This document shows positions 1-64,000 of a DNA stretch of 64,000 nt, piece by piece. The first letter of the stretch is position 1; each line of letters opens with the position of its first letter. Source of the DNA: Fusobacterium perfoetens (GTDB lineage: Bacteria; Fusobacteriota; Fusobacteriia; Fusobacteriales; Fusobacteriaceae); the NCBI RefSeq assembly GCF_021531595.1, contig NZ_JADYUD010000001.1, positions 186,001 through 250,000 on the forward strand, read 5' to 3'. Both the position numbers and the translations under genes were made by a program. The notes under the pieces were generated by a model. It worked only from the letters and a program-made list of their open reading frames with translations. It did no database searches and was not told the DNA's origin.

Positions 1-1
1 T

Positions 2-247
2 AAAGAACTTATGATTTTATTGAGCATAGGAGTTTTTGCTACTTTTGGACAATTTGGACTTACTTATGCTTATAAATATTCAAAGGCATCAGAAGTATCA
101 ATTTATACATATTCAAGTATAATTTTTACTGTTATTTTAGGATTCTTTTTCTTTGGAGAAATACCAGATGTGCTTACAGTAATAGGTGGTATAATTGTAA
201 CAGCAGTTGCTGTGAAATTATATTTTGTTTTTAAAGAAAAAGAATAA
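2..247 (+). CDS. EamA/DMT family transporter, C-terminal part (partial)
   Basis: The frame is open from the left edge of the window, so only the last 81 or so codons of this gene are present. They encode two hydrophobic segments separated by a short polar loop, with the sequence AYKYSKASEVSIY just before a helix and a final helix rich in V, I and G. This is the usual end of EamA (drug/metabolite transporter) permeases, which carry small metabolites across the inner membrane. The substrate cannot be told. The gene is followed by a short gap and then the promoter of the mreC operon. Confidence 0.75.
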   Translation, partial: KELMILLSIGVFATFGQFGLTYAYKYSKASEVSIYTYSSIIFTVILGFFFFGEIPDVLTVIGGIIVTAVAVKLYFVFKEKE

Positions 248-299
248 TTAAAAAATGTTCGCCTGTAGAGAACAAAAAGCTAAAAATTGTGTAATATTC

Positions 300-328
300 T
301 TTACAAATGAAGGGTAATATACTATAAT
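300..328 (+). promoter_or_regulatory. Promoter of the mreC operon
   Basis: TTTACA at 300-305 and TATAAT at 323-328 are separated by exactly 17 bp, a good sigma-70 type promoter. It lies 46 bp before the mreC start codon and directly after the end of the upstream gene. Confidence 0.75.
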
Positions 329-374
329 TATTGAAAAGAAAGTATTAAAAATTTGGTTGTACAAAGGAAATAAA

Positions 375-1178
375 ATGAAACTTAAAAAGAAGAAAAGAAC
401 CCTTATAGGGTGGGTTTATATAATAGTAGTCGCAGCAGCAGTGATTTTCCTTATGAAAGGTTTACTGCTTTTTGGTATGAAAAAATTAAATGTTTTAATT
501 CTTCCTGTACAGAGCAAAATTTATATGACAACACAAGGTATCAGAGAAAATTTTAATACTATTTTAAAATATAAAGATTTCTTTTATGAAAATAGAGAAT
601 TAAAATCTAAAATAACTTCTCAGGAATATAAAGATGAGCTTATAGCTGATCTTACAGATGAAAATATAAGACTTAGAAAACTTTTGGACCTGAAAGGGCA
701 GATGGAATATAAAACAAAAGTTGTAAAAGTAAGTTTTCAGCATGTTCAGGATACTTATGAAGATTTTATAATAAAAGCTGGATCTGTAGATGGAATGGAG
801 ATTAATATGCCTGTACTTTCAGGAAGACAGCTTATAGGAAAGATAACAGATGTCTATGAAAATTATTCTGTTGTAAAAATGATAACAGGTGAAAATAGTT
901 ATGTGAGTGTTTTATGTAAAGATGTTATAGGGATAGTAAGTGGAGAACGGGAAAAAGACTTATATTTTAGACCTACTTCTTCTCTTGAAGAAGAAATAAA
1001 AATAGGAGAAGAACTTTATACATCAGGAATAAGTGATGTGTATCCTAAAGGACTTTATGTAGGAAAAGTTTCAGAAATTGTATCAGCAGATAATAAGCTT
1101 GAAAAAATATACAGGGTAAAGATAGATACAAATATTTATGATTTCCAGGAAGCAATAGTACTGATGGGAGATGTATAA
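375..1178 (+). CDS. mreC: Rod shape-determining protein MreC
   Basis: MreC organises the cell-wall elongation complex with MreB, MreD and PBP2. The 267-residue protein has a short basic N-terminus, one transmembrane helix (about residues 10-33), a coiled-coil region (about 60-95) and a C-terminal beta domain with the motif GSVDGMEINMPVLS. I chose ATG 375 because AGGA at 365-368 is well placed; an in-frame TTG at 357 has no ribosome site. It heads a tight operon with a LolA-like gene (2-bp gap) and recO. No mreB or mreD lies next to it in this window. Confidence 0.9.
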   Translation: MKLKKKKRTLIGWVYIIVVAAAVIFLMKGLLLFGMKKLNVLILPVQSKIYMTTQGIRENFNTILKYKDFFYENRELKSKITSQEYKDELIADLTDENIRLRKLLDLKGQMEYKTKVVKVSFQHVQDTYEDFIIKAGSVDGMEINMPVLSGRQLIGKITDVYENYSVVKMITGENSYVSVLCKDVIGIVSGEREKDLYFRPTSSLEEEIKIGEELYTSGISDVYPKGLYVGKVSEIVSADNKLEKIYRVKIDTNIYDFQEAIVLMGDV

Positions 1179-1180
1179 TT

Positions 1181-1738
1181 ATGAAAAAAATTATATTAGC
1201 TATATTCTTTGCATTATGTTCATTTAGTTTTGCTGAGGTAAAAAATATAAGTGAAATAAAAAGTTTGGACCTTATTGTAATGGAAAAAACTTTTATAAAT
1301 AAAAGAAGCGAAGAAAAAGTATACAATATAAAATATGTTGTGCCTAATCTTTTAAGAAAAGAGATGCTTGAACCACAGTCTCACAGAGGAGAAGTTTTTG
1401 TTTATGCAGATGATACAAAAAAAACTTATCTTCCTGTTTTTGACGAGGTAACAGAAGACAAAGCTGTTCCAGAAGAAAATCTTGTAATTGATACAATAGT
1501 TCTTCTGCAGAATAAAGATAGAAAAGATGAAAAATTTAGAAAACTTTATAACAGTGGAAAACTTGTTCGGATAAGGAATGATAATGTTATAATAGAGCCT
1601 CAAAAAATGGAACTTATAGATAATTATTATATACCTGTTTTTATAAAAATTTTTGATGGAGATATTCTTGTTGCTGAACTAAAAATAGAAGATGTAAAAA
1701 TTAATTCAGAAATCAGCAGAAAAGAGTTTGAGTTATAA
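1181..1738 (+). CDS. Secreted LolA-like (outer-membrane lipoprotein sorting-like) protein
   Basis: The 185-residue product starts with a clear signal peptide (cleavage probably after FSFA, about residue 18), so it is likely periplasmic. The rest is beta-rich. The stretch YNIKYVVPNLLRKEMLEP, then GEVFVYADDTKKTYLPVF, and the ending in KINSEISRKEFEL resemble the layout of LolA/LolB-fold proteins: cargo-pocket strands, then a short final strand ending in F-x-L. LolA carries lipoproteins across the periplasm. The family assignment is my inference from pattern, not from a search. The gene sits between mreC and recO, with its TAA overlapping the recO start (TAATG). Confidence 0.5.
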   Translation: MKKIILAIFFALCSFSFAEVKNISEIKSLDLIVMEKTFINKRSEEKVYNIKYVVPNLLRKEMLEPQSHRGEVFVYADDTKKTYLPVFDEVTEDKAVPEENLVIDTIVLLQNKDRKDEKFRKLYNSGKLVRIRNDNVIIEPQKMELIDNYYIPVFIKIFDGDILVAELKIEDVKINSEISRKEFEL

Positions 1739-2445
1739 TGACAAATCTTTTAAAAGTTGAAGGTATAATAATAAATAAAAAGGATATAGGCGATTTTGAT
1801 AGAATTGTCACTATGTTTACAGGAAGTTTTGGAAAAATAGATGTTCTTATTAAAGGCATTAGGAAAAGTAAAAAAAGAGATAAGATAGGAGCAGATATTC
1901 TTTCTTTTTCTAGAATGGTAGTGTACAAAAAAGAAAACAGTTATATTGGAACAACTGTTGAATCTGTAAAAAATTATAATAATATAAGAGAAGATATGAA
2001 AAAAATCGGAATAGTCCTTTATATGTTCCATGTACTTAACAATATTCTGACTGAAAATGAAAGAAAAAGTATTCTTTATGATTTGACTTTAAAAAGTCTT
2101 GATTATATTGAAAAAGAAAAAAATAGTATGAATTATACCATTTTATTGGTATACTATTTACATAAGATAATTATAGAAGAAGGATTAAAATATACAGTCA
2201 AAAATGGAAGGAATTTTTCTATAAAATCCTCTGTAATATCTGAAGAGTTTTTACAAGACAGTATAAAATTAAACGAGGAAGAATACAAAATTATTGAAAT
2301 GATATATTTCAATAAAGTAAGGGAACTTCTTAAAGAAAATATAAGAGTTCAAAGTTTATATTCGGTTTTAGGTATATATGAAAAATACCTAAATTATCAT
2401 ATGGAAATATACTTAGATTTAAAAAATTATATTTTGGAGGCATAA
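1738..2445 (+). CDS. recO: DNA repair protein RecO
   Basis: RecO loads RecA onto SSB-coated single-stranded DNA together with RecR. The N-terminal OB-fold region shows VEGIIINKKDIGDFDRIVTM and GKIDVLIKGIRKSKKR, the typical RecO start, followed by a helical C-terminal domain; 235 residues is normal. The protein has no cysteine at all, so the zinc site found in many RecO proteins is absent. The start codon overlaps the stop of the previous gene, which suggests translational coupling. The partner recR is also in this window, at 45.6 kb on the other strand. Confidence 0.85.
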   Translation: MTNLLKVEGIIINKKDIGDFDRIVTMFTGSFGKIDVLIKGIRKSKKRDKIGADILSFSRMVVYKKENSYIGTTVESVKNYNNIREDMKKIGIVLYMFHVLNNILTENERKSILYDLTLKSLDYIEKEKNSMNYTILLVYYLHKIIIEEGLKYTVKNGRNFSIKSSVISEEFLQDSIKLNEEEYKIIEMIYFNKVRELLKENIRVQSLYSVLGIYEKYLNYHMEIYLDLKNYILEA

Positions 2446-2446
2446 A

Positions 2447-2917
2447 ATGTTAAATATAGTTAAAATTACGGACTATATGTCAAAAGATTTAATAACATTG
2501 GATTTAAAAAGTAGGACAAAGGACGCTGTGCTAGAAGAATTGTCAGTTTTAATGTCAAAATCTCCTAATATACAGGATAAAAATATTATAAAAAAAGCTT
2601 TAATGGAAAGAGAAGAATTAGGAAGTACAGGAATAGGAAAAGGAATAGCAATTCCTCATGCTAAGACTGATACAGCTTCAAAACTTACAGTAGCATTTGG
2701 AATAAGTAAAGAAAAAATAGATTTTAATTCTTTAGATAAAGAAGGTGTGAATATATTTTTTGTATTTGCATCTCCAATAGAAGACAGTCAAATTTATCTT
2801 AAAGTTCTAGCAAGAATTTCAAGACTTATAAGAAATGAAAGTTTCAGAAATAAACTTATGAATTGTCAAACACCTGAAGAAGTAATCAAATATATAGATG
2901 AAGAAGAAGCCGTTTAA
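2447..2917 (+). CDS. PTS EIIA type-2 (fructose/nitrogen family) domain protein
   Basis: A single EIIA domain of 156 residues that would accept phosphate on His71 in the motif GIAIPHAKTD. No EIIB or EIIC gene is adjacent, so it may be a regulatory PtsN-like protein and not a sugar importer; this is inference from context. The start is supported by TTGGAGG at 2433-2439. It lies 1 bp after recO and 14 bp before nrdR, inside the same operon. Confidence 0.8.
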   Translation: MLNIVKITDYMSKDLITLDLKSRTKDAVLEELSVLMSKSPNIQDKNIIKKALMEREELGSTGIGKGIAIPHAKTDTASKLTVAFGISKEKIDFNSLDKEGVNIFFVFASPIEDSQIYLKVLARISRLIRNESFRNKLMNCQTPEEVIKYIDEEEAV

Positions 2918-2931
2918 GGCAGGAGGAATAT

Positions 2932-3390
2932 ATGAATTGCCCATTTTGTAATAACAGTGACACAAGGGTTGTGGACAGCAGATTATTTATTAACGGGAAC
3001 TCTATAAAAAGAAGAAGAGAGTGCACAACCTGTAAAAAAAGATTTACAACATATGAAAAAGTAGAGGAGAGGGCAATCTATGTTGTAAAAAAAGATAAGA
3101 GCAGGGAAAAATTTGATAAGGAAAAATTGATGAGAGGGCTTTCAATAGCAACAATAAAAAGAAATATAAGCAGGGATACTCTTGAAGAGTTTGTACTTGA
3201 AATAGAAAGAAGTCTTCAGAACTCACTTGATAGTGAAATAAGTACAAGTGATTTAGGAGAAATTGTTTTAAAAAAATTGAAAGAACTTGATGAAGTGGCA
3301 TATGTAAGATTTGCTTCTGTATATAAAGAGTTTAATGATATAAAATCTTTTATAGAAATAGTTGAAAATATAGAAAAGGATAAGAAATAA
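2932..3390 (+). CDS. nrdR: Transcriptional repressor NrdR
   Basis: NrdR represses ribonucleotide reductase genes in response to ATP and dATP. The zinc ribbon is complete (Cys3, Cys6, Cys31, Cys34, with RRRRECTTCKKRFTTYE), followed by an ATP-cone domain starting near residue 48 (VVKKDKSREKFDKEKL). The length of 152 is standard. GCAGGAGGA upstream of the ATG is a strong ribosome site. Confidence 0.95.
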   Translation: MNCPFCNNSDTRVVDSRLFINGNSIKRRRECTTCKKRFTTYEKVEERAIYVVKKDKSREKFDKEKLMRGLSIATIKRNISRDTLEEFVLEIERSLQNSLDSEISTSDLGEIVLKKLKELDEVAYVRFASVYKEFNDIKSFIEIVENIEKDKK

Positions 3391-3422
3391 AATTCTTAGA
3401 CAGAATAGGAGATTAAAAATTA

Positions 3423-4355
3423 ATGAGAATATTATTTATGGGAACACCTGAATTTGCTGTGCCATGTTTAGATGCAATGAACAAGGAACACGAAGTTATA
3501 GGGATATATACTAAAGTAGATAAAGTTAACAAAAGAGGAGGAAAGATAACTTATCTTCCTGTTAAGCAATATGGAATAGATCACAATATTCCTGTTTATC
3601 AGCCTTCAACTTTAAAAGATGGAACAGTTGAAAAAGAGATAAGAGAACTTAATCCAGATTTAATCGTTGTAGTTGCTTATGGGAAAATTATTCCTCAAAG
3701 TATAATAGATATACCTAAATACGGAATAATAAATGTGCATTCATCACTTCTTCCTAAGTACAGAGGAGCTGCACCAATAAATGCTGCAATAATAAATGGC
3801 GAAGAAAAAACAGGTGTAACTATAATGTACATAGCAGAAGAACTAGATGCAGGAGATATAATTCTTACAAAAGAAACAGAGATTACAGAGGAAGAGACAT
3901 TTCTTACACTTCATGATAAACTGAAAGACATAGGAGCAGAAGCTTTATCAGAAGCAGTAAAAATGATTTTTGCAGGAACAAATCCAAGAATAGTTCAGAA
4001 CCATTCTGAAGCCACTTTTGTAAAGCCATTTAAAAAAGAAGATTTAAAAGTAGATTGGAATAAAACAGAAAAAGAAATTTATAATTTTGTAAGAGGAATA
4101 AATCCTTTTCCTTGTGCTTTTACAACTCTTAACGATAAAATGTTAAAAGTATACGGAGTAAAGAAAAATCAAAGAGTATATGAAAATGGAGAAATCGGAG
4201 AGGTTGTTGATAAAGTAAAAGGACAAGGACCTGTTGTAAAAGTAGGTGACGGATCAGTAATAATCACTCTTGCAAAACCTGAAAGTAAAAAAATATTGTC
4301 AGGAGCTGATCTTTTAAATGGAAACTTTATAAAAATAGGTGAAAAATTATTATAG
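3423..4355 (+). CDS. fmt: Methionyl-tRNA formyltransferase
   Basis: Formylates initiator Met-tRNA using 10-formyl-tetrahydrofolate. The N-terminus reads MRILFMGTPEFAVPCLDAM. The catalytic region near residue 106 has NVHSSLLPKYRGAAPINAAI, and the C-terminal OB-like domain begins near 205. At 310 residues it is full length. It is followed directly by folD, which supplies one-carbon folate. Peptide deformylase, which removes the formyl group, is elsewhere in the window (60.8 kb). Confidence 0.95.
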   Translation: MRILFMGTPEFAVPCLDAMNKEHEVIGIYTKVDKVNKRGGKITYLPVKQYGIDHNIPVYQPSTLKDGTVEKEIRELNPDLIVVVAYGKIIPQSIIDIPKYGIINVHSSLLPKYRGAAPINAAIINGEEKTGVTIMYIAEELDAGDIILTKETEITEEETFLTLHDKLKDIGAEALSEAVKMIFAGTNPRIVQNHSEATFVKPFKKEDLKVDWNKTEKEIYNFVRGINPFPCAFTTLNDKMLKVYGVKKNQRVYENGEIGEVVDKVKGQGPVVKVGDGSVIITLAKPESKKILSGADLLNGNFIKIGEKLL

Positions 4356-4381
4356 GAGATACTTGAGAGGAGAACTGATTT

Positions 4382-5239
4382 ATGATAATTGACGGGAAAA
4401 AGTGTTCAGAGGAAATTTTGGAAAATCTTAAAAAAGAAGTTTCAGAATATAAAGAAAGGATAGGAAAAATTCCAGGTCTTGCAGTTATAATTTTAGGAGA
4501 TAATCCTGCTTCAAAGATATATGTCAGATCTAAAATAAGAGCTTGTGAAAAAGTAGGAATATACAGTAAAGAGATTGTATTGTCTGATAAAATTTCTGAG
4601 GCAGAACTTATAAAAGAAATAGAAAAATTAAACAGCGATAAAGATATAAATGGAATTCTTGTACAGCTTCCTCTACCTGAACATATTAATGAGAAAAAAA
4701 TATGTGATGCAATAAGTATAAGAAAAGATGTTGATGGATTTAAACAAGAGAGCTTAGGAAAAATTGTACTAGGCGATGAAGATGGATTTATATCATGTAC
4801 ACCTCAAGGAATAATATATCTTATTGATCAGTTAAATATGGATTTAAATGGAAAAAATGCTGTAGTTGTTGGAAGAAGCAATATAGTAGGAAAGCCGACA
4901 GCTTCTCTTCTTATAAATAAAGGTGCAACAACGACAGTATGTAACAGTAAAACTAAAGATTTAACAGGAATTTTAAAAAGAGCTGATATCATAGTGGTTG
5001 CTGTGGGGAAAGCAGGATTTTTGAAAAAAGATATGGTAAAAGAAGGTGCTGTTGTAATTGATGTGGGAATTAACAGAGAAGGAGGAAAAATCTGCGGAGA
5101 TGTAGATTTTGAAGGTGTAAGCCAGATAGCCTCTCATATAACTCCTGTTCCAGGAGGAGTAGGACCAATGACAATAGCTATGCTATTAAAAAATACTGTG
5201 AAAGCTTTTTGCAAGGAGGAGTTAGTAAATGGCAAATAG
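4382..5239 (+). CDS. folD: Methylenetetrahydrofolate dehydrogenase/cyclohydrolase FolD
   Basis: Bifunctional enzyme that converts 5,10-methylene-THF to 10-formyl-THF with NADP. The conserved YVRSK motif (Tyr47, catalytic Lys51), GILVQLPLPEHI, the VVGRSNIVGKP nucleotide loop and the closing TPVPGGVGPMTIAML are all present; 285 residues is standard. GAGAGGAGA precedes the ATG. The last 11 bases overlap the next gene. Placed after fmt, it fits a shared role in one-carbon supply for initiator tRNA. Confidence 0.95.
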   Translation: MIIDGKKCSEEILENLKKEVSEYKERIGKIPGLAVIILGDNPASKIYVRSKIRACEKVGIYSKEIVLSDKISEAELIKEIEKLNSDKDINGILVQLPLPEHINEKKICDAISIRKDVDGFKQESLGKIVLGDEDGFISCTPQGIIYLIDQLNMDLNGKNAVVVGRSNIVGKPTASLLINKGATTTVCNSKTKDLTGILKRADIIVVAVGKAGFLKKDMVKEGAVVIDVGINREGGKICGDVDFEGVSQIASHITPVPGGVGPMTIAMLLKNTVKAFCKEELVNGK

Positions 5240-5702
5240 AAGAAGAAGGAAGGCAGAAACAGAGGAAAAAAGAGAATACTTTATAGTAGACAGAAGAATT
5301 CTGCCTACATCAATTCAGAATGTAATCAAAGTAAATGATCTTATTCAGCAGGAGAAAATTTCTAAATATGAAGCTATAAGAAGGGTTGGACTTAGCAGAA
5401 GTACTTATTATAAATATAAAGATTATATAAAGCCTTTCTTTGAAAGTGGAAAAGAAAAAGTATTCAGCATTCATCTTGCACTTGTTGATGAGCCTGGAAT
5501 ACTTGCAAGAATACTTGATGTAATAGCTTCACATGATATGAATATACTTACAATTATTCAAAATATAGCTATTGATGGAATAGGAAGAGCTACTATATCA
5601 GTTCAGACAACAGAAAATATTCTTAGAAAAATAGAAGGAATGCTTGAACTTATAAGTGAAATTGAGGGAGTAAAAGAGCTTAGAATAATAGGAAGCAATT
5701 AA
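5229..5702 (+). CDS. ACT domain-containing protein (UPF0735/PheB family)
   Basis: A 157-residue protein with a basic N-terminus, a helix-turn-helix-like stretch (about residues 45-65, YEAIRRVGLSRSTYYKYKD) and a C-terminal ACT domain (FSIHLALVDEPGILARILD). ACT domains bind small ligands, often amino acids. The architecture matches the PheB/UPF0735 family, whose function is uncertain; the helix-turn-helix suggests DNA binding. The start overlaps folD by 11 bp, and the ribosome site AAGGAGGAG lies inside folD. Confidence 0.8.
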   Translation: MANRRRRKAETEEKREYFIVDRRILPTSIQNVIKVNDLIQQEKISKYEAIRRVGLSRSTYYKYKDYIKPFFESGKEKVFSIHLALVDEPGILARILDVIASHDMNILTIIQNIAIDGIGRATISVQTTENILRKIEGMLELISEIEGVKELRIIGSN

Positions 5703-5748
5703 TAATAAAGGCATAAAATTTTGAATTATATAAAATTGGGAGAAAATA

Positions 5749-6198
5749 ATGAAAAACATTGATTTAGAATTAATAGAAAAACTGGCAGAAAATATGAATG
5801 AACATTCGCTTACAGAGATATCTCTTGAAACAGGAGATCAAAAACTTGTTTTAAAAAAAGAGAAGAAGACAGCTGAAATAGTGACAGCTGCTGCACCTCA
5901 AAAAGTGGCAAGACCTGTTGAAAAAGTAGAAAAGAAAGAAAAACAATCAGCAGAAGGATTATCAGGAAATATAATTACTTCTCCTATGGTTGGAACTTTC
6001 TATCGTTCTCCTGCTCCAGGTGCAGAAGTTTTTGTTCAGGAAGGACAGAATATAAAAGCTGGAGATCCTGTTTGTATTATTGAAGCAATGAAAATGATGA
6101 ATGAAGTAAATTCACAATTTTCAGGGAAGGTAGTAAGAATTTTAGTTGAAGATGGAGTTGTAGTTCAAAAAGGTGATAAATTATTCATAATAGAATAA
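5749..6198 (+). CDS. accB: Biotin carboxyl carrier protein of acetyl-CoA carboxylase
   Basis: Carries carboxybiotin between the biotin carboxylase and carboxyltransferase subunits in the first step of fatty acid synthesis. The N-terminus (residues 1-38) is the usual AccB lead. A lysine/proline-rich linker follows, and the biotinyl domain has the acceptor Lys115 in IIEAMKMMNE. At 149 residues it is normal length. No accC, accD or accA is adjacent, which is unusual for a Gram-negative-type accBC arrangement. Confidence 0.9.
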   Translation: MKNIDLELIEKLAENMNEHSLTEISLETGDQKLVLKKEKKTAEIVTAAAPQKVARPVEKVEKKEKQSAEGLSGNIITSPMVGTFYRSPAPGAEVFVQEGQNIKAGDPVCIIEAMKMMNEVNSQFSGKVVRILVEDGVVVQKGDKLFIIE

Positions 6199-6240
6199 AG
6201 AAATAAAAATTTATAAGTACAGCAGATTTGGAGGTATGTT

Positions 6241-6678
6241 ATGAAAAAAGTAAAAGATGTAGTGAACAGAAATTTAGTAACAGTCAGCCCAAACAGCAGT
6301 TTTGAAGAAGTAATTAATATAATGAAAAAAGGAATAGGAAAAGTTCCTGTACTTGAAAACGAAAAGGTTGTAGGGATAATAACAAGAGATGACATTCTTG
6401 TGAAAGAAGGTAAATTCCCTCTGCCACCTGTACTTGCATTTTGGGAAGTGATGATAACTCTTCCTGGAAATAAAGAGTATCAGGAAAAGCTTAACAAATT
6501 TTCTTCTTATAAGGTAGAAGATATAATGTCAAAAGTAAAAATGGTTTCTTCTCTTGAAGATGACCTTGAAAATGTGGTAACAGAGATGCTTGATAAAAAA
6601 ATAAGCTATACTTTGGTACTTGAAAATGAAAAACTTGTAGGAATAGTAACAAAAAGCGATTTAATAAAACATTTTTAA
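6241..6678 (+). CDS. CBS-domain pair protein
   Basis: Two CBS motifs make up almost the whole 145-residue protein: repeat 1 about residues 5-55 (KVPVLENEKVVGIITRDDIL) and repeat 2 about 90-145 (LVLENEKLVGIVTKSDL). Such pairs sense adenine nucleotides, but the target here is unknown. GGAGGTATGTTATG gives a strong ribosome site. The neighbouring gene also contains CBS domains. Confidence 0.8.
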   Translation: MKKVKDVVNRNLVTVSPNSSFEEVINIMKKGIGKVPVLENEKVVGIITRDDILVKEGKFPLPPVLAFWEVMITLPGNKEYQEKLNKFSSYKVEDIMSKVKMVSSLEDDLENVVTEMLDKKISYTLVLENEKLVGIVTKSDLIKHF

Positions 6679-6711
6679 CTTTTTAAATTTTAAGGAAGGT
6701 GCATTTGTCAA

Positions 6712-8013
6712 TTGGACACGTATCATTATTTGTTTTTATTAGTAATATTAATTTTATTGTCAGGTATGTTTTCAGCATCAGAAACAGCTCTTACATCATT
6801 TAGAAGCATTCATCTTGAAGATATAACAGAAAAAAATCCAAGAAAAGGAGAACTTTTAAAGTATTGGCTTAAAAAACCAAATGAGATGCTGACAGCACTC
6901 CTACTGGGAAATAATATAGTAAATATTCTTGCAACATCACTGGCAACAGCTTTTATTACAAGTTATTTAAGTGACAAGGGAATGGGAAATTCTCAAAATA
7001 TGTCTGTTTTTATATCAACAGTTGTGATGACTGTGGTTATTTTGATTTTTGGAGAAATTACACCAAAGGTAATAGCAAAAAATAATTCAACAGAAATTTC
7101 AAAATCAGTTATAATTCCAATTTATTGTCTAACAAAACTTACAACTCCAGTAATATGGATTCTTACAGGGATTTCAAAATTTATTGGAAGAATTATAGGT
7201 GTGGACATAAAAGATGAAGCAATTATGATAACAGAACAAGATATTCTTTCTTATGTAAATGTAGGAGAGGCTGAAGGTGTTATTGAAGCAGAAGAAAAAG
7301 ATATGATAGAGTCTATGGTTACATTTGGAGAAACTTGTGCAAGAGAAGTAATGACTCCAAGAACTTCTGTGTTTGCAATAGAAGGAAATAAATCTGTAAA
7401 TGATGTGTGGAATGATATAACAACACTTGGATATTCAAGAATACCAGTTTATAAAGATGTTATGGATGAAATAATAGGTATTCTTTATATAAAAGATCTT
7501 TTAAATGCAGTTAAAGATGGAAAATGTGATATGCCTGTAAAAGAATTTGTAAGAAAGGCTTATTTTGTTCCTGAAACAAAATCAATAATAAAAATACTTG
7601 AAGACTTTAAAACTCAGAAAGTGCATATGGCAATAGTCATAGATGAGTATGGAGGAACAGTTGGAGTAGTTACAATAGAAGATCTTATAGAAGAAATATT
7701 CGGTGAAATAAGAGATGAATATGATAAAGAAGATGAGGAAACAATAAAAGAAAAAGGTCCTAATACTTATGAAGTAGATGCCATGCTTGATATAGAAACA
7801 ATAAATAAAGAACTTGATATAGAACTTCCTGAGTCTGAAGACTATGAAAGTTTAGGAGGACTTATAATGAATGAGCTAGATAAAATAGCTGAAGTAGGAG
7901 ATACAGTTCATATAAGTGGAGTTGAACTTAAAGTTCTTGAAATACAAAAAATGAGAATATTAAAAGTACTTATCAAAAAGGAAAGTGAAGCAGAAATATG
8001 CGAAAAGGAATAA
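6712..8013 (+). CDS. CNNM/CorC-type transporter (hemolysin family; DUF21, CBS pair, CorC_HlyC)
   Basis: The 433-residue protein has an N-terminal DUF21 membrane domain with four hydrophobic segments (about residues 1-140), a CBS pair (about 205-325, AREVMTPRTSVFAIE and VVTIEDLIEEIFGEI) and a C-terminal CorC_HlyC domain. Members are linked to magnesium or cobalt efflux. No ATG lies near the start. TTG 6712 is 12 bases after AAGGAAGG, which is long spacing, and ATT 6703 is a possible rarer alternative. The 3' end overlaps the next gene by 16 bp. Confidence 0.85.
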   Translation: MDTYHYLFLLVILILLSGMFSASETALTSFRSIHLEDITEKNPRKGELLKYWLKKPNEMLTALLLGNNIVNILATSLATAFITSYLSDKGMGNSQNMSVFISTVVMTVVILIFGEITPKVIAKNNSTEISKSVIIPIYCLTKLTTPVIWILTGISKFIGRIIGVDIKDEAIMITEQDILSYVNVGEAEGVIEAEEKDMIESMVTFGETCAREVMTPRTSVFAIEGNKSVNDVWNDITTLGYSRIPVYKDVMDEIIGILYIKDLLNAVKDGKCDMPVKEFVRKAYFVPETKSIIKILEDFKTQKVHMAIVIDEYGGTVGVVTIEDLIEEIFGEIRDEYDKEDEETIKEKGPNTYEVDAMLDIETINKELDIELPESEDYESLGGLIMNELDKIAEVGDTVHISGVELKVLEIQKMRILKVLIKKESEAEICEKE

Positions 8014-8669
8014 GAGGGCATTTTTATGCAGGCCTTATTGTTATTCTACCATTATTTTTAACAATATTTATTATTAACTGGATGGTAAACTTTATTGTAG
8101 CAGTTACAAAGGAGTCATTTTTTACAACTCTTATAAATAATGCAATCATATTCTTTGGAATAGAAAATAATATCCATTTAGTTACAGTTGTATATATCCT
8201 TTATCTGTTAAGTATACTCATATTTATAACTTTTATTGGATATATAGCTAAAAATATTGTTGGGAAAAAGATAACAAGATTTATTAATAAAATTATTGGA
8301 AGGCTTCCAATAGTAAAGCATATCTATACTACAATAAATCAGATTGTAAGTCTTGTATCATCGGAAAAAGGAAATACTTATAAAAAAGCAATAGCAGTTG
8401 AATATCCAAGAAAAGGAATTTACAGTATAGGATTTCTTACTTCTGAAGAAAATGCAATACTGTCAGGAAAAGCAGGGAAAGAATTATGTAATGTATTTAT
8501 ACCTACTTCTCCAAATCCTACATCAGGAATGTTTATTTGTGTTGCAAAGGAAGATATAATTTTCCTTGATATGAAGATAGATGATGCAGTTAAGCTTATA
8601 ATTTCCGGAGGAGTAATTGTTCCGGGAATGGAGAAAGAAGAAGATGAAGAAGAGAGTGAAAAAGAATAG
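7998..8669 (+). CDS. DUF502 family membrane protein
   Basis: A 223-residue protein with two membrane helices (about residues 10-35 and 60-85). It then shows the DUF502 core: GRLPIVKHIYTTINQI, YPRKGIYSIGFLTSE and FIPTSPNPTSGMF. The C-terminus is very acidic (EKEEDEEESEKE). The biochemical role is not established. Its start lies inside the preceding CNNM gene and its end overlaps the next lipoprotein gene, so the three are probably translated together. Confidence 0.8.
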   Translation: MRKGIRGHFYAGLIVILPLFLTIFIINWMVNFIVAVTKESFFTTLINNAIIFFGIENNIHLVTVVYILYLLSILIFITFIGYIAKNIVGKKITRFINKIIGRLPIVKHIYTTINQIVSLVSSEKGNTYKKAIAVEYPRKGIYSIGFLTSEENAILSGKAGKELCNVFIPTSPNPTSGMFICVAKEDIIFLDMKIDDAVKLIISGGVIVPGMEKEEDEEESEKE

Positions 8670-9513
8670 TATAATCTTTTTTATAATTATTTTGATTTTT
8701 ACAGCATGCACATCTTCTGAAGTGAAAAGTACCCATAAAGAAGGCACTAAAGAAGAATACTATATATTAAAAGGTATAAATTATGTAAGAGAAGGAAATT
8801 ATACTAAAGCTCTTAAAGAATATGAAAAAGCTTATCAGAAAAATGAAGATAATATAATAACTCTTAAAGAAATAGCAAGAACATATGTAAAGCTAGGAGA
8901 TTATGACAGAGGAATTTATTATTATTCAAGAGCACTTAAAATTGATGGAAAAGATCAGGAGAGTCTAAGAAATACAGGATATATTTATTTCCTAAAAGGA
9001 GATTTAAAAAAATCTTTAGTATATCTTAATAAAGTTTCTCCTGAAGGAATAAATGCAGAAACTATTAAATTAAAAGCATATCTTCTTTATAAAGAAAGAG
9101 ATTTAAAAAATGCTTATAAGAATTTTAAACAAGTTTTTAGTCAGGAAAAACAACTGGATTTAGTTTATTATAAAATATATTCAGAACTTCTTAATGATAT
9201 GGGAAAAAAAGAAGAACTAAGAGTTTTTCTTGAAAAAGGAATGGGAAAATATAATTCAGACAGAGATTTTGTAATATTTTATTCTTATGCAGTAGGTGAA
9301 TATTTTGGAGAATATGCTTTAGGTGAAAAAGAAATAAAAAGATACATTGTTTCATACGGAGGAAGTGATTCTCTGTATATGACTCTTGCATATATGATTT
9401 ATAATCAAAAAGAATATGCACAGGCTGAATCAGCACTGAAACTTGTATCATATAGAGAAAGATATAATAAAGATTATTTAGAATTAGAGGAGAGGCTGAG
9501 AGAAAAGATATGA
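8644..9513 (+). CDS. TPR-repeat lipoprotein
   Basis: A 289-residue lipoprotein: basic N-terminus, hydrophobic core, and lipobox IFTAC with lipidation at Cys22 when counted from ATG 8644. At least three tetratricopeptide repeats follow (about residues 40-150, for example GNYTKALKEYEKAYQKNEDN and GDYDRGIYYYSRALKIDG). TPR proteins are scaffolds, and the partner is unknown. An upstream in-frame TTG at 8617 would push the lipobox too far in, so 8644 is preferred, although its ribosome site is weak and coupling to the overlapping DUF502 gene is likely. Confidence 0.8.
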   Translation: MKKRVKKNSIIFFIIILIFTACTSSEVKSTHKEGTKEEYYILKGINYVREGNYTKALKEYEKAYQKNEDNIITLKEIARTYVKLGDYDRGIYYYSRALKIDGKDQESLRNTGYIYFLKGDLKKSLVYLNKVSPEGINAETIKLKAYLLYKERDLKNAYKNFKQVFSQEKQLDLVYYKIYSELLNDMGKKEELRVFLEKGMGKYNSDRDFVIFYSYAVGEYFGEYALGEKEIKRYIVSYGGSDSLYMTLAYMIYNQKEYAQAESALKLVSYRERYNKDYLELEERLREKI

Positions 9514-10025
9514 ATTATAAAGACTATATAACATCAATAGAAGGATTTCCAAAAGAAGGAATAACATTTAGAGACATAACATCATTCATAGGGCATGGAG
9601 ATGCTTTTAAAGCATCTGTTAAAGAATTTTCAGATTTTGCTAGAGAAAAAGGAGCAGAAGTAATTGTAGGACCAGAATCAAGAGGTTTTATATTTGGAGC
9701 ACCTGTTGCTTATGATTTAGGTATCGGATTTGTTCCTGTAAGAAAACCTGGAAAACTTCCAAGAGAAGTTGTATCATGTAGTTATGAACTTGAATATGGA
9801 ACTAACACAATAGAAATTCATAAAGATGCTATAAAAAAAGGACAAAAAGTTGTAATAATAGATGATCTTCTTGCAACAGGTGGAACTACTGAGGCAGCAG
9901 TAAAACTTATTGAAAGCCTTGGGGGAGAAGTTGTAGGAATAGGATTTTTAATTGAATTGGCAGACGAATTTGACGGAAGAGGAAAACTTAAGAATTATCC
10001 TGTACTGTCACTAATAAAATATTAA
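9510..10025 (+). CDS. apt: Adenine phosphoribosyltransferase
   Basis: Salvages adenine to AMP with PRPP. The PRPP-binding motif VVIIDDLLATGGT is at residues 114-126, and the N-terminal GFPKEGITFRDIT is typical of Apt. At 171 residues it is standard. It overlaps the preceding lipoprotein gene by 4 bases and lies just before rel, so purine salvage and (p)ppGpp metabolism are co-located, as in many bacteria. Confidence 0.95.
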   Translation: MNYKDYITSIEGFPKEGITFRDITSFIGHGDAFKASVKEFSDFAREKGAEVIVGPESRGFIFGAPVAYDLGIGFVPVRKPGKLPREVVSCSYELEYGTNTIEIHKDAIKKGQKVVIIDDLLATGGTTEAAVKLIESLGGEVVGIGFLIELADEFDGRGKLKNYPVLSLIKY

Positions 10026-10056
10026 AAAATAGGGCTTATCAAAGAAAGGGTAATTT

Positions 10057-13403
<3,347 letters not shown>

Positions 13404-13414
13404 AAAGTAATATA

Positions 13415-13456
13415 AAAAACCCTGCTTTGAAATTTCTTAGCAGGGTTAATTTTTTA
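13415..13456. terminator. Bidirectional terminator between tgt and the ABC-F gene
   Basis: AACCCTGCT (418-426 in the 13 kb block) pairs with AGCAGGGTT (439-447), with A-rich sequence before and T-rich sequence after, so it can serve both converging genes. Confidence 0.85.
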
Positions 13457-13460
13457 TTTA

Positions 13461-15074
13461 CTAATCATTATCTTTTTCTTCATCTATTTTCATTTGAATA
13501 TAATCATCATAAGTCATTAATTTATCAATAATTTTTCCATCAGGAAGAATTTCAATAATTCTGTTTGCAACTGTTTGAATAAATTCGTGGTCGTGTCCAG
13601 CAAATAAAATAGTTCCAGGGAATTTTATAAGTGCTTTGTTAAGTGATGTAATAGATTCAAGATCTAAGTGGTCTGTAGGGTTATCAAATAAAAGTGCATT
13701 TGCTCCAGACATCATCATTCTTGAAAGCATACATCTTACTTTTTCTCCTCCAGATAAAACTTTTGCTTTTTTAAGAGATTCTTCACCAGTGAAAAGCATT
13801 CTTCCTAAGAAACCTCTTACAAAAGAATCGTGCTGATCAGGTGAATATGGTCTTAACCAGTCAACAAGATCTAAGTCAACACCTTCAAAGAAAGCAGAAT
13901 TATCTTTAGGCATATAAGCATGTGTTACAGTAACTCCCCATGTAATTGTTCCTGAATCAGGTTCTAAATCTCCTGCAAGAAGAGAAAGAAGAGTTGTTTT
14001 AACAATATCGCTTTCAGAAAGGAAAACAACTTTATCTTTAGTATTTATTGTAAATGAAAGATTATCAATTACTTTAACACCATTTATAGATTTAGTAAGG
14101 TTTTCAACTTTAAGCATGTTATTTCCTGCTTCTCTGTCAGGTTTAAATTCAATGAATGGATATTTTCTGTTAGAAACTTGCATATCTTCAAGCTGTAATT
14201 TTTCAAGTTGTTTTTTTCTTGATGTAGCTTGTTTAGATTTAGCTGCATTGGCACTGAATCTTGCAATGAATTCTTGAAGTTCTTGTCTTTTTTGTTCAAG
14301 TTTTTTATTTTTATTAGAAATTAATGATAACATAAGTTGACTTGATTCATACCAGAAGTCATAGTTACCTACGAACATTTTAATTTTTCCATAATCAATG
14401 TCAGCAATGTGTGTACATACTTTATTTAAAAAGTGTCTGTCGTGAGATACAACTATAACAGTTGTGTTTTCAAGATCCATAAGGAAATTTTCAAGCCATG
14501 CAACAGCTTTTATATCAAGTCCGTTTGTAGGCTCGTCAAGAAGAAGTACATCAGGATTTCCAAAAAGACATTGAGCTAAAAGAACTTTAATTTTTTGTGG
14601 CTCGTTAAGTTCTTTCATAAGCATTTCGTGATATTTTGCTCTTAAACCAAGTCCTGTAAGAAGTGTGCTTGCTTCTGATTCAGCTTCCCAACCATTAAGT
14701 TCAGCAAATTCACCTTCAAGGTCTGCAGCTCTCATACCATCTTCTTCAGTAAAGTCTTCTTTAGCATAGATAGCATTTTTTTCAACCATTATATCCCAAA
14801 GTTTTTTATGCCCCATAAGAACAACATCTAAAACTTTAACATCTTCATATGCAAAGTGGTTTTGTGATAAAACTGCCATTCTTTTATTTTTATCTAATAT
14901 TACTTCTCCTTCAGTTGGAGTTATTACTCCTGAAAGTATTTTTACAAAAGTAGATTTTCCTGCACCATTGGCACCGATAAGTCCATAACAGTTTCCCGGA
15001 GTAAATTTAATATTTACATCTTCAAAAAGTTTTTTATCAGGAAATCTCATACTAAGATTACTTGTTGATATCAT
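13461..15074 (-). CDS. ABC-F family protein, YbiT-like, with degenerate second ATPase site
   Basis: ABC-F proteins act on ribosomes and not in membranes. This 537-residue protein matches the YbiT type in length and order. NBD1 has Walker A GLIGANGAGKST and Walker B LLLDEPTNGLD. The inter-domain linker (about 255-300, FSANAAKSKQATSRKKQ) follows, then NBD2. NBD2 keeps the signature VLSGGEK, but its Walker A reads SESDIVKTT, with its glycines lost, and its Walker B reads LLFDNPTDHLD, with Asn in place of the catalytic Glu (codon 13680-13682). One site is therefore probably unable to hydrolyse ATP. Strong ribosome site GAGGAGG upstream. Role inferred only by family. Confidence 0.9.
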   Translation of the reverse strand: MISTSNLSMRFPDKKLFEDVNIKFTPGNCYGLIGANGAGKSTFVKILSGVITPTEGEVILDKNKRMAVLSQNHFAYEDVKVLDVVLMGHKKLWDIMVEKNAIYAKEDFTEEDGMRAADLEGEFAELNGWEAESEASTLLTGLGLRAKYHEMLMKELNEPQKIKVLLAQCLFGNPDVLLLDEPTNGLDIKAVAWLENFLMDLENTTVIVVSHDRHFLNKVCTHIADIDYGKIKMFVGNYDFWYESSQLMLSLISNKNKKLEQKRQELQEFIARFSANAAKSKQATSRKKQLEKLQLEDMQVSNRKYPFIEFKPDREAGNNMLKVENLTKSINGVKVIDNLSFTINTKDKVVFLSESDIVKTTLLSLLAGDLEPDSGTITWGVTVTHAYMPKDNSAFFEGVDLDLVDWLRPYSPDQHDSFVRGFLGRMLFTGEESLKKAKVLSGGEKVRCMLSRMMMSGANALLFDNPTDHLDLESITSLNKALIKFPGTILFAGHDHEFIQTVANRIIEILPDGKIIDKLMTYDDYIQMKIDEEKDND

Positions 15075-15239
15075 TTAATTATTTTCCTCCTCAATTTTTT
15101 AAACATACACATTATTATATCATAGAAATAATTTTTTTAAAACAGAATAAAATTTTATTCTAAATAAAGATTTATTAAGATAAAAAATATGTGATTATAT
15201 TTTATGAAACACCAAAAGATAGAATCTTAAAAACCATAA

Positions 15240-15272
15240 AATAAAAAAGCAGCACATAACTATGCTGCTTTA
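15240..15272 (-). terminator. Terminator of mgsA
   Basis: On the minus strand AAGCAGCA and TGCTGCTT form a stem followed by a run of T. It stands 29 bases after the mgsA stop codon. Confidence 0.8.
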
Positions 15273-15300
15273 GAAATTAAATTTTTGAATATAAATTTAA

Positions 15301-15687
15301 TTATAAGATTCCATTTTCAAATTTTAAACCTGTTATTAAAAGCTGAGCAGCTCTTTCATTAGTCGCCATTGGTATATTGTGTACATCACAAAGTCTTCCT
15401 AATGCTCTGATATCAGGTTCATGAGGCTGACTAGTAAGGGGATCTTGGAAAAAGAAAACAGCATCAATTAAACCATTTGCTACATCAGCTCCGATTTGCT
15501 GGTCTCCTCCTAGAGGTCCTGAAAGATATCTTTTTATATTAAGACCAGTTGCCTCCATTATTCTCCCTCCTGTAGTTCCTGTTGCTACAAGTTCATAATT
15601 TCTGAAAAACTCAACATGTTCTTTGACAAATTTAACAAGATCGTCTTTCTTTTTGTCATGTGCAATCAATGCAATTCTTTTTTTCAT
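15301..15687 (-). CDS. mgsA: Methylglyoxal synthase
   Basis: Converts dihydroxyacetone phosphate to methylglyoxal and phosphate, a bypass of lower glycolysis under phosphate limitation. The catalytic Asp62 in [11 protein letters not shown] and His89 in SQPHEPD match the E. coli enzyme's active-site motifs. At 128 residues it is standard for the short form. GGAGGATACT precedes the ATG. It is monocistronic, with its own terminator. Confidence 0.95.
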
Positions 15688-15778
15688 TAGTATCCTCCAA
15701 TAAAATAAATTTGTATTTTCCGCTGCTCTATAATTTATTATATAATATTTTATTATTTCAGGAAAGTGTGATAAAATA

Positions 15779-15800
15779 CAAGAGAGATTTTTTTCTCTTG
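15779..15800. repeat. Inverted repeat overlapping the psd -35 element
   Basis: CAAGAGA (15779-15785) and TCTCTTG (15794-15800) are perfect inverted arms with an 8-base spacer. The right arm overlaps the proposed -35 of the psd promoter, so it could be an operator. No factor can be named. Confidence 0.4.
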
Positions 15801-15826
15801 GTTATCATATTTTTAATAATTATATA
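15798..15826 (+). promoter_or_regulatory. Candidate promoter of psd
   Basis: TTGGTT (15798-15803), 17-bp spacer, TATATA (15821-15826), 64 bp before the psd start. Neither hexamer is perfect, but the spacing is ideal. Confidence 0.5.
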
Positions 15827-15889
15827 ATAAAGAAAGTAAAAAATCTATAAAAATAAAGTAAAATTAAAAATCTAATATTGGGAGCAGAA

Positions 15890-16789
15890 ATGGAATTTAA
15901 GCAAATAGAATATATTAATAGAAGCACAGACAAAATTGAAATAGAAAAAGTTCCCGGAGAAAACTTTTTAAAATTTTTATATTACAACCCTTTTGGAAAG
16001 CTTGCTCTTGAAGCTACAGTAAAAAGAAAGTTTCTTTCAAAATGGTATGGAAAAAAAATGGATAGTCCTGAATCATGTAAGATGATAGAAAAGTTTGCTA
16101 AGGACAATGGGATAAACCTTAATGAATCTAAAAAAAGTTTAAAAGAATTTAAATCTTTTAACGATTTTTTCATAAGGGAGTTAAAAAATGGAGCAAGAAA
16201 AATAGATTATGATGAAGATACTTTAGTCTCTCCTGCAGATGGGAAAATTCTTGTTATAGAAAATCTTCATGACAGCAGTAAGTTCTTTTTAAAAGGAGAA
16301 GAATTTACACTGAATGAGTTTTTTAAAGATGAAGTCCTTGCAGAAAAATATCAGGGAGGAATAATGGTAATAGTAAGACTTGCCCCTGTAGATTATCATA
16401 GATTCCATTTTCCAGCAGATGGAAAAATATCAGAAAGTAAAGAGATAAAGGGATATTATTATTCAGTATCTCCTCATGCTATAAGAAAAAATTTCAGAAT
16501 TTTCTGTGAAAATAAAAGAGAATATTCCGTTCTCTCAACAGAAAAATATGGTGATATATGTATGTGTGAAATAGGAGCTACAATGGTAGGAGGAATAAAA
16601 CAGACATATAAGCCTGAAACATTTGTGAAAAAAGGAGAGGAAAAAGGATACTTCTATTTTGGAGGTTCAACTGTTATAATGTTCCTTGAAAAAGACAGGG
16701 TTGAAATTGACAGAGATATTCTTGAAAACAGCATAAATGGAATAGAAACAAAAATATTTATGGGTGAAGGAATAGGAAAAAAATTCTAA
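15890..16789 (+). CDS. psd: Phosphatidylserine decarboxylase proenzyme
   Basis: Makes phosphatidylethanolamine from phosphatidylserine at the inner membrane. The self-cleavage motif is FGGST (about residues 257-261 of 299), where Ser becomes the pyruvoyl group. Also seen: SPADGKILVIE, VIVRLAPVDYHRFHFPADG (conserved histidines), SPHAI and GATMVGGI. I prefer ATG 15890, 5 bases after GGGAG; an in-frame TTG at 15878 lies upstream of that site. No pssA is adjacent. Confidence 0.95.
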   Translation: MEFKQIEYINRSTDKIEIEKVPGENFLKFLYYNPFGKLALEATVKRKFLSKWYGKKMDSPESCKMIEKFAKDNGINLNESKKSLKEFKSFNDFFIRELKNGARKIDYDEDTLVSPADGKILVIENLHDSSKFFLKGEEFTLNEFFKDEVLAEKYQGGIMVIVRLAPVDYHRFHFPADGKISESKEIKGYYYSVSPHAIRKNFRIFCENKREYSVLSTEKYGDICMCEIGATMVGGIKQTYKPETFVKKGEEKGYFYFGGSTVIMFLEKDRVEIDRDILENSINGIETKIFMGEGIGKKF

Positions 16790-16826
16790 TTATAAAAATA
16801 TGAATTCTTTAATTAAGGAGAAAACA

Positions 16827-17225
16827 TTGAAAAGAAAGCCATGTTATTTTAAAAAGGGAGACATTATTATTTATTTGTTTCTTTTCGTATTTTTCTTTTG
16901 TGCTGTTAAATATGTTATTGGAATAGAAGCAGTAAAAGGGAATAAAATAGAAATATATGTAGATAACCAGCTTAAATATGTATATCCTCTTCAAGAAAAA
17001 AGACAAGATTATTTTATAAATACAAACCTTGGAGGAGTAAATGTTCAGGTTGAAAAAATGAAGGTAAGGGTTACTTCTTCAAATTCACCTTTAAAAATAT
17101 GTGTGAAACAAGGCTGGATTTCAAATGCAGGAGATGCGATAATAGGTATTCCTGACAGACTTCTTATAAAAATTGTTGGAGAGAAAAAAGACGGTACAGA
17201 GGAACTGGATAGTATAGCCAGATAA
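16827..17225 (+). CDS. NusG domain II-containing membrane-anchored protein
   Basis: A 132-residue protein with one N-terminal membrane helix (about residues 9-32) and a compact domain with the pattern ending CVKQGWISNAGDAIIGIP, which resembles stand-alone NusG domain II proteins of anaerobes. Function unknown. The likely start is TTG 16827, 6 bases after AAGGAG. ATG 16800 is in frame but has no ribosome site. Lies between psd and an AI-2E family gene. Confidence 0.65.
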   Translation: MKRKPCYFKKGDIIIYLFLFVFFFCAVKYVIGIEAVKGNKIEIYVDNQLKYVYPLQEKRQDYFINTNLGGVNVQVEKMKVRVTSSNSPLKICVKQGWISNAGDAIIGIPDRLLIKIVGEKKDGTEELDSIAR

Positions 17226-17248
17226 ATATAACAAAAGGTGGTACTTTG

Positions 17249-18361
17249 ATGAAATACAAACATTTATTTATAAAAGCTTTAATAGTAGGAACTCTACTTA
17301 TTCTTATTCAGACAATGTTTCAGAATATGAATGGTTTTTTAAGCATTTTAAATGGACTTTCTAAATATCTTCGTCCTTTTATATATGCTATGTTTATAGC
17401 AGTGCTACTTAATCCTATGGTAGAATTTACAGAAAAAAAACTAAATTTTAAAAGAGGAATGGCAATAGCCTTATCTCTTGTAGCTCTTGTGGTATTTTTA
17501 ACTGCAACACTTCTATGGTTTATACCAAATCTTATAGAAAGTTTTGAAGAAATTATAGAAAAATTTCCAGCTTTTCAAGAGAATTTTAATAAATACTTAG
17601 AACAAGTATTCCAGTTTTTAAGAGAAAAAAATCTTTTGTTTATGGATGGAGAAGAAATAAAGCAAGCTATACAAGATTTCTTTGTGAAAAATATGAATAA
17701 TATAAGAGCTCTTCTAATTTCACTAGGTCTTAATGTAATTGATTGGATAGTAGAGATATTTATAATTTTTCTTGGTGGTTTTTTAGCTCTTTATTTTATT
17801 TATAACAGAGAATATTTTATGCAGTATATAAAAAATATGATATTTATTTTTTATGGAGAAAAAGAAGCTGATGAAGGGCTTTCATTTCTTATAGAATGTA
17901 AAAATATTTTTCTTAATTATATGGCAGGAAGAATAATAATATCGGTTATAGTAGGAATTATAGCTTTTGCTGTTATGAAAATAGCAGGAGTTCCTTATGC
18001 ACTTTTAAATGCAGTTATGATAGGTGTTGGAAATATGATTCCATATTTTGGTTCAATAGCTGCAGGAATCATAGCATTTATTCTTGTTCTTTTATCAAAT
18101 CCTGTCAAATGTTTTTATCTTCTTCTAGCAATAATAATTGCTCAGAATGTTGATGGATATATAATAGGTCCAAAAATTTTAGGAAAAAGTGTGGGAATAA
18201 GTTCTTTCTGGATAATAGCTTCCGTCATAATTATGGGAAATATTATGGGAACTTTAGGAATGTTTTTAGGTGTTCCTATATTTGCAATAATAAAACTTAT
18301 TTATATAAGAATATTAAAAAATAAAAAAGAAAAATTAAAGATTGAGGAGAAACAAAACTAA
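17249..18361 (+). CDS. AI-2E family transporter (PerM/YtvI-like)
   Basis: A 370-residue permease with about seven to eight membrane helices: two at the N-terminus, one around residue 75, and a C-terminal group from about 155. It shows the family signature GNMIPYFGSIAAGI and the ending LGKSVGISSFWIIASVI. Members export small molecules or ions; the substrate is not known. AAAGGTGG is 7 bases before ATG 17249. The final base overlaps the next start (TAATGA). Confidence 0.85.
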   Translation: MKYKHLFIKALIVGTLLILIQTMFQNMNGFLSILNGLSKYLRPFIYAMFIAVLLNPMVEFTEKKLNFKRGMAIALSLVALVVFLTATLLWFIPNLIESFEEIIEKFPAFQENFNKYLEQVFQFLREKNLLFMDGEEIKQAIQDFFVKNMNNIRALLISLGLNVIDWIVEIFIIFLGGFLALYFIYNREYFMQYIKNMIFIFYGEKEADEGLSFLIECKNIFLNYMAGRIIISVIVGIIAFAVMKIAGVPYALLNAVMIGVGNMIPYFGSIAAGIIAFILVLLSNPVKCFYLLLAIIIAQNVDGYIIGPKILGKSVGISSFWIIASVIIMGNIMGTLGMFLGVPIFAIIKLIYIRILKNKKEKLKIEEKQN

Positions 18362-19494
18362 TGAAAGATTTTACAATAATTGCATCATCAACTATGGGAC
18401 TTGAAAGCATAGTAAGAGATGAATGTGTTGAACTTGGATTTAAAGATGTGCATGCTTTTAATGGAAAAGTTGAATTTAAAGGAAATTTTAAAGATGTAGT
18501 AAAAGCTAATATTCACCTTAGATGTGCAGATAGAATATTTATAAAAATGGGAGAATTTAAAGCTCTTACTTTTGAAGAACTTTTTCAAAATGTAAAAAAA
18601 ATAAAATGGAGTGAAATAATAGAGAAAAATGGAGAATTCCCTATAAGTTGGGTAAGTTCTGTTAAATCTAAATTATTTTCTAAATCTGATATTCAGAAAA
18701 TAGCTAAAAAAGCTATAGTTGAAAATATGAAAGAAATTTATGATATAGAAAAATTCCCTGAGAATGGAGCTCTTTTCAGAATAAAGATTCAAGGAAATAA
18801 AGATATTTTTACAATAATGATAGACACAAGTGGTGATGCTCTTCATAAAAGAGGATACAGAAATCTAATAAATGAAGCTCCTCTTAAGGAAACTATGGCA
18901 GCAGCTCTTGTAAAATTAAGCCGTTGGAAAGGTGGAGACAGACCTTTTGTTGATCCTATGTGTGGAACAGGTACTATTGCCATTGAAGCTGCAATGATAG
19001 GAAGAAATATTGCTCCAGGAGTAAACAGAAATTTTGCTGCTGAAGAATGGAAAGTTATCCCTAAAGATTATTGGATAGATTTAAGAGATGAAGCTTTTTC
19101 TCAGGAAGATTATGAAAATAAAGTTATGGTTTATGCTTCTGATATAGATGCAGAAACTATAAAAATAGCAGAAGAAAATGCAGAGAGAGCAGGAGTTGAA
19201 GAGGATATTCTTTTTGAATGTAAAAACTTCCTTGATCTTGAACCTACAGCAGAAAAAGGTTGTCTTGTAACAAATCCTCCTTATGGAGAAAGACTTTTAA
19301 ATGATGAAAAAGTTGAGAGACTTTACAGACTTCTTGGTGATGTATGTAAAACAAGATTTCCTAAGTGGTCTTATTATATAATTACTTCTTATCCTGAATT
19401 TGAAAAATATTTTGATAAGAAGTCAACTAAAAATAGAAAACTTTATAATGGTGGAATAGAATGTCACTATTATCAATATTATGGTGAGAGATAA
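18361..19494 (+). CDS. THUMP-domain class I SAM RNA methyltransferase (RlmL/YpsC-like)
   Basis: N-terminal THUMP RNA-binding region (about residues 45-160), followed by a Rossmann methyltransferase. The SAM motif is FVDPMCGTGTIAIEAA (about residue 194) and the catalytic motif is TNPPYGERL (about 303), typical of N2-methylguanine 23S rRNA methyltransferases. At 377 residues it matches the Gram-positive YpsC length and not the fused RlmKL form. The exact target is inferred from the family only. Overlaps the upstream gene by one base. Confidence 0.85.
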   Translation: MKDFTIIASSTMGLESIVRDECVELGFKDVHAFNGKVEFKGNFKDVVKANIHLRCADRIFIKMGEFKALTFEELFQNVKKIKWSEIIEKNGEFPISWVSSVKSKLFSKSDIQKIAKKAIVENMKEIYDIEKFPENGALFRIKIQGNKDIFTIMIDTSGDALHKRGYRNLINEAPLKETMAAALVKLSRWKGGDRPFVDPMCGTGTIAIEAAMIGRNIAPGVNRNFAAEEWKVIPKDYWIDLRDEAFSQEDYENKVMVYASDIDAETIKIAEENAERAGVEEDILFECKNFLDLEPTAEKGCLVTNPPYGERLLNDEKVERLYRLLGDVCKTRFPKWSYYIITSYPEFEKYFDKKSTKNRKLYNGGIECHYYQYYGER

Positions 19495-19495
19495 A

Positions 19496-20134
19496 ATGAA
19501 TAAGAAAGATTTTAAAGATTACAACACAGAAGTAATGCTGCAAATATTAAGAAATGCAGAAGTAAATTTAAGAACAGCAGAAAAAGAAAATGATAATGAA
19601 AAAATAAAATTTATAAAAGAAGAAATAATACCTAAATATGAGAAGTTATATCTTGCATTGGCAGAACTTGATATAAGAGATAAATCAGAAGAAGAAATAA
19701 AAACTTTTAAAGAAACAGTTGATAAAATAGCTGAAACAAATGGACTTACAGAAGAATATATAAAAAATTGTATTTCTGTAAGAGAAGAATTAAAAGGAAA
19801 ATCAGGTTCAGAAGTAACAAAAAGAATGTTTGAATATGCAGTAAAAGATCTTAAAAAGAAAAAAAGAATTCTTCTTGAAAGAATGGATGTACTTTTAAAA
19901 GAAGAAGCACAACTTGAAGCTGATTTAAAAGAATGTATTCAATATGATGCTGAAATGGAGATATCAGGAAAAATTGTTGATGTAAGAGAAAAAAAGAGAG
20001 ATTTAAAAGAAATTTTAGATGCAAATGATATAGAAATTGCAAGAATAGAAAATGATATAAAATCAAGATGGAAATATGAAATATATGGAACAATATCAAG
20101 AGATGAACTGAAAAAAGCAGCAGAGGGAGAATAA
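19496..20134 (+). CDS. Uncharacterised coiled-coil protein
   Basis: I do not recognise this gene. The 212-residue product is highly charged, has no signal peptide or membrane helix, and contains long heptad-like stretches (about residues 15-55 and 120-200; for example [20 protein letters not shown]). ATG 19496 follows the previous stop by one base, so it is probably coupled to the methyltransferase. A cyclophilin follows after one base. Confidence 0.6.
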
Positions 20135-20135
20135 T

Positions 20136-20798
20136 ATGATAAAAACTCTTATACTTTTCATAGTTGTAATATTTTTAGTTACAATAGGAAGAAATAAACT
20201 TGCAGGAACTCCTGTAAGAAAAAATATAAAAATATTAGAAAATAAAGCGGAGGTATCAATGTCAGATTTAGTATTAAATGCAAAAATAGTTACAGATAAA
20301 GGGGATATAAATTTAAAACTTTTCCCTGAAGTAGCACCACTTACAGTTTTAAATTTCACACATTTAGCTAAAAGAGGATATTATGACAATCTTAAATTTC
20401 ATAGAGTTATAGCTGATTTTATGATTCAAGGAGGAGATCCAACAGGAACTGGAGCAGGAGGACCTGGATATCAATTTGGAGATGAATTTAAAGAAGGACT
20501 TGTATTTGACAGAAAAGGGCTTCTTGCAATGGCAAATGCAGGAAAAAATACAAATGGATCACAATTTTTTATAACTCATGTGGAAACTCCATGGCTTAAC
20601 TATCATCATACAATTTTTGGAGAAGTTGTTTCTGATGCAGATCAAGAAGTTGTAAATAAAATAGCTCAGGGAGATATAATAAAAACAATAGAGATTACAG
20701 GAGATTTTGATAAATTCTTAACAGAAGAAAATAAAAAAATGACTGAACAAATGGATGAAATGCTTGATAGTCAGTTTCCAAATTTAAAAAAATATTAA
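20136..20798 (+). CDS. Peptidyl-prolyl cis-trans isomerase, cyclophilin type
   Basis: Catalyses proline isomerisation. The cyclophilin domain spans about residues 47-215, with [16 protein letters not shown], the GSQFFIT segment and the final active-site region HTIFGEVV. The first start (ATG 20136, after GGGAGA) adds a membrane helix (residues 3-18), giving an anchored form. A second in-frame ATG at 20259 (Met42) follows a stronger ribosome site, GGAGGT at 20249-20254, and would give a 179-residue soluble form. Both forms may be made. Ends at a clear terminator. Confidence 0.9.
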
Positions 20799-20801
20799 TA
20801 T

Positions 20802-20832
20802 AAAAAGAGAGCAAAATTGCTCTCTTTTTTTG
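20802..20832 (+). terminator. Terminator after the cyclophilin gene
   Basis: GAGAGCAA and TTGCTCTC arms with a 2-base core, followed by a T run. Confidence 0.85.
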
Positions 20833-20955
20833 TGGATTTATCAGTAGTTTTGAAATTCTCTAATATAAAATTATTATAATAGAAAACTTCTTAAAATGTA
20901 AAGTTAATACTTAAGTATATCTAATTATATTAGGTTATAAATAAATATATTTATC

Positions 20956-22386
20956 TTAAATCTTTTCATAGAAAATATTTATATCAAAATTACTGAAGGA
21001 GAAAGATTCCTTAGAAATAATACTTATAATTAATTTATCATCTGTGAAAATATAATTTTTAGATGTATATGAAATAGTTGTAAAAATAGAATTACTATTT
21101 TTTAAATCCTTTTCTATAATATAAGTTTTACTTTGAGCATCTTCTGAACTATTATATACATCAAGTTTAAATTCAGCAGAAGTTTGACAGCTGTCTTTTA
21201 AACATATATTGTGAATATCAATATCAATTTTCACAAGATCATCTGCAGACACTTTTTTAGGAAGAGTAATTTCATAGGAAAAATTCTCTGAATACTTATC
21301 ATTTGTAAAAGCATAGTTGCATTGGCTTATAGATTGTTCTCCTGCAAGGCTCATCATCATTTTTTGTTTAATTTCTTCCATAGAAATATTTTTTCCAAGA
21401 AGATACATAAGTTTTGTTACAGCAGCTTCAGGAGTAAGATCACTTCCACTTATAACACCAGCCTGAATAAGACGGCTGCTTGCTTCATAAAGTCCCATTT
21501 TAACCATTCCTGTTGTGCATTGAGAAATATTTACAACAATTATTCCTTTAGAATTAAGATATTCAATAACTTCTATAAATTCATCAGAAGTAGGAGCATT
21601 TCCGTTTCCATATGTCTTAAGAACAACTCCCTTTAATTCTGTCATGTTTGTAAAAAGATTCTTTAAAAATGAAGGCTTAATTCCTGGAAAAAGTTCAAGG
21701 ATAAGAACATTATTATCAAAACATGGTTCTATAAAAAAAGGTTTCTTAGGAAGAGGAGAAATATTTCTTGATATTTTTATTTCTGCTCCCACTTCTCCAA
21801 GAGGTTGAAAATTTGGAGAAGAAAAACCAAAATAATTTGTAGCATCATTTTTTCTGGCTCTGTTTCCTCTTATAAGAGAATCTCTGAAAAAAATAGCAAC
21901 TTCAGGTACAAGAGGGATGTCATAAAGTGAATGTCCTGCAATTTCAATAGATGTAATAAGATTTTGAAGAGCATCACTTCTTACAGATTGAAGTGGCTTT
22001 TGAGAACCTGTAAGAATTACAGGTTTTGAAAGGTTTCTAAGCACAAAAGAAAGAGCAGAAGCAGTGTATGCCATTGTATCTGTTCCATGCAGAATAACAA
22101 AACCTCTGTATTTATTATAGTTTTCGTAAATAATGTGAGCTATTTTTATCCATGCTTCAGGTGACATGTTTGATGAATCTATAAGAGGACTAAGCTGACA
22201 GTAATCTATAGGAAAACTATTAAGCACAGGAAAATCTTTTGAAACTTCTTCCCAGTTGTTTGCAGGTCTTAAAGGACTGTAAGGATTTCCTTTTTCTTGA
22301 TGAACCATACAAATAGTTCCCCCTGTATTTATAATTAAAATTTTATCTTCTATTTTTATCAACTCCTTTTGGAAAACTAAAATCAT
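20956..22386 (-). CDS. L-asparaginase with a C-terminal beta-rich extension
   Basis: Hydrolyses asparagine to aspartate and ammonia. The two threonine motifs are present (INTGGTI with Thr24; ILHGTDTMAYT at 99-109), together with LTGSQKPLQSVRSDA, as in the type I enzymes. There is no signal peptide, so it should be cytosolic. The asparaginase part ends near residue 355, and about 115 more residues form a separate beta-rich tail not found in the roughly 340-residue E. coli AnsA. The start is uncertain. ATG 22386 has no ribosome site and lies only 5 bases after a TATAAT on the same strand. AAAAGGAG lies at codons 6-8, and no ATG follows it. Confidence 0.85.
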   Translation of the reverse strand: MILVFQKELIKIEDKILIINTGGTICMVHQEKGNPYSPLRPANNWEEVSKDFPVLNSFPIDYCQLSPLIDSSNMSPEAWIKIAHIIYENYNKYRGFVILHGTDTMAYTASALSFVLRNLSKPVILTGSQKPLQSVRSDALQNLITSIEIAGHSLYDIPLVPEVAIFFRDSLIRGNRARKNDATNYFGFSSPNFQPLGEVGAEIKISRNISPLPKKPFFIEPCFDNNVLILELFPGIKPSFLKNLFTNMTELKGVVLKTYGNGNAPTSDEFIEVIEYLNSKGIIVVNISQCTTGMVKMGLYEASSRLIQAGVISGSDLTPEAAVTKLMYLLGKNISMEEIKQKMMMSLAGEQSISQCNYAFTNDKYSENFSYEITLPKKVSADDLVKIDIDIHNICLKDSCQTSAEFKLDVYNSSEDAQSKTYIIEKDLKNSNSIFTTISYTSKNYIFTDDKLIISIISKESFSFSNFDINIFYEKI

Positions 22387-22391
22387 ATCAC

Positions 22392-22397
22392 ATTATA
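22392..22397 (-). promoter_or_regulatory. Candidate -10 element for the asparaginase gene
   Basis: A perfect TATAAT on the minus strand, 5 bases upstream of ATG 22386. No convincing -35 is seen. If it is used, transcription would begin at about that ATG, which argues for a more internal translation start. Confidence 0.4.
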
Positions 22398-22476
22398 ATA
22401 TAAATACTACAAAAATAAAAATAAATTATATATTTTTAATCAATGTAAAAATATTGTATGAATAAAACAGAAGGTA

Positions 22477-22485
22477 TGATATACT
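22477..22485 (+). promoter_or_regulatory. Candidate extended -10 promoter of the shikimate-kinase-like gene
   Basis: TGATATACT is an extended -10 element 20 bases before ATG 22506. It implies a very short leader and rules out the more upstream ATG at 22458. Confidence 0.4.
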
Positions 22486-22505
22486 CTAAAATGAGAGGTG
22501 AAAAT

Positions 22506-23021
22506 ATGAAAGATAATATTGCTCTGATTGGATTTATGGGCAGTGGAAAAACGACAATAGGAAGGCTTTTGGCAAAAGCTCTTGATATGAAATATATAGA
22601 TATTGACCGGGAAATAGAAAGAATAGAACAAAGACCTGTTACTGAAATCTATAAAGAAAAGGGAGAAAATTATTTTAAAGATTTAGAAAGAAAAATAATT
22701 GCCAGAGAATCTCTTGAAAATAATATAGTTATATCAACAGGAGGAGATTCAATAGTAGATAATAAAAATATAAAGAGTTTAAAAGAAACATCTTTTGTGG
22801 TATACTTAAATTGTAGCATAGATTGCATATATGAAAGAGTAAAAGATAAAACACACAGACCTCTTTTAAATGTGGAAAATGTCTATGAGACAATAGTTGA
22901 ACTTTATAATAAACGAAGAATACTTTATCAAATTTCATGTGATTTCATTGTGGATATAGATACGAATACTAATATGTATGATACAGTTGACAAGATAAAA
23001 GAAAAGTATATATTAAGTTAA
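22506..23021 (+). CDS. Shikimate kinase-like protein
   Basis: A 171-residue P-loop kinase: Walker [13 protein letters not shown] (9-20), Asp34 in [12 protein letters not shown] lid motif, and the C-terminal NKRR arginine. These fit shikimate kinase (phosphorylation of shikimate in aromatic biosynthesis). Two usual substrate residues differ: the FR-x-x-E motif reads FKDLE (Lys58) and the GGG loop reads GGD (Asp81). ATG 22506 has AGAGGTG at good distance. No other aro gene is next to it; an SDR gene follows. Confidence 0.8.
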
Positions 23022-23039
23022 ATTAGGAGGGAAGTTTCT

Positions 23040-23822
23040 ATGGAAAGCAGATTAACAGGAAAAGTAGTATTAATCACAGGAGCAACAGCAGGAATTGGAA
23101 GAAGTACAGCCTTTGGTTTTGCTAAAATGGGGTGCAGACTTGTTCTTCTTGTAAGAAATGCAGAAAAAGGTGAAGCACTTAAGAAAGAGATACAAGAAAA
23201 ATATGATGTAGAAATCAAACTTTTAATAGTTGATGTAAGAGATGCAAAAGGTATTGAAGCAGCAATTTTAGGTCTTCCAGAAGAATGGAAAAAAATAAGT
23301 ATTCTTGTAAATAATGCAGGTCTTGCTTATGGACTTGATAAAGTTTATAAAGCAGAAATAGATGATATTGATACTGTAATAGATACAAATATCAAAGGAA
23401 TGCTTTATGTAACAAGAGTAGTTGTACCTTTAATGCTTGAATATAAAATGGAAGGTCATGTAATTAACCTTGGTTCAATAGCAGCTGTTTCAGCTTATGC
23501 AGGTGGAGCAATTTATTGTGCTACAAAAGCAGCTATAAAACTTTTAAGTGATGGATTAAGAATAGACCTTGTTGATACTCCAATAAAAGTTACTAATATT
23601 CAGCCAGGTGTTGTAGAAACAGGATTCAGCCTTGTAAGATTTAAAGGAGATAAAGAAAGAGCAGATGCTGTTTATAGAGGAATAGAAGCTCTTACTCCAG
23701 ATGATGTTGCTGATACTATTGTTTATGCTGCAAATATTCCACATAATGTTCAATTAACTGAAATCACAATGACTCCTTGCCATCAAGCTGATGGAAGATG
23801 TATTCATAAAGAAGTAAAATAG
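23040..23822 (+). CDS. Short-chain dehydrogenase/reductase (YdfG-like)
   Basis: Classical SDR of 260 residues. It has the cofactor motif TGATAGIG (13-20), NNAG (91-94) and the catalytic Ser146, Tyr159 and Lys163. The end segment LTEITMTPCHQADGR resembles the C-terminal region of NADP-dependent serine/3-hydroxy acid dehydrogenases such as YdfG, so that activity is the best guess. Strong ribosome site AGGAGGGAAG. Ends at a terminator that also marks the left border of the defence island. Confidence 0.85.
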   Translation: MESRLTGKVVLITGATAGIGRSTAFGFAKMGCRLVLLVRNAEKGEALKKEIQEKYDVEIKLLIVDVRDAKGIEAAILGLPEEWKKISILVNNAGLAYGLDKVYKAEIDDIDTVIDTNIKGMLYVTRVVVPLMLEYKMEGHVINLGSIAAVSAYAGGAIYCATKAAIKLLSDGLRIDLVDTPIKVTNIQPGVVETGFSLVRFKGDKERADAVYRGIEALTPDDVADTIVYAANIPHNVQLTEITMTPCHQADGRCIHKEVK

Positions 23823-23845
23823 TTGAAAAAATTATATAAGAGATT

Positions 23846-23878
23846 AAAGAGAGGGTATTTTATCCTCTCTTTTTTTAT
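23846..23878 (+). terminator. Terminator after the SDR gene
   Basis: AAAGAGAGG and CCTCTCTTT arms with a 9-base loop, followed by a T run. Confidence 0.85.
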
Positions 23879-23904
23879 AAAATAAATAATTAAAAATTTT
23901 GATA

Positions 23905-23920
23905 TAAAGTTATAACTTTA
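23905..23920. repeat. Perfect 16-bp palindrome upstream of hsdR
   Basis: TAAAGTTA followed by its reverse complement TAACTTTA, about 95 bp before the original hsdR ATG. It could be an operator, but the AT-rich background lowers confidence. Confidence 0.3.
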
Positions 23921-24015
23921 ATTTAATAATTTGAATATAATTTAGCTTAAATATATGTTAAAATAGACCTAAGATATAATGAAGAAGATAAGACTTATAT
24001 TTTTGGGGTGATTAT

Positions 24016-24057
24016 ATGGCTACAAACTTTGAATTTTAAAAAAAAGATTGGAGTATA
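24016..24057 (+). other. Original hsdR start region, interrupted by an ochre codon
   Basis: ATG 24016 follows the strong ribosome site GGGGTGAT (24005-24012) and encodes MATNFEF. Then comes TAA (24037-24039), and the same frame continues KKDWSI into the long hsdR frame without any shift. In this HsdR group a leucine normally occupies that place (NF-x-F-L-x-x-x-W), and TTA to TAA is a single base change. An A8 tract (24038-24045) overlaps the stop codon. Confidence 0.8.
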
Positions 24058-27000
24058 TTGGCTCAAATAGGAGAGATGGCAGAGTATACACTGCATAAAG
24101 ATCCAAATACTGCAATTATAAAAATAAGACAATTAGGGGAATATATAGCCAAGTTAATGATAAAGGTAGAAAGACTTCCTGAAGTTGAAAACCAGATAGA
24201 CAGAATTAGAGTTTTAAAAGACTATGATTTAATACCAGAAGATATAGATAAAATTTTTCATAAAATAAGAAAAGCTGGAAACATAGCTGTACATGATATG
24301 AAAGGTGAAATGGCAGAGGCAGAAGCTCTGCTTTCACTTGTTGTAAAACTTTGCGGCTGGTTTAATGAAGTTTATGGAAGTGACTGCACTTTTAATTCAG
24401 AAGATATAGAATATAAAACACCTGAATATATTGATTATAAAGAAAAATATGAGGCTCTTCTTTCTGAAGTTGAAATTAAGTCTAAAGAGTTTCAGGCTTT
24501 AAAATCTGAAGATATAACACATAAAACACCTGAAGAAAGAAAGAGAATAATAAGAAGTAAAAAGCCAATAGAACTTACAGAAGCAGAAACAAGAGTTCTT
24601 ATAGATGAGCAGTTAAGAGAAGCGGGTTGGGAAGTTGATACTAATTCTTTAAATTATAAATTAAATAAAACTCTTCCTGAAAAAGGAAAGGCAATGGCAA
24701 TAGCAGAGTGGCTGTGTATCAAAGAAGATGGAGAAAAAGGATATGTAGACTATGCTCTTTTTTATAAAAATACTCTATATGGTGTGATTGAAGCTAAAAG
24801 ATATGGTGTAGATATTACTTCTGCACTTAATAGAGATGCAAGAATGTATGCTAAAGGTATATTTATTCCTGAAGATATTAAACTTTGTGATGGAGCTCCA
24901 TACAGTAAATATAAAGTTCCTTTTATGTTTGCAAGCAATGGAAGAGAATATAATAAAGATTTAATTGAAAAATCAGGTATCTGGTTTTTAGATGGAAGAA
25001 AAGAAAATAATGTTTCAAAGCCTCTGAAAGGATTTTATTCTCCTGAAAACTTAGAGAAATTGATGGAAAAAGATGATGATTTAGCAAATAAAAGACTTGC
25101 TGAAAATTCAATAGAATATTTAAAGTCACCAGATGGATTAAATTTAAGATATTATCAGGCTGAGGCAATAGAAGCTGTAGAAAATGCTCTTATAAGTGGA
25201 AAACATAAAGTTCTTCTTACAATGGCAACAGGAACAGGTAAAACAAGAGTTGCCCTTGGAATAATATACAGACTGATAAAAAGCAAGAAATATAATAGAA
25301 TCTTATTTGTTGTTGACAGAGCAAGTCTTGGAGAACAGGCAAATGATACATTTAAAAACACAAAAATAGAAGACCAATATACACTGTCACAGCTTTACGA
25401 TATAAAAGATTTAGAGAGCAAGTTCCCTGAACATGATACAAAAGTACATATTGTAACAGTTCAAGGACTTATTAAAAGAGTTTTATTCCCAAATGATGAG
25501 AATTATCTTTCAGTAGGAGATTATGACTGTATTATCGTTGATGAAGCTCACAGAGGATATATTTTAGATAGAGTTCCAACAGAGGAAGAAGCTCTTATAA
25601 GAGATGAAAAAGAATATCAAAGTAAATATAGAAATGTTATAGAATATTTTGATGCAGATAAAATAGCTCTTACAGCAACACCTGCTCTTCATACTTATGA
25701 AATATTTGGAAACCCTGTTTATGAATATTCATACAGACAAGCTGTACTTGACGGTTACCTTGTAGATTTTGAGCCACCATATAAAATAGTTACAAAGCTT
25801 GGAAAAGATGGGATACATTATGAAAAAGGCAGTGAGATAAAGGTTTATGATACATCTACACAGGAAGTAAAGATAGTTGAAAACTTGGAGGATGAACTTG
25901 ATTTTGATATTACAAAATTCAATACTAAAGTTATAACAGAGGGATTTAACAGAGCTGTATGTCAGGCTCTTGTAAATGAAATAAGCCCAGAGGGAGAAGA
26001 AAAAACTCTTATCTTTGCAGCAAATGATGAGCATGCAGATATGGTTGTAAGAATTTTAAGAGAAGAGTTTGAAAATCTTGGAGCTTACCAGATGAATAAT
26101 GACATGATAACTAAGATAACAGGCTCTGTAAAAGATGTTGATAAACTTATAAGAAAGTTTAAAAATGATAATTACCCTACAATAGCTGTTACAGTTGACC
26201 TGCTTACAACAGGAATAGATGTTCCAAAAATTTGCAATCTTGTGTTTTTAAGAAAAGTAAAAAGCAGAATTTTATATGAACAGATGATAGGAAGAGCAAC
26301 TAGACTTTGTCCTTCAATAAATAAAGAATGCTTCAAAATATATGATGCAGTTGATATTTATAAGGATTTGGAAAAATACTCAGATATGAAACCTGTTGTT
26401 ACAAGTCCTAAAACTTCTATAGAAGATTTATTTAAAAATTTTGACGATATAAAAGAAGATGAGAAATCTGTATCATATTTTATGGAACAGATTGTTGCAA
26501 GACTTCAGAGAAAGAAAAATGTTATTAAAAAAGAAAATGAAAATCGTATCAAAGTTCTATCAAAAGAAATGAGAGGGGAAGAGATAACAGATATAGATAA
26601 ATATTTTTCTGATTTAAAAAATGCAGAGGATAGTAAAAAAATTGAAGTTTTAGAAAAAGAAAAAGAGTTTTTAATATATCTTGATAAAATTAGAATAGAA
26701 AATAATAATTATAAGGTTATATCACATGAAAGTGATGAAGTTCTTTCAATAGAGCAAGATTATGGAGAAAATAAGACTCCTGAAGATTATCTTGAAAGTT
26801 TTAAAAAATATGTAAAAGAGAATGAAGATAAAATTGAGGCTCTAAAAATACTTAAGACATCTCCAAAGGCTTTTACTAAGGAAGATTTAAAAGAGATAAA
26901 AAAATCTCTTGATGCCTATGGATATAGTGAAACAAACCTTAATACAGCTTATAAGACTGTAAAAAATGAAGATATTTTAATAGATATTATTTCTTTTGTT

Positions 27001-27288
27001 AAATATGCAATTACAGAAGATAAAAATGAGCTTATAAGCAAAGATGAAAAAATAAGAAAAGTTATGGAAAAAATAAGAAAACTTAATACTAAATGGAGCA
27101 AACCTCAAGAACAGCTTCTTAAAAGAATAGAAGCTATGTTAAGAGGCGATGAATATATTACAAAAGAAGATTTTAATGATGGACAATTTAAAAAAACTTA
27201 TGGAGGAGCTGAAAGAATAGATAAAATTTTACAAGGAAAACTTGATGAAATTATGGAAATAATATATGATGGCATTCTGCTAAATTAA
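24058..27288 (+). CDS. hsdR: Type I restriction enzyme subunit R (HsdR), N-terminus interrupted
   Basis: The motor and nuclease subunit of a type I restriction system. In order: a DUF4145-like helical domain (about residues 1-110), the HSDR_N nuclease region with D-x(n)-GVIEAK (about 225-247), and a DEAD-type translocase with Walker A MATGTGKT (about 388-395), DEAH (about 495) and the motif VI region YEQMIGRATRL. A long helical C-terminus (about 800-1076) follows. The first in-frame start after the upstream ochre codon is TTG 24058, four bases after GGAG, a weak reinitiation site. The rest is intact, so the protein may be made poorly or not at all. Confidence 0.85.
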   Translation: MAQIGEMAEYTLHKDPNTAIIKIRQLGEYIAKLMIKVERLPEVENQIDRIRVLKDYDLIPEDIDKIFHKIRKAGNIAVHDMKGEMAEAEALLSLVVKLCGWFNEVYGSDCTFNSEDIEYKTPEYIDYKEKYEALLSEVEIKSKEFQALKSEDITHKTPEERKRIIRSKKPIELTEAETRVLIDEQLREAGWEVDTNSLNYKLNKTLPEKGKAMAIAEWLCIKEDGEKGYVDYALFYKNTLYGVIEAKRYGVDITSALNRDARMYAKGIFIPEDIKLCDGAPYSKYKVPFMFASNGREYNKDLIEKSGIWFLDGRKENNVSKPLKGFYSPENLEKLMEKDDDLANKRLAENSIEYLKSPDGLNLRYYQAEAIEAVENALISGKHKVLLTMATGTGKTRVALGIIYRLIKSKKYNRILFVVDRASLGEQANDTFKNTKIEDQYTLSQLYDIKDLESKFPEHDTKVHIVTVQGLIKRVLFPNDENYLSVGDYDCIIVDEAHRGYILDRVPTEEEALIRDEKEYQSKYRNVIEYFDADKIALTATPALHTYEIFGNPVYEYSYRQAVLDGYLVDFEPPYKIVTKLGKDGIHYEKGSEIKVYDTSTQEVKIVENLEDELDFDITKFNTKVITEGFNRAVCQALVNEISPEGEEKTLIFAANDEHADMVVRILREEFENLGAYQMNNDMITKITGSVKDVDKLIRKFKNDNYPTIAVTVDLLTTGIDVPKICNLVFLRKVKSRILYEQMIGRATRLCPSINKECFKIYDAVDIYKDLEKYSDMKPVVTSPKTSIEDLFKNFDDIKEDEKSVSYFMEQIVARLQRKKNVIKKENENRIKVLSKEMRGEEITDIDKYFSDLKNAEDSKKIEVLEKEKEFLIYLDKIRIENNNYKVISHESDEVLSIEQDYGENKTPEDYLESFKKYVKENEDKIEALKILKTSPKAFTKEDLKEIKKSLDAYGYSETNLNTAYKTVKNEDILIDIISFVKYAITEDKNELISKDEKIRKVMEKIRKLNTKWSKPQEQLLKRIEAMLRGDEYITKEDFNDGQFKKTYGGAERIDKILQGKLDEIMEIIYDGILLN

Positions 27289-27308
27289 TAAATTGAGAGG
27301 ATAAGAAA

Positions 27309-28742
27309 ATGACTAATAACGAAATTGTACAAAAATTATGGAATTTATGTAATGTTTTAAGAGATGACGGGATAACTTACCATGAATATGTAACTGAGCT
27401 TACATATATTTTATTTTTAAGAATAGCAAATGAGCTTGGAACAGAAGATAAAATAGGAATCCCTGAAGAATATAGATGGGAAGAACTTGCAAAACTTGAT
27501 GGGACAGACCTTAGAAATAAATATCAAGAAGCTCTTTTAAGACTTGGTAAAAATTCATCAACACTTGGAACTATATACAGAAATGCTCAGACAAGAATTG
27601 CAGAGCCAGCAAACCTAAAGAAAATATTTACTGAAATCAATAAAATAGAATGGTATTCAGAAGATAAAGAAAATCTTGGAGATTTATATGAGGGACTTTT
27701 AGAAAAAAATGCCTCTGAAAAAAAATCAGGAGCAGGGCAATATTTCACACCAAGAGTTTTAATTGATTCAATGGTAAGAGTTATAAAACCTGAATTAGGA
27801 GAAAGAATATGTGATCCTGCAGGAGGAACTTTTGGATTTATAATAGCAGCTGACAAATATTTAAAAGAAAAATATGATGATTATTTTGGAACTGATGAAA
27901 GACCTATTACAGATGAAGAAAGAGAATATCAAGAAACAAAAGCTTTTTCAGCTTGTGAGTTAGTACCTGATACACATAGATTAGGGCTTATGAATGCTAT
28001 TCTTCATGAAATTGGAGGAAATTTCATTCAGGGGGATACATTATCAGAGTTTGGAAAACAGCTTAACGGTTTTGATATAGTCCTATCAAATCCACCATTT
28101 GGAACTAAAAAAGGAGGAGAAAGAGCAACAAGAGATGACCTTATTTATGATACATCAAACAAACAGCTTAACTTCTTACAAGTGATATATAATTCTTTAA
28201 GAACTTCTGGAAAAGCTAGAGCAGCAATAGTTCTTCCTGATAATGTTTTATTTGAAGGTGGAGTTGGAAAAGATATTCGTATAGATTTAATGAATAAATG
28301 TAATCTTCATACAATACTAAGACTTCCAACAGGAATATTCTATGCTCAGGGAGTAAAAACAAATGTATTATTTTTCACAAGAGGAAAATCAAATGAAAAT
28401 AATACAAAAGAGATTTGGTACTATGATTTAAGAAGCAATATGCCAAACTTTGGAAAGACAAATCCATTAACAAAAGAACATTTTGAAGAATTTGAAAGAA
28501 CTTTTGACAATGCTGAAGAAAAAGAAAAACTTGAAAGATGGACAAAAGTAACTCTTGAAGAAATTGAAAAGAAAGATTACTCACTTGATATGGGACTTTT
28601 AAAAGTGGAAGATAATGCAGAAGAACTTCAAAATCCTATTGAAAACGGTGAAGAATGTATAGAAAAATTAGAAGAAGCTCTTGATTTATTAAAAGGAATC
28701 TTAAAAGAGCTAGATCTTTGCGGGGTGAAAAAAGATGCTTAA
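27309..28742 (+). CDS. hsdM: Type I restriction-modification system methyltransferase subunit (HsdM)
   Basis: Adenine-N6 methyltransferase that works with HsdS. It has an N-terminal helical HsdM_N domain (residues 1-130), the SAM motif ICDPAGGTFGFI (about 170-181) and the catalytic NPPFG (about 261-265). At 477 residues it is normal length and intact. GAGAGGAT is a fair ribosome site. The stop overlaps the start of hsdS by 8 bases, as expected for a complex made in fixed ratio. Confidence 0.95.
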   Translation: MTNNEIVQKLWNLCNVLRDDGITYHEYVTELTYILFLRIANELGTEDKIGIPEEYRWEELAKLDGTDLRNKYQEALLRLGKNSSTLGTIYRNAQTRIAEPANLKKIFTEINKIEWYSEDKENLGDLYEGLLEKNASEKKSGAGQYFTPRVLIDSMVRVIKPELGERICDPAGGTFGFIIAADKYLKEKYDDYFGTDERPITDEEREYQETKAFSACELVPDTHRLGLMNAILHEIGGNFIQGDTLSEFGKQLNGFDIVLSNPPFGTKKGGERATRDDLIYDTSNKQLNFLQVIYNSLRTSGKARAAIVLPDNVLFEGGVGKDIRIDLMNKCNLHTILRLPTGIFYAQGVKTNVLFFTRGKSNENNTKEIWYYDLRSNMPNFGKTNPLTKEHFEEFERTFDNAEEKEKLERWTKVTLEEIEKKDYSLDMGLLKVEDNAEELQNPIENGEECIEKLEEALDLLKGILKELDLCGVKKDA

Positions 28743-30219
28743 GAAAAAAGATAATCTTTTACCAGAAGAAAGATTAATAAAAGCAGTAATTCCCAAAGAA
28801 GAAGAGCCTTATAAAGTTCCAGATAATTGGGTATGGACAAGATTAGGAAATATTTTAGAGTTAAAAAATGGAGTTGCCGTAAATAGTAATGAATATGGAA
28901 CGGGAAATACTCCATTAATTAGGATTTCAAATATTCAAAATAACAGAGTAGATTTAACAGAAGCAGCAAGAATAAAGTTACAAGAGAAATATAAAAAATA
29001 TTTATTAGAAAAAAATGATTTGCTTTTGGCCATGTCTGGTGCAACAACTGGAAAAATAGGAATTTTTAATGAAGATATAATTTGTGTTCAGAATCAACGT
29101 GTAGGAAATTTAAAAATAAAATATGGCATGACTCATGGTTATAGAAATTACTATTTTCAAAAAATGCAAGAAGAATTATTAAGACTAGCCTATGGAGGAG
29201 CACAGCCTAATATAAGTGGGAATATTATAGAAAATTTATTACTTCCATTATCGCCACTTGAGGAACAAAAAAGAATAGTTGAAAAGTTAGATTCTTTGTT
29301 TGAAAAAATAGGAAAGATAAAAGAAATTATTGAAGAGATAAAAGAAAAAACATCTTTAAGGAGAGAAGCTGTTCTTTCAAAAGCATTTACAGGAGAATTG
29401 ACAGAAAAATGGAGAGCAGAAAATAAAACTGAAAATGCAAAAGAACTTCTTTTAAAAATCAATGAAGAAAAATTAAAAAACAATCTTAAGGCAAAAATAA
29501 AAGATGTTTCTGAAATGCTTGTTAATGAAGATGAAGTTCCTTATAAAGTTCCTGAAAATTGGGTATGGACAAGATTAGGAGATATAACAGAGATTAATCC
29601 TAAAAAGAAAGTTCTTGACTTTAACGAAGATGAAGAAGTGTCATTTGTTCCTATGAAATCTGTTTCAGAAGAAACAGGAAGAATTGAAAAAATAGAATAT
29701 GAAAAATATTCTAAATTAAAAAAAGGTTACACACAATTTATTGAAGAAGATGTACTTTTTGCCAAAATAACTCCTTGTATGGAAAATGGAAAATGTGCTA
29801 TAGCAGAAAATTTAAAAAATAATATTGGATACGGTACAACTGAATTTCATGTTTTGAGATGTTATCAAGGAGTAATTAATAGTTTATTACACAAATTTTT
29901 AAGACAGGAAAATTTTAGAAAAGAAGCAGAATATAATATGACAGGAAGTGTTGGTTTTAGAAGAGTACCTGTTGATTTCTTAAAAAGTACATTATTCCCT
30001 TTACCTCCACTTGATGAGCAAAAAGAAATAGTAAGAATTTTAGATAAAGTTTTTGAGGAGGAAAATAAAATTTCTGAACTTATCTCACTGGAAGAAAAGG
30101 TAGAAATTTTAGAAAAAACTATTCTTGATAAAGCATTCCGTGGAGAGCTTGGAACAGGAAATTCTGACGATGAACCTGCAATAGAATTATTAAAAAGAGC
30201 ACTAGAAAAGAATAAATAA
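28735..30219 (+). CDS. hsdS: Type I restriction-modification specificity subunit (HsdS)
   Basis: Recognises the two halves of the target sequence. Two target-recognition domains (about residues 18-185 and 262-430) are separated by long helical spacers (about 186-240 and 440-490). Both domains begin with the same segment, NWVWTRLG, encoded by a 42-bp direct repeat. Both end with a PL-x(2)-L-x-EQK motif. At 494 residues it is complete. The ribosome site GGGGTG lies inside hsdM. The target sequence cannot be predicted. Confidence 0.95.
   Translation: MLKKKDNLLPEERLIKAVIPKEEEPYKVPDNWVWTRLGNILELKNGVAVNSNEYGTGNTPLIRISNIQNNRVDLTEAARIKLQEKYKKYLLEKNDLLLAMSGATTGKIGIFNEDIICVQNQRVGNLKIKYGMTHGYRNYYFQKMQEELLRLAYGGAQPNISGNIIENLLLPLSPLEEQKRIVEKLDSLFEKIGKIKEIIEEIKEKTSLRREAVLSKAFTGELTEKWRAENKTENAKELLLKINEEKLKNNLKAKIKDVSEMLVNEDEVPYKVPENWVWTRLGDITEINPKKKVLDFNEDEEVSFVPMKSVSEETGRIEKIEYEKYSKLKKGYTQFIEEDVLFAKITPCMENGKCAIAENLKNNIGYGTTEFHVLRCYQGVINSLLHKFLRQENFRKEAEYNMTGSVGFRRVPVDFLKSTLFPLPPLDEQKEIVRILDKVFEEENKISELISLEEKVEILEKTILDKAFRGELGTGNSDDEPAIELLKRALEKNK
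28807..28848 (+). repeat. Direct repeat copy 1 in hsdS
   Basis: A 42-bp segment at the start of the first recognition domain, matching 29539-29580 at 40 of 42 positions by my count, offset 732 bp (in frame). Encodes PYKVP-x-NWVWTRLG. Confidence 0.85.
29539..29580 (+). repeat. Direct repeat copy 2 in hsdS
   Basis: Second copy of the 42-bp repeat, at the start of the second recognition domain. Repeats of this kind allow in-frame recombination between specificity domains. Confidence 0.85.
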
Positions 30220-30326
30220 AAAGATTAATCTTTGAAAAGATACTAGAAAAACATAATATAGATTTAGTATTAGGAACAAAAGATTTTATTTTCTTAAATA
30301 TAGAGACAGAAAATAGTGAAATATAA
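30216..30326 (+). other. Short open segment without a start codon, possible gene remnant
   Basis: The stretch between hsdS and mcrB is open in one frame and reads like protein (for example FEKILEKHNIDLVLGTKDF), ending in TAA at 30324. No start codon or ribosome site is present. It may be the tail of a gene lost when hsdRMS and mcrBC were joined. I cannot name a family. Confidence 0.25.
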
Positions 30327-30349
30327 AGTAAATTTAGAAAGGATATAAT

Positions 30350-32512
30350 ATGGAAATAAAAATATGTCTTGATTGGATAGACTTTTATATGGAATTAGCA
30401 GATAAACTTCTACCATATAAAAATGATAGGAAAACATTAATAGAAAAAATAAAAAATATTTATTTCAATATTAATATGCGTTTGCCAAAATTAGAAAAAG
30501 ATAATAATCTTGTTGATATTGATCCATTTACAATTTTTGGACTTTTTAATAAAGGAATTACAAAAACAAACAGAATATCTATTTTACAAGGTTTTGCTCA
30601 AGAATTTTCTATAAAAGCACCTGTTCCTAATTTTTTTGATGGGATACCTGTTTTAAATAATATGGCAGCTACTTTTTATTATTTTATTGGAGATCGTCAA
30701 GAAAATGATATTGAAAACTTATGGAAAATATTTGCATTAGCTCTAGAATATGCAGATACTAATTCAGATAACAATAAAAAAGAATTTATAACAATTTATG
30801 ATACTGTGTCTCAGCAAAAAGGAATTAGATGGAATTTAACAATGGCTCTTTATTGGATTCGTCCATATAAATATATCAATTTAGATTCTCGTAATCGTTG
30901 GTATATTTCTAATCCTGAAAATATGCCAGCTGACTATATTAAAAGCATTGGATCTTTTGAAACTGTTCCTACTGGTGAAGAGTATCTTAGTATCATTGAT
31001 AAAAGTTCTTCTGCTCTTGAAAAAGGTAATTATCATTATAAAAATTTTCCTGAACTATCTTGTTATGCATGGGTTATTTCAGAAAAAGTAAATCAGGAAA
31101 TTCGTGCAGCAGAAGTTGAAAAATCAAGAACAAACATAGGAGAAGCTATTGGAGATAAAGATATTCAGACAGTACATTATTGGATTTATTCTCCAGGAAA
31201 TAATGCATATATGTGGGATGATTTTTATGATGATGGTATTATGGCTATTGGTTGGGGAGAAATTGGTAATCTGACTAATTTCACTACTAAAGATGCAATG
31301 AAACAAAAAATGAAAGAGTGTTTTGATCCTACTCTTTCCTATAAAAATGCTGCTCATGCTACATGGCAATTTGTTAATGAAATGAAGCCTGGAGATATTG
31401 TTTTTGTAAAAAAAGGAATGCATCGTATTATTGGAAAAGGTGTAGTTACTTCTGACTATATATTTGATTCTTCTCGTAAAGATGATTATAAAAATATTCG
31501 TCAGATTAACTGGACTCACAAAGGTGATTGGGAACATCCTGGACAAGCAGTTTTGAAAGCATTAACAGATATTACTCCTTACACTGATTATGTTGAACAA
31601 TTAAATGCAATATTTGAAGATGAAGTGATTGAAGAAACAGAAGAAACAGAAATTCAATTCCCTATTTATACCAAAGATGATTTTTTAAATGAAGTATATA
31701 TGAGTGAAGCAAACTATTGTCTTCTAGTTAATTTACTCAGAAATAAAAAAAATATTATTATGCAGGGAGCACCAGGTGTGGGAAAAACATTTGCTGCTAA
31801 AAGATTAGCATATTCTATGATGAAAGTTAAAGATCCTAGTAGAGTAATGATGATACAATTTCATCAAAGTTACAGCTATGAAGATTTTATTATGGGATTT
31901 AGACCTGCAGCAACTGGTTTTGAATTAAAAAAAGGACCATTTTATAATTTTTGTAAAAAAGCAGAACTTGATCTTGAAAATGACTATTACTTTATCATTG
32001 ATGAAATTAATCGTGGTAATTTAAGTAAAATTTTTGGTGAGCTTTTTATGCTTATTGAAAGTGATAAGCGTGGTGTAGCTTTACAACTACTTTACTCAGA
32101 TGAAAAGTTTTCTGTGCCTGAAAATGTTTATATTATTGGTATGATGAATACTGCAGATCGTAGCCTTGCAATGTTAGACTATGCTCTTAGACGCCGTTTT
32201 GCATTTTTTGAATTTTCTCCAGCATTTGAAACAGTTGGTTTTCATCAGTATCGTCAAGAAAAAAATAATAAAAAATTTGATAATCTTATTGTAGTTATTG
32301 AAAAATTAAATATAGCTATTGAAAATGATGAATCTCTTGGCAGAGGTTTCCGTATAGGACATAGCTATTTCTGTACAGATAAAGATATTAATGATATGTG
32401 GTTAAATGCTGTAATTACATATGAAATTATTCCTCTTCTAAATGAATATTGGTTTGATGAACCAAGTAAAGTTCAAGAATGGAAATTTATACTATATGAG
32501 GCAATTAGATGA
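30350..32512 (+). CDS. mcrB: McrB-type AAA+ GTPase of a modification-dependent restriction system, with PUA/EVE-like reader
   Basis: McrB forms a GTP-driven ring that recruits the McrC nuclease to modified DNA. In this 720-residue protein, residues 1-265 are a domain I do not recognise. About 272-400 look like a PUA-superfamily (EVE-like) base reader (HYWIYSPGNNAYMWDDFYDD, then MAIGWGEIG, then KPGDIVFVKKG). The AAA+ domain starts near 465 with Walker A GAPGVGKTF, then IDEINRGNLSKIFGE (about 565) and the McrB signature MNTADRS (about 599). E. coli McrB is about 460 residues. Arginine is mostly CGN here, unlike hsdRMS. Overlaps mcrC by 4 bases. Confidence 0.9.
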   Translation: MEIKICLDWIDFYMELADKLLPYKNDRKTLIEKIKNIYFNINMRLPKLEKDNNLVDIDPFTIFGLFNKGITKTNRISILQGFAQEFSIKAPVPNFFDGIPVLNNMAATFYYFIGDRQENDIENLWKIFALALEYADTNSDNNKKEFITIYDTVSQQKGIRWNLTMALYWIRPYKYINLDSRNRWYISNPENMPADYIKSIGSFETVPTGEEYLSIIDKSSSALEKGNYHYKNFPELSCYAWVISEKVNQEIRAAEVEKSRTNIGEAIGDKDIQTVHYWIYSPGNNAYMWDDFYDDGIMAIGWGEIGNLTNFTTKDAMKQKMKECFDPTLSYKNAAHATWQFVNEMKPGDIVFVKKGMHRIIGKGVVTSDYIFDSSRKDDYKNIRQINWTHKGDWEHPGQAVLKALTDITPYTDYVEQLNAIFEDEVIEETEETEIQFPIYTKDDFLNEVYMSEANYCLLVNLLRNKKNIIMQGAPGVGKTFAAKRLAYSMMKVKDPSRVMMIQFHQSYSYEDFIMGFRPAATGFELKKGPFYNFCKKAELDLENDYYFIIDEINRGNLSKIFGELFMLIESDKRGVALQLLYSDEKFSVPENVYIIGMMNTADRSLAMLDYALRRRFAFFEFSPAFETVGFHQYRQEKNNKKFDNLIVVIEKLNIAIENDESLGRGFRIGHSYFCTDKDINDMWLNAVITYEIIPLLNEYWFDEPSKVQEWKFILYEAIR

Positions 32513-33537
32513 TAAAAATTCAAAATATTTACTATATGCTTACATATGCTTTTCAAGTTCTAAAAGAACAAGGGTATGCAAGTTGTGCTATAGAAGAATT
32601 TGAAAATACTGCAGATTTATTATCTGCTATCCTTGTAAAAGGAGTAACAGTACAAATAAAACGAGGTCTCAATCGTGCATATACTGAAAAAACTGAATCG
32701 TTAAGCTGTCTACGAGGTAAGATTAATGTTACAGAATCTATTAGGCAACAAACTATCATTAAACAGCAATTAGTTTGTATTTATGATGAATTTTCAGCTA
32801 ATTCTTATATGAATCATATTTTAAAAACTACAATGGAATTACTTTTAAGGTATGATATTCCAAAGGTAAGAAAAAAAGAATTAAAAAAGTTACTTCCTTA
32901 TTTTAAGGATATAGAAACAATAGATATTTACAATATAAATTGGAAATTTAGATTTCATCGTAACAATCAAAGCTATCAAATGTTGATGTCTGTTTGCTAT
33001 CTTATTATTAAAGGATTATTACAGACAACTGCTGATGGTTCTGTTAAGTTAATGCAATTTTTAGACGAACAAAGAATGTGTCGGTTATATGAAAAATTTA
33101 TTCTTGAATATTATAGAAAAGAACACCCTGAAATTAAAGCAAGTGCTTCTCAAATTTCTTGGCAATTAGATGATGAATTTAGTTTCATGTTGCCTATTAT
33201 GCAGACAGATATTATGTTATCTAAAGGAAATACTATTTTAATTATTGATGCAAAATATTATACTCACACTACACAAAAACAATATAGCAGTAATACTCTT
33301 CATTCTAGTAATTTATATCAAATATTTACATATGTAAAAAATAAAGATGCTGAATATGGAGAAGTTCCACACATTGTATCTGGAATGTTGTTGTATGCTC
33401 AAACTGATGAAACCATTCAACCAAATCAAACTTATCATATGAGTGGTAATAAAATTAGTGTTCGTACTCTTAATTTAAATTGCTCATTTGAAGAAATTGC
33501 AAATCAATTAGATGATATAGTAAAAGAACATTTTTAA
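32509..33537 (+). CDS. mcrC: McrC-type nuclease subunit
   Basis: Endonuclease partner of McrB. The N-terminal region (IQNIYYMLTYAFQVLKEQG) and the C-terminal PD-(D/E)xK core (about residues 210-250, with MQTDIMLSKG and ILIIDAKYY) are typical; 342 residues matches the usual length. The start overlaps the mcrB stop (ATGA). It uses CGN arginine codons in about half its positions, like mcrB. It appears intact, so modification-dependent restriction could still work even if hsdR does not. Confidence 0.9.
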   Translation: MIKIQNIYYMLTYAFQVLKEQGYASCAIEEFENTADLLSAILVKGVTVQIKRGLNRAYTEKTESLSCLRGKINVTESIRQQTIIKQQLVCIYDEFSANSYMNHILKTTMELLLRYDIPKVRKKELKKLLPYFKDIETIDIYNINWKFRFHRNNQSYQMLMSVCYLIIKGLLQTTADGSVKLMQFLDEQRMCRLYEKFILEYYRKEHPEIKASASQISWQLDDEFSFMLPIMQTDIMLSKGNTILIIDAKYYTHTTQKQYSSNTLHSSNLYQIFTYVKNKDAEYGEVPHIVSGMLLYAQTDETIQPNQTYHMSGNKISVRTLNLNCSFEEIANQLDDIVKEHF

Positions 33538-33567
33538 AAAGTTATTTTATAATTATGGAGAGATTAT

Positions 33568-34002
33568 ATGGAACTTATATTAAAATCCTTTAATGAATTA
33601 ACTATAGTTGAACTTTATGAGATATTAAAAGTTCGTGTAAAAATATTTGTAGTTGAACAGAAATGTGCATATCAGGAAATAGATGATATTGATTATAAAA
33701 GTTTACATGTTTTTTATAAATGCAATGATAATGTAACTGCTTATCTTAGAATATTTGAAAAAGAAAAAGGAATAATACAAATAGGAAGAGTTTTAACAGC
33801 AGAACATGGGAAAGGACTTGGAGGGAAAATTTTAAAAGAAGCTGTTTCTTTAATAAAAGAACAGATGAAACCAAAAAAAATTTATCTTGAAGCCCAGTGT
33901 TATGCAATTGGTTTTTATGAAAAAGAAGGATTTAAGGTTTGTTCAAAAGAGTTTTTAGAAGATGGAATACCTCATGTTGAAATGACTTTAAATTTAGAAT
34001 AA
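33568..34002 (+). CDS. GNAT acetyltransferase, ElaA family
   Basis: A 144-residue acetyltransferase. Typical ElaA features: KVRVKIFVVEQKCAYQEIDDID (residues about 20-41 in part), the acetyl-CoA loop region GRVLTAEHGKGLGGKIL (about 74-90) and the end GFYEKEGFKVCSKEF. The substrate is unknown. TGGAGAG precedes the ATG. Follows mcrC by 30 bp without a terminator, so it may be co-transcribed by read-through. Confidence 0.85.
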   Translation: MELILKSFNELTIVELYEILKVRVKIFVVEQKCAYQEIDDIDYKSLHVFYKCNDNVTAYLRIFEKEKGIIQIGRVLTAEHGKGLGGKILKEAVSLIKEQMKPKKIYLEAQCYAIGFYEKEGFKVCSKEFLEDGIPHVEMTLNLE

Positions 34003-34039
34003 AACTATGATACTTTTATGATTGAAAAAGGAGAGCACT

Positions 34040-35083
34040 ATGAAAGCAGTAGTATTTAAAGATATCATTAATTTAACATTTGAAGAGAGAGAAAACCCTA
34101 AAATAGAAAATGAATCTGATGTTATTTTAGAAGTTACATTAACTACTATTTGTTCAAGTGATATTCATATTAAAAAAGGTTTTGTACCAAGAGCAAAAAA
34201 GGAAACTGTACTTGGACATGAATTTGTAGGAGTGATAAAAGAAAAAGGTAAAAATGTAAAAAAATTTAATATTGGTGATAGAGTGGCTGTTAACTGTGAA
34301 ACATTTTGTGGAGAATGTTTTTACTGTAAAAAAGGATATGTAAATAACTGCACTGATAAAAATGGTGGTTGGGCTTTAGGATGTAGAATAGATGGAGGAC
34401 AGGGAGAATTTGTCCGTATTCCTTTTGCTGATAATTGTCTTACGAAAATACCTGATAATGTCACAGATGAAGAAGCTCTTTTTACAGGAGATTTACTTTC
34501 AACAGGATATTGGGCTTGTAAAATAGGGGAAATTTCAAAAGAAGATACAATAGTTATAATAGGAGCAGGACCTACAGGTCTTTGTACAATGATGTGTGCA
34601 AAACTTTTTGAACCAAAAAGAATTATAGCAGTAGATATAGATGAAAGAAGACTCAATCTAGCAAAAGAAAATAAATATGCAGATATTATAATAAATTCAG
34701 CAAAAGAAAATGTAAAAGATGAAATTCTAAAATATACTGATATGAGAGGTGCAGATAAAGTTTTTGAAGTGGCAGGTGGAAAAGATACTTTTTCTATGGC
34801 AATGGATATAGCAAGACCAAATGCTACAATTATTTTAGTCGCAATGTATGAGGAAAATCAAGTTCTAGCTCTTCTAGAAATGTATGGAAAAAATCTTACA
34901 ATAAAATTTGGTGGTGTTGATGGAATTTATTGTGAAGATATAATGGAAAATATAGAAAATAAAAAAATAGATGCTACACCTCTTATAACTCACAGATTAA
35001 ATTTTGAAAATATAATGAGAGGTTATGATATTTTTGAAAATAAAAAAGATGGAGTTATAAAAATTGCTGTAAAAGTAAAATAA
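34040..35083 (+). CDS. Zinc-dependent medium-chain alcohol dehydrogenase family protein
   Basis: A 347-residue MDR enzyme. It has the catalytic zinc site (Cys in TTICSSDIHI and GHE in VLGHEFVG), the structural zinc loop C-x2-C-x2-C-x7-C (in FCGECFYCKKGYVNNC) and the NAD-binding motif VIIGAGPTGLC. The closest types are sorbitol/threonine-type dehydrogenases; the substrate is not determined. ATG 34040 is 5 bases after AAAGGAGAG; an upstream in-frame TTG (34022) is before that site. Ends 64 bp before a terminator. Confidence 0.85.
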   Translation: MKAVVFKDIINLTFEERENPKIENESDVILEVTLTTICSSDIHIKKGFVPRAKKETVLGHEFVGVIKEKGKNVKKFNIGDRVAVNCETFCGECFYCKKGYVNNCTDKNGGWALGCRIDGGQGEFVRIPFADNCLTKIPDNVTDEEALFTGDLLSTGYWACKIGEISKEDTIVIIGAGPTGLCTMMCAKLFEPKRIIAVDIDERRLNLAKENKYADIIINSAKENVKDEILKYTDMRGADKVFEVAGGKDTFSMAMDIARPNATIILVAMYEENQVLALLEMYGKNLTIKFGGVDGIYCEDIMENIENKKIDATPLITHRLNFENIMRGYDIFENKKDGVIKIAVKVK

Positions 35084-35147
35084 TAAATTAAAAATATATA
35101 GATGAAAATTTAATAAAAATTAAATTAATGATGAAGAGAAAGCAGAG

Positions 35148-35170
35148 GCACGGTTTAACCGTGCTTTTTA
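35148..35170 (+). terminator. Terminator after the alcohol dehydrogenase gene
   Basis: GCACGGTT and AACCGTGC arms around a single T, followed by TTTTTA. This ends the transcript running through the defence island and its flanking genes. Confidence 0.85.
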
Positions 35171-35239
35171 TATTAAAGTTATTTCTAAAAATATATTTTT
35201 TAAAAGAAATTTTCGTATGAAATGAATCATAAAATATTT

Positions 35240-35289
35240 ATACAATTATCATTGAATAAAAATATAACAAAAATATAAACAAATTGTAT
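35240..35289. promoter_or_regulatory. Spaced inverted arms upstream of the crotonase promoter
   Basis: ATACAATT (35240-35247) and AATTGTAT (35282-35289) are inverted copies 42 bp apart, about four helical turns, just upstream of the -10. They could be paired operator half-sites. The rest of the 296-bp gap is AT-rich with nothing else recognisable. Confidence 0.25.
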
Positions 35290-35296
35290 TTTTTTA

Positions 35297-35305
35297 TGGT
35301 ATAAT
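35297..35305 (+). promoter_or_regulatory. Extended -10 promoter of the crotonase/CoA-transferase operon
   Basis: TGGTATAAT, an extended -10 with a perfect TATAAT at 35300-35305, 75 bp before the start codon. No good -35 at 17 bp. Confidence 0.55.
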
Positions 35306-35379
35306 GTTATTATATAAATCATAAATTATAAAATCTTAAAAATGTAATTAAGTACCATTAAAAAAAGGAGGTATATTTT

Positions 35380-36174
35380 ATGGAATTGGAAAAATTAATT
35401 TATACTGTAGAAGATGGTATTGGAATTGTTACAATGAATTATTTAAAAAATCTTAATGCAATTGATGAGAAAATGGCTGATGAATTAATGTATGTTGTAG
35501 ATGCAGCTGAAAAAGATCCTGAAGTAAAAGTTCTTGTTATAAAAAGTGCAGGAAAAGCATTTTCAGCAGGAGGGGACATTGGTTATTTTTACAAATTGAT
35601 TCAAGCCGGAGGAGAAGTAAACATGGATGGTCTGATTGCTAAAGTTGGTATTGTTGCTGATGGCATGAAGAAAATGAGTAAAATGGTTATTACTTCTGTA
35701 TCTGGTGCAGCTGCTGGTGCTGGTGTAAGTCTTGCACTTGGAGGAGATTTTATGATTTGTGCTGATAATGCAAAATTCATTTTAGCATTTGTTAATCTAG
35801 GACTTGTTCCAGATACAGGAGCAACTTATCTTCTTTCTAAGGCTATAGGAGTACCTCGTACAATGGAACTGGCAGCAACAGGAAGACCTGTATCAGCAGA
35901 GGAAGCTAAAGAACTTGGATTAGCATATAAAGTTACGACTGTTGAAGAATTAGAAGAGGTAACTATGAAATTTGCAAAAAAATTAGCTGCAGGTCCACTT
36001 ATTTCTTACAAAAATATTAAAAAGCAAATTTATGATGCTAATTATTCTGATTATAAGAAGTGGCTTGATGAAACTGAAATCCCTACTCAAAGAGAATGTG
36101 CTGCTTCAATGGATTTCCAAGAAGGCTGCAAGGCATTTATGGAAAAAAGAAAAGCTGTTTTTAAAGGTAAGTAA
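35380..36174 (+). CDS. Crotonase-fold enoyl-CoA isomerase/hydratase family protein (PaaG-like active site)
   Basis: A 264-residue crotonase. The oxyanion-hole segment AFSAGGDI is present, as is GAAAGAGVSLALGGD. The two glutamates used by enoyl-CoA hydratase are not there: the first position is Ser in GAGVSLAL, and the second falls in FVNLGLVPD. Instead the motif GLVPDTGATYLL carries an Asp at the place used by PaaG-type isomerases, so isomerisation is more likely than hydration. AAAGGAGGTA precedes the ATG. First gene of an operon with the two CoA-transferase subunits. Confidence 0.85.
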   Translation: MELEKLIYTVEDGIGIVTMNYLKNLNAIDEKMADELMYVVDAAEKDPEVKVLVIKSAGKAFSAGGDIGYFYKLIQAGGEVNMDGLIAKVGIVADGMKKMSKMVITSVSGAAAGAGVSLALGGDFMICADNAKFILAFVNLGLVPDTGATYLLSKAIGVPRTMELAATGRPVSAEEAKELGLAYKVTTVEELEEVTMKFAKKLAAGPLISYKNIKKQIYDANYSDYKKWLDETEIPTQRECAASMDFQEGCKAFMEKRKAVFKGK

Positions 36175-36198
36175 TTAATCATATAAAGAAAGGTGGGG

Positions 36199-36924
36199 AT
36201 GAAATTGTTATCAAAAGTATTCTCAAAAGAAGAAATTCTTAAAAAATTTCATGATGGTCAGACTATAATGTTTGGAGATTGGCATGGAGAATTTGCAGCA
36301 GATGATATTATTGAAGGAATGTTGGAAAAAGGTGTTAAAGATATTCATGCAATAGCAGTATCTGCAGGAATGCCAGATCTTGGTGTAGGTAAACTGATTA
36401 ACTCTAAAAGAGTAAAGAGTCTTATCACAACACATATTGCATTTAATCCCATAGCAAGAGATCAGATGTTTGCAGGAGAACTTGATATTGAATTCAGTCC
36501 TCAGGGAACATTTTCTGAAAGAATTCGTTGTGGAGGATATGGTTTAGGAGGTTGTTTGACGCCTACTGGACTTGGAACAGAAGTAGAAGAAGGAAAACAA
36601 AAATTAGAAATAAATGGAAAAGAATATTTATTAGAGCTACCATTAAGAGCTGATATAACTCTTATAAAAGCAACTAAGGCTGATAAAGCAGGAAATATTT
36701 CTTTCAGAATGAATTCAAGAGCAATAAGTACAGAAATGGCTTTTGCAGGAGATTTAGTTATAGTAGAAGCTGAAGAATTAGTTGAAATAGGAGAATTGAA
36801 ACCTAATGAAATAGATGTGCCAGCTCCATTAGTTGATATGATATATGTAAGAGAAGGTAACACAAGACATATGTGTCCTTATTGGCAAAGACTAAAACAA
36901 AAAGCACAAGAAGGAGGTAGATAG
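36199..36924 (+). CDS. CoA-transferase subunit A (acetate/acetoacetate type)
   Basis: Alpha subunit of a class I CoA-transferase that moves CoA between short acids such as acetate, acetoacetate and butyrate. Motifs: the N-terminal loop IMFGDWHGEFAADDIIEGM and the glycine-rich segment RCGGYGLGGCLTPTGLGT. At 241 residues from ATG 36199 it fits AtoD-like subunits. An in-frame GTG six bases upstream overlaps the ribosome site AAAGGTGG. The acid specificity is inferred only. Confidence 0.9.
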   Translation: MKLLSKVFSKEEILKKFHDGQTIMFGDWHGEFAADDIIEGMLEKGVKDIHAIAVSAGMPDLGVGKLINSKRVKSLITTHIAFNPIARDQMFAGELDIEFSPQGTFSERIRCGGYGLGGCLTPTGLGTEVEEGKQKLEINGKEYLLELPLRADITLIKATKADKAGNISFRMNSRAISTEMAFAGDLVIVEAEELVEIGELKPNEIDVPAPLVDMIYVREGNTRHMCPYWQRLKQKAQEGGR

Positions 36925-36926
36925 TG

Positions 36927-37586
36927 ATGGCTGAATTAAAAGGGCGTGCATTAATTGCTTCTCGTTGTGCAAAATTTTTTAAAGATGGAGACTTTGTAAA
37001 TTTAGGAATAGGAGTTCCTTTAATGTGTGTAAACTATCTTCCAAAAGGTGTAGATTTATGGCTTGAAGCTGAAATTGGTACAGTAGGAAGTGGACCTTCT
37101 CCAAGTTGGGATGATGCAGATATTGATACAATTGATGCTGGAGGTATGCCTGCTTCTTTGATTCCTGGAGGAAGTGTTCATGATCATACAACAAGTTTTG
37201 GATTTATTCGTGGTGGTCATATTGATATAGCAGTTCTTGGTACTCTTCAAGTTGATCAGGAAGGAAATATTGCAAATTGGAAAATTCCTGGAAAATTACT
37301 TCCTGGAATGGGAGGAGCAATGGATTTATGTTCTGGGGTAAAAAGAATAATAGTTGCAACAGAACATTGTGAAAAAAATGGTTCTTCAAAAATTTTAAAG
37401 AAATGTACATTACCACTTACAGGAAAAAGCTGTGTAACTGACATTGTAACAGAAAGATGTTATTTTAAAGTGACACCTGAAGGACTTGTTCTTAAAGAAA
37501 TTGCTCCTGGATATACTGTAGATGATATTCTTGCAGCTACAGAAGCTGATGTTATAGTTCCTGATGAAATTGGAGTTATGGAATAA
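36927..37586 (+). CDS. CoA-transferase subunit B (acetate/acetoacetate type)
   Basis: Beta subunit carrying the catalytic glutamate, probably the Glu in EAEIGTVGSGP (the family motif is usually SENG). Also seen: NLGIGVPLMCVNYLP and the GGAMDLCSGVKRIIVATEH segment. At 219 residues it is normal. AAGGAGGT is 8 bases before ATG 36927. It follows subunit A by two bases and ends at a strong terminator. With the crotonase it suggests a fermentation of acyl-CoA intermediates. Confidence 0.9.
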   Translation: MAELKGRALIASRCAKFFKDGDFVNLGIGVPLMCVNYLPKGVDLWLEAEIGTVGSGPSPSWDDADIDTIDAGGMPASLIPGGSVHDHTTSFGFIRGGHIDIAVLGTLQVDQEGNIANWKIPGKLLPGMGGAMDLCSGVKRIIVATEHCEKNGSSKILKKCTLPLTGKSCVTDIVTERCYFKVTPEGLVLKEIAPGYTVDDILAATEADVIVPDEIGVME

Positions 37587-37598
37587 TTTGTTATAAAT

Positions 37599-37630
37599 AA
37601 AGAGGCTGTGGTTTTACAGCCTCTTTTCTT
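37599..37630. terminator. Bidirectional terminator between the CoA-transferase operon and the PBP1A gene
   Basis: AAGAGGCTGT and ACAGCCTCTT arms, T-rich on the plus side and TTTATTTAT on the minus side. Confidence 0.85.
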
Positions 37631-37636
37631 TTGTGA

Positions 37637-39685
37637 TTATTGATATAAAATATCTCTTATTCCTTTTTTATATTTACTATCATGTTCAAGTTGTATTTTA
37701 TTATTTTTAAGAAGGAATTTTTTACTTCCTTTTTCAGCAATAAGACCAGAAAAAGGATCTAAATCTTGATAATAAAGTTTTCCGTTTGCAACAAGATTAT
37801 CAATATATTCAAAACGGCTTGGAGTATAATAACCATTATCAATAATTTTTTTATAAAATTCTTTCCATACAGGTGCAGCTAAAGCTCCTCCAGTAGTATT
37901 TCCCATTTTAGAGTTGTCATCATAACCAAGATATACTGTTGTTACAAGCTCAGGAGTAAATCCTGCATACCATACTGTACGGGCATCATTTGTTGTACCT
38001 GTTTTACCTGCTTGTTCAATAGTTTTTCCATATTTAGTTTTAACTTGGGCAGAACGACTTGTACCTGTTTTTGTAGAGCTTATTAAAAGATTTGTCATAA
38101 GAGCAATATCTTCAGAATCAAAAGTTTTTTCTATTACAGGTGTGTATTTGTAAAGAGTATTATCATTTTTATCTCTTACTTCTAAAAGAAATACAGGTTC
38201 AACAGCATAACCTCCATTTGAGAAAACAGCATATGCTTTTGCAAGTTCCATTGGTGTTCCTACAAGAGAACCAAGAGAAGCTGTTAAATCATTAGGTGGA
38301 TTAAGATTAGTTTTTGTTTTTTTGATAGTTTCTTTTAGTTTTTCATGTCCTAAATCTCTAAGAAGCTTTATAGAAATCATATTTACAGATTTATCAAGTC
38401 CTTCTAAAAGAGTTGAATTTTTTCTATAAAGAGTACCAACATTTTTAGGGGCCCATTTTCCAAAGATAACTCTTGAATCTTCTACAATAGTATTTTCACT
38501 TTTTCCATCTATAATTGCAGAAAGATATACAAAAGGCTTGAATGCTGAACCAATCTGACGCTTTGCATCAAGGGCTCTGTTAAAGTTTCCAGGCTGGAAG
38601 TTTTTTCCTCCTATTATAGAGATAACATGTCCGTTTGAAGAGTTAATAGTAATCATACCTCCTTGAAGATTCTCATCTTTTACAAGAGGTTCATAATTAT
38701 TAAAAACTTCTTCTGCAGTTTTTTGGATATCAAAATCTAAAGTAGTATAAACTTTAAGCCCTCCATTATATATTGTTTCCTCATCAAAATTTTTCATAAG
38801 CATTTCTTGAACTGTGTCAGTAAAGCTTGGCACTTTAGATTTATTCACAAATCCTTTTTTATATACAACGGTGACTGCATCTTTATCTATTTTTGTAAAA
38901 TCATAATCAGAAGGAAGATTTTCTTCCAGAATAAATTTATGAGCAAGAGCCTTATCATATTCTTCTTTTGTAATCATATCATATTTAAGCATTTGTCCAA
39001 GAACAACATGAGTTCTTCCAAGAGAAAGTTTTAAATTCCTTCTTGGGTTGTATGCTCCTGGTCTGTTTGGCATACCAGCAAGCATAGCACTTTCAGCAAG
39101 ATTAAGATCTTTAGGTTCTTTTTTAAATAGTGACTGTGAAGCACTTCTTATACCATAATCTCCTTCACCAAAATAAATTTCATTAAGATATTTTTCAAAA
39201 ATTTCATCTTTTGTATATCTTTTTTCTATTTCAATAGTGATTATAGCTTCTTTTATTTTTCTTGAAAGTTTTCTCTCATGAGAAAGAAAAGCATTTCTTG
39301 AAAGCTGCTGTGTAAATGAGCTTGCTCCCTGTCTTGCTCTTCCAGAACTCATATTTATAAACAGAGCTCTTAAAAGTCCTACAGGATCAATACCATAATG
39401 ACTATAAAATCTTCTGTCCTCAATAGAAAGAAAGGCATCTTTTACAACCTGAGGGACATTTTCAAATTTAACAGGAACTCTTGATTCCTTATAAATTATA
39501 TCTATTACTTTTCCATTTCTGTCATATATTTGTGTGGGAATAGAGGGAGTATAAGACTCTACAAGCTCTGCTATATTTGGTATTTCTTTTTTATAGTGGT
39601 TAACTATAAGAAATACAGCAACAGTACCTGTAATTCCCGCTGCAATAATAATACCGGCAGTGATTTTCAATATTTTTTTCCACAT
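37637..39685 (-). CDS. Class A penicillin-binding protein (PBP1A-like)
   Basis: Bifunctional peptidoglycan synthase of 682 residues. It has an N-terminal membrane anchor (about residues 7-29) and a glycosyltransferase domain (about 55-230, with EDRRFYSHYGIDPVGLLRA, GASSFTQQLSRN and RKIKEAIITIEIE). The transpeptidase domain has SxxK in GSAFKPFVYL, SxN in SVNMIS and KTGT in AGKTGTTNDA. It lacks the long outer-membrane docking insert of E. coli PBP1A. Ends at a shared terminator; rlmN lies upstream in the same direction with a 27-bp gap. Confidence 0.95.
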   Translation of the reverse strand: MWKKILKITAGIIIAAGITGTVAVFLIVNHYKKEIPNIAELVESYTPSIPTQIYDRNGKVIDIIYKESRVPVKFENVPQVVKDAFLSIEDRRFYSHYGIDPVGLLRALFINMSSGRARQGASSFTQQLSRNAFLSHERKLSRKIKEAIITIEIEKRYTKDEIFEKYLNEIYFGEGDYGIRSASQSLFKKEPKDLNLAESAMLAGMPNRPGAYNPRRNLKLSLGRTHVVLGQMLKYDMITKEEYDKALAHKFILEENLPSDYDFTKIDKDAVTVVYKKGFVNKSKVPSFTDTVQEMLMKNFDEETIYNGGLKVYTTLDFDIQKTAEEVFNNYEPLVKDENLQGGMITINSSNGHVISIIGGKNFQPGNFNRALDAKRQIGSAFKPFVYLSAIIDGKSENTIVEDSRVIFGKWAPKNVGTLYRKNSTLLEGLDKSVNMISIKLLRDLGHEKLKETIKKTKTNLNPPNDLTASLGSLVGTPMELAKAYAVFSNGGYAVEPVFLLEVRDKNDNTLYKYTPVIEKTFDSEDIALMTNLLISSTKTGTSRSAQVKTKYGKTIEQAGKTGTTNDARTVWYAGFTPELVTTVYLGYDDNSKMGNTTGGALAAPVWKEFYKKIIDNGYYTPSRFEYIDNLVANGKLYYQDLDPFSGLIAEKGSKKFLLKNNKIQLEHDSKYKKGIRDILYQ

Positions 39686-39712
39686 ATTAATCTCCAGATT
39701 TATTGTAAAATA

Positions 39713-40762
39713 TTATTTTGCATTTCTTTGTCTCAATTGACCACATGCACCATCAATATCAGTACCTTTTTCTCCTCTTATAACAACATTTACTTTTCTG
39801 TCATTTTTAAGAATATTATAGAATTTTTCAATTTTCTTTTGACTAGGTCTTTCAAAATCATTTTCTACAACTGGATTATAAGGAATAAGATTTAATGTGT
39901 GATCAAATTCATGCATGAAATCTGCAAGGACATTTGCATCTGTATCTGAAACATTAAATTCTTTTATAAGAATATATTCAAAAGTTATTCTACGATTTGT
40001 AATTCTTTGGTATTCTTTTAAAACTGTGAAAAGATCTTCTAACGGAAATCTTTTGTTTATAGGAATAAGCTGGTCTCTTTTTTCATTGAATACAGCATGA
40101 AGAGATACAGCAAGTTCAACAGGAAGTTTTTCTTCAAGAAGTTTTTCAATTCCTGGAACGATACCAGATGTAGATATTGTTATTTTTCTTTTTGAAATGT
40201 TTAGTCCATTTTCATGTGATAAAAGAATTATAGCTTTCATTAAATTATTAATATTTAAAAGTGGTTCTCCCATTCCCATGAAAACGATGTTATTTACACT
40301 TTCACCTTTATTTCTAAGTCTTCTTTCAATAGTATAAACTTGGTTTATTATTTCGTGAACATCTAAATTTCTTTCAAATCCTGAAGCTCCTGTTGCACAG
40401 AAAGCACATTTTACAGGACAACCTACTTGTGTTGAAACACAAAGAGTATTTCTTGTTTTATGTTTTAAAAGTACAGTTTCTATTGTATTTCCATCTTCAA
40501 GTTTAAAAAGAAATTTTTCAGTTCCATCAATTTTAGAAACTTTATGGTCCATAAGATTAAAAAGAGGGATATAAGTTTTTTCAAAAAGCATTTCCCTGTC
40601 TTTTAAAGATATATTTGACATATCATTTATATTTCTTATTAATTTTCCATGAAGCCAGTTGAAAATTTGTTTTCCATAGAATTTTTTCATACCTGAAGCA
40701 AGGATATAGTCAGTTAATTCCTTTTCATCAAGGTTTAATAAATTTAATTTAAAATCTTCCAT
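39713..40762 (-). CDS. rlmN: Dual-specificity 23S rRNA/tRNA adenine C2-methyltransferase RlmN
   Basis: Radical SAM enzyme that methylates A2503 of 23S rRNA and A37 of some tRNAs. The iron-sulfur motif is CPVKCAFC (Cys115, Cys119, Cys122), with the GEPL motif in [13 protein letters not shown]. The resolving cysteine near the C-terminus is in DGACGQLRQ. At 349 residues it is typical. GGAGGAAAA precedes the ATG. Confidence 0.95.
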
Positions 40763-40834
40763 TTTTCCTCCGAATGTAATTAAAGTTTAAGCCATATTAT
40801 ATCAGATAAGCAGTAAAAAAACAATCAGATAAAA

Positions 40835-41962
40835 TTATACAATCTTTTTAAAACTCTCAATTATAATATTTTCATCTGTAATGCCTTTTATATTTCCTTG
40901 TTTTGCTCCTCCTCCACCTTTAACAGAACTGTCAGCATTTAAAATTTCTTTTATAAGAAGAGAGCAGTTTATATCTTCTCCAGCAATAAGAGCAGAATCT
41001 TCGTATAATCCAATAAAGGTAAGTTTATCTTCTGCAAGAACTTTTTTTAGTTCATTTACAAGTTCTTTTTCTCCATGAAATACAACAACTTTATGAGAGT
41101 TTATCTCTATAGCATTTTTAAGGATATCTTCTTTAAGAGATAAAGCATAGTTATGAAGAAGAAGGTTATAAGATTTTTTTAAATCTTCATGTTCTTTTTT
41201 GAAGTTTTCAATTTTTTCTATTATTTCATTATCACGACAACTGAATTTATGATTAAGAGATTTTATAATTTCAGATTTATTTTCATAATCTTTAATGGCT
41301 CTGTCTCCAGCAATGAAAGTAAATCTTGTATATTTTCCTTTTATTCTTTCGTGTGATAAAATTTTAAAAACTCTTATATCTTTAATATCATTTACATGAA
41401 ATCCTGCACAGGCACAAAGATCATAGTCTTCTATTTTTATAAGTCTTATATATTCATCAGTAATTTTAGGACTTATTTTTTTTCTTAGTCCTGAAATTGT
41501 ATCTGCTTCATATCTCATTATAGTTGTTCCAAGAACTTTTGCACCTTTTAAAATAGCTTCATTTACTTTATCAGAAAGTTCTTTAACAGTTTCTTCTGAA
41601 ATTGAGTCGCTATCTAAATCAATAGTAGAAACCTCTTCTCCCATTCTGAATCCTACATTATGCAAGTTATAATCTTTTAATGCAATCCCTGAGAAAAGAT
41701 GTTCTGCAGTATGCTGCATAGCAATATCTTTTCTTCTGTTTGTATCTATATAATATTCATATTCACCTTTTTCAATTTTTTCTGCAATTATAATTTTATC
41801 TTCTTTAGCTTCTAAAATAGGAATATTATTAATATGTCCTCTGTCTCCAAGTTGTCCGCCTTTTCCATCAGGGTAAATTTTTGTTGAAAACAGATCAATA
41901 TATTCTACTTCTACAGCATAATTATCTTTATATTTTTCACAGTTTTTAATTCCTATGAGCAT
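40835..41962 (-). CDS. Alanyl-tRNA editing protein, AlaX-L type with DHHA1 domain
   Basis: Removes serine or glycine wrongly attached to tRNA-Ala. In order: an AlaRS-like N-terminal barrel (residues 1-75, KIYPDGKGGQLGDRG), the tRNA_SAD editing site with His84 and His88 in QHTAEHLF and the later zinc ligands in CACAGFHV, a coiled coil (about 240-270), and a DHHA1 domain ending in the motif GGGGAKQGNIKG. At 375 residues it is the long form, AlaX-L. AGGAGGATATC precedes the ATG. Confidence 0.9.
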   Translation of the reverse strand: MLIGIKNCEKYKDNYAVEVEYIDLFSTKIYPDGKGGQLGDRGHINNIPILEAKEDKIIIAEKIEKGEYEYYIDTNRRKDIAMQHTAEHLFSGIALKDYNLHNVGFRMGEEVSTIDLDSDSISEETVKELSDKVNEAILKGAKVLGTTIMRYEADTISGLRKKISPKITDEYIRLIKIEDYDLCACAGFHVNDIKDIRVFKILSHERIKGKYTRFTFIAGDRAIKDYENKSEIIKSLNHKFSCRDNEIIEKIENFKKEHEDLKKSYNLLLHNYALSLKEDILKNAIEINSHKVVVFHGEKELVNELKKVLAEDKLTFIGLYEDSALIAGEDINCSLLIKEILNADSSVKGGGGAKQGNIKGITDENIIIESFKKIV

Positions 41963-42062
41963 GATATCCTCCTGTTAAATTAAAATTTGCTTTCAGTTAA
42001 CATTATACAATATATTAAAAAATATTCCAAAATTAATTGATGTTTTTTAATATAAAAATTTA

Positions 42063-42091
42063 TTGACAATAAAATAAAAATAGGATATTAT
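42063..42091 (+). promoter_or_regulatory. Promoter of the tRNA-Leu gene
   Basis: A perfect TTGACA (42063-42068), 17-bp spacer and TATTAT (42086-42091), about 46 bp before the tRNA. One of the best promoters in the window, as expected for a stable RNA. Confidence 0.85.
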
Positions 42092-42137
42092 ATTTTAGTA
42101 TGATAAATTGCCTTATGCAAGGAAATATAATAAAAAA

Positions 42138-42224
42138 GCCTGGATGGTGAAATTGGTAAACACGATGGACTCAAAATCCATTGGTAGCAATACCCTGCGG
42201 GTTCGAGTCCCGCTCCAGGCACCA
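42138..42224 (+). tRNA. tRNA-Leu (anticodon CAA)
   Basis: An 87-nt class II tRNA with an encoded CCA end. The acceptor stem is GCCTGGA/TCCAGGC. The anticodon stem ATGGA/TCCAT encloses the loop CTCAAAA, giving anticodon CAA, which reads UUG. It has a long variable arm (TTGGTAGCAATACCCTGC region) and a T arm with GTTCGAGTC. The extended variable arm confirms leucine. Confidence 0.97.
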
Positions 42225-42235
42225 CTTTAAAGAGT

Positions 42236-42265
42236 AAAACCATATAATTTTATATGGTTTTTTTA
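42236..42265 (+). terminator. Terminator of the tRNA-Leu gene
   Basis: AACCATATA and TATATGGTT arms with a 4-base loop, followed by a T run, 12 bases after the CCA end. Confidence 0.8.
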
Positions 42266-42274
42266 TTTTATAAA

Positions 42275-42318
42275 ATAAAAAACAGCATTTAATATTAAAA
42301 TACTAAATGCTGTCTAAA
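42275..42318 (-). terminator. Terminator of the threonine aldolase gene
   Basis: ACAGCATTTA (42282-42291) and TAAATGCTGT (42304-42313) form a 10-bp stem. On the minus strand it is followed by a T-rich stretch. Confidence 0.75.
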
Positions 42319-42333
42319 AAATTATTATTTTTA

Positions 42334-43371
42334 TTATTTATAACGCTTAGAAAGTTCAGTGAAGTCTTTTATAAATTCTTCTACATGTTCTTTTTTAGTA
42401 GCCCAAGAAGTAACAAAACGGATAACACTGTTATTATCATCATATTTTTCAATGAAAGTATATTTGTATTTTAGGCTAAGATCTTGTATAAGTTTATTAG
42501 GAAGTATAGGGAACTGCTGATTACTGTATGAATCAGTAGCAAATCCAAATCCATTATCAGAGAAACATTTTTTAAGCATATCTGCCATCTTATTTGAATG
42601 TTCACCAATTTCGTAATATAAATTATCTTTGAAAAGTTCTCCAAATTGAAGTCCAAGAAGTCTTCCTTTTGCAAGAAGTGCTCCTCTTTGTTTTATAGCA
42701 TATTGGAAACCATCAAATATATCTTTATTTACAAATACAGCAACTTCTCCAAATAAAGCTCCACATTTAGTTCCACCAATATAGAAAACATCAGTTAATT
42801 TAGGATAATCTGTAAGAGCTATATCATTATATTCAGATGTAAGAGCAGAAGCAAGTCTTGCTCCGTCCATGAATAGATAAAGTCCATGTTCTTTACAGCA
42901 ACTATACAGTGCTTCAAGTTCAGCTTTTTTATAAAGAGTTCCTATTTCTGTAGGGTTTGAAATATATACCATTTTAGGTTCAACATTATGTGCATCAGTG
43001 TGAAGGCTTAAAACTTTTTCTACAAGTGCAGGAGTAAGTTTTCCTTCAGGAGCAGGAATAAGTTCAACTTTATGTCCTGTAGCTTCAATAGCTCCTGTTT
43101 CATGTCCGTTTATATGTCCTGTTTCAGCTGATATAACTGATTGGTGTGGACGAAGAATTTGAGAAATAACAAGAAGGTTTGTTTGAGTTCCTCCAACAAT
43201 AAAACGAATATTACAATCATCACATTGGATTTTTTCTTTTATTATTTTATACGCTTCAAGAGTATATGGATCTTCTCCATATCCATCTGTCTGCTCTAAA
43301 TTTGTTCTTAATAAAGTTTCAAGTACACGAGGATGAGCTCCTTCACTGTAATCATTTTTAAAACTAATCAT
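42334..43371 (-). CDS. Low-specificity L-threonine aldolase family protein
   Basis: PLP enzyme that splits threonine into glycine and acetaldehyde. The PLP lysine is Lys202 in YIGGTKCGAL, the PLP-binding Asp is in LFMDGARLASAL (Asp169), and the His-rich loop ETGHINGHETGAIE matches the family. At 345 residues it is normal. The ribosome site is unusual: a run of six G (AAGGGGGG) 7-8 bases before ATG. It uses more CGT arginine codons than most neighbours. Expression is probably controlled by the palindrome over its promoter. Confidence 0.9.
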   Translation of the reverse strand: MISFKNDYSEGAHPRVLETLLRTNLEQTDGYGEDPYTLEAYKIIKEKIQCDDCNIRFIVGGTQTNLLVISQILRPHQSVISAETGHINGHETGAIEATGHKVELIPAPEGKLTPALVEKVLSLHTDAHNVEPKMVYISNPTEIGTLYKKAELEALYSCCKEHGLYLFMDGARLASALTSEYNDIALTDYPKLTDVFYIGGTKCGALFGEVAVFVNKDIFDGFQYAIKQRGALLAKGRLLGLQFGELFKDNLYYEIGEHSNKMADMLKKCFSDNGFGFATDSYSNQQFPILPNKLIQDLSLKYKYTFIEKYDDNNSVIRFVTSWATKKEHVEEFIKDFTELSKRYK

Positions 43372-43406
43372 GCCTGACCCCCCTTAATAATTTTATTCTG
43401 TTTTTT

Positions 43407-43433
43407 ATTATACTTTATATTATAAAGTATAAT
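43407..43433. promoter_or_regulatory. Perfect 27-bp palindromic operator at the threonine aldolase promoter
   Basis: ATTATACTTTATA (43407-43419), a central T, then the exact reverse complement (43421-43433). It covers the -10 element and the start site of the minus-strand promoter, the classic place for a repressor to bind. Confidence 0.6.
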
Positions 43434-43454
43434 CTGTTTGTAGAGATTTGTAAA
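43426..43454 (-). promoter_or_regulatory. Promoter of the threonine aldolase gene
   Basis: On the minus strand TTTACA (43454-43449), a 17-bp spacer and TATACT (43431-43426). The -10 is embedded in the palindromic operator. Confidence 0.7.
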
Positions 43455-43627
43455 GAAATATATGTAAATGAATTAAAAAAATAAAAAATGTTAAATATAA
43501 AAACATATAGAAAGTAATATTTTAAATATCATATAGCTTAATCAAAAAATAAGATGGTTTTGTAGTAGAAAATTTAAGGAAATGATACTATAATATATAA
43601 AATTATTTTTTATGGAGAGTGGTGGTT

Positions 43628-43816
43628 TTGACTAGAGAAGAAATTTTAAATCTTGAGGGAAAAATTATAGAAAAAGAACTTTTTCAGCTTATGTTTGAAA
43701 GTGAATGTGTAATGAATTTTCAAAATTGTGGAATGAGTGGATTAAAAAAAGGATATAATTGGTTTATAGTAACTCTTATAGACGGAACAGAAGTAAATTT
43801 ATACTGCATAGAGTAA
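43628..43816 (+). CDS. Small uncharacterised protein (62 aa)
   Basis: I do not recognise this small protein. It is soluble in appearance, with two cysteines near the middle (ECVMNFQNCGMSG) and a beta-like end (WFIVTLIDGTEVNLYCIE). The start is ambiguous. TTG 43628 is 10 bases after GGAG, and GTG 43622 and GTG 43619 are also in frame. A TATAAT (near 43590) and a terminator support a real single-gene unit. Confidence 0.55.
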   Translation: MTREEILNLEGKIIEKELFQLMFESECVMNFQNCGMSGLKKGYNWFIVTLIDGTEVNLYCIE

Positions 43817-43836
43817 ATCTTTTACAGTAAATATCT

Positions 43837-43906
43837 AAAGGCTGTTGCATTTTCTAATTTATAAAAATAAAATTTTATTTTTATAGATTTACAACAGCCC
43901 TTTTTT
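43837..43906. terminator. Long bidirectional hairpin between the small gene and the deaminase-like gene
   Basis: Outer arms GGCTGTTG (43840-43847) and CAACAGCC (43892-43899) enclose a perfect 26-bp AT palindrome (43860-43885). T runs flank the structure on the plus side. It serves both converging genes. Confidence 0.75.
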
Positions 43907-43912
43907 ATAGTA

Positions 43913-45406
43913 TTAAATGTACTCTTGTTCAAAGATTATAAAACTTATTTCAAGTTCTATTTGTTTTTTCAATTTTTCATTTGAAAGGATAAAATCTTTA
44001 TATTCAATAAACTTTTCTTTCCACTCTTCAATAGAATTTATATCTTTAAATTCACTTCTTATAGAATCATAATTTCCATCTATATATAAACTTTCTCCTT
44101 CAAGGAAAGAATATTCAATTCCATTTCTTGAAAGATTTTTTAAATCATTATAATTCAGATTAAAAGCCTCCACAGCTTTAACATATTCTAATGTTATATT
44201 GCTTCTGCTTACAGCCTCATCATCAGTGCATATAATCATAGGAACATTATATTTTTTATAAAGTGAGAAAGGATGATTTTTTTCTTTTATTCCTAAAATA
44301 ATATCGTTACTTGAAAGACATATTTCAACAGCAATTTTATTTGTGTTCATAAAATTTAAGAGAGCCTTACAGTTTTCTTCCCATGGAATGCTGACTCCAT
44401 GTCCTATTCTTTTTGCAGCAGGAAATTTTTGCTCATTCTTATTTCTTGTAAGAAAGATAGTACTACATATTCTGTCGTTCATATCTTCTAAAGGTGAACG
44501 GAGAAGATTAAGTTCTCCTGCATGAAGTGTAAGATTTATTTTCTTTTGTGAACTAATGTATTTTTCAGAAAGATATTTATAGATAAATTTTAAAATTTTT
44601 AGATGATTTTCAAAATTTTCTCTGGAAGGGATAGCATCTTCAGGTTCTACAATGTTGACTCCTGCAATTCTTTTTTCCTTTATGCAGTAAACCATAAAAC
44701 AATAAGCTTCTGCAAAAAATTTATAAAGAGGAGCACTGGCTCTTGCAAGAAATGGGATATATTTAATTGTAAAATCTCCTTCTCCATTGCTTTTCAGAAA
44801 GTTTTCTCTTTCATCTAAAAATTCTTTTACTTTTAGATAATTTTCTTCTGTGTCTGCATCGTCAAGAATTTTGCAGTATTCATTCATTTTTGAAAGGTTA
44901 AATTCTCCTAAATTTTTTATTAAATCAATATAGTAATTTTTAACATTTTCAGGAACAGCTTCTGCAATAAGTTCTAAATATTTTACATTTTGAAGTTTAT
45001 TTCTTTTTATAATTTCAAGAATCATATCATTTTCATTTCTTTTACTGCTAAGTACAGAGAAAAAAGTATTGAAGAAATGTTTTGCACCATCAGAAGTTTT
45101 ATCCCATCCTCTCATGCTGAAGCTATTAAGCATGTTTTCAGTATAATATTTTTTAAAATTCTCAATGGAAATTATTTTATCGCTTTTATCAGAAAATTTA
45201 TATTCTTCATCATTAAGAAAGATATTTTTTCTAAGATCATACCAACTATTTTTTATTATAGCATCTTCGTATACAAATTCAGAGAAAGATGCTCCAAGAG
45301 AGTGATTGTGAAGATCTCCTCCTTTTGGAAAATTTTTTAAAAACATAGTAAGTTCAGGAGTACTTTTTTTTATTTCTTCAAATTTTTCAAATAATAAATC
45401 TTTCAT
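43913..45406 (-). CDS. Adenosine deaminase-like metal-dependent hydrolase
   Basis: Amidohydrolase-superfamily protein with the adenosine/AMP deaminase order of motifs: DLHNHSLG (metal ligands His33 and His35), LTLHAGE (catalytic Glu), RIGHGVSI, EICLSSN and ICTDDEAV (metal Asp). It probably deaminates adenosine or a related nucleoside. At 497 residues it is about 150 longer than classical bacterial Add, mainly from an N-terminal lead and inserts between residues 45 and 280. There is no signal peptide. AAGGAGGACAAA precedes the ATG. Confidence 0.85.
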   Translation of the reverse strand: MKDLLFEKFEEIKKSTPELTMFLKNFPKGGDLHNHSLGASFSEFVYEDAIIKNSWYDLRKNIFLNDEEYKFSDKSDKIISIENFKKYYTENMLNSFSMRGWDKTSDGAKHFFNTFFSVLSSKRNENDMILEIIKRNKLQNVKYLELIAEAVPENVKNYYIDLIKNLGEFNLSKMNEYCKILDDADTEENYLKVKEFLDERENFLKSNGEGDFTIKYIPFLARASAPLYKFFAEAYCFMVYCIKEKRIAGVNIVEPEDAIPSRENFENHLKILKFIYKYLSEKYISSQKKINLTLHAGELNLLRSPLEDMNDRICSTIFLTRNKNEQKFPAAKRIGHGVSIPWEENCKALLNFMNTNKIAVEICLSSNDIILGIKEKNHPFSLYKKYNVPMIICTDDEAVSRSNITLEYVKAVEAFNLNYNDLKNLSRNGIEYSFLEGESLYIDGNYDSIRSEFKDINSIEEWKEKFIEYKDFILSNEKLKKQIELEISFIIFEQEYI

Positions 45407-45623
45407 TGATTTTGTCCTCCTTATTAAGGATAGTTTTTCATAAAAATTATGTAAATTTAAAAAGTAAAAAAATTTAAAAAATATCTGCTTATTATACTGA
45501 AATTGTAAAAAATAAAAGTGTTTTTCTTAAAAAGCTTTTATCTTTTTCTCTTGTATAAATTATGCAGATATTTTTGTATTTAAAATCCATTTTTATATTT
45601 TAATAATAATTATTTATTAAAAA

Positions 45624-46217
45624 TTATAATTCTTGCCTTCCTTCAAGTGCTTTTGCTATTGTAGCACTATCAGTAAATTCAATATTTCCTCCCATTGGAA
45701 TACCACTGGCAATTTTAGTAAGAGTAATTCCAAATGGTTTGATAAGTTTTGTAAGATAAAGAACTGTTGTTTCTCCTTCAAGATCAGGATTAAGTGCAAA
45801 AATAATCTCTTTTATATCTTCAGATGCAATTCTTTCAAGAAGAGATTTTATATTTAGTTTATCTGGAGTAACTCCATTAAGAGGAGCAATCTTTCCATTA
45901 AGTACATGATAGACACCGTTATATTTTCCTGTTTTTTCAAGAGGAATAATATCCCTACTGTCTTCAACAATACAAATTATACTCTTGTCTCTAAGTTCGT
46001 TACTGCAAATATCACATAAATCATTTTCACTAAAATTTCCACAAACAGAGCATTTCTTTACAAACTTTTTTACATTCATCATAGCAGATGAAAATTTTTC
46101 AACATCGCTTTCGTCCATATCTAAGATATGGAAAGCAAGTCTTGCAGCACTTTTTCTTCCTATACCTGGAAGTTTATGAAACTCATCTATAAGTTTCTCT
46201 AAATATCTGGTTGACAT
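45624..46217 (-). CDS. recR: Recombination protein RecR
   Basis: Works with RecO in RecA loading. It has a helix-hairpin-helix (FHKLPGIGRKSAARLAFHIL, residues 13-32), a four-cysteine zinc site (Cys56, Cys59, Cys68, Cys71), and a Toprim domain (about 78-175, CIVEDSRDI and ALNPDLEGETT). At 197 residues it is standard. It follows a small charged protein gene by 12 bp. Where many bacteria have ybaB next to recR, this genome has that unrelated small gene. Confidence 0.95.
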   Translation of the reverse strand: MSTRYLEKLIDEFHKLPGIGRKSAARLAFHILDMDESDVEKFSSAMMNVKKFVKKCSVCGNFSENDLCDICSNELRDKSIICIVEDSRDIIPLEKTGKYNGVYHVLNGKIAPLNGVTPDKLNIKSLLERIASEDIKEIIFALNPDLEGETTVLYLTKLIKPFGITLTKIASGIPMGGNIEFTDSATIAKALEGRQEL

Positions 46218-46229
46218 TATTTACCTCTA

Positions 46230-46535
46230 TTATTTTTTTTCAGCTGTAGGAGCTTTAAAGTTTCTTATAGCTTTTATAAGTTCTTTTCTTTCTTTTCCTA
46301 AGTCAGCGTTTTTAATGATATAGTCACTAACTCTTTCTTCATAGTCAGCTTTCATATTTTCAACTATAGCCATAAAATCTTCATAGCACATGCTTGGTTT
46401 TACATATTCTTCAAGATTGTTTAAAAGAGTTACTCTTTTTCTATTATCTCTTATTTTTCTTTCATTATCTTCAATTTCTCTTTCAATTTTATTTTTTCTT
46501 CTTGCTTTTCTTACTAGTTCTAATGCGTTATCCAT
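46230..46535 (-). CDS. Small charged coiled-coil protein upstream of recR (101 aa)
   Basis: I do not recognise it. The 101-residue product is helical and very charged ([19 protein letters not shown] and [15 protein letters not shown]), without signal or membrane segment. ATG 46535 is preferred because AAGGAGGATTATA lies directly before it; the frame stays open further upstream but has no other ribosome site. It is co-directional with recR, with a 12-bp gap. It does not look like YbaB/EbfC. Confidence 0.7.
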
Positions 46536-46625
46536 ATTATAATCCTCCTTAAATAATGAAACTTTACTTCTGTAAATATATTTTATAATATTAAATGTAA
46601 ATTTGCAATTAAGAAAATAGGAATG

Positions 46626-46654
46626 TTGTAATTTAATGTTAAATATGATAATAT
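46626..46654 (+). promoter_or_regulatory. Promoter of ftsY
   Basis: TTGTAA (46626-46631), 17-bp spacer, TAATAT (46649-46654), 34 bp before the ftsY start codon. Confidence 0.6.
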
Positions 46655-46687
46655 TCAATTATAGATACAATAAATTGGAGGGACATA

Positions 46688-47833
46688 ATGGGATTTTTTA
46701 ATAAACTTTTTGGAAAAAACAAAAAAGCAGAAGAAATTAAAGAAGAGGAAAAAATTGTAAAAAATGAAGAAATAAAATTAGAAAAGAAAGATGAGAAAAA
46801 AACAGAAAATCTGGAAAATATAGAAAAATATGAGGAAAAAATTATTTCTGAAAAAAAGGAAAATAAGAAAGAAGATGTAATAATAAAGAAAAGAGAAGAA
46901 GAAATTCAGCCGGAAAAAAATGAAGGATTTTTTGCTTCTTTAAAAGAAAAACTTTTTCGTACAAGAGAGGGACTTTTTGGAAAGATTAAAAATATTTTTT
47001 CAGGAAGAACTGTTATTGATGAAGAACTATATGAAGAATTAGAAGATTTATTGATTCAGTCAGATATAGGAATGGATATGACAGTTAAAATAGTTAACGC
47101 TCTTGAAAAAGAAGTTAAATCAAGAGGAATAAAAGATCCGGCAGAAATTTATTCTGTCTTAAAGGAAGTGATGACTAGATTTCTTATTGACGGCAATAAT
47201 AAGCTTGATATAAGAGAAGGAGAGATGAATGTAATTCTTGTTGTAGGTGTAAATGGAGTTGGAAAAACTACTACAATAGGAAAAATTGCTAAAAAGTTAA
47301 AAAATTCAGGAAAAAAAGTAATAATAGGTGCAGCAGATACATTCAGAGCAGCAGCAGTTGAGCAATTAGAAGAATGGGGAAAAAGAGCAGATGTTGAAGT
47401 TATAAAAAAAGAAGAAGGAAGTGATCCAGGAGCAGTTGTATATGATACAATTCAGGCTGGACTTGATAAAAAAGCAGATGTGGTTATAATTGATACAGCT
47501 GGAAGACTGCACAACAAAAGTAATCTTATGAAAGAACTTGAAAAAATTAACAATATAATAATTAAAAAACTTGGTCATTCAAGATACGAATCTATACTAG
47601 TTATAGATGGAACAACAGGACAAAATGGTCTTATTCAGGCTAAAGTATTCAATGAAGCAACTAAGCTTACAGGATTTATTGTTACTAAGCTTGATGGAAC
47701 AGCAAAAGGTGGAATAGTGTTCAGTATATCTGAAGAGATAAAAAAACCTATAAAGTACATTGGTGTTGGAGAAAAAATTGATGATTTGAGAGAGTTTAAT
47801 ACTAAAGATTATATTGAAGCAATTTTTGACTAA
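46688..47833 (+). CDS. ftsY: Signal recognition particle receptor FtsY
   Basis: GTPase that docks SRP-ribosome complexes at the membrane. The first 80 or so residues are a Lys/Glu-rich low-complexity region (A domain) that would contact the membrane. The NG domain follows, with the P-loop VGVNGVGKTTTIGKIAKK (about 185-202), DTFRAAAVEQL, IDTAGRLHNKSNL (about 267) and TKLDGTAKGG. At 381 residues it is normal. TTGGAGGG precedes the ATG. Transcribed divergently from recR. Confidence 0.95.
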   Translation: MGFFNKLFGKNKKAEEIKEEEKIVKNEEIKLEKKDEKKTENLENIEKYEEKIISEKKENKKEDVIIKKREEEIQPEKNEGFFASLKEKLFRTREGLFGKIKNIFSGRTVIDEELYEELEDLLIQSDIGMDMTVKIVNALEKEVKSRGIKDPAEIYSVLKEVMTRFLIDGNNKLDIREGEMNVILVVGVNGVGKTTTIGKIAKKLKNSGKKVIIGAADTFRAAAVEQLEEWGKRADVEVIKKEEGSDPGAVVYDTIQAGLDKKADVVIIDTAGRLHNKSNLMKELEKINNIIIKKLGHSRYESILVIDGTTGQNGLIQAKVFNEATKLTGFIVTKLDGTAKGGIVFSISEEIKKPIKYIGVGEKIDDLREFNTKDYIEAIFD

Positions 47834-47904
47834 GAAAATAGAAAATCATTTTTTCATTGGGATTCAAGAACTGGAGAAAGTGTGTAAAAAAATATGAAAA
47901 ATAA

Positions 47905-47933
47905 TTGTAATATACTGGAAAATTTGTTAATAT
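47905..47933 (+). promoter_or_regulatory. Candidate promoter of pta-ackA
   Basis: TTGTAA (47905-47910), 17-bp spacer, TAATAT (47928-47933). This leaves a leader of about 110 bases before pta. Confidence 0.5.
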
Positions 47934-48049
47934 ATATTTGAATATAGTTTACATATTTTTGATAGAGTTTAACACTCATGTGAAAAATGGAAACAAAAAT
48001 TTTATTTATAAAATGTAATGAAATACATTAATTTCAAGGAGGAATTAAA

Positions 48050-49063
48050 GTGAGTTTTTTAGGTCAAGTAAGAAAAAGAGCTTTAAAAGCTAACAAAAGA
48101 ATCGTATTACCAGAATCAGGAGATGAAAGAGTATTAAGAGCTACTGCTGAAATCTTAAGAGAAAAATTAGCTCGTCCAATCTTAATTGGAGAAGAAAGCA
48201 AAATAATGTACGATGCAAAAGCATATAATATTTCATTAGAAGGGGTAAAAATTGTTAATCCTGCTACTTTTGAAAGAATGGATGAATATGCACATAAGTT
48301 AGCAGAATTAAGAGCTAAAAAAGGAATGACTTTTGAACAAGCTAAAGAAATATTAACTAACGATATCAACTTCTTTGGTGCTATGCTTGTAAAAATGGGA
48401 GATGCAGATGGAATGGTTTCTGGAGCAATATCTCCTACAGCTAAAGTATTAAAAGCTGGAATCCAAGTAATAGGAACTAAACCAGGAGTAAAAACAATAT
48501 CTTCTGTATTTATTATGGAATTATCTCAATTCAAAGACTTATATGGAGGAGTTTTAGTATTTGGAGACTGTTCAGTAATTCCTAGACCAACTTCAGAACA
48601 ATTAGCAGACATTGCCTGTGAAGCTGCAGAATCAGCAAGAGTAATAGCAGGAATTAACCCAAGAGTTGCTCTTCTTACATTCTCAACTAAAGGATCAGCT
48701 CAACACGAATGTGTAGATCTTGTAAAAGAAGCAGGAAGAATCTTAAGAGAAAGAAAAGTTGGATTCAGATTTGACGATGAATTACAAGCAGATGCTGCAT
48801 TAGTAAAATCAGTTGGAGAAATCAAAGCTCCATTATCTGATGTATCAGGAAATGCAAATGTATTAATATTCCCTAACTTATCAGCAGGAAATATTGGATA
48901 TAAATTAGTTCAAAGATTAGCAGGAGCTAAAGCATTCGGACCAATCATCCAAGGTGTTGCTTCTCCTATCAACGACTTATCAAGAGGATGTAATGTAGAA
49001 GACATCGTTGTTTTAACAGCTATTACTTCTGCTCAAGCATGCCTAGAATGTTGTGAAGACTAA
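48050..49063 (+). CDS. pta: Phosphate acetyltransferase
   Basis: Converts acetyl-CoA to acetyl phosphate, the first step of acetate and ATP formation. It is the short single-domain form (337 residues). Motifs: RIVLPESGDERVLRA at the start, ADGMVSGAISPTAKVLKAG, KTISSVFIME and the end LIFPNLSAGNIGYKLVQRLAGA. The start is GTG 48050 after AAGGAGGAATTAAA. Leucine is mostly TTA and other codons look adapted for high expression, as in ackA and nifJ. Confidence 0.95.
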   Translation: MSFLGQVRKRALKANKRIVLPESGDERVLRATAEILREKLARPILIGEESKIMYDAKAYNISLEGVKIVNPATFERMDEYAHKLAELRAKKGMTFEQAKEILTNDINFFGAMLVKMGDADGMVSGAISPTAKVLKAGIQVIGTKPGVKTISSVFIMELSQFKDLYGGVLVFGDCSVIPRPTSEQLADIACEAAESARVIAGINPRVALLTFSTKGSAQHECVDLVKEAGRILRERKVGFRFDDELQADAALVKSVGEIKAPLSDVSGNANVLIFPNLSAGNIGYKLVQRLAGAKAFGPIIQGVASPINDLSRGCNVEDIVVLTAITSAQACLECCED

Positions 49064-49130
49064 TTTAAAATATTAGAATATTATTGAGATTATAAAAAAA
49101 TGAAAATATTATTGAGGAGTGTCGAATTTA

Positions 49131-50333
49131 ATGAAAGTATTAGTAATAAACTGTGGGAGTTCATCTCTTAAATATCAATTATTAAATCCAGAAACAAAAG
49201 AATTATTTGCAATAGGATTATGTGAAAGAATAGGAATTGAAGGATCTAAAATGGAATATGAAGTTCCATCTAAAGATTTTGAAATTACAGTAACTGAACC
49301 TATGCCTACACATAAAGAAGCATTAGCACTTGTTATAAATGCAATAACAGATAAAGAACACGGAGTAGTAGCTTCTGTTGATGAAATTGATGCAATAGGA
49401 CACAGAGTTGTTCATGGAGGAGAAGATTTCGTTAAATCTGTTTTAATAACAGAAGAAGTTATAAAAGGTGTAGAAGCAAACAATGAACTTGCTCCATTAC
49501 ACAATCCAGCAAACTTAATAGGAATCAGAACTTGTCAAGAACTTATGCCTGGTAAACCAAATGTAGGAGTATTTGATACTGCATTCCACCAAACAATGCC
49601 TGCAGAAGCATTTATGTATGCTCTTCCATATGAAGATTATACAGAATTAAAAGTAAGAAAATACGGATTCCACGGAACATCTCATAAATTTGTTTCTCAA
49701 GAATGTTTAAGAGAATTAGGAAATCCAGAACATTCAAAAATAATAGTTTGTCACTTAGGAAACGGAGCTTCAATATCTGCTGTAAAAGATGGAAAATGTA
49801 TAGATACATCTATGGGACTTACTCCATTACAAGGTGTAATGATGGGAACTAGATGTGGAGATATTGATCCAGCTGCAGTATTATTTATAAAAGGAAAAAG
49901 AGGACTTACTGATAAAGAAATGGATAACAGATTAAATAAACAATCTGGAATCTTAGGAGTATTTGGAAAATCTTCTGACTGTAGAGATATGGAAAATGGA
50001 GTTGCTGAAGGAGACGAAAGAGCAATCCTTGCAGAAAAAATGTTTATCTATAAAATAAAAGCATATGTAGGAAATTATGCAGCACAATTAGGTGGAGTAG
50101 ATGCTATCTGCTTTACTGGAGGAATTGGAGAAAATGCAGCTCATATAAGAGAAGCAGTTGTTGAAGGATTAGACTTCATGGGAATTAAAATTAACAAAGA
50201 AGTTAATGCAGTAAGAAAAAAAGGAATAGTTGATTTAACAGCAGCAGATTCTAAAGCAAAAATCTTCAAAATACCTACAAATGAAGAACTTGCAATAGCA
50301 AGAGATACTTATGAAATAGTAAGCAAAAGATAA
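49131..50333 (+). CDS. ackA: Acetate kinase
   Basis: Makes ATP from acetyl phosphate. It shows NCGSSSLKYQ (about residues 6-15), GHRVVHGG, DTAFHQTMP, the GFHGTSHKFV signature, HLGNGASISAVKDGK and TGGIGENAAHIREAVV. At 400 residues it is full length. ATG 49131 is preferred, 11 bases after GAGGAG. It is 67 bp after pta and probably forms one transcript with it. No terminator is visible before the nifJ promoter. Confidence 0.95.
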   Translation: MKVLVINCGSSSLKYQLLNPETKELFAIGLCERIGIEGSKMEYEVPSKDFEITVTEPMPTHKEALALVINAITDKEHGVVASVDEIDAIGHRVVHGGEDFVKSVLITEEVIKGVEANNELAPLHNPANLIGIRTCQELMPGKPNVGVFDTAFHQTMPAEAFMYALPYEDYTELKVRKYGFHGTSHKFVSQECLRELGNPEHSKIIVCHLGNGASISAVKDGKCIDTSMGLTPLQGVMMGTRCGDIDPAAVLFIKGKRGLTDKEMDNRLNKQSGILGVFGKSSDCRDMENGVAEGDERAILAEKMFIYKIKAYVGNYAAQLGGVDAICFTGGIGENAAHIREAVVEGLDFMGIKINKEVNAVRKKGIVDLTAADSKAKIFKIPTNEELAIARDTYEIVSKR

Positions 50334-50378
50334 AAAAACTAAAAAAATATAAATATTTAAAGATAATGAAGGAAAATA

Positions 50379-50407
50379 TAGACAATTTTTCGATTTATTG
50401 GTAAAAT
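50379..50407 (+). promoter_or_regulatory. Promoter of nifJ
   Basis: TAGACA (50379-50384), 17-bp spacer, TAAAAT (50402-50407). Transcription should start near 50413-50415, at the foot of a hairpin. Confidence 0.6.
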
Positions 50408-50412
50408 AAGAG

Positions 50413-50442
50413 TGTGTGTGCGATTGTCATGTCGCACACATG
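50413..50442 (+). promoter_or_regulatory. 5' stem-loop at the start of the nifJ transcript
   Basis: TGTGTGCGA (50415-50423) pairs perfectly with TCGCACACA (50432-50440) around an 8-base loop, with wobble pairs extending the base. No T run follows, so it is not a terminator. It lies exactly where the nifJ mRNA should begin and may protect it from decay, or be an operator. Confidence 0.55.
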
Positions 50443-50505
50443 AAAATAAAGTAGCAATGTGATTTAAAAATAAAACTCAAAGTTAAATAAAAGGGAGGAA
50501 CCAAA

Positions 50506-53500
50506 ATGGCAAAAAAAATGCAATCTATGGATGGTAACCAAGCAGCTGCATATACATCATATGCGTTTACAGAAGTAGCAGGAATCTATCCAATAACTCC
50601 ATCATCTCCAATGGCTGAATATGTAGATGAATGGGCATCAAAAGGAATGAAAAACATCTTTGACGTACCAGTAAAAGTTGTTGAAATGCAATCAGAAGCA
50701 GGAGCAGTTGGTACAGTTCACGGATCTTTACAAGGAGGAGCTTTAACAACTACATTCACAGCTTCTCAAGGATTACTTTTAAAAATTCCTAATATGTACA
50801 AAATAGCTGGAGAATTATTACCAGGAGTTATGCACGTTGCAGCAAGAACTTTATCAGTTCAAGCTATCAACATCTTCGGAGATCACCAAGACGTGTATGC
50901 AACTAGACAAACTGGTTGGGCAATGCTTGCTTCTAACTCAGTTCAAGAAGTAATGGATTTAGGAGGAGTTGCTCACTTATCAGCAATTAAAGCTAGCGTT
51001 CCATTCTTACACTTCTTTGATGGATTCAGAACTTCTCACGAAATTCAAAAAGTAGAAGTTATGGACTATGAAGTTTACAAAAACTTAATAGACATGGAAG
51101 CTGTAGAAAAATTCAGAAAAAGAGCTATTAACCCTGAATTCCCAGTAACTAAAGGTTCATGTCAAAACGACGACATCTACTTTGCATCAAGAGAAGCTCA
51201 AAACAAATATTATGATGCAATTCCTGATATCGTAGCTCATTACTTAGATGAAATTTCTAAAGTAACAGGAAGAGATTACAAACCTTTCAACTACTATGGA
51301 CATCCAGAAGCTGACAGAGTAATCGTTGCTATGGGTTCAGTTTGTGAAACAGCTGAAGAAGTTGTTGACAACTTAATCAAAAATGGACAAAAAGTTGGTT
51401 TAGTAAAAGTTCACTTATACAGACCATTCTCTGAAAAATATTTCTTCAATGTTTTACCAAAAACAGTTAAGAAAATTGCAGTTCTTGATAGAACTAAAGA
51501 ATCTGGAGCATTAGGACAACCTTTATATCTTGATGTTGTTGCTTTATTCAACGGAAGAGAAGAATCTCCAGTAATCATCGGTGGAAGATATGGTGTTGGA
51601 GGACATGATACTACTCCATCTCAAGTATTCGCAGTTTATGATGAATTATTAAAAGACGCTCCTATGAGAGACTTTACAGTAGGTATAGTTGACGATGTTA
51701 ACCATACTTCATTAGAAGAAACTAACTTCACTGTAGTATCTGACGAAGATGTTAAAGCTTGCTTATTCTATGGATTAGGAGCTGACGGAACAGTTGGAGC
51801 TAACAAAAACTCAATAAAAATCATCGGAGACAAAACAGACTTATATGCTCAAGCATACTTTGCATATGACTCTAAAAAATCTGGAGGAGTTACAAGATCT
51901 CACTTAAGATTTGGTAAAAAACCTATCAGATCAACTTACTTAATAGAAGCTCCTACATTCGTAGCATGTTCAGTACCAGCTTACATTGGACAATACGATA
52001 TGATAGGTGGACTTAAAAAAGGTGGAACTTTCTTATTAAACTGTGTATGGGATAAAGAAGAAATTCTTAACCACATTCCTAACAGTGTTAAAAAAGTTCT
52101 TGCTGAAAAAGAAGCTAAATTCTATATCGTAAACGCAACTAAACTTGCTCAAGAAATAGGATTAGGAAACAGAACAAATACAATAATGCAATCTGCATTC
52201 TTCAAATTAGCAGACATTATTCCATTTGAACAAGCTCAACAATACATGAAAGATTATGCTAAAAAATCTTATGCTAAAAAAGGTGACGATATAGTTCAAC
52301 TTAACTATAACGCTATTGATAAAGGAGCAGACGGAATTGTTGAAATTACTGTTGATCCAGCATGGAAAGATTTAGTTCCTGAAGAAAATATAGCTCATAA
52401 AGAATATGCTTCTGAATGTTCTTGTGATGCAACAGTTCATTATGCTAGAGAAATAGCATATCCAGTTAACCATGTTAAAGGATATGACTTACCAGTTTCT
52501 ACATTCAATGGATATGAAGACGGAACAATGGAAAACGGATTAGCAGCATTTGAAAAAAGAGGAATAGCTGTAAATGTTCCTGAATGGAAAATAGAAAACT
52601 GTATCCAATGTGGACAATGTTCTTATGTATGTCCTCACGCAGCAATCAGACCATTCTTATTAGACGAAGCTGAAGTTGCAGCTGCACCAGCTGGAATGGA
52701 ATTTAAAGCTCCAATAGGAAAAGGATTAGAAGGATACAAATACAGAATGCAAGTTTCTATAATGGATTGTACAGGATGTGGATCTTGTGCTAATGTATGT
52801 CCAGCTAAAGAAAAAGCTCTTGTAATGATTCCTTTAGATGAAGCTAAAGCTAAAAATGAAGATAAAAATGCTCACTACATGTTCAACCATGTAACTTACA
52901 AAGATAACTTAATGGCTAAAAATACAGTTAAAGGATCTCAATTCGCTCAACCACTATTTGAATTCAATGGTGCTTGTCCAGGATGTGGAGAAACTCCTTA
53001 CTTAAAAGCTATAACTCAATTATTCGGAGAAAGAATGATGGTAGCTAATGCTACAGGATGTTCTTCAATCTACTCTTCATCTTCTCCATCAACTCCTTAT
53101 TGTAAAAATGCAAACGGACATGGACCATCATTCGGAACTTCATTATTTGAAGACAATGCTGAATACGGAATGGGAATGCATGTTGCAGTTGAAACATTAA
53201 GAGACAGAATCCAAGATGTAATGGAAAAAGGAATGGATAAAGTTCCTGCTGAAGTTGCTGAATTATTCAAAAAATGGATTGCTAACAGAACAAGTGGAGC
53301 TGTAACTCAAGAAGTTAAAGAACAACTAGTTCCTATGTTAGAAGCTGCTGGTGACTGTGAAGTTGCTAAAGAAATCTTAGGATTAAAACAATATCTAGTT
53401 AAAAAATCTCAATGGATCTTCGGAGGAGACGGTTGGGCATATGACATCGGTTATGGTGGATTAGACCATGTTCTTGCAACTAACGAAGATGTTAATGTTG

Positions 53501-54072
53501 TAGTACTAGATACAGAAGTTTACTCTAACACTGGAGGACAAGCTTCTAAATCAACTCCTACAGGAGCAACTGCTAAATTCGCTGCTGCTGGTAAATCATT
53601 CAAGAAAAAAGACCTTGCTGCAATAGCTATGTCTTATGGACATATCTATGTTGCTCAAGTATCTATGGGTGCTAACCAACAACAATATCTAAAAGCTATC
53701 CAAGAAGCTGAAGCTTATAATGGACCATCTTTAATCATAGCTTACTCTCCATGTATCAACCATGGAATCAAAAAAGGTATGAGCAAAGCTCAAACTGAAA
53801 TGAAATTAGCTACTGAATGCGGATACTGGCCAATATTCAGATATAACCCTATGTTAGAAAAAGAAGGTAAAAACCCTCTACAATTAGATTGTAAAGAACC
53901 TAACTGGGATAAATATCAAGAATATCTATTAGGAGAAGTTAGATATGCTACTCTAGCTAAATCTAACCCTACTGAAGCTGAAGCATTATATGCTAAAAAC
54001 AAAGCAGATGCTAAGAGAAGATGGAAACAATATGTAAGACTTGCTGCTATGGACTTCTCTAACGAAGACTAA
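50506..54072 (+). CDS. nifJ: Pyruvate:ferredoxin (flavodoxin) oxidoreductase
   Basis: Oxidises pyruvate to acetyl-CoA and CO2, reducing ferredoxin. It is a single-chain enzyme of 1188 residues with the usual domain order: N-terminal TPP pyrimidine-binding domain (TEVAGIYPITPSSPMAE), domain II/III, two 4Fe-4S sites (CIQCGQCSYVCP about 701 and CTGCGSCANVCP about 757), the proximal cluster Cys in CPGCGETPY, and the TPP-binding GGDGWAYDIGYGGLDHV. AGGGAGGAACC gives a strong ribosome site. Codon use (TTA for Leu, many AAC and TTC) indicates very high expression. It feeds pta-ackA upstream. Confidence 0.97.
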   Translation: MAKKMQSMDGNQAAAYTSYAFTEVAGIYPITPSSPMAEYVDEWASKGMKNIFDVPVKVVEMQSEAGAVGTVHGSLQGGALTTTFTASQGLLLKIPNMYKIAGELLPGVMHVAARTLSVQAINIFGDHQDVYATRQTGWAMLASNSVQEVMDLGGVAHLSAIKASVPFLHFFDGFRTSHEIQKVEVMDYEVYKNLIDMEAVEKFRKRAINPEFPVTKGSCQNDDIYFASREAQNKYYDAIPDIVAHYLDEISKVTGRDYKPFNYYGHPEADRVIVAMGSVCETAEEVVDNLIKNGQKVGLVKVHLYRPFSEKYFFNVLPKTVKKIAVLDRTKESGALGQPLYLDVVALFNGREESPVIIGGRYGVGGHDTTPSQVFAVYDELLKDAPMRDFTVGIVDDVNHTSLEETNFTVVSDEDVKACLFYGLGADGTVGANKNSIKIIGDKTDLYAQAYFAYDSKKSGGVTRSHLRFGKKPIRSTYLIEAPTFVACSVPAYIGQYDMIGGLKKGGTFLLNCVWDKEEILNHIPNSVKKVLAEKEAKFYIVNATKLAQEIGLGNRTNTIMQSAFFKLADIIPFEQAQQYMKDYAKKSYAKKGDDIVQLNYNAIDKGADGIVEITVDPAWKDLVPEENIAHKEYASECSCDATVHYAREIAYPVNHVKGYDLPVSTFNGYEDGTMENGLAAFEKRGIAVNVPEWKIENCIQCGQCSYVCPHAAIRPFLLDEAEVAAAPAGMEFKAPIGKGLEGYKYRMQVSIMDCTGCGSCANVCPAKEKALVMIPLDEAKAKNEDKNAHYMFNHVTYKDNLMAKNTVKGSQFAQPLFEFNGACPGCGETPYLKAITQLFGERMMVANATGCSSIYSSSSPSTPYCKNANGHGPSFGTSLFEDNAEYGMGMHVAVETLRDRIQDVMEKGMDKVPAEVAELFKKWIANRTSGAVTQEVKEQLVPMLEAAGDCEVAKEILGLKQYLVKKSQWIFGGDGWAYDIGYGGLDHVLATNEDVNVVVLDTEVYSNTGGQASKSTPTGATAKFAAAGKSFKKKDLAAIAMSYGHIYVAQVSMGANQQQYLKAIQEAEAYNGPSLIIAYSPCINHGIKKGMSKAQTEMKLATECGYWPIFRYNPMLEKEGKNPLQLDCKEPNWDKYQEYLLGEVRYATLAKSNPTEAEALYAKNKADAKRRWKQYVRLAAMDFSNED

Positions 54073-54122
54073 TTGCAGGTTACATATAGTTTAAATCAAA
54101 ATCTTAAATAATTAAGAATATT

Positions 54123-54158
54123 AACGGTACAGTTTTATGGCTGTACCGTTTTTATATT
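54123..54158 (+). terminator. Terminator of nifJ
   Basis: AACGGTACAG (54123-54132) and CTGTACCGTT (54141-54150) form a 10-bp stem followed by T-rich sequence. Confidence 0.9.
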
Positions 54159-54166
54159 TACTTTAT

Positions 54167-54195
54167 TTTACACAGTTTTTATTTTATATTATAAT
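54167..54195 (+). promoter_or_regulatory. Promoter of the MATE transporter gene
   Basis: TTTACA (54167-54172), 17-bp spacer, TATAAT (54190-54195), 69 bp before the start codon. Confidence 0.75.
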
Positions 54196-54263
54196 GGAAT
54201 GTGTTATACTAATAAGTACTGGAAATTGGATATAAAATATTTTATAACAAGGTGATTATATAA

Positions 54264-55625
54264 ATGAAATTATCAAATGATTTGGGAAATGATTCAGTTC
54301 TTGCACTTGTATTTAAACTTGCTGTTCCTACAATACTTGCTCAACTTGTAAATCTTCTTTATAGTATAGTTGACAGAATGTATATAGGACATATTCCTGA
54401 AATTGGAAGCATGGCTCTTGCAGGAGTTGGTGTGTGTGCTCCTATAACAACTTTTCTTTCATCTTTTGGAACGCTTGTAGGTATAGGAGGTTCTATACTT
54501 ATGTCTATAAGAATGGGAGAGGGTAAGCATAAAAAAGCACAGCATATACTGGCAAATAGTTTTTTTGCTCTTTCAGTAATAGGTGTTCTTCTTACTATAA
54601 TATTTCTTATTTTAAAAAATAAACTTATTATGCTGTTTGGGGCAAGTGCAGTGACATTTCCTTATGCAAATACATATTTAACAATATATACTTTAGGAAC
54701 TTTTTTTGCTCTTATGGCTGTAGGGCTTAATTACTTTATAGCTTGTCAGGGATTTCCTATGGTAAGTATGTTTACTGTAATTATAGGTGCTGTTACAAAT
54801 ATAATTCTAGATACAGTTTTCATATTTAAAATGGAAATGGGAGTAGCAGGAGCAGCATGGGCAACAGTGATAGCACAAATTCTTTCTTTTATCTTTGCCT
54901 TTAGATTTTTAAGAGGAAAGAAAACAAAGATAGGTATAGTTTTTAGAAGTTATTCTTTCAGAATAATAAAAAATATTGTTAAATTTGGATTTTCTCCATT
55001 TTTTATAACAACAACAGATAGTGTTATATTGATAGCATTAAATGCAATGCTTCAGAAGTATGGCGGAGAAGGGAAGGGAGATCTTCTTATTTCAGGGGCT
55101 GCAATAGTTCAAAGTTATATTCTTTTAATAACAGGGCCTCTGCTTGGATTAACAGGAGGAACACAGCCTCTTTTAAGCTTTAATTATGGAGCAAAAAAAA
55201 TAGATAGAGTTAAAAGGGCAGAAAAATATGTTTTAATGTTTGCTTTAACTATAACAACAACAATGTTTATTTCAACAAAGTTTATATCCCCTTATTTTAT
55301 AAGTTTCTTTACTGATGAACCAAATTTATCAAAAATAGCATATGAGGGAATAAAAGCAAGTCTTTGGGGAATAGTTCCTCTTTCTTTTCAATATTGCTTT
55401 GTTGACTGCTTTACTGCTGTAGGAAGAATAAAAACAGCTTTTGGACTTTCAATGTTCAGAAAAAGCATTTATGTATGTAGTGTGTGTGTGCTTCCAATTT
55501 TTTTTGGTGCTGAATCAGCTTTTACAGCACAATCTGTTGGTGATTTTGCAGGTGCAGCAATGTGTATTTTAATATTTAGTCTAATTTTTAATAAGCATCT
55601 TGAAAAAAGAATAAGACAAAACTAA
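54264..55625 (+). CDS. MATE family efflux transporter
   Basis: A 453-residue inner-membrane protein with about twelve helices, arranged as two halves. The N-terminal half shows FKLAVPTILAQLVNLLYSIVDRMYIGHI and the second half has LTGGTQPLLSFNYGA, typical of MATE pumps that expel drugs or metabolites in exchange for Na+ or H+. Substrate unknown. AAGGTGATTATATA precedes the ATG. It ends at a terminator shared with the converging OmpH-like gene. Confidence 0.9.
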   Translation: MKLSNDLGNDSVLALVFKLAVPTILAQLVNLLYSIVDRMYIGHIPEIGSMALAGVGVCAPITTFLSSFGTLVGIGGSILMSIRMGEGKHKKAQHILANSFFALSVIGVLLTIIFLILKNKLIMLFGASAVTFPYANTYLTIYTLGTFFALMAVGLNYFIACQGFPMVSMFTVIIGAVTNIILDTVFIFKMEMGVAGAAWATVIAQILSFIFAFRFLRGKKTKIGIVFRSYSFRIIKNIVKFGFSPFFITTTDSVILIALNAMLQKYGGEGKGDLLISGAAIVQSYILLITGPLLGLTGGTQPLLSFNYGAKKIDRVKRAEKYVLMFALTITTTMFISTKFISPYFISFFTDEPNLSKIAYEGIKASLWGIVPLSFQYCFVDCFTAVGRIKTAFGLSMFRKSIYVCSVCVLPIFFGAESAFTAQSVGDFAGAAMCILIFSLIFNKHLEKRIRQN

Positions 55626-55628
55626 TAA

Positions 55629-55680
55629 AAAAACCGAGAGTAAGATTTTTTAGAAGAATACTTATTCTCGGTTTATTAAT
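55629..55680. terminator. Bidirectional terminator between the MATE and OmpH-like genes
   Basis: AAACCGAGA (55631-55639) and TCTCGGTTT (55666-55674) arms, with further internal pairing; A- and T-rich flanks on both sides. Confidence 0.8.
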
Positions 55681-56141
55681 TATACTGTAGGAAATAAATC
55701 AGACTGAAGCTTTTTTTCATTTTTTATTGTAAGTTCGTGAAAGTATACATTATTTAAAAATTTCAGAATAGACTTTGAAATATCTTTTCCTTTTCCGTAA
55801 TGAACAACACTTTTTTCACAAATAAGATTATAATTTTCTGTTTGACCTGCAAAAGCTATTGCTATATCAATATCTGTTGTAATTTCATTAGTAAATTTCG
55901 TTTTTATAGTTTTGTATATGTTAAGAGCTTTTTCTTTATTTTCATCTGTATTTTTATCATTGAATTTTATATTGTATTTTTTTTCAAGTTTATCTCTAAG
56001 ATTATGCAGAGTTTTATTATATGACAGAGTTTTATAGTAGTTATCCAAAATATATGAATAATCTACAAGAATAAGTTTTTCTGAACGGCAGAAAGTACTT
56101 GCAGATATAATAAAGAAAAAGACATATATAATTTTTTTCAT
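55680..56141 (-). CDS. OmpH/Skp family periplasmic chaperone-like protein
   Basis: A 153-residue secreted protein: signal peptide MKKIIYVFFFIISASTFC, then a Skp-like start (LILVDYSYILDNYYKTLSYN), a helical middle, and the typical Skp end (NYNLICEKSVVHYGKGKDISKSILKFLN). Skp proteins escort outer-membrane proteins through the periplasm. I chose ATG 56141 because AAAGGAGGTAGA stands directly before it. The middle arms are short, so the tentacles would be small. Its presence supports a two-membrane envelope. Confidence 0.75.
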   Translation of the reverse strand: MKKIIYVFFFIISASTFCRSEKLILVDYSYILDNYYKTLSYNKTLHNLRDKLEKKYNIKFNDKNTDENKEKALNIYKTIKTKFTNEITTDIDIAIAFAGQTENYNLICEKSVVHYGKGKDISKSILKFLNNVYFHELTIKNEKKLQSDLFPTV

Positions 56142-56257
56142 TCTACCTCCTTTACTTACAAGAAAATTATATAACATTTATTAAAATTAATCTACAAATA
56201 TTTCATGAGCAAGAAAAAGATTTATTATTAAAAAAAATAAAAATATCATGCTGTATC

Positions 56258-56266
56258 TGATATAAT
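56258..56266 (+). promoter_or_regulatory. Extended -10 promoter before the penicillin-binding protein gene
   Basis: TGATATAAT with a perfect TATAAT at 56261-56266, about 35 bp before the start codon. Confidence 0.5.
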
Positions 56267-56300
56267 ATAATAGAGAAGATATTGATAGGAGTGTGCAGCT

Positions 56301-58400
56301 TTGTTTAAATTAAAACTATTTATACTTATTATAGATTTAATATGTCTTGGAGCAGGTATATATTATAAAAAACATATTATAATTGCAGGGGCAGTCATAT
56401 TTCTTTTTTATTTTTTGTGGATATTCAGAAAATGGAAAAAGATTAACTGTAGAAATAATTTTACAATAAGGGCAAGAGCCACAAGTGATATTGTTTTATT
56501 TCTTATGATAATTCTTTCTTTAAGACTTTACAATATTCAAGTAATAAATAATGAAAAGTACAGGGCTGTAGTTGAAAAGCAGATACAGGGAGTATACAAT
56601 ATAAAAGGAAACAGAGGAAATATTTATGATAATGCAGGAAGAGAACTTGCATACAATATAAATATATACAATGTATTTGTAGATCCTGCAAGAGTGGCTG
56701 GAAATAGGAAAGCTATAGATGCAGTAAAAGAAATTATTAATGAAACAGAAATAAATAAAGATTATAGAAAATTTATTGAAGAAATAAGAAAAGATGCTGA
56801 AAAAGGAAGAAGATATAAAATATTTTCAAAAGCAGTAAGTGAAAGAGATAATGAGAAAATACTTAAAATAAAAAAGAAATATAAGCTTATCAATAATGAA
56901 ATTTTCATAGAAAAAGAAAGCAGAAGAAAATATTATAAAAAAGATCTTTATCAAACTATTGTAGGAACAGTTGGATTTGCAGGAGATAATAGAGATATTA
57001 CAGGAACAGTTGGAATAGAAAAAGGATATGAAGATTATTTAAAAGGAAGAACAGCAAGAAGAAAAAATATTTTTGCTAAAAACAGAAGTCTTATACTTCC
57101 TACTGCAAAAGAGGAACTTCCTTTAAATCTTAATGGAAAAAATGTATATCTTACAATAGACAGAGATATTCAGTATATCCTTAATGATGAAATGAAGAAG
57201 CACTACGAATTTACAAACTCTGAAGAGGCTTATGCTGTAATAATAGATCCAAATACTGGGGAGATACTTGCAACATCAGTTTTTAATAAAAAGAAAAATA
57301 ATTATAGAAATCCTGTATTTCAAAATCAGATAGAACCAGGATCTATATTTAAACCTATAGTTGTAGCAGGAGCACTTCAAGATGGTTATATAACTAAAAA
57401 CAGTGAATTTGATATAAAAGATGGTAAAATTCAAAAATATAATCACACAATAAAAGAAGCCAGCAGATCAACAAAAGGAATTCTTACTCTTCCACAGGTT
57501 CTTGAAAAGTCAAGTAATGTTGCCATGGTACTTATAAGTGACAGATTTAACAATGCTACAATGGAAAAGTATCTTGAAAACTTTGGATTTTATAATAAAA
57601 CAGGAGTAGATTTTCCATATGAAGTAAAACCTTACACAACAAGCAGCAGAAGATGGGATGGGCTTAAAAAATATACAATATCTTTTGGCCAAGGAATAGC
57701 AGTTACCCCTATTCAAATGGCAGCAGCTTTTTCTGCTATTGTAAATGGAGGGAAGTTATATCAGCCTTATCTTGTAGACAGAATAGAAAGTGAAGATGGG
57801 GTAGTTATAAGAAGAAATCTTCCTAAGCAGATAGGTCAGCCAATAGATGAAAAGACTTCAAAACTTATGAGAGAGATGCTTGAAAATGTAGTTGAAATAG
57901 GTGGAGGAAAACAAGCTAAACTTGAAGGATACAGAATAGGTGGAAAAACAGGAACAGCACAGATAAGTGGTGGTAAATCAGGATATATAAAAGATGATTA
58001 TCTTACATCTTTTGTAGGATTTTTCCCAGCAGATAAACCTAAATATTTAGGAATAATAATGTTTTACAAGCCACAGGTAAGTAATGAAGTAAGATATGGA
58101 GGGCTTGTTGCAGCTCCTGTCTTCAGAGAAGTTATAAAGCGTATCACAATGAATAAAAGTATAGAATCAAATGATGTTACACAAATAGGTACAAAAGTTA
58201 AACAAATAAAAAAAGATTATGTAGGTACAATTACTACAATGCCAGATTTAAAAGGAATGTCATTAAGAGAAGCAATAAATCTTTTTAAAAATGAAAATAT
58301 AGATATAAAAATAGAAGGAATAGGAACAATTGTAAACCAATATCCTGCTCCAAAAGAAAGTCTTGAAAATGTGAAAGAAATAAAAATTTATTTAAAGTAG
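56301..58400 (+). CDS. Class B penicillin-binding protein (FtsI/SpoVD-like transpeptidase) with PASTA domain
   Basis: Peptidoglycan transpeptidase of 699 residues. It has N-terminal hydrophobic segments (about residues 1-75), a dimerisation domain (about 90-270, GNRGNIYDNAGRELAYN), and the transpeptidase domain with Ser348 and Lys351 (PGSIFKP), Ser404-x-Asn406 and KTGTA (about 550). One C-terminal PASTA domain (about 640-699, TTMPDLKGMSLREAINLFK) binds cell-wall fragments. Start is TTG 56301, 9 bases after AGGAG. Likely division or elongation PBP; which one is uncertain. priA starts immediately after its stop. Confidence 0.9.
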   Translation: MFKLKLFILIIDLICLGAGIYYKKHIIIAGAVIFLFYFLWIFRKWKKINCRNNFTIRARATSDIVLFLMIILSLRLYNIQVINNEKYRAVVEKQIQGVYNIKGNRGNIYDNAGRELAYNINIYNVFVDPARVAGNRKAIDAVKEIINETEINKDYRKFIEEIRKDAEKGRRYKIFSKAVSERDNEKILKIKKKYKLINNEIFIEKESRRKYYKKDLYQTIVGTVGFAGDNRDITGTVGIEKGYEDYLKGRTARRKNIFAKNRSLILPTAKEELPLNLNGKNVYLTIDRDIQYILNDEMKKHYEFTNSEEAYAVIIDPNTGEILATSVFNKKKNNYRNPVFQNQIEPGSIFKPIVVAGALQDGYITKNSEFDIKDGKIQKYNHTIKEASRSTKGILTLPQVLEKSSNVAMVLISDRFNNATMEKYLENFGFYNKTGVDFPYEVKPYTTSSRRWDGLKKYTISFGQGIAVTPIQMAAAFSAIVNGGKLYQPYLVDRIESEDGVVIRRNLPKQIGQPIDEKTSKLMREMLENVVEIGGGKQAKLEGYRIGGKTGTAQISGGKSGYIKDDYLTSFVGFFPADKPKYLGIIMFYKPQVSNEVRYGGLVAAPVFREVIKRITMNKSIESNDVTQIGTKVKQIKKDYVGTITTMPDLKGMSLREAINLFKNENIDIKIEGIGTIVNQYPAPKESLENVKEIKIYLK

Positions 58401-60743
58401 GTGAGAAAGATTAGGTATTATAAATTATGTGTAGACGGTACAAACTCTTTTTTCACTTATTGTGATGAAAATGATGAGTATAATATTGGGGACAGAGTAG
58501 CAGTAAGTTTTCGTGGAAGAGAACAGGGAGCATTAATTGCAGAGCCAGATAAGAGCAGTGAATTTGAATTTAAAGTTTTACCTATAAAAAGAAAGCTTAC
58601 TGGAGAAGTATCTTTAAATGAGACATATATGAAGATGCTTTTATGGGTAAGAAATTATTATATGTGCAAATTTGAACAAGTTTTGAAAGCAGCAATACCT
58701 TCAGATTTAAAAGTAAAATATGAAGAAGTTTATAAACTTACAGATAATGGAAGAAATGATTTTTTAAATCCTATAATAAATTATTTTCTTGAACGGGAAC
58801 AAGTGACAAAGCCAGTTTTAAGAAAACATTTTTCTAAAGAATTTATTAATAATGCTGTAGAAAAAAATATATTAATTATCAACACAAATAAAAAAATATG
58901 CTATAATTTTAAGTCAGAGCTGTTTTTTTCAGAAGATGATTTAAAAGGTATTTCAAATGATTTTACAGAAGAAAATTTGAGAGAACTAAAAAATTATTTT
59001 ACAAGAAAAAGTGAGATGATAAAAACAAGTCTTGAAAATAAATTTGCAAAGAAAGAAATTGAAAGACTTATAAAAGAGGAAAAGCTTTTATTTATAAAAA
59101 GGGTGAAAGAAAAAGAAGAAAAGAAAATTTTATCTCAGGAAAAAGAAAAAATTTCTGTAAATGCAGTTTTAAATAGTGAACAGCAAAAAGTGAGAGACAA
59201 AATTCTTAATTCTCAGAAAAAATATTTTCTTATAAAAGGAATAACTGGATCAGGAAAAACAGAAATATATATAAATCTTATAAGAGAAGCTCTTTTAAGA
59301 GGAAAAGGATCTATTTTTCTTGTTCCTGAGATATCTCTTACTCCTCAGATGGTTGAGAGGTTTAAGAAAGAATTTGAAGATGGAGTTGCCATTCTTCATA
59401 GCAGACTTTCAAATAAAGAAAGAGGAGAAGAATGGCTTAAGTTATATTCAGGAGAAAAAAAAGTAGTTCTTGGAGTAAGATCAGCTGTATTTGCTCCTGT
59501 TAAAGAATTAGAGTATATAATAATTGATGAAGAACATGAAAGCAGTTATAAACAAGATACAACTCCTATATACAATGCAAAATTTGTAGCACTGAAAAGA
59601 AGCCAGCTGGAAGGATGCAAGGTTATTTTTGGATCTGCTACTCCTTCAATAGAAAGTTATTATTTTGGTAAAACAGGAATGTTTGAACTTCTTACTTTAG
59701 AATCAAGATATAATAATGCTGTTTTGCCTGATGTTAAAGTTGTTGATATGAAAGATGAGGAAGATAGTTTTTTCAGTAAAGAACTTCTTAAAAATATAAG
59801 AGAAACTCTCTTAAAAAAAGAACAGGTTATTCTCCTTCTTAATAGAAAAGGTTATTCAACAATGGTTCAATGCAAAGAATGTGGGCATATAGAGGAGTGC
59901 GAGCATTGCTCTATAAAAATGAGTTATTATCATAGCAGAAAAACATTGAAATGTAATTATTGTGGAACAGAAAAAAGATTTAATGGAAAATGCAGCAAAT
60001 GCGGAAGCAGTGAACTTGATTTTGGTGGTAAAGGTGTTGAACAGGTAGAACATAAACTAAAAGAATATTTTGATGTTCCTATAGTAAGAATGGACGCTGA
60101 TAATGCACGGGAAAAAAATTTTTATAAAGAAACTTATTATAAATTTCTTAATAAAGAATATGATATAATGATAGGGACACAGCTTATAGCTAAAGGTCTT
60201 CATTTTCCAAATGTAACTCTTGTGGGAGTAATAAATGCAGATATGATTTTAAGTTTTCCTGATTTCAGAGCAGGAGAAAAGACATATCAGCTTATAACAC
60301 AGGCAGCAGGAAGAGCAGGAAGAGGGGATAAGAAAGGAAAAGTAATAATTCAGTCATATCAGCCAGAAAGTTATGTTATGGAAAAAATAATGAAGAATGA
60401 CTATGAAGGATTTTACAATTCTGAAATAGAAATGAGAAAAATTTTAGGTTATCCTCCATTTTCAAAAATTATTAATATAGGAATTTCTTCTTCAAAGGAA
60501 GAAAAACTTGAAAAAATAGCTAAGAGACTTTTTAATGCTGTAAAAAGAGATTATGTAGAAATTTATGGGCCTAATAAAAGTCTTGTATATAAAGTTAAAG
60601 ATAGATATAGAGAAAATATCTTTATAAAAGGAAGCAAAAAAAATATAGATTATTATAAAAAAGAACTTGAAAAAATTTTAACAGAATTTGATGATGAGGG
60701 GTGCAGAATAGTAGTTGATATAGACCCTGTAAATCTTATATAA
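58401..60743 (+). CDS. priA: Primosomal replication restart helicase PriA
   Basis: Reloads the replisome at stalled forks. N-terminal DNA-binding domain (residues 1-100, AVSFRGREQGALI), then helicase with Walker A GITGSGKTEIY (about 279-289) and DEEH (about 375-378). The eight-cysteine zinc region (about 490-535) starts CKECGHIEECEHC, and the helicase C part contains TQLIAKGLHFPN. At 780 residues it is full length. Start is GTG 58401, directly after the previous TAG, with no good ribosome site, so translation is probably coupled. Confidence 0.95.
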   Translation: MRKIRYYKLCVDGTNSFFTYCDENDEYNIGDRVAVSFRGREQGALIAEPDKSSEFEFKVLPIKRKLTGEVSLNETYMKMLLWVRNYYMCKFEQVLKAAIPSDLKVKYEEVYKLTDNGRNDFLNPIINYFLEREQVTKPVLRKHFSKEFINNAVEKNILIINTNKKICYNFKSELFFSEDDLKGISNDFTEENLRELKNYFTRKSEMIKTSLENKFAKKEIERLIKEEKLLFIKRVKEKEEKKILSQEKEKISVNAVLNSEQQKVRDKILNSQKKYFLIKGITGSGKTEIYINLIREALLRGKGSIFLVPEISLTPQMVERFKKEFEDGVAILHSRLSNKERGEEWLKLYSGEKKVVLGVRSAVFAPVKELEYIIIDEEHESSYKQDTTPIYNAKFVALKRSQLEGCKVIFGSATPSIESYYFGKTGMFELLTLESRYNNAVLPDVKVVDMKDEEDSFFSKELLKNIRETLLKKEQVILLLNRKGYSTMVQCKECGHIEECEHCSIKMSYYHSRKTLKCNYCGTEKRFNGKCSKCGSSELDFGGKGVEQVEHKLKEYFDVPIVRMDADNAREKNFYKETYYKFLNKEYDIMIGTQLIAKGLHFPNVTLVGVINADMILSFPDFRAGEKTYQLITQAAGRAGRGDKKGKVIIQSYQPESYVMEKIMKNDYEGFYNSEIEMRKILGYPPFSKIINIGISSSKEEKLEKIAKRLFNAVKRDYVEIYGPNKSLVYKVKDRYRENIFIKGSKKNIDYYKKELEKILTEFDDEGCRIVVDIDPVNLI

Positions 60744-60761
60744 TAGTAAAGGAGAAAGAAA

Positions 60762-61286
60762 ATGATATACGAAATAAAAAAATATGGTGAAGAATGTCTT
60801 GTGAAAGAATCTGTTCCTGTTGAAGCAGTTACAGATGAAATACTTGAAATACTTGAAAATATGGTTGAAACAATGCATGAAGCAAATGGTGTAGGGCTTG
60901 CAGCTCCTCAGGTTGGAATAAATAAAAGATTCTTTGTAATAGATATAGGAGATGGAGTTGTAAGAAAAATAATTAACCCTGAAATACTTGAATCATCAGA
61001 AGAAGTTACAGAAAGTGATGAAGGATGTTTAAGTGTTCCTGGAATTTATAGAAAAGTAAAAAGAGCTTATGAAATTAAGGTAAGATATATGAATGAAGCA
61101 GGAGAAATAAAAGAAGAAACTATAAATGGTTTTCTTGCAAAAGCATTTCAGCATGAATTTGACCATCTTTCAGGAACTCTTTTTATTGAGAGAATATCAC
61201 CTGTGTCTAAAAAATTAATAGCACAAAAATTAAAACATTTAAAAAGAGAAACAGAAAGAGAACACAAAAATAAAGCAAATAAATAA
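60762..61286 (+). CDS. def: Peptide deformylase
   Basis: Removes the formyl group from new proteins. The three family motifs are complete: GVGLAAPQVG (44-52), EGCLSVPG with metal Cys89, and QHEFDHLSG with His131, Glu132 and His135. At 174 residues it is standard. AAAGGAGAAAG precedes the ATG. Located after priA, as in many bacteria, and functionally linked to fmt earlier in the window. Confidence 0.95.
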   Translation: MIYEIKKYGEECLVKESVPVEAVTDEILEILENMVETMHEANGVGLAAPQVGINKRFFVIDIGDGVVRKIINPEILESSEEVTESDEGCLSVPGIYRKVKRAYEIKVRYMNEAGEIKEETINGFLAKAFQHEFDHLSGTLFIERISPVSKKLIAQKLKHLKRETEREHKNKANK

Positions 61287-61301
61287 TAAGGCGGTTCTGT
61301 T

Positions 61302-61574
61302 ATGATAAATCCTAAAAGAATAGGGGCTGTACTTTTTATAATTATAAATATAGCTAGTTTTGGCCCTAATATATACAGAAGCTGTGTAAAGGTATCAAAA
61401 TTAGAAAAAGAAATTTCTTCTCTTAAAGAAGCTCAATGCAGTATAAGAGAAAAAATTAAAAATTATGACAAAGAAATAGAAGAATTGAAAGATATTAATA
61501 ACAGAGAAAAAATGGTCCGTAATAAACTCCAAATGGTAAAACATGGAGAAATAATTTATAGAGTTACAAAATAA
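61302..61574 (+). CDS. DivIC/FtsB-like septum formation initiator protein
   Basis: A 90-residue single-span protein: membrane helix about residues 8-27, then a coiled coil (about 30-72, KLEKEISSLKEAQCSIREK). The end is typical of the DivIC/FtsB family (NKLQMVKHGEIIYRVTK, where family members often read E-x-x-Y). It would sit in the divisome with FtsL and FtsQ. GCGGTT upstream is a weak ribosome site; the gene follows def by 15 bp. Confidence 0.75.
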   Translation: MINPKRIGAVLFIIINIASFGPNIYRSCVKVSKLEKEISSLKEAQCSIREKIKNYDKEIEELKDINNREKMVRNKLQMVKHGEIIYRVTK

Positions 61575-61590
61575 AGGAGGAAAATTTTAA

Positions 61591-62640
61591 ATGAAAAGAG
61601 AATTGGCATTAGAGTTCGCCAGAGTAACTGAAGCAGCAGCACTTGCAGCACAGAAATGGGTAGGAAGAGGAGATAAGAACCTTGCAGATGGTGCAGCAGT
61701 AGAAGCTATGAGAAATGTTCTTAACAGAATCAAAATTGATGGAGAAATCGTTATTGGAGAAGGAGAAATTGACGAAGCTCCTATGCTGTATATTGGTGAA
61801 AAAGTTGGTTTAAAATATAATCCTGAAAAAATAGAAGATTTTAGAGATGAAGAATTATATGCTGTTGATATTGCTGTTGATCCTATAGAAGGAACTAGAA
61901 TGACAGCTCAAGGACAACCTAATGCTATTGCAGTTCTTGCAGCAGCTGAAAGAGGAACTTTCCTTAAAGCACCTGATATGTATATGGAAAAATTAGTTGT
62001 AGGTCCTGAAGCAAAGGGAGTTATTGATCTTAATAAATCTCTTGAAGATAATATCAGAAGTGTAGCTAAAGCACTAAATAAAGAAGTAAAAGATATGATG
62101 ATAGTTGTTCTTGATAAACCTAGACATAAAAAAGCTATGGAACAAATAAGAGATCTTGGAGCAAAACTTTATGCTCTTCCTGATGGAGATGTTGCAGGTT
62201 CTATTCTTACTTCAATAGTTGACTCTGATGTTGATATGCTTTATGGAATAGGAGGAGCTCCTGAAGGAGTAATATCAGCTGCAATAATAAGAGTCCTTGG
62301 AGGAGATATGCAAGGAAGACTTCTTCTTAGAAGTGATGTAAAAGGTTCTGATGATAAAAATGATAAAATATCTGAAGATGAAAAAAGAAGATGTGATGAA
62401 GTAGGAGTTGAAGTAGGAAAGAAACTTCTTCTTGAAGACTTAGTAAAAACAGATGAGATTATTTTCTCTGCAACAGGTATTACAAGTGGAGATCTTTTAG
62501 AAGGGGTTAAAAGAAAAGGAAATATTGCAAGGACTCAAACTCTTGTAGTAAGAGGAAGCAGTAAAACTGTAAGATATATAAATTCTGTTCATAATCTTGA
62601 ATTTAAAGATATATATCTTGAAAAATTATTAAAAGATTAA
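61591..62640 (+). CDS. glpX: Fructose-1,6-bisphosphatase class II (GlpX)
   Basis: Gluconeogenic phosphatase. The protein starts MKRELALEFARVTEAAALAA, has the metal site GEGEIDEAPM and DPIEGT (in AVDPIEGTRMTA), and GIGGAPEGVISAA. At 349 residues it is 15-25 longer than usual, the extra being spread near residues 250-275 and at the end. AAAGGAGGAAAA is a very strong ribosome site. It is followed by a terminator whose arms resemble those at 43.8 kb. Confidence 0.95.
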   Translation: MKRELALEFARVTEAAALAAQKWVGRGDKNLADGAAVEAMRNVLNRIKIDGEIVIGEGEIDEAPMLYIGEKVGLKYNPEKIEDFRDEELYAVDIAVDPIEGTRMTAQGQPNAIAVLAAAERGTFLKAPDMYMEKLVVGPEAKGVIDLNKSLEDNIRSVAKALNKEVKDMMIVVLDKPRHKKAMEQIRDLGAKLYALPDGDVAGSILTSIVDSDVDMLYGIGGAPEGVISAAIIRVLGGDMQGRLLLRSDVKGSDDKNDKISEDEKRRCDEVGVEVGKKLLLEDLVKTDEIIFSATGITSGDLLEGVKRKGNIARTQTLVVRGSSKTVRYINSVHNLEFKDIYLEKLLKD

Positions 62641-62660
62641 TTAAAATTATAAAAATTCTA

Positions 62661-62700
62661 AAGGAGCTGTTGCGATTTAGAAAAGGCAACAGCCCTTTCT
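62661..62700 (+). terminator. Terminator after glpX
   Basis: GCTGTTGC (62666-62673) and GCAACAGC (62686-62693) arms with outer AAGG/CCTT pairing and a T-rich tail. Confidence 0.8.
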
Positions 62701-62732
62701 TTATAATAAAAAAATAAAATTATGGAGGAATA

Positions 62733-63221
62733 ATGTTTTTTTACGAAGATTTTATAAAAAAACTTGATGGCAGTCTGCAAGGAACAGGAATAGAAAAGTT
62801 TGGACTTGATGTAAAGAAAACTGTAGTATGGCTTGGAACAGGAATACTTTTCCTTATCGCAGGGATTCTTGAACTTTATATTAGTTGGAAAAAAGATTTT
62901 GCTGTTACAGATCTTGTTGTAGGGGTAATTTTTCTAATTTTAAGTTTCAGACATTTAAAAATGTATTTTGGTTATAAAATCATTTTAGATTTTACTGAAG
63001 GGAAGTTAAAAAGTAAAGGAATTACTTTTGAATTTGAAAAAGTAAAAAGCTGTGTTTTAAGAGAGCAAGTACTTGGGAAAAAAAGAAGAATGGAAGTAGT
63101 TCTTGATATAGTTACAGAAGAGGGACAGGAAGTTATAATTCCTTTGATGATGAATAATAAACTTAGATTTGCAAGTCTTATAAAGAATAAACTTGGAAGA
63201 AAATTTACAGTAGAAAAATAA
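62733..63221 (+). CDS. Uncharacterised membrane protein with PH-like tail (162 aa)
   Basis: I do not recognise the family. Two membrane helices (about residues 30-50 and 58-78) are followed by a beta-rich cytoplasmic part (about 85-160, ILDFTEGKLKSKGITFEFEK) that could be a bacterial PH-like domain; this is only a guess from the strand pattern. ATGGAGGAATA precedes the ATG. It has its own terminator and stands after the glpX terminator, so it is probably a single-gene unit. Confidence 0.65.
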   Translation: MFFYEDFIKKLDGSLQGTGIEKFGLDVKKTVVWLGTGILFLIAGILELYISWKKDFAVTDLVVGVIFLILSFRHLKMYFGYKIILDFTEGKLKSKGITFEFEKVKSCVLREQVLGKKRRMEVVLDIVTEEGQEVIIPLMMNNKLRFASLIKNKLGRKFTVEK

Positions 63222-63236
63222 AAAAATTTATAAATG

Positions 63237-63270
63237 AACAGAGTCACTTTGTAGTGGCTCTGTTTTTATA
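63237..63270. terminator. Bidirectional terminator after the 162-aa membrane protein
   Basis: AACAGAG (63237-63243) and CTCTGTT (63258-63264) plus inner CAC/GTG pairing, then a T run. It also stands 11 bases after the end of the converging small gene. Confidence 0.8.
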
Positions 63271-63280
63271 TTATAATTCT

Positions 63281-63442
63281 TTAAAAAAGATTGTATCCTA
63301 GAAAGTAATTTATAAAAGTAAGAAAAGCACCAGCTATTATAAGGCTTAGAATAATCTTAAATATAAATCCAAGAATAGAGGTAAAAATTTTAAAGATAAG
63401 AAAAAATATAAGAATAGCACCTATAATTGCAATTATTTCCAT
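63281..63442 (-). CDS. Small hydrophobic membrane protein (53 aa)
   Basis: A short minus-strand gene: GAAAGGAG stands 7 bases before ATG 63442, and 53 codons end at TAA 63281. Almost the whole product is hydrophobic (starts MEIIAIIGAILIFFLIFKIF and ends INYFLGYNLF), with room for two helices. It is followed by the inverted repeat at 63237-63270. I know of no function. The good ribosome site, composition and terminator support a real gene. Confidence 0.65.
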   Translation of the reverse strand: MEIIAIIGAILIFFLIFKIFTSILGFIFKIILSLIIAGAFLTFINYFLGYNLF

Positions 63443-63534
63443 GTAAAAACTCCTTTCATATAATATTTATATTAATATAATAACATATAGAAAAGAGGAA
63501 GTTAAACAGAATTTAATAAAAAATAAAATAAGTG

Positions 63535-63551
63535 CTATAATATTATTATAG
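63535..63551. promoter_or_regulatory. Palindrome over the -10 of the YitT family gene
   Basis: CTATAATA (63535-63542), central T, TATTATAG (63544-63551): a perfect 17-bp palindrome that contains TATAAT (63536-63541). The -35 is weak, so a regulator is possible. Confidence 0.4.
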
Positions 63552-63586
63552 AGATATACAAAAATATATACATTTTGGAGGAGTCT

Positions 63587-64000
63587 ATGAAAAAAGAATT
63601 ATTAAAAGATATAGTTCTTATTACAGCTGGAGCTTTTATATATGCTTTTGGAGTAAATTATTTTTTTGTTGCAAATAAATTAGCTGATGGTGGACTTGCA
63701 GGAATTTCAGTTATTCTCCATTATCTTTTTAATTTTAATATTAGTATAACTTACCTTGTTCTTAATATACCACTTATTATAATGGGATATAAACTTATAG
63801 GTGGACAGTTTATTCTAAAAACATTTTATGGAACAACAATGACATCACTAGCATTTAGAGTATTTCAGAACTATCTTGGTACTATGGATGATAAACTTAT
63901 AGCTTCAATATTTGGAGGGCTTATAATTGGAATAGGACTTGGGACAATTTTTGTAGGAGGAGGATCTTCAGGTGGAAGTGATATCTTAGTTAAAATATTA
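63587..64000 (+). CDS. YitT family (DUF161) membrane protein, N-terminal part (partial)
   Basis: The gene runs off the right edge; 138 codons are visible. It starts with ATG 63587 after TTGGAGGAG. Four hydrophobic segments are visible, with YitT hallmarks: FIYAFGVNYFFVANKLADGG at the start, NIPLIIMGYKLIGGQFILKT, and IGIGLGTIFVGGGSSGGSDI at the edge. Proteins of this family are multi-span membrane proteins of unknown transport role, with a cytoplasmic DUF2179 domain beyond the part seen here. Confidence 0.85.
   Translation, partial: MKKELLKDIVLITAGAFIYAFGVNYFFVANKLADGGLAGISVILHYLFNFNISITYLVLNIPLIIMGYKLIGGQFILKTFYGTTMTSLAFRVFQNYLGTMDDKLIASIFGGLIIGIGLGTIFVGGGSSGGSDILVKIL

Follow-up and report, generated by a model that had tools for sequence, protein, structure and literature searches.

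The HsdR subunit of the type I restriction system EcoKI carries an N-terminal extension that has been termed "required" in a review (PMC12707154), and earlier work has described DUF4145 as a family of HEPN domains found in fusion with restriction helicases (PMC3710099). Disruptions of hsd genes are common according to a general remark in the literature (PMC3874165); in Mycoplasma agalactiae hsdR is truncated and type I methylation persists (PMC9465063), and spontaneous hsd mutations occur in transformed group A Streptococcus (PMC8084154). Recent hsdR loss of the kind described below is ordinary. The window analyzed here, a 64,000-nucleotide stretch of Fusobacterium perfoetens DNA (positions 186001 to 250000 of contig 1, from a genome of 2.06 Mb in 36 contigs), holds an EcoKI-like type I operon in which codon 8 of hsdR is TAA. 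We interpret this, with a probability of about 0.72, as a recent, sporadic loss-of-function allele of hsdR beside intact hsdM and hsdS genes and not as a dedicated switch.

The hsdR frame, as read from ATG 24016, runs through MATNFEF, the TAA codon (24037 to 24039) and KKDWSILAQIGEMAEYTL to the next stop at 27286 to 27288, so that 1,082 codons are open past the TAA and the rest of an EcoKI-type HsdR is otherwise complete. The original prediction of a strong ribosome site at this ATG, followed by a heptapeptide, an ochre codon and, in the same frame, more than 1,000 residues of HsdR was correct to the base. Pfam profiles identify a DUF4145-like N-terminal domain, an HSDR_N nuclease, an SF2 helicase and an EcoEI_R_C domain, and the protein scores 1269.8 bits against NCBIfam PRK11448/NF008521 (cut-off, 729). 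It is adjoined by hsdM and a two-domain hsdS in the order hsdR-hsdM-hsdS. These two genes are intact as had been proposed, judging from N6_Mtase and HsdM_N matches, the PADLOC model MTase_I and two stretches of Methylase_S, and no other complete pair of type I modification genes turned up in the genome. No second copy of this hsdR is present in the genome. The terminator-like hairpin upstream of hsdR was observed once, against 0.1 expected from shuffles, and local RNA structure near the hsdR start is ordinary (z of -1.1).

Table 1. Features of the hsdR-hsdM-hsdS region, numbered from the first letter of the window.
Feature	Position	Strand	Evidence
Terminator-like hairpin separating hsdR from the SDR gene ahead of it	23846..23872	+	12-pair stem, then T run
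Ribosome-binding site (GGGGTGAT) for the original start codon of hsdR	24006..24013	+	16S-tail pairing -9.0 kcal/mol; leader matches that of L003
Residual 7-codon frame MATNFEF-TAA, at the family's normal hsdR N terminus	24016..24039	+	Sequence; NF-x-F/Y-L motif in relatives
In-frame ochre codon, codon 8	24037..24039	+	Sequence; Leu in relatives
TTG, codon 15, candidate weak restart; start reported by mechanical ORF callers	24058..24060	+	GGAG 4 nt upstream
ATG, codon 21, second candidate restart	24076..24078	+	Pairing -3.3 kcal/mol
Rest of hsdR, 1,076 codons	24058..27288	+	Pfam; NCBIfam PRK11448; conserved sites kept
hsdM, intact	27309..28742	+	N6_Mtase (3.8e-72), HsdM_N; PADLOC MTase_I
hsdS, intact, two target recognition domains	28735..30219	+	Methylase_S in two stretches

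Directly downstream of the operon lies an McrBC pair (30350 to 33537), with a McrB-like AAA ATPase of 720 amino acids followed by McrC. Region 278 to 392 of the ATPase matches a PADLOC candidate-defence model. Together with the type I operon, this pair forms a small defence island, and the type IV system is possibly intact.

The position of the stop was compared with about 75 related hsdR genes (identity of about 40 to 77%). All of them are open at the position of codon 8, nearly all carry NF-x-F/Y-L, and no TAA occurs at this codon in any of these homologues. The same holds across many phyla, since all 66 named homologues whose N terminus was checked are open there, nearly all with NF-x-[F/Y/H]-[L/F/I]. 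An uninterrupted N-terminal extension starting with NF-x-F/Y-L is thus intact in the approximately 75 homologues and absent in the window hsdR. The nearest homologue, L003, encodes a protein that is 77% identical, has the matching leader ttttggggtgatt-ATG-GC and begins ATG GCA ACT AAT TTT TAT TTT CTA AAA AAA GAT TGG AGT. Codon 8 is CTA in L003, L007 and L011, TTA in L004, L005 and L009, and TTG in L006, L008, L010 and L145. The TAA therefore sits, as suggested, at the leucine codon of the family, one substitution away from a codon for this residue. Of the longer motif first put forward for the family, NF-x-F-L-x-x-x-W, the part NF-x-[F/Y/H]-L holds, whereas the tryptophan that follows is common only among near relatives.

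The body of HsdR bears no sign of decay. None of 155 alignment sites that are invariant across 13 other homologues is changed, and relative-rate tests with five outgroups found 49 to 61 unique changes in the window protein against 65 to 82 in L003, fewer every time. A long-dead pseudogene is ruled out by the invariant sites, which are all kept, and by a rate that is not raised. The stop is therefore either a very recent change or an error in the sequence, unless HsdR is still being produced. The lack of decay is as expected in this last case, and it counts against the loss-of-function reading.

An error of sequencing or assembly, with a sense leucine codon as the true sequence and normal HsdR, would account for the undecayed body, and the change falls at the junction of a T run and an A run (TTTTAAAAAAAA) in a single draft genome, which is split into 36 contigs. 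Neither another strain nor another record of the species turned up in a single-protein scan of genome contigs, a search for the DNA pattern in viral contigs or a near-identity search of plasmids. The tract, however, is 12 bases long, the same as in L004 and L005, which points to a substitution and not to the usual homopolymer indel, and the completeness and contamination of the assembly are put at 99.94% and 0.04%. We therefore regard an error as distinctly unlikely.

Several routes around the stop were considered. No ochre suppressor tRNA was found, as none of the 48 readable tRNA matches has an anticodon for TAA (a 49th runs off the end of a contig), and a variant genetic code is ruled out because TAA ends 10 of 13 sampled genes. 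An alternative in-frame start further upstream is impossible, given that the stop lies downstream in the same frame. Starts in another frame at GTG 24008 or TTG 24029, combined with slippage, would be without a ribosome site. Recoding could in principle take the form of a frameshift at UUU-UAA with a return at A-AAA-AAG, or of a start at GTG 24008 followed by -1 slippage; A-AAA-AAG lies within an A8G tract, and the +1 frame from GTG 24008 is open across the TAA. The A tract, however, consists of plain Lys-Lys codons that are also present in relatives without the stop, and runs of at least eight A or T are common, with 19 in the window. In addition, the pairing at GTG 24008 is only -0.4 kcal/mol, with no ribosome site, and translation from ATG 24016 would require a double shift. 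Recoding is hence extremely improbable.

Restart downstream of the stop deserves closer attention. Pairing with the 16S tail amounts to -9.0 kcal/mol at ATG 24016, -5.9 at TTG 24058 and -3.3 at ATG 24076, compared with a median of -7.3 for 31 ATG starts in the window. TTG 24058, which comes 18 nt past the TAA, has a GGAG at 24050 to 24053 and pairs more strongly than 27 of the 28 internal TTGs in the sample, and TTG is rare as a leucine codon (5%). The proposal that this TTG might act as a weak restart behind GGAG thus gains support from its pairing, albeit at a short spacing. The pairing at ATG 24076, a candidate absent from the original prediction, is ordinary, as 22% of internal ATG codons are equal or better. 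Mechanical gene callers begin at TTG 24058 and return an apparently intact protein of 1,076 residues; annotation from this downstream codon hides a damaged restriction gene, and the restriction phenotype predicted from it would be wrong.

Such a restart could make the gene a reduced-restriction allele kept by selection, with functional HsdR produced at a low level from TTG 24058 or ATG 24076. The strong start of the leader peptide, a TAA merely 18 nt ahead of the TTG, a GGAG better placed than at all but one of the 28 internal TTG codons, the rarity of TTG and the purifying selection on the body would all fit. In Escherichia coli lacI, translation restarts after early nonsense codons, which provides a precedent. 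The position of the stop is also suggestive: 467 hsdR codons are one step from a stop and just 5 of them precede TTG 24058, so that a stop upstream of a usable restart tips the balance slightly toward an allele with lowered expression and away from a random null. Against this, the stop-free genes L006 and L145 have TTG at the same position, so the codon is not a compensatory change; the GGAG-TTG spacing is short; and a restart would drop the family-wide NF-x-F/Y-L motif, which lies in a domain termed required in EcoKI (PMC12707154). We consider a functional allele maintained in this way unlikely. A stop kept as a translational attenuator, in which a strong seven-codon leader and a weak TTG restart would hold HsdR deliberately low and restriction weak, appears very unlikely.

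What a restart would remove was judged by modeling the first 220 residues with AlphaFold2, with the TAA read as leucine for the fold only. The model has a mean pLDDT of 90, with residues 1 to 30 at 92 to 95, and places the motif at residues 4 to 8 and helix 1 at residues 13 to 25. A start at the TTG corresponds to residue 15, inside helix 1, and is therefore predicted to remove the motif and cut the helix. HsdR started at the TTG would be damaged, since the missing residues are part of an N-terminal domain that the whole family conserves. This domain presumably corresponds to the EcoKI extension, given the shared profile family and its placement ahead of the nuclease domain.

A sequence search retrieved no solved structure for the family of the N-terminal domain. 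The EcoKI-type HsdR extension (24016 to 24400, alignment A2) models as a putative HEPN-like helical domain, and its best PDB matches are HEPN proteins, with probabilities of 0.92 to 0.98 but E-values of about 0.6. The RNxxxH pattern of HEPN RNases occurs in 12 of 27 aligned homologues, and the window protein and its near relatives have GNxxxH.

For the favored sporadic loss of hsdR, events may have run as follows. A recent point mutation would have turned leucine codon 8 into TAA in an operon of the EcoKI type. Under the standard code, ribosomes starting at ATG 24016 would make the heptapeptide and terminate. Some reinitiation at TTG 24058 or ATG 24076 might yield a little HsdR minus its first 14 to 20 residues. 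The N-terminal domain would thereby lose a cap that is conserved and well ordered, so restriction should be strongly reduced or absent. Methylation by M2S should continue, provided that the stop exerts only mild polarity on hsdMS. The 20-nt gap between hsdR and hsdM (27289 to 27308) holds no promoter match above chance and rho is present in the genome, so the early stop could be polar on hsdMS, and the modification-positive state is itself to be read as conditional. From the sequence, the allele is probably hypomorphic or null, and the cell modification-positive and restriction-weak or restriction-negative. If the stop is real and the allele null, the strain should prove more transformable than expected from its type I locus. 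If instead the TTG restart works, the locus would be a simple natural case of weakened restriction with normal modification.

It had also been proposed that restriction is held in reserve, in an off state that can be reversed and is kept because a single base change undoes it. The TAA is indeed one substitution from a leucine codon, but single-base reversion is true of every point mutation, and no homologue has the same state. Phase-variable loci have a repeat tract or recombination that toggles the frame; no such switch, by repeat or by inversion, sits at this stop, and a change in length of the A8 tract would leave the TAA, which lies upstream of it. The proposal finds no support in these data, and we judge it hardly credible.

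The background rate of hsdR disruption was estimated from 67 named homologues in species-representative genomes. In-frame stops or frameshifts were found in 4 of them at scattered places: L084 has a stop at match residue 368 and L127 a TAA at match residue 15, and the frame is shifted in L095 and L112. A broken hsdR also occurs in G058, a genome of the window's own taxonomic family. Against this background of scattered stops and frameshifts, the stop in the window looks like an ordinary sporadic loss.

Three of the related loci have features of their own. In L127 (5001 to 5120), from an Oscillospiraceae MAG, the lone early TAA replaces an otherwise invariant glutamate in helix 1, and the remaining gene is open. 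The hsdR of G058 (L009; G058:C1:2370947-2374184) lies in three frames with an internal TAG, a case of independent decay. A related type I operon on a Haliovirga abyssi plasmid (L052:10650-11717) has an extra gene for a PDDEXK nuclease between hsdM and hsdS.

The locus is like those of EcoKI-type (type IA) HsdR proteins both in the parts of its HsdR (the N-terminal extension, the nuclease, the helicase and the C-terminal part) and in the gene order hsdR-hsdM-hsdS, but unlike these the window gene has a stop at codon 8. A short leader that ends at a stop, with start codons behind it in the same frame, resembles the lacI restarts, although the candidate restart codon here is a TTG with short spacing. 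As in M. agalactiae PG2 and others (PMC9465063), hsdR is broken and the modification genes are retained; the lesion of M. agalactiae, however, is a 2-nt insertion in a mid-gene poly(A) tract seen in five strains, whereas that of the window is a base substitution that alters codon 8 in a single genome. The scatter of independent loss mutations across hsd genes is shared with group A Streptococcus (PMC8084154), in which the mutations arose under laboratory transformation.
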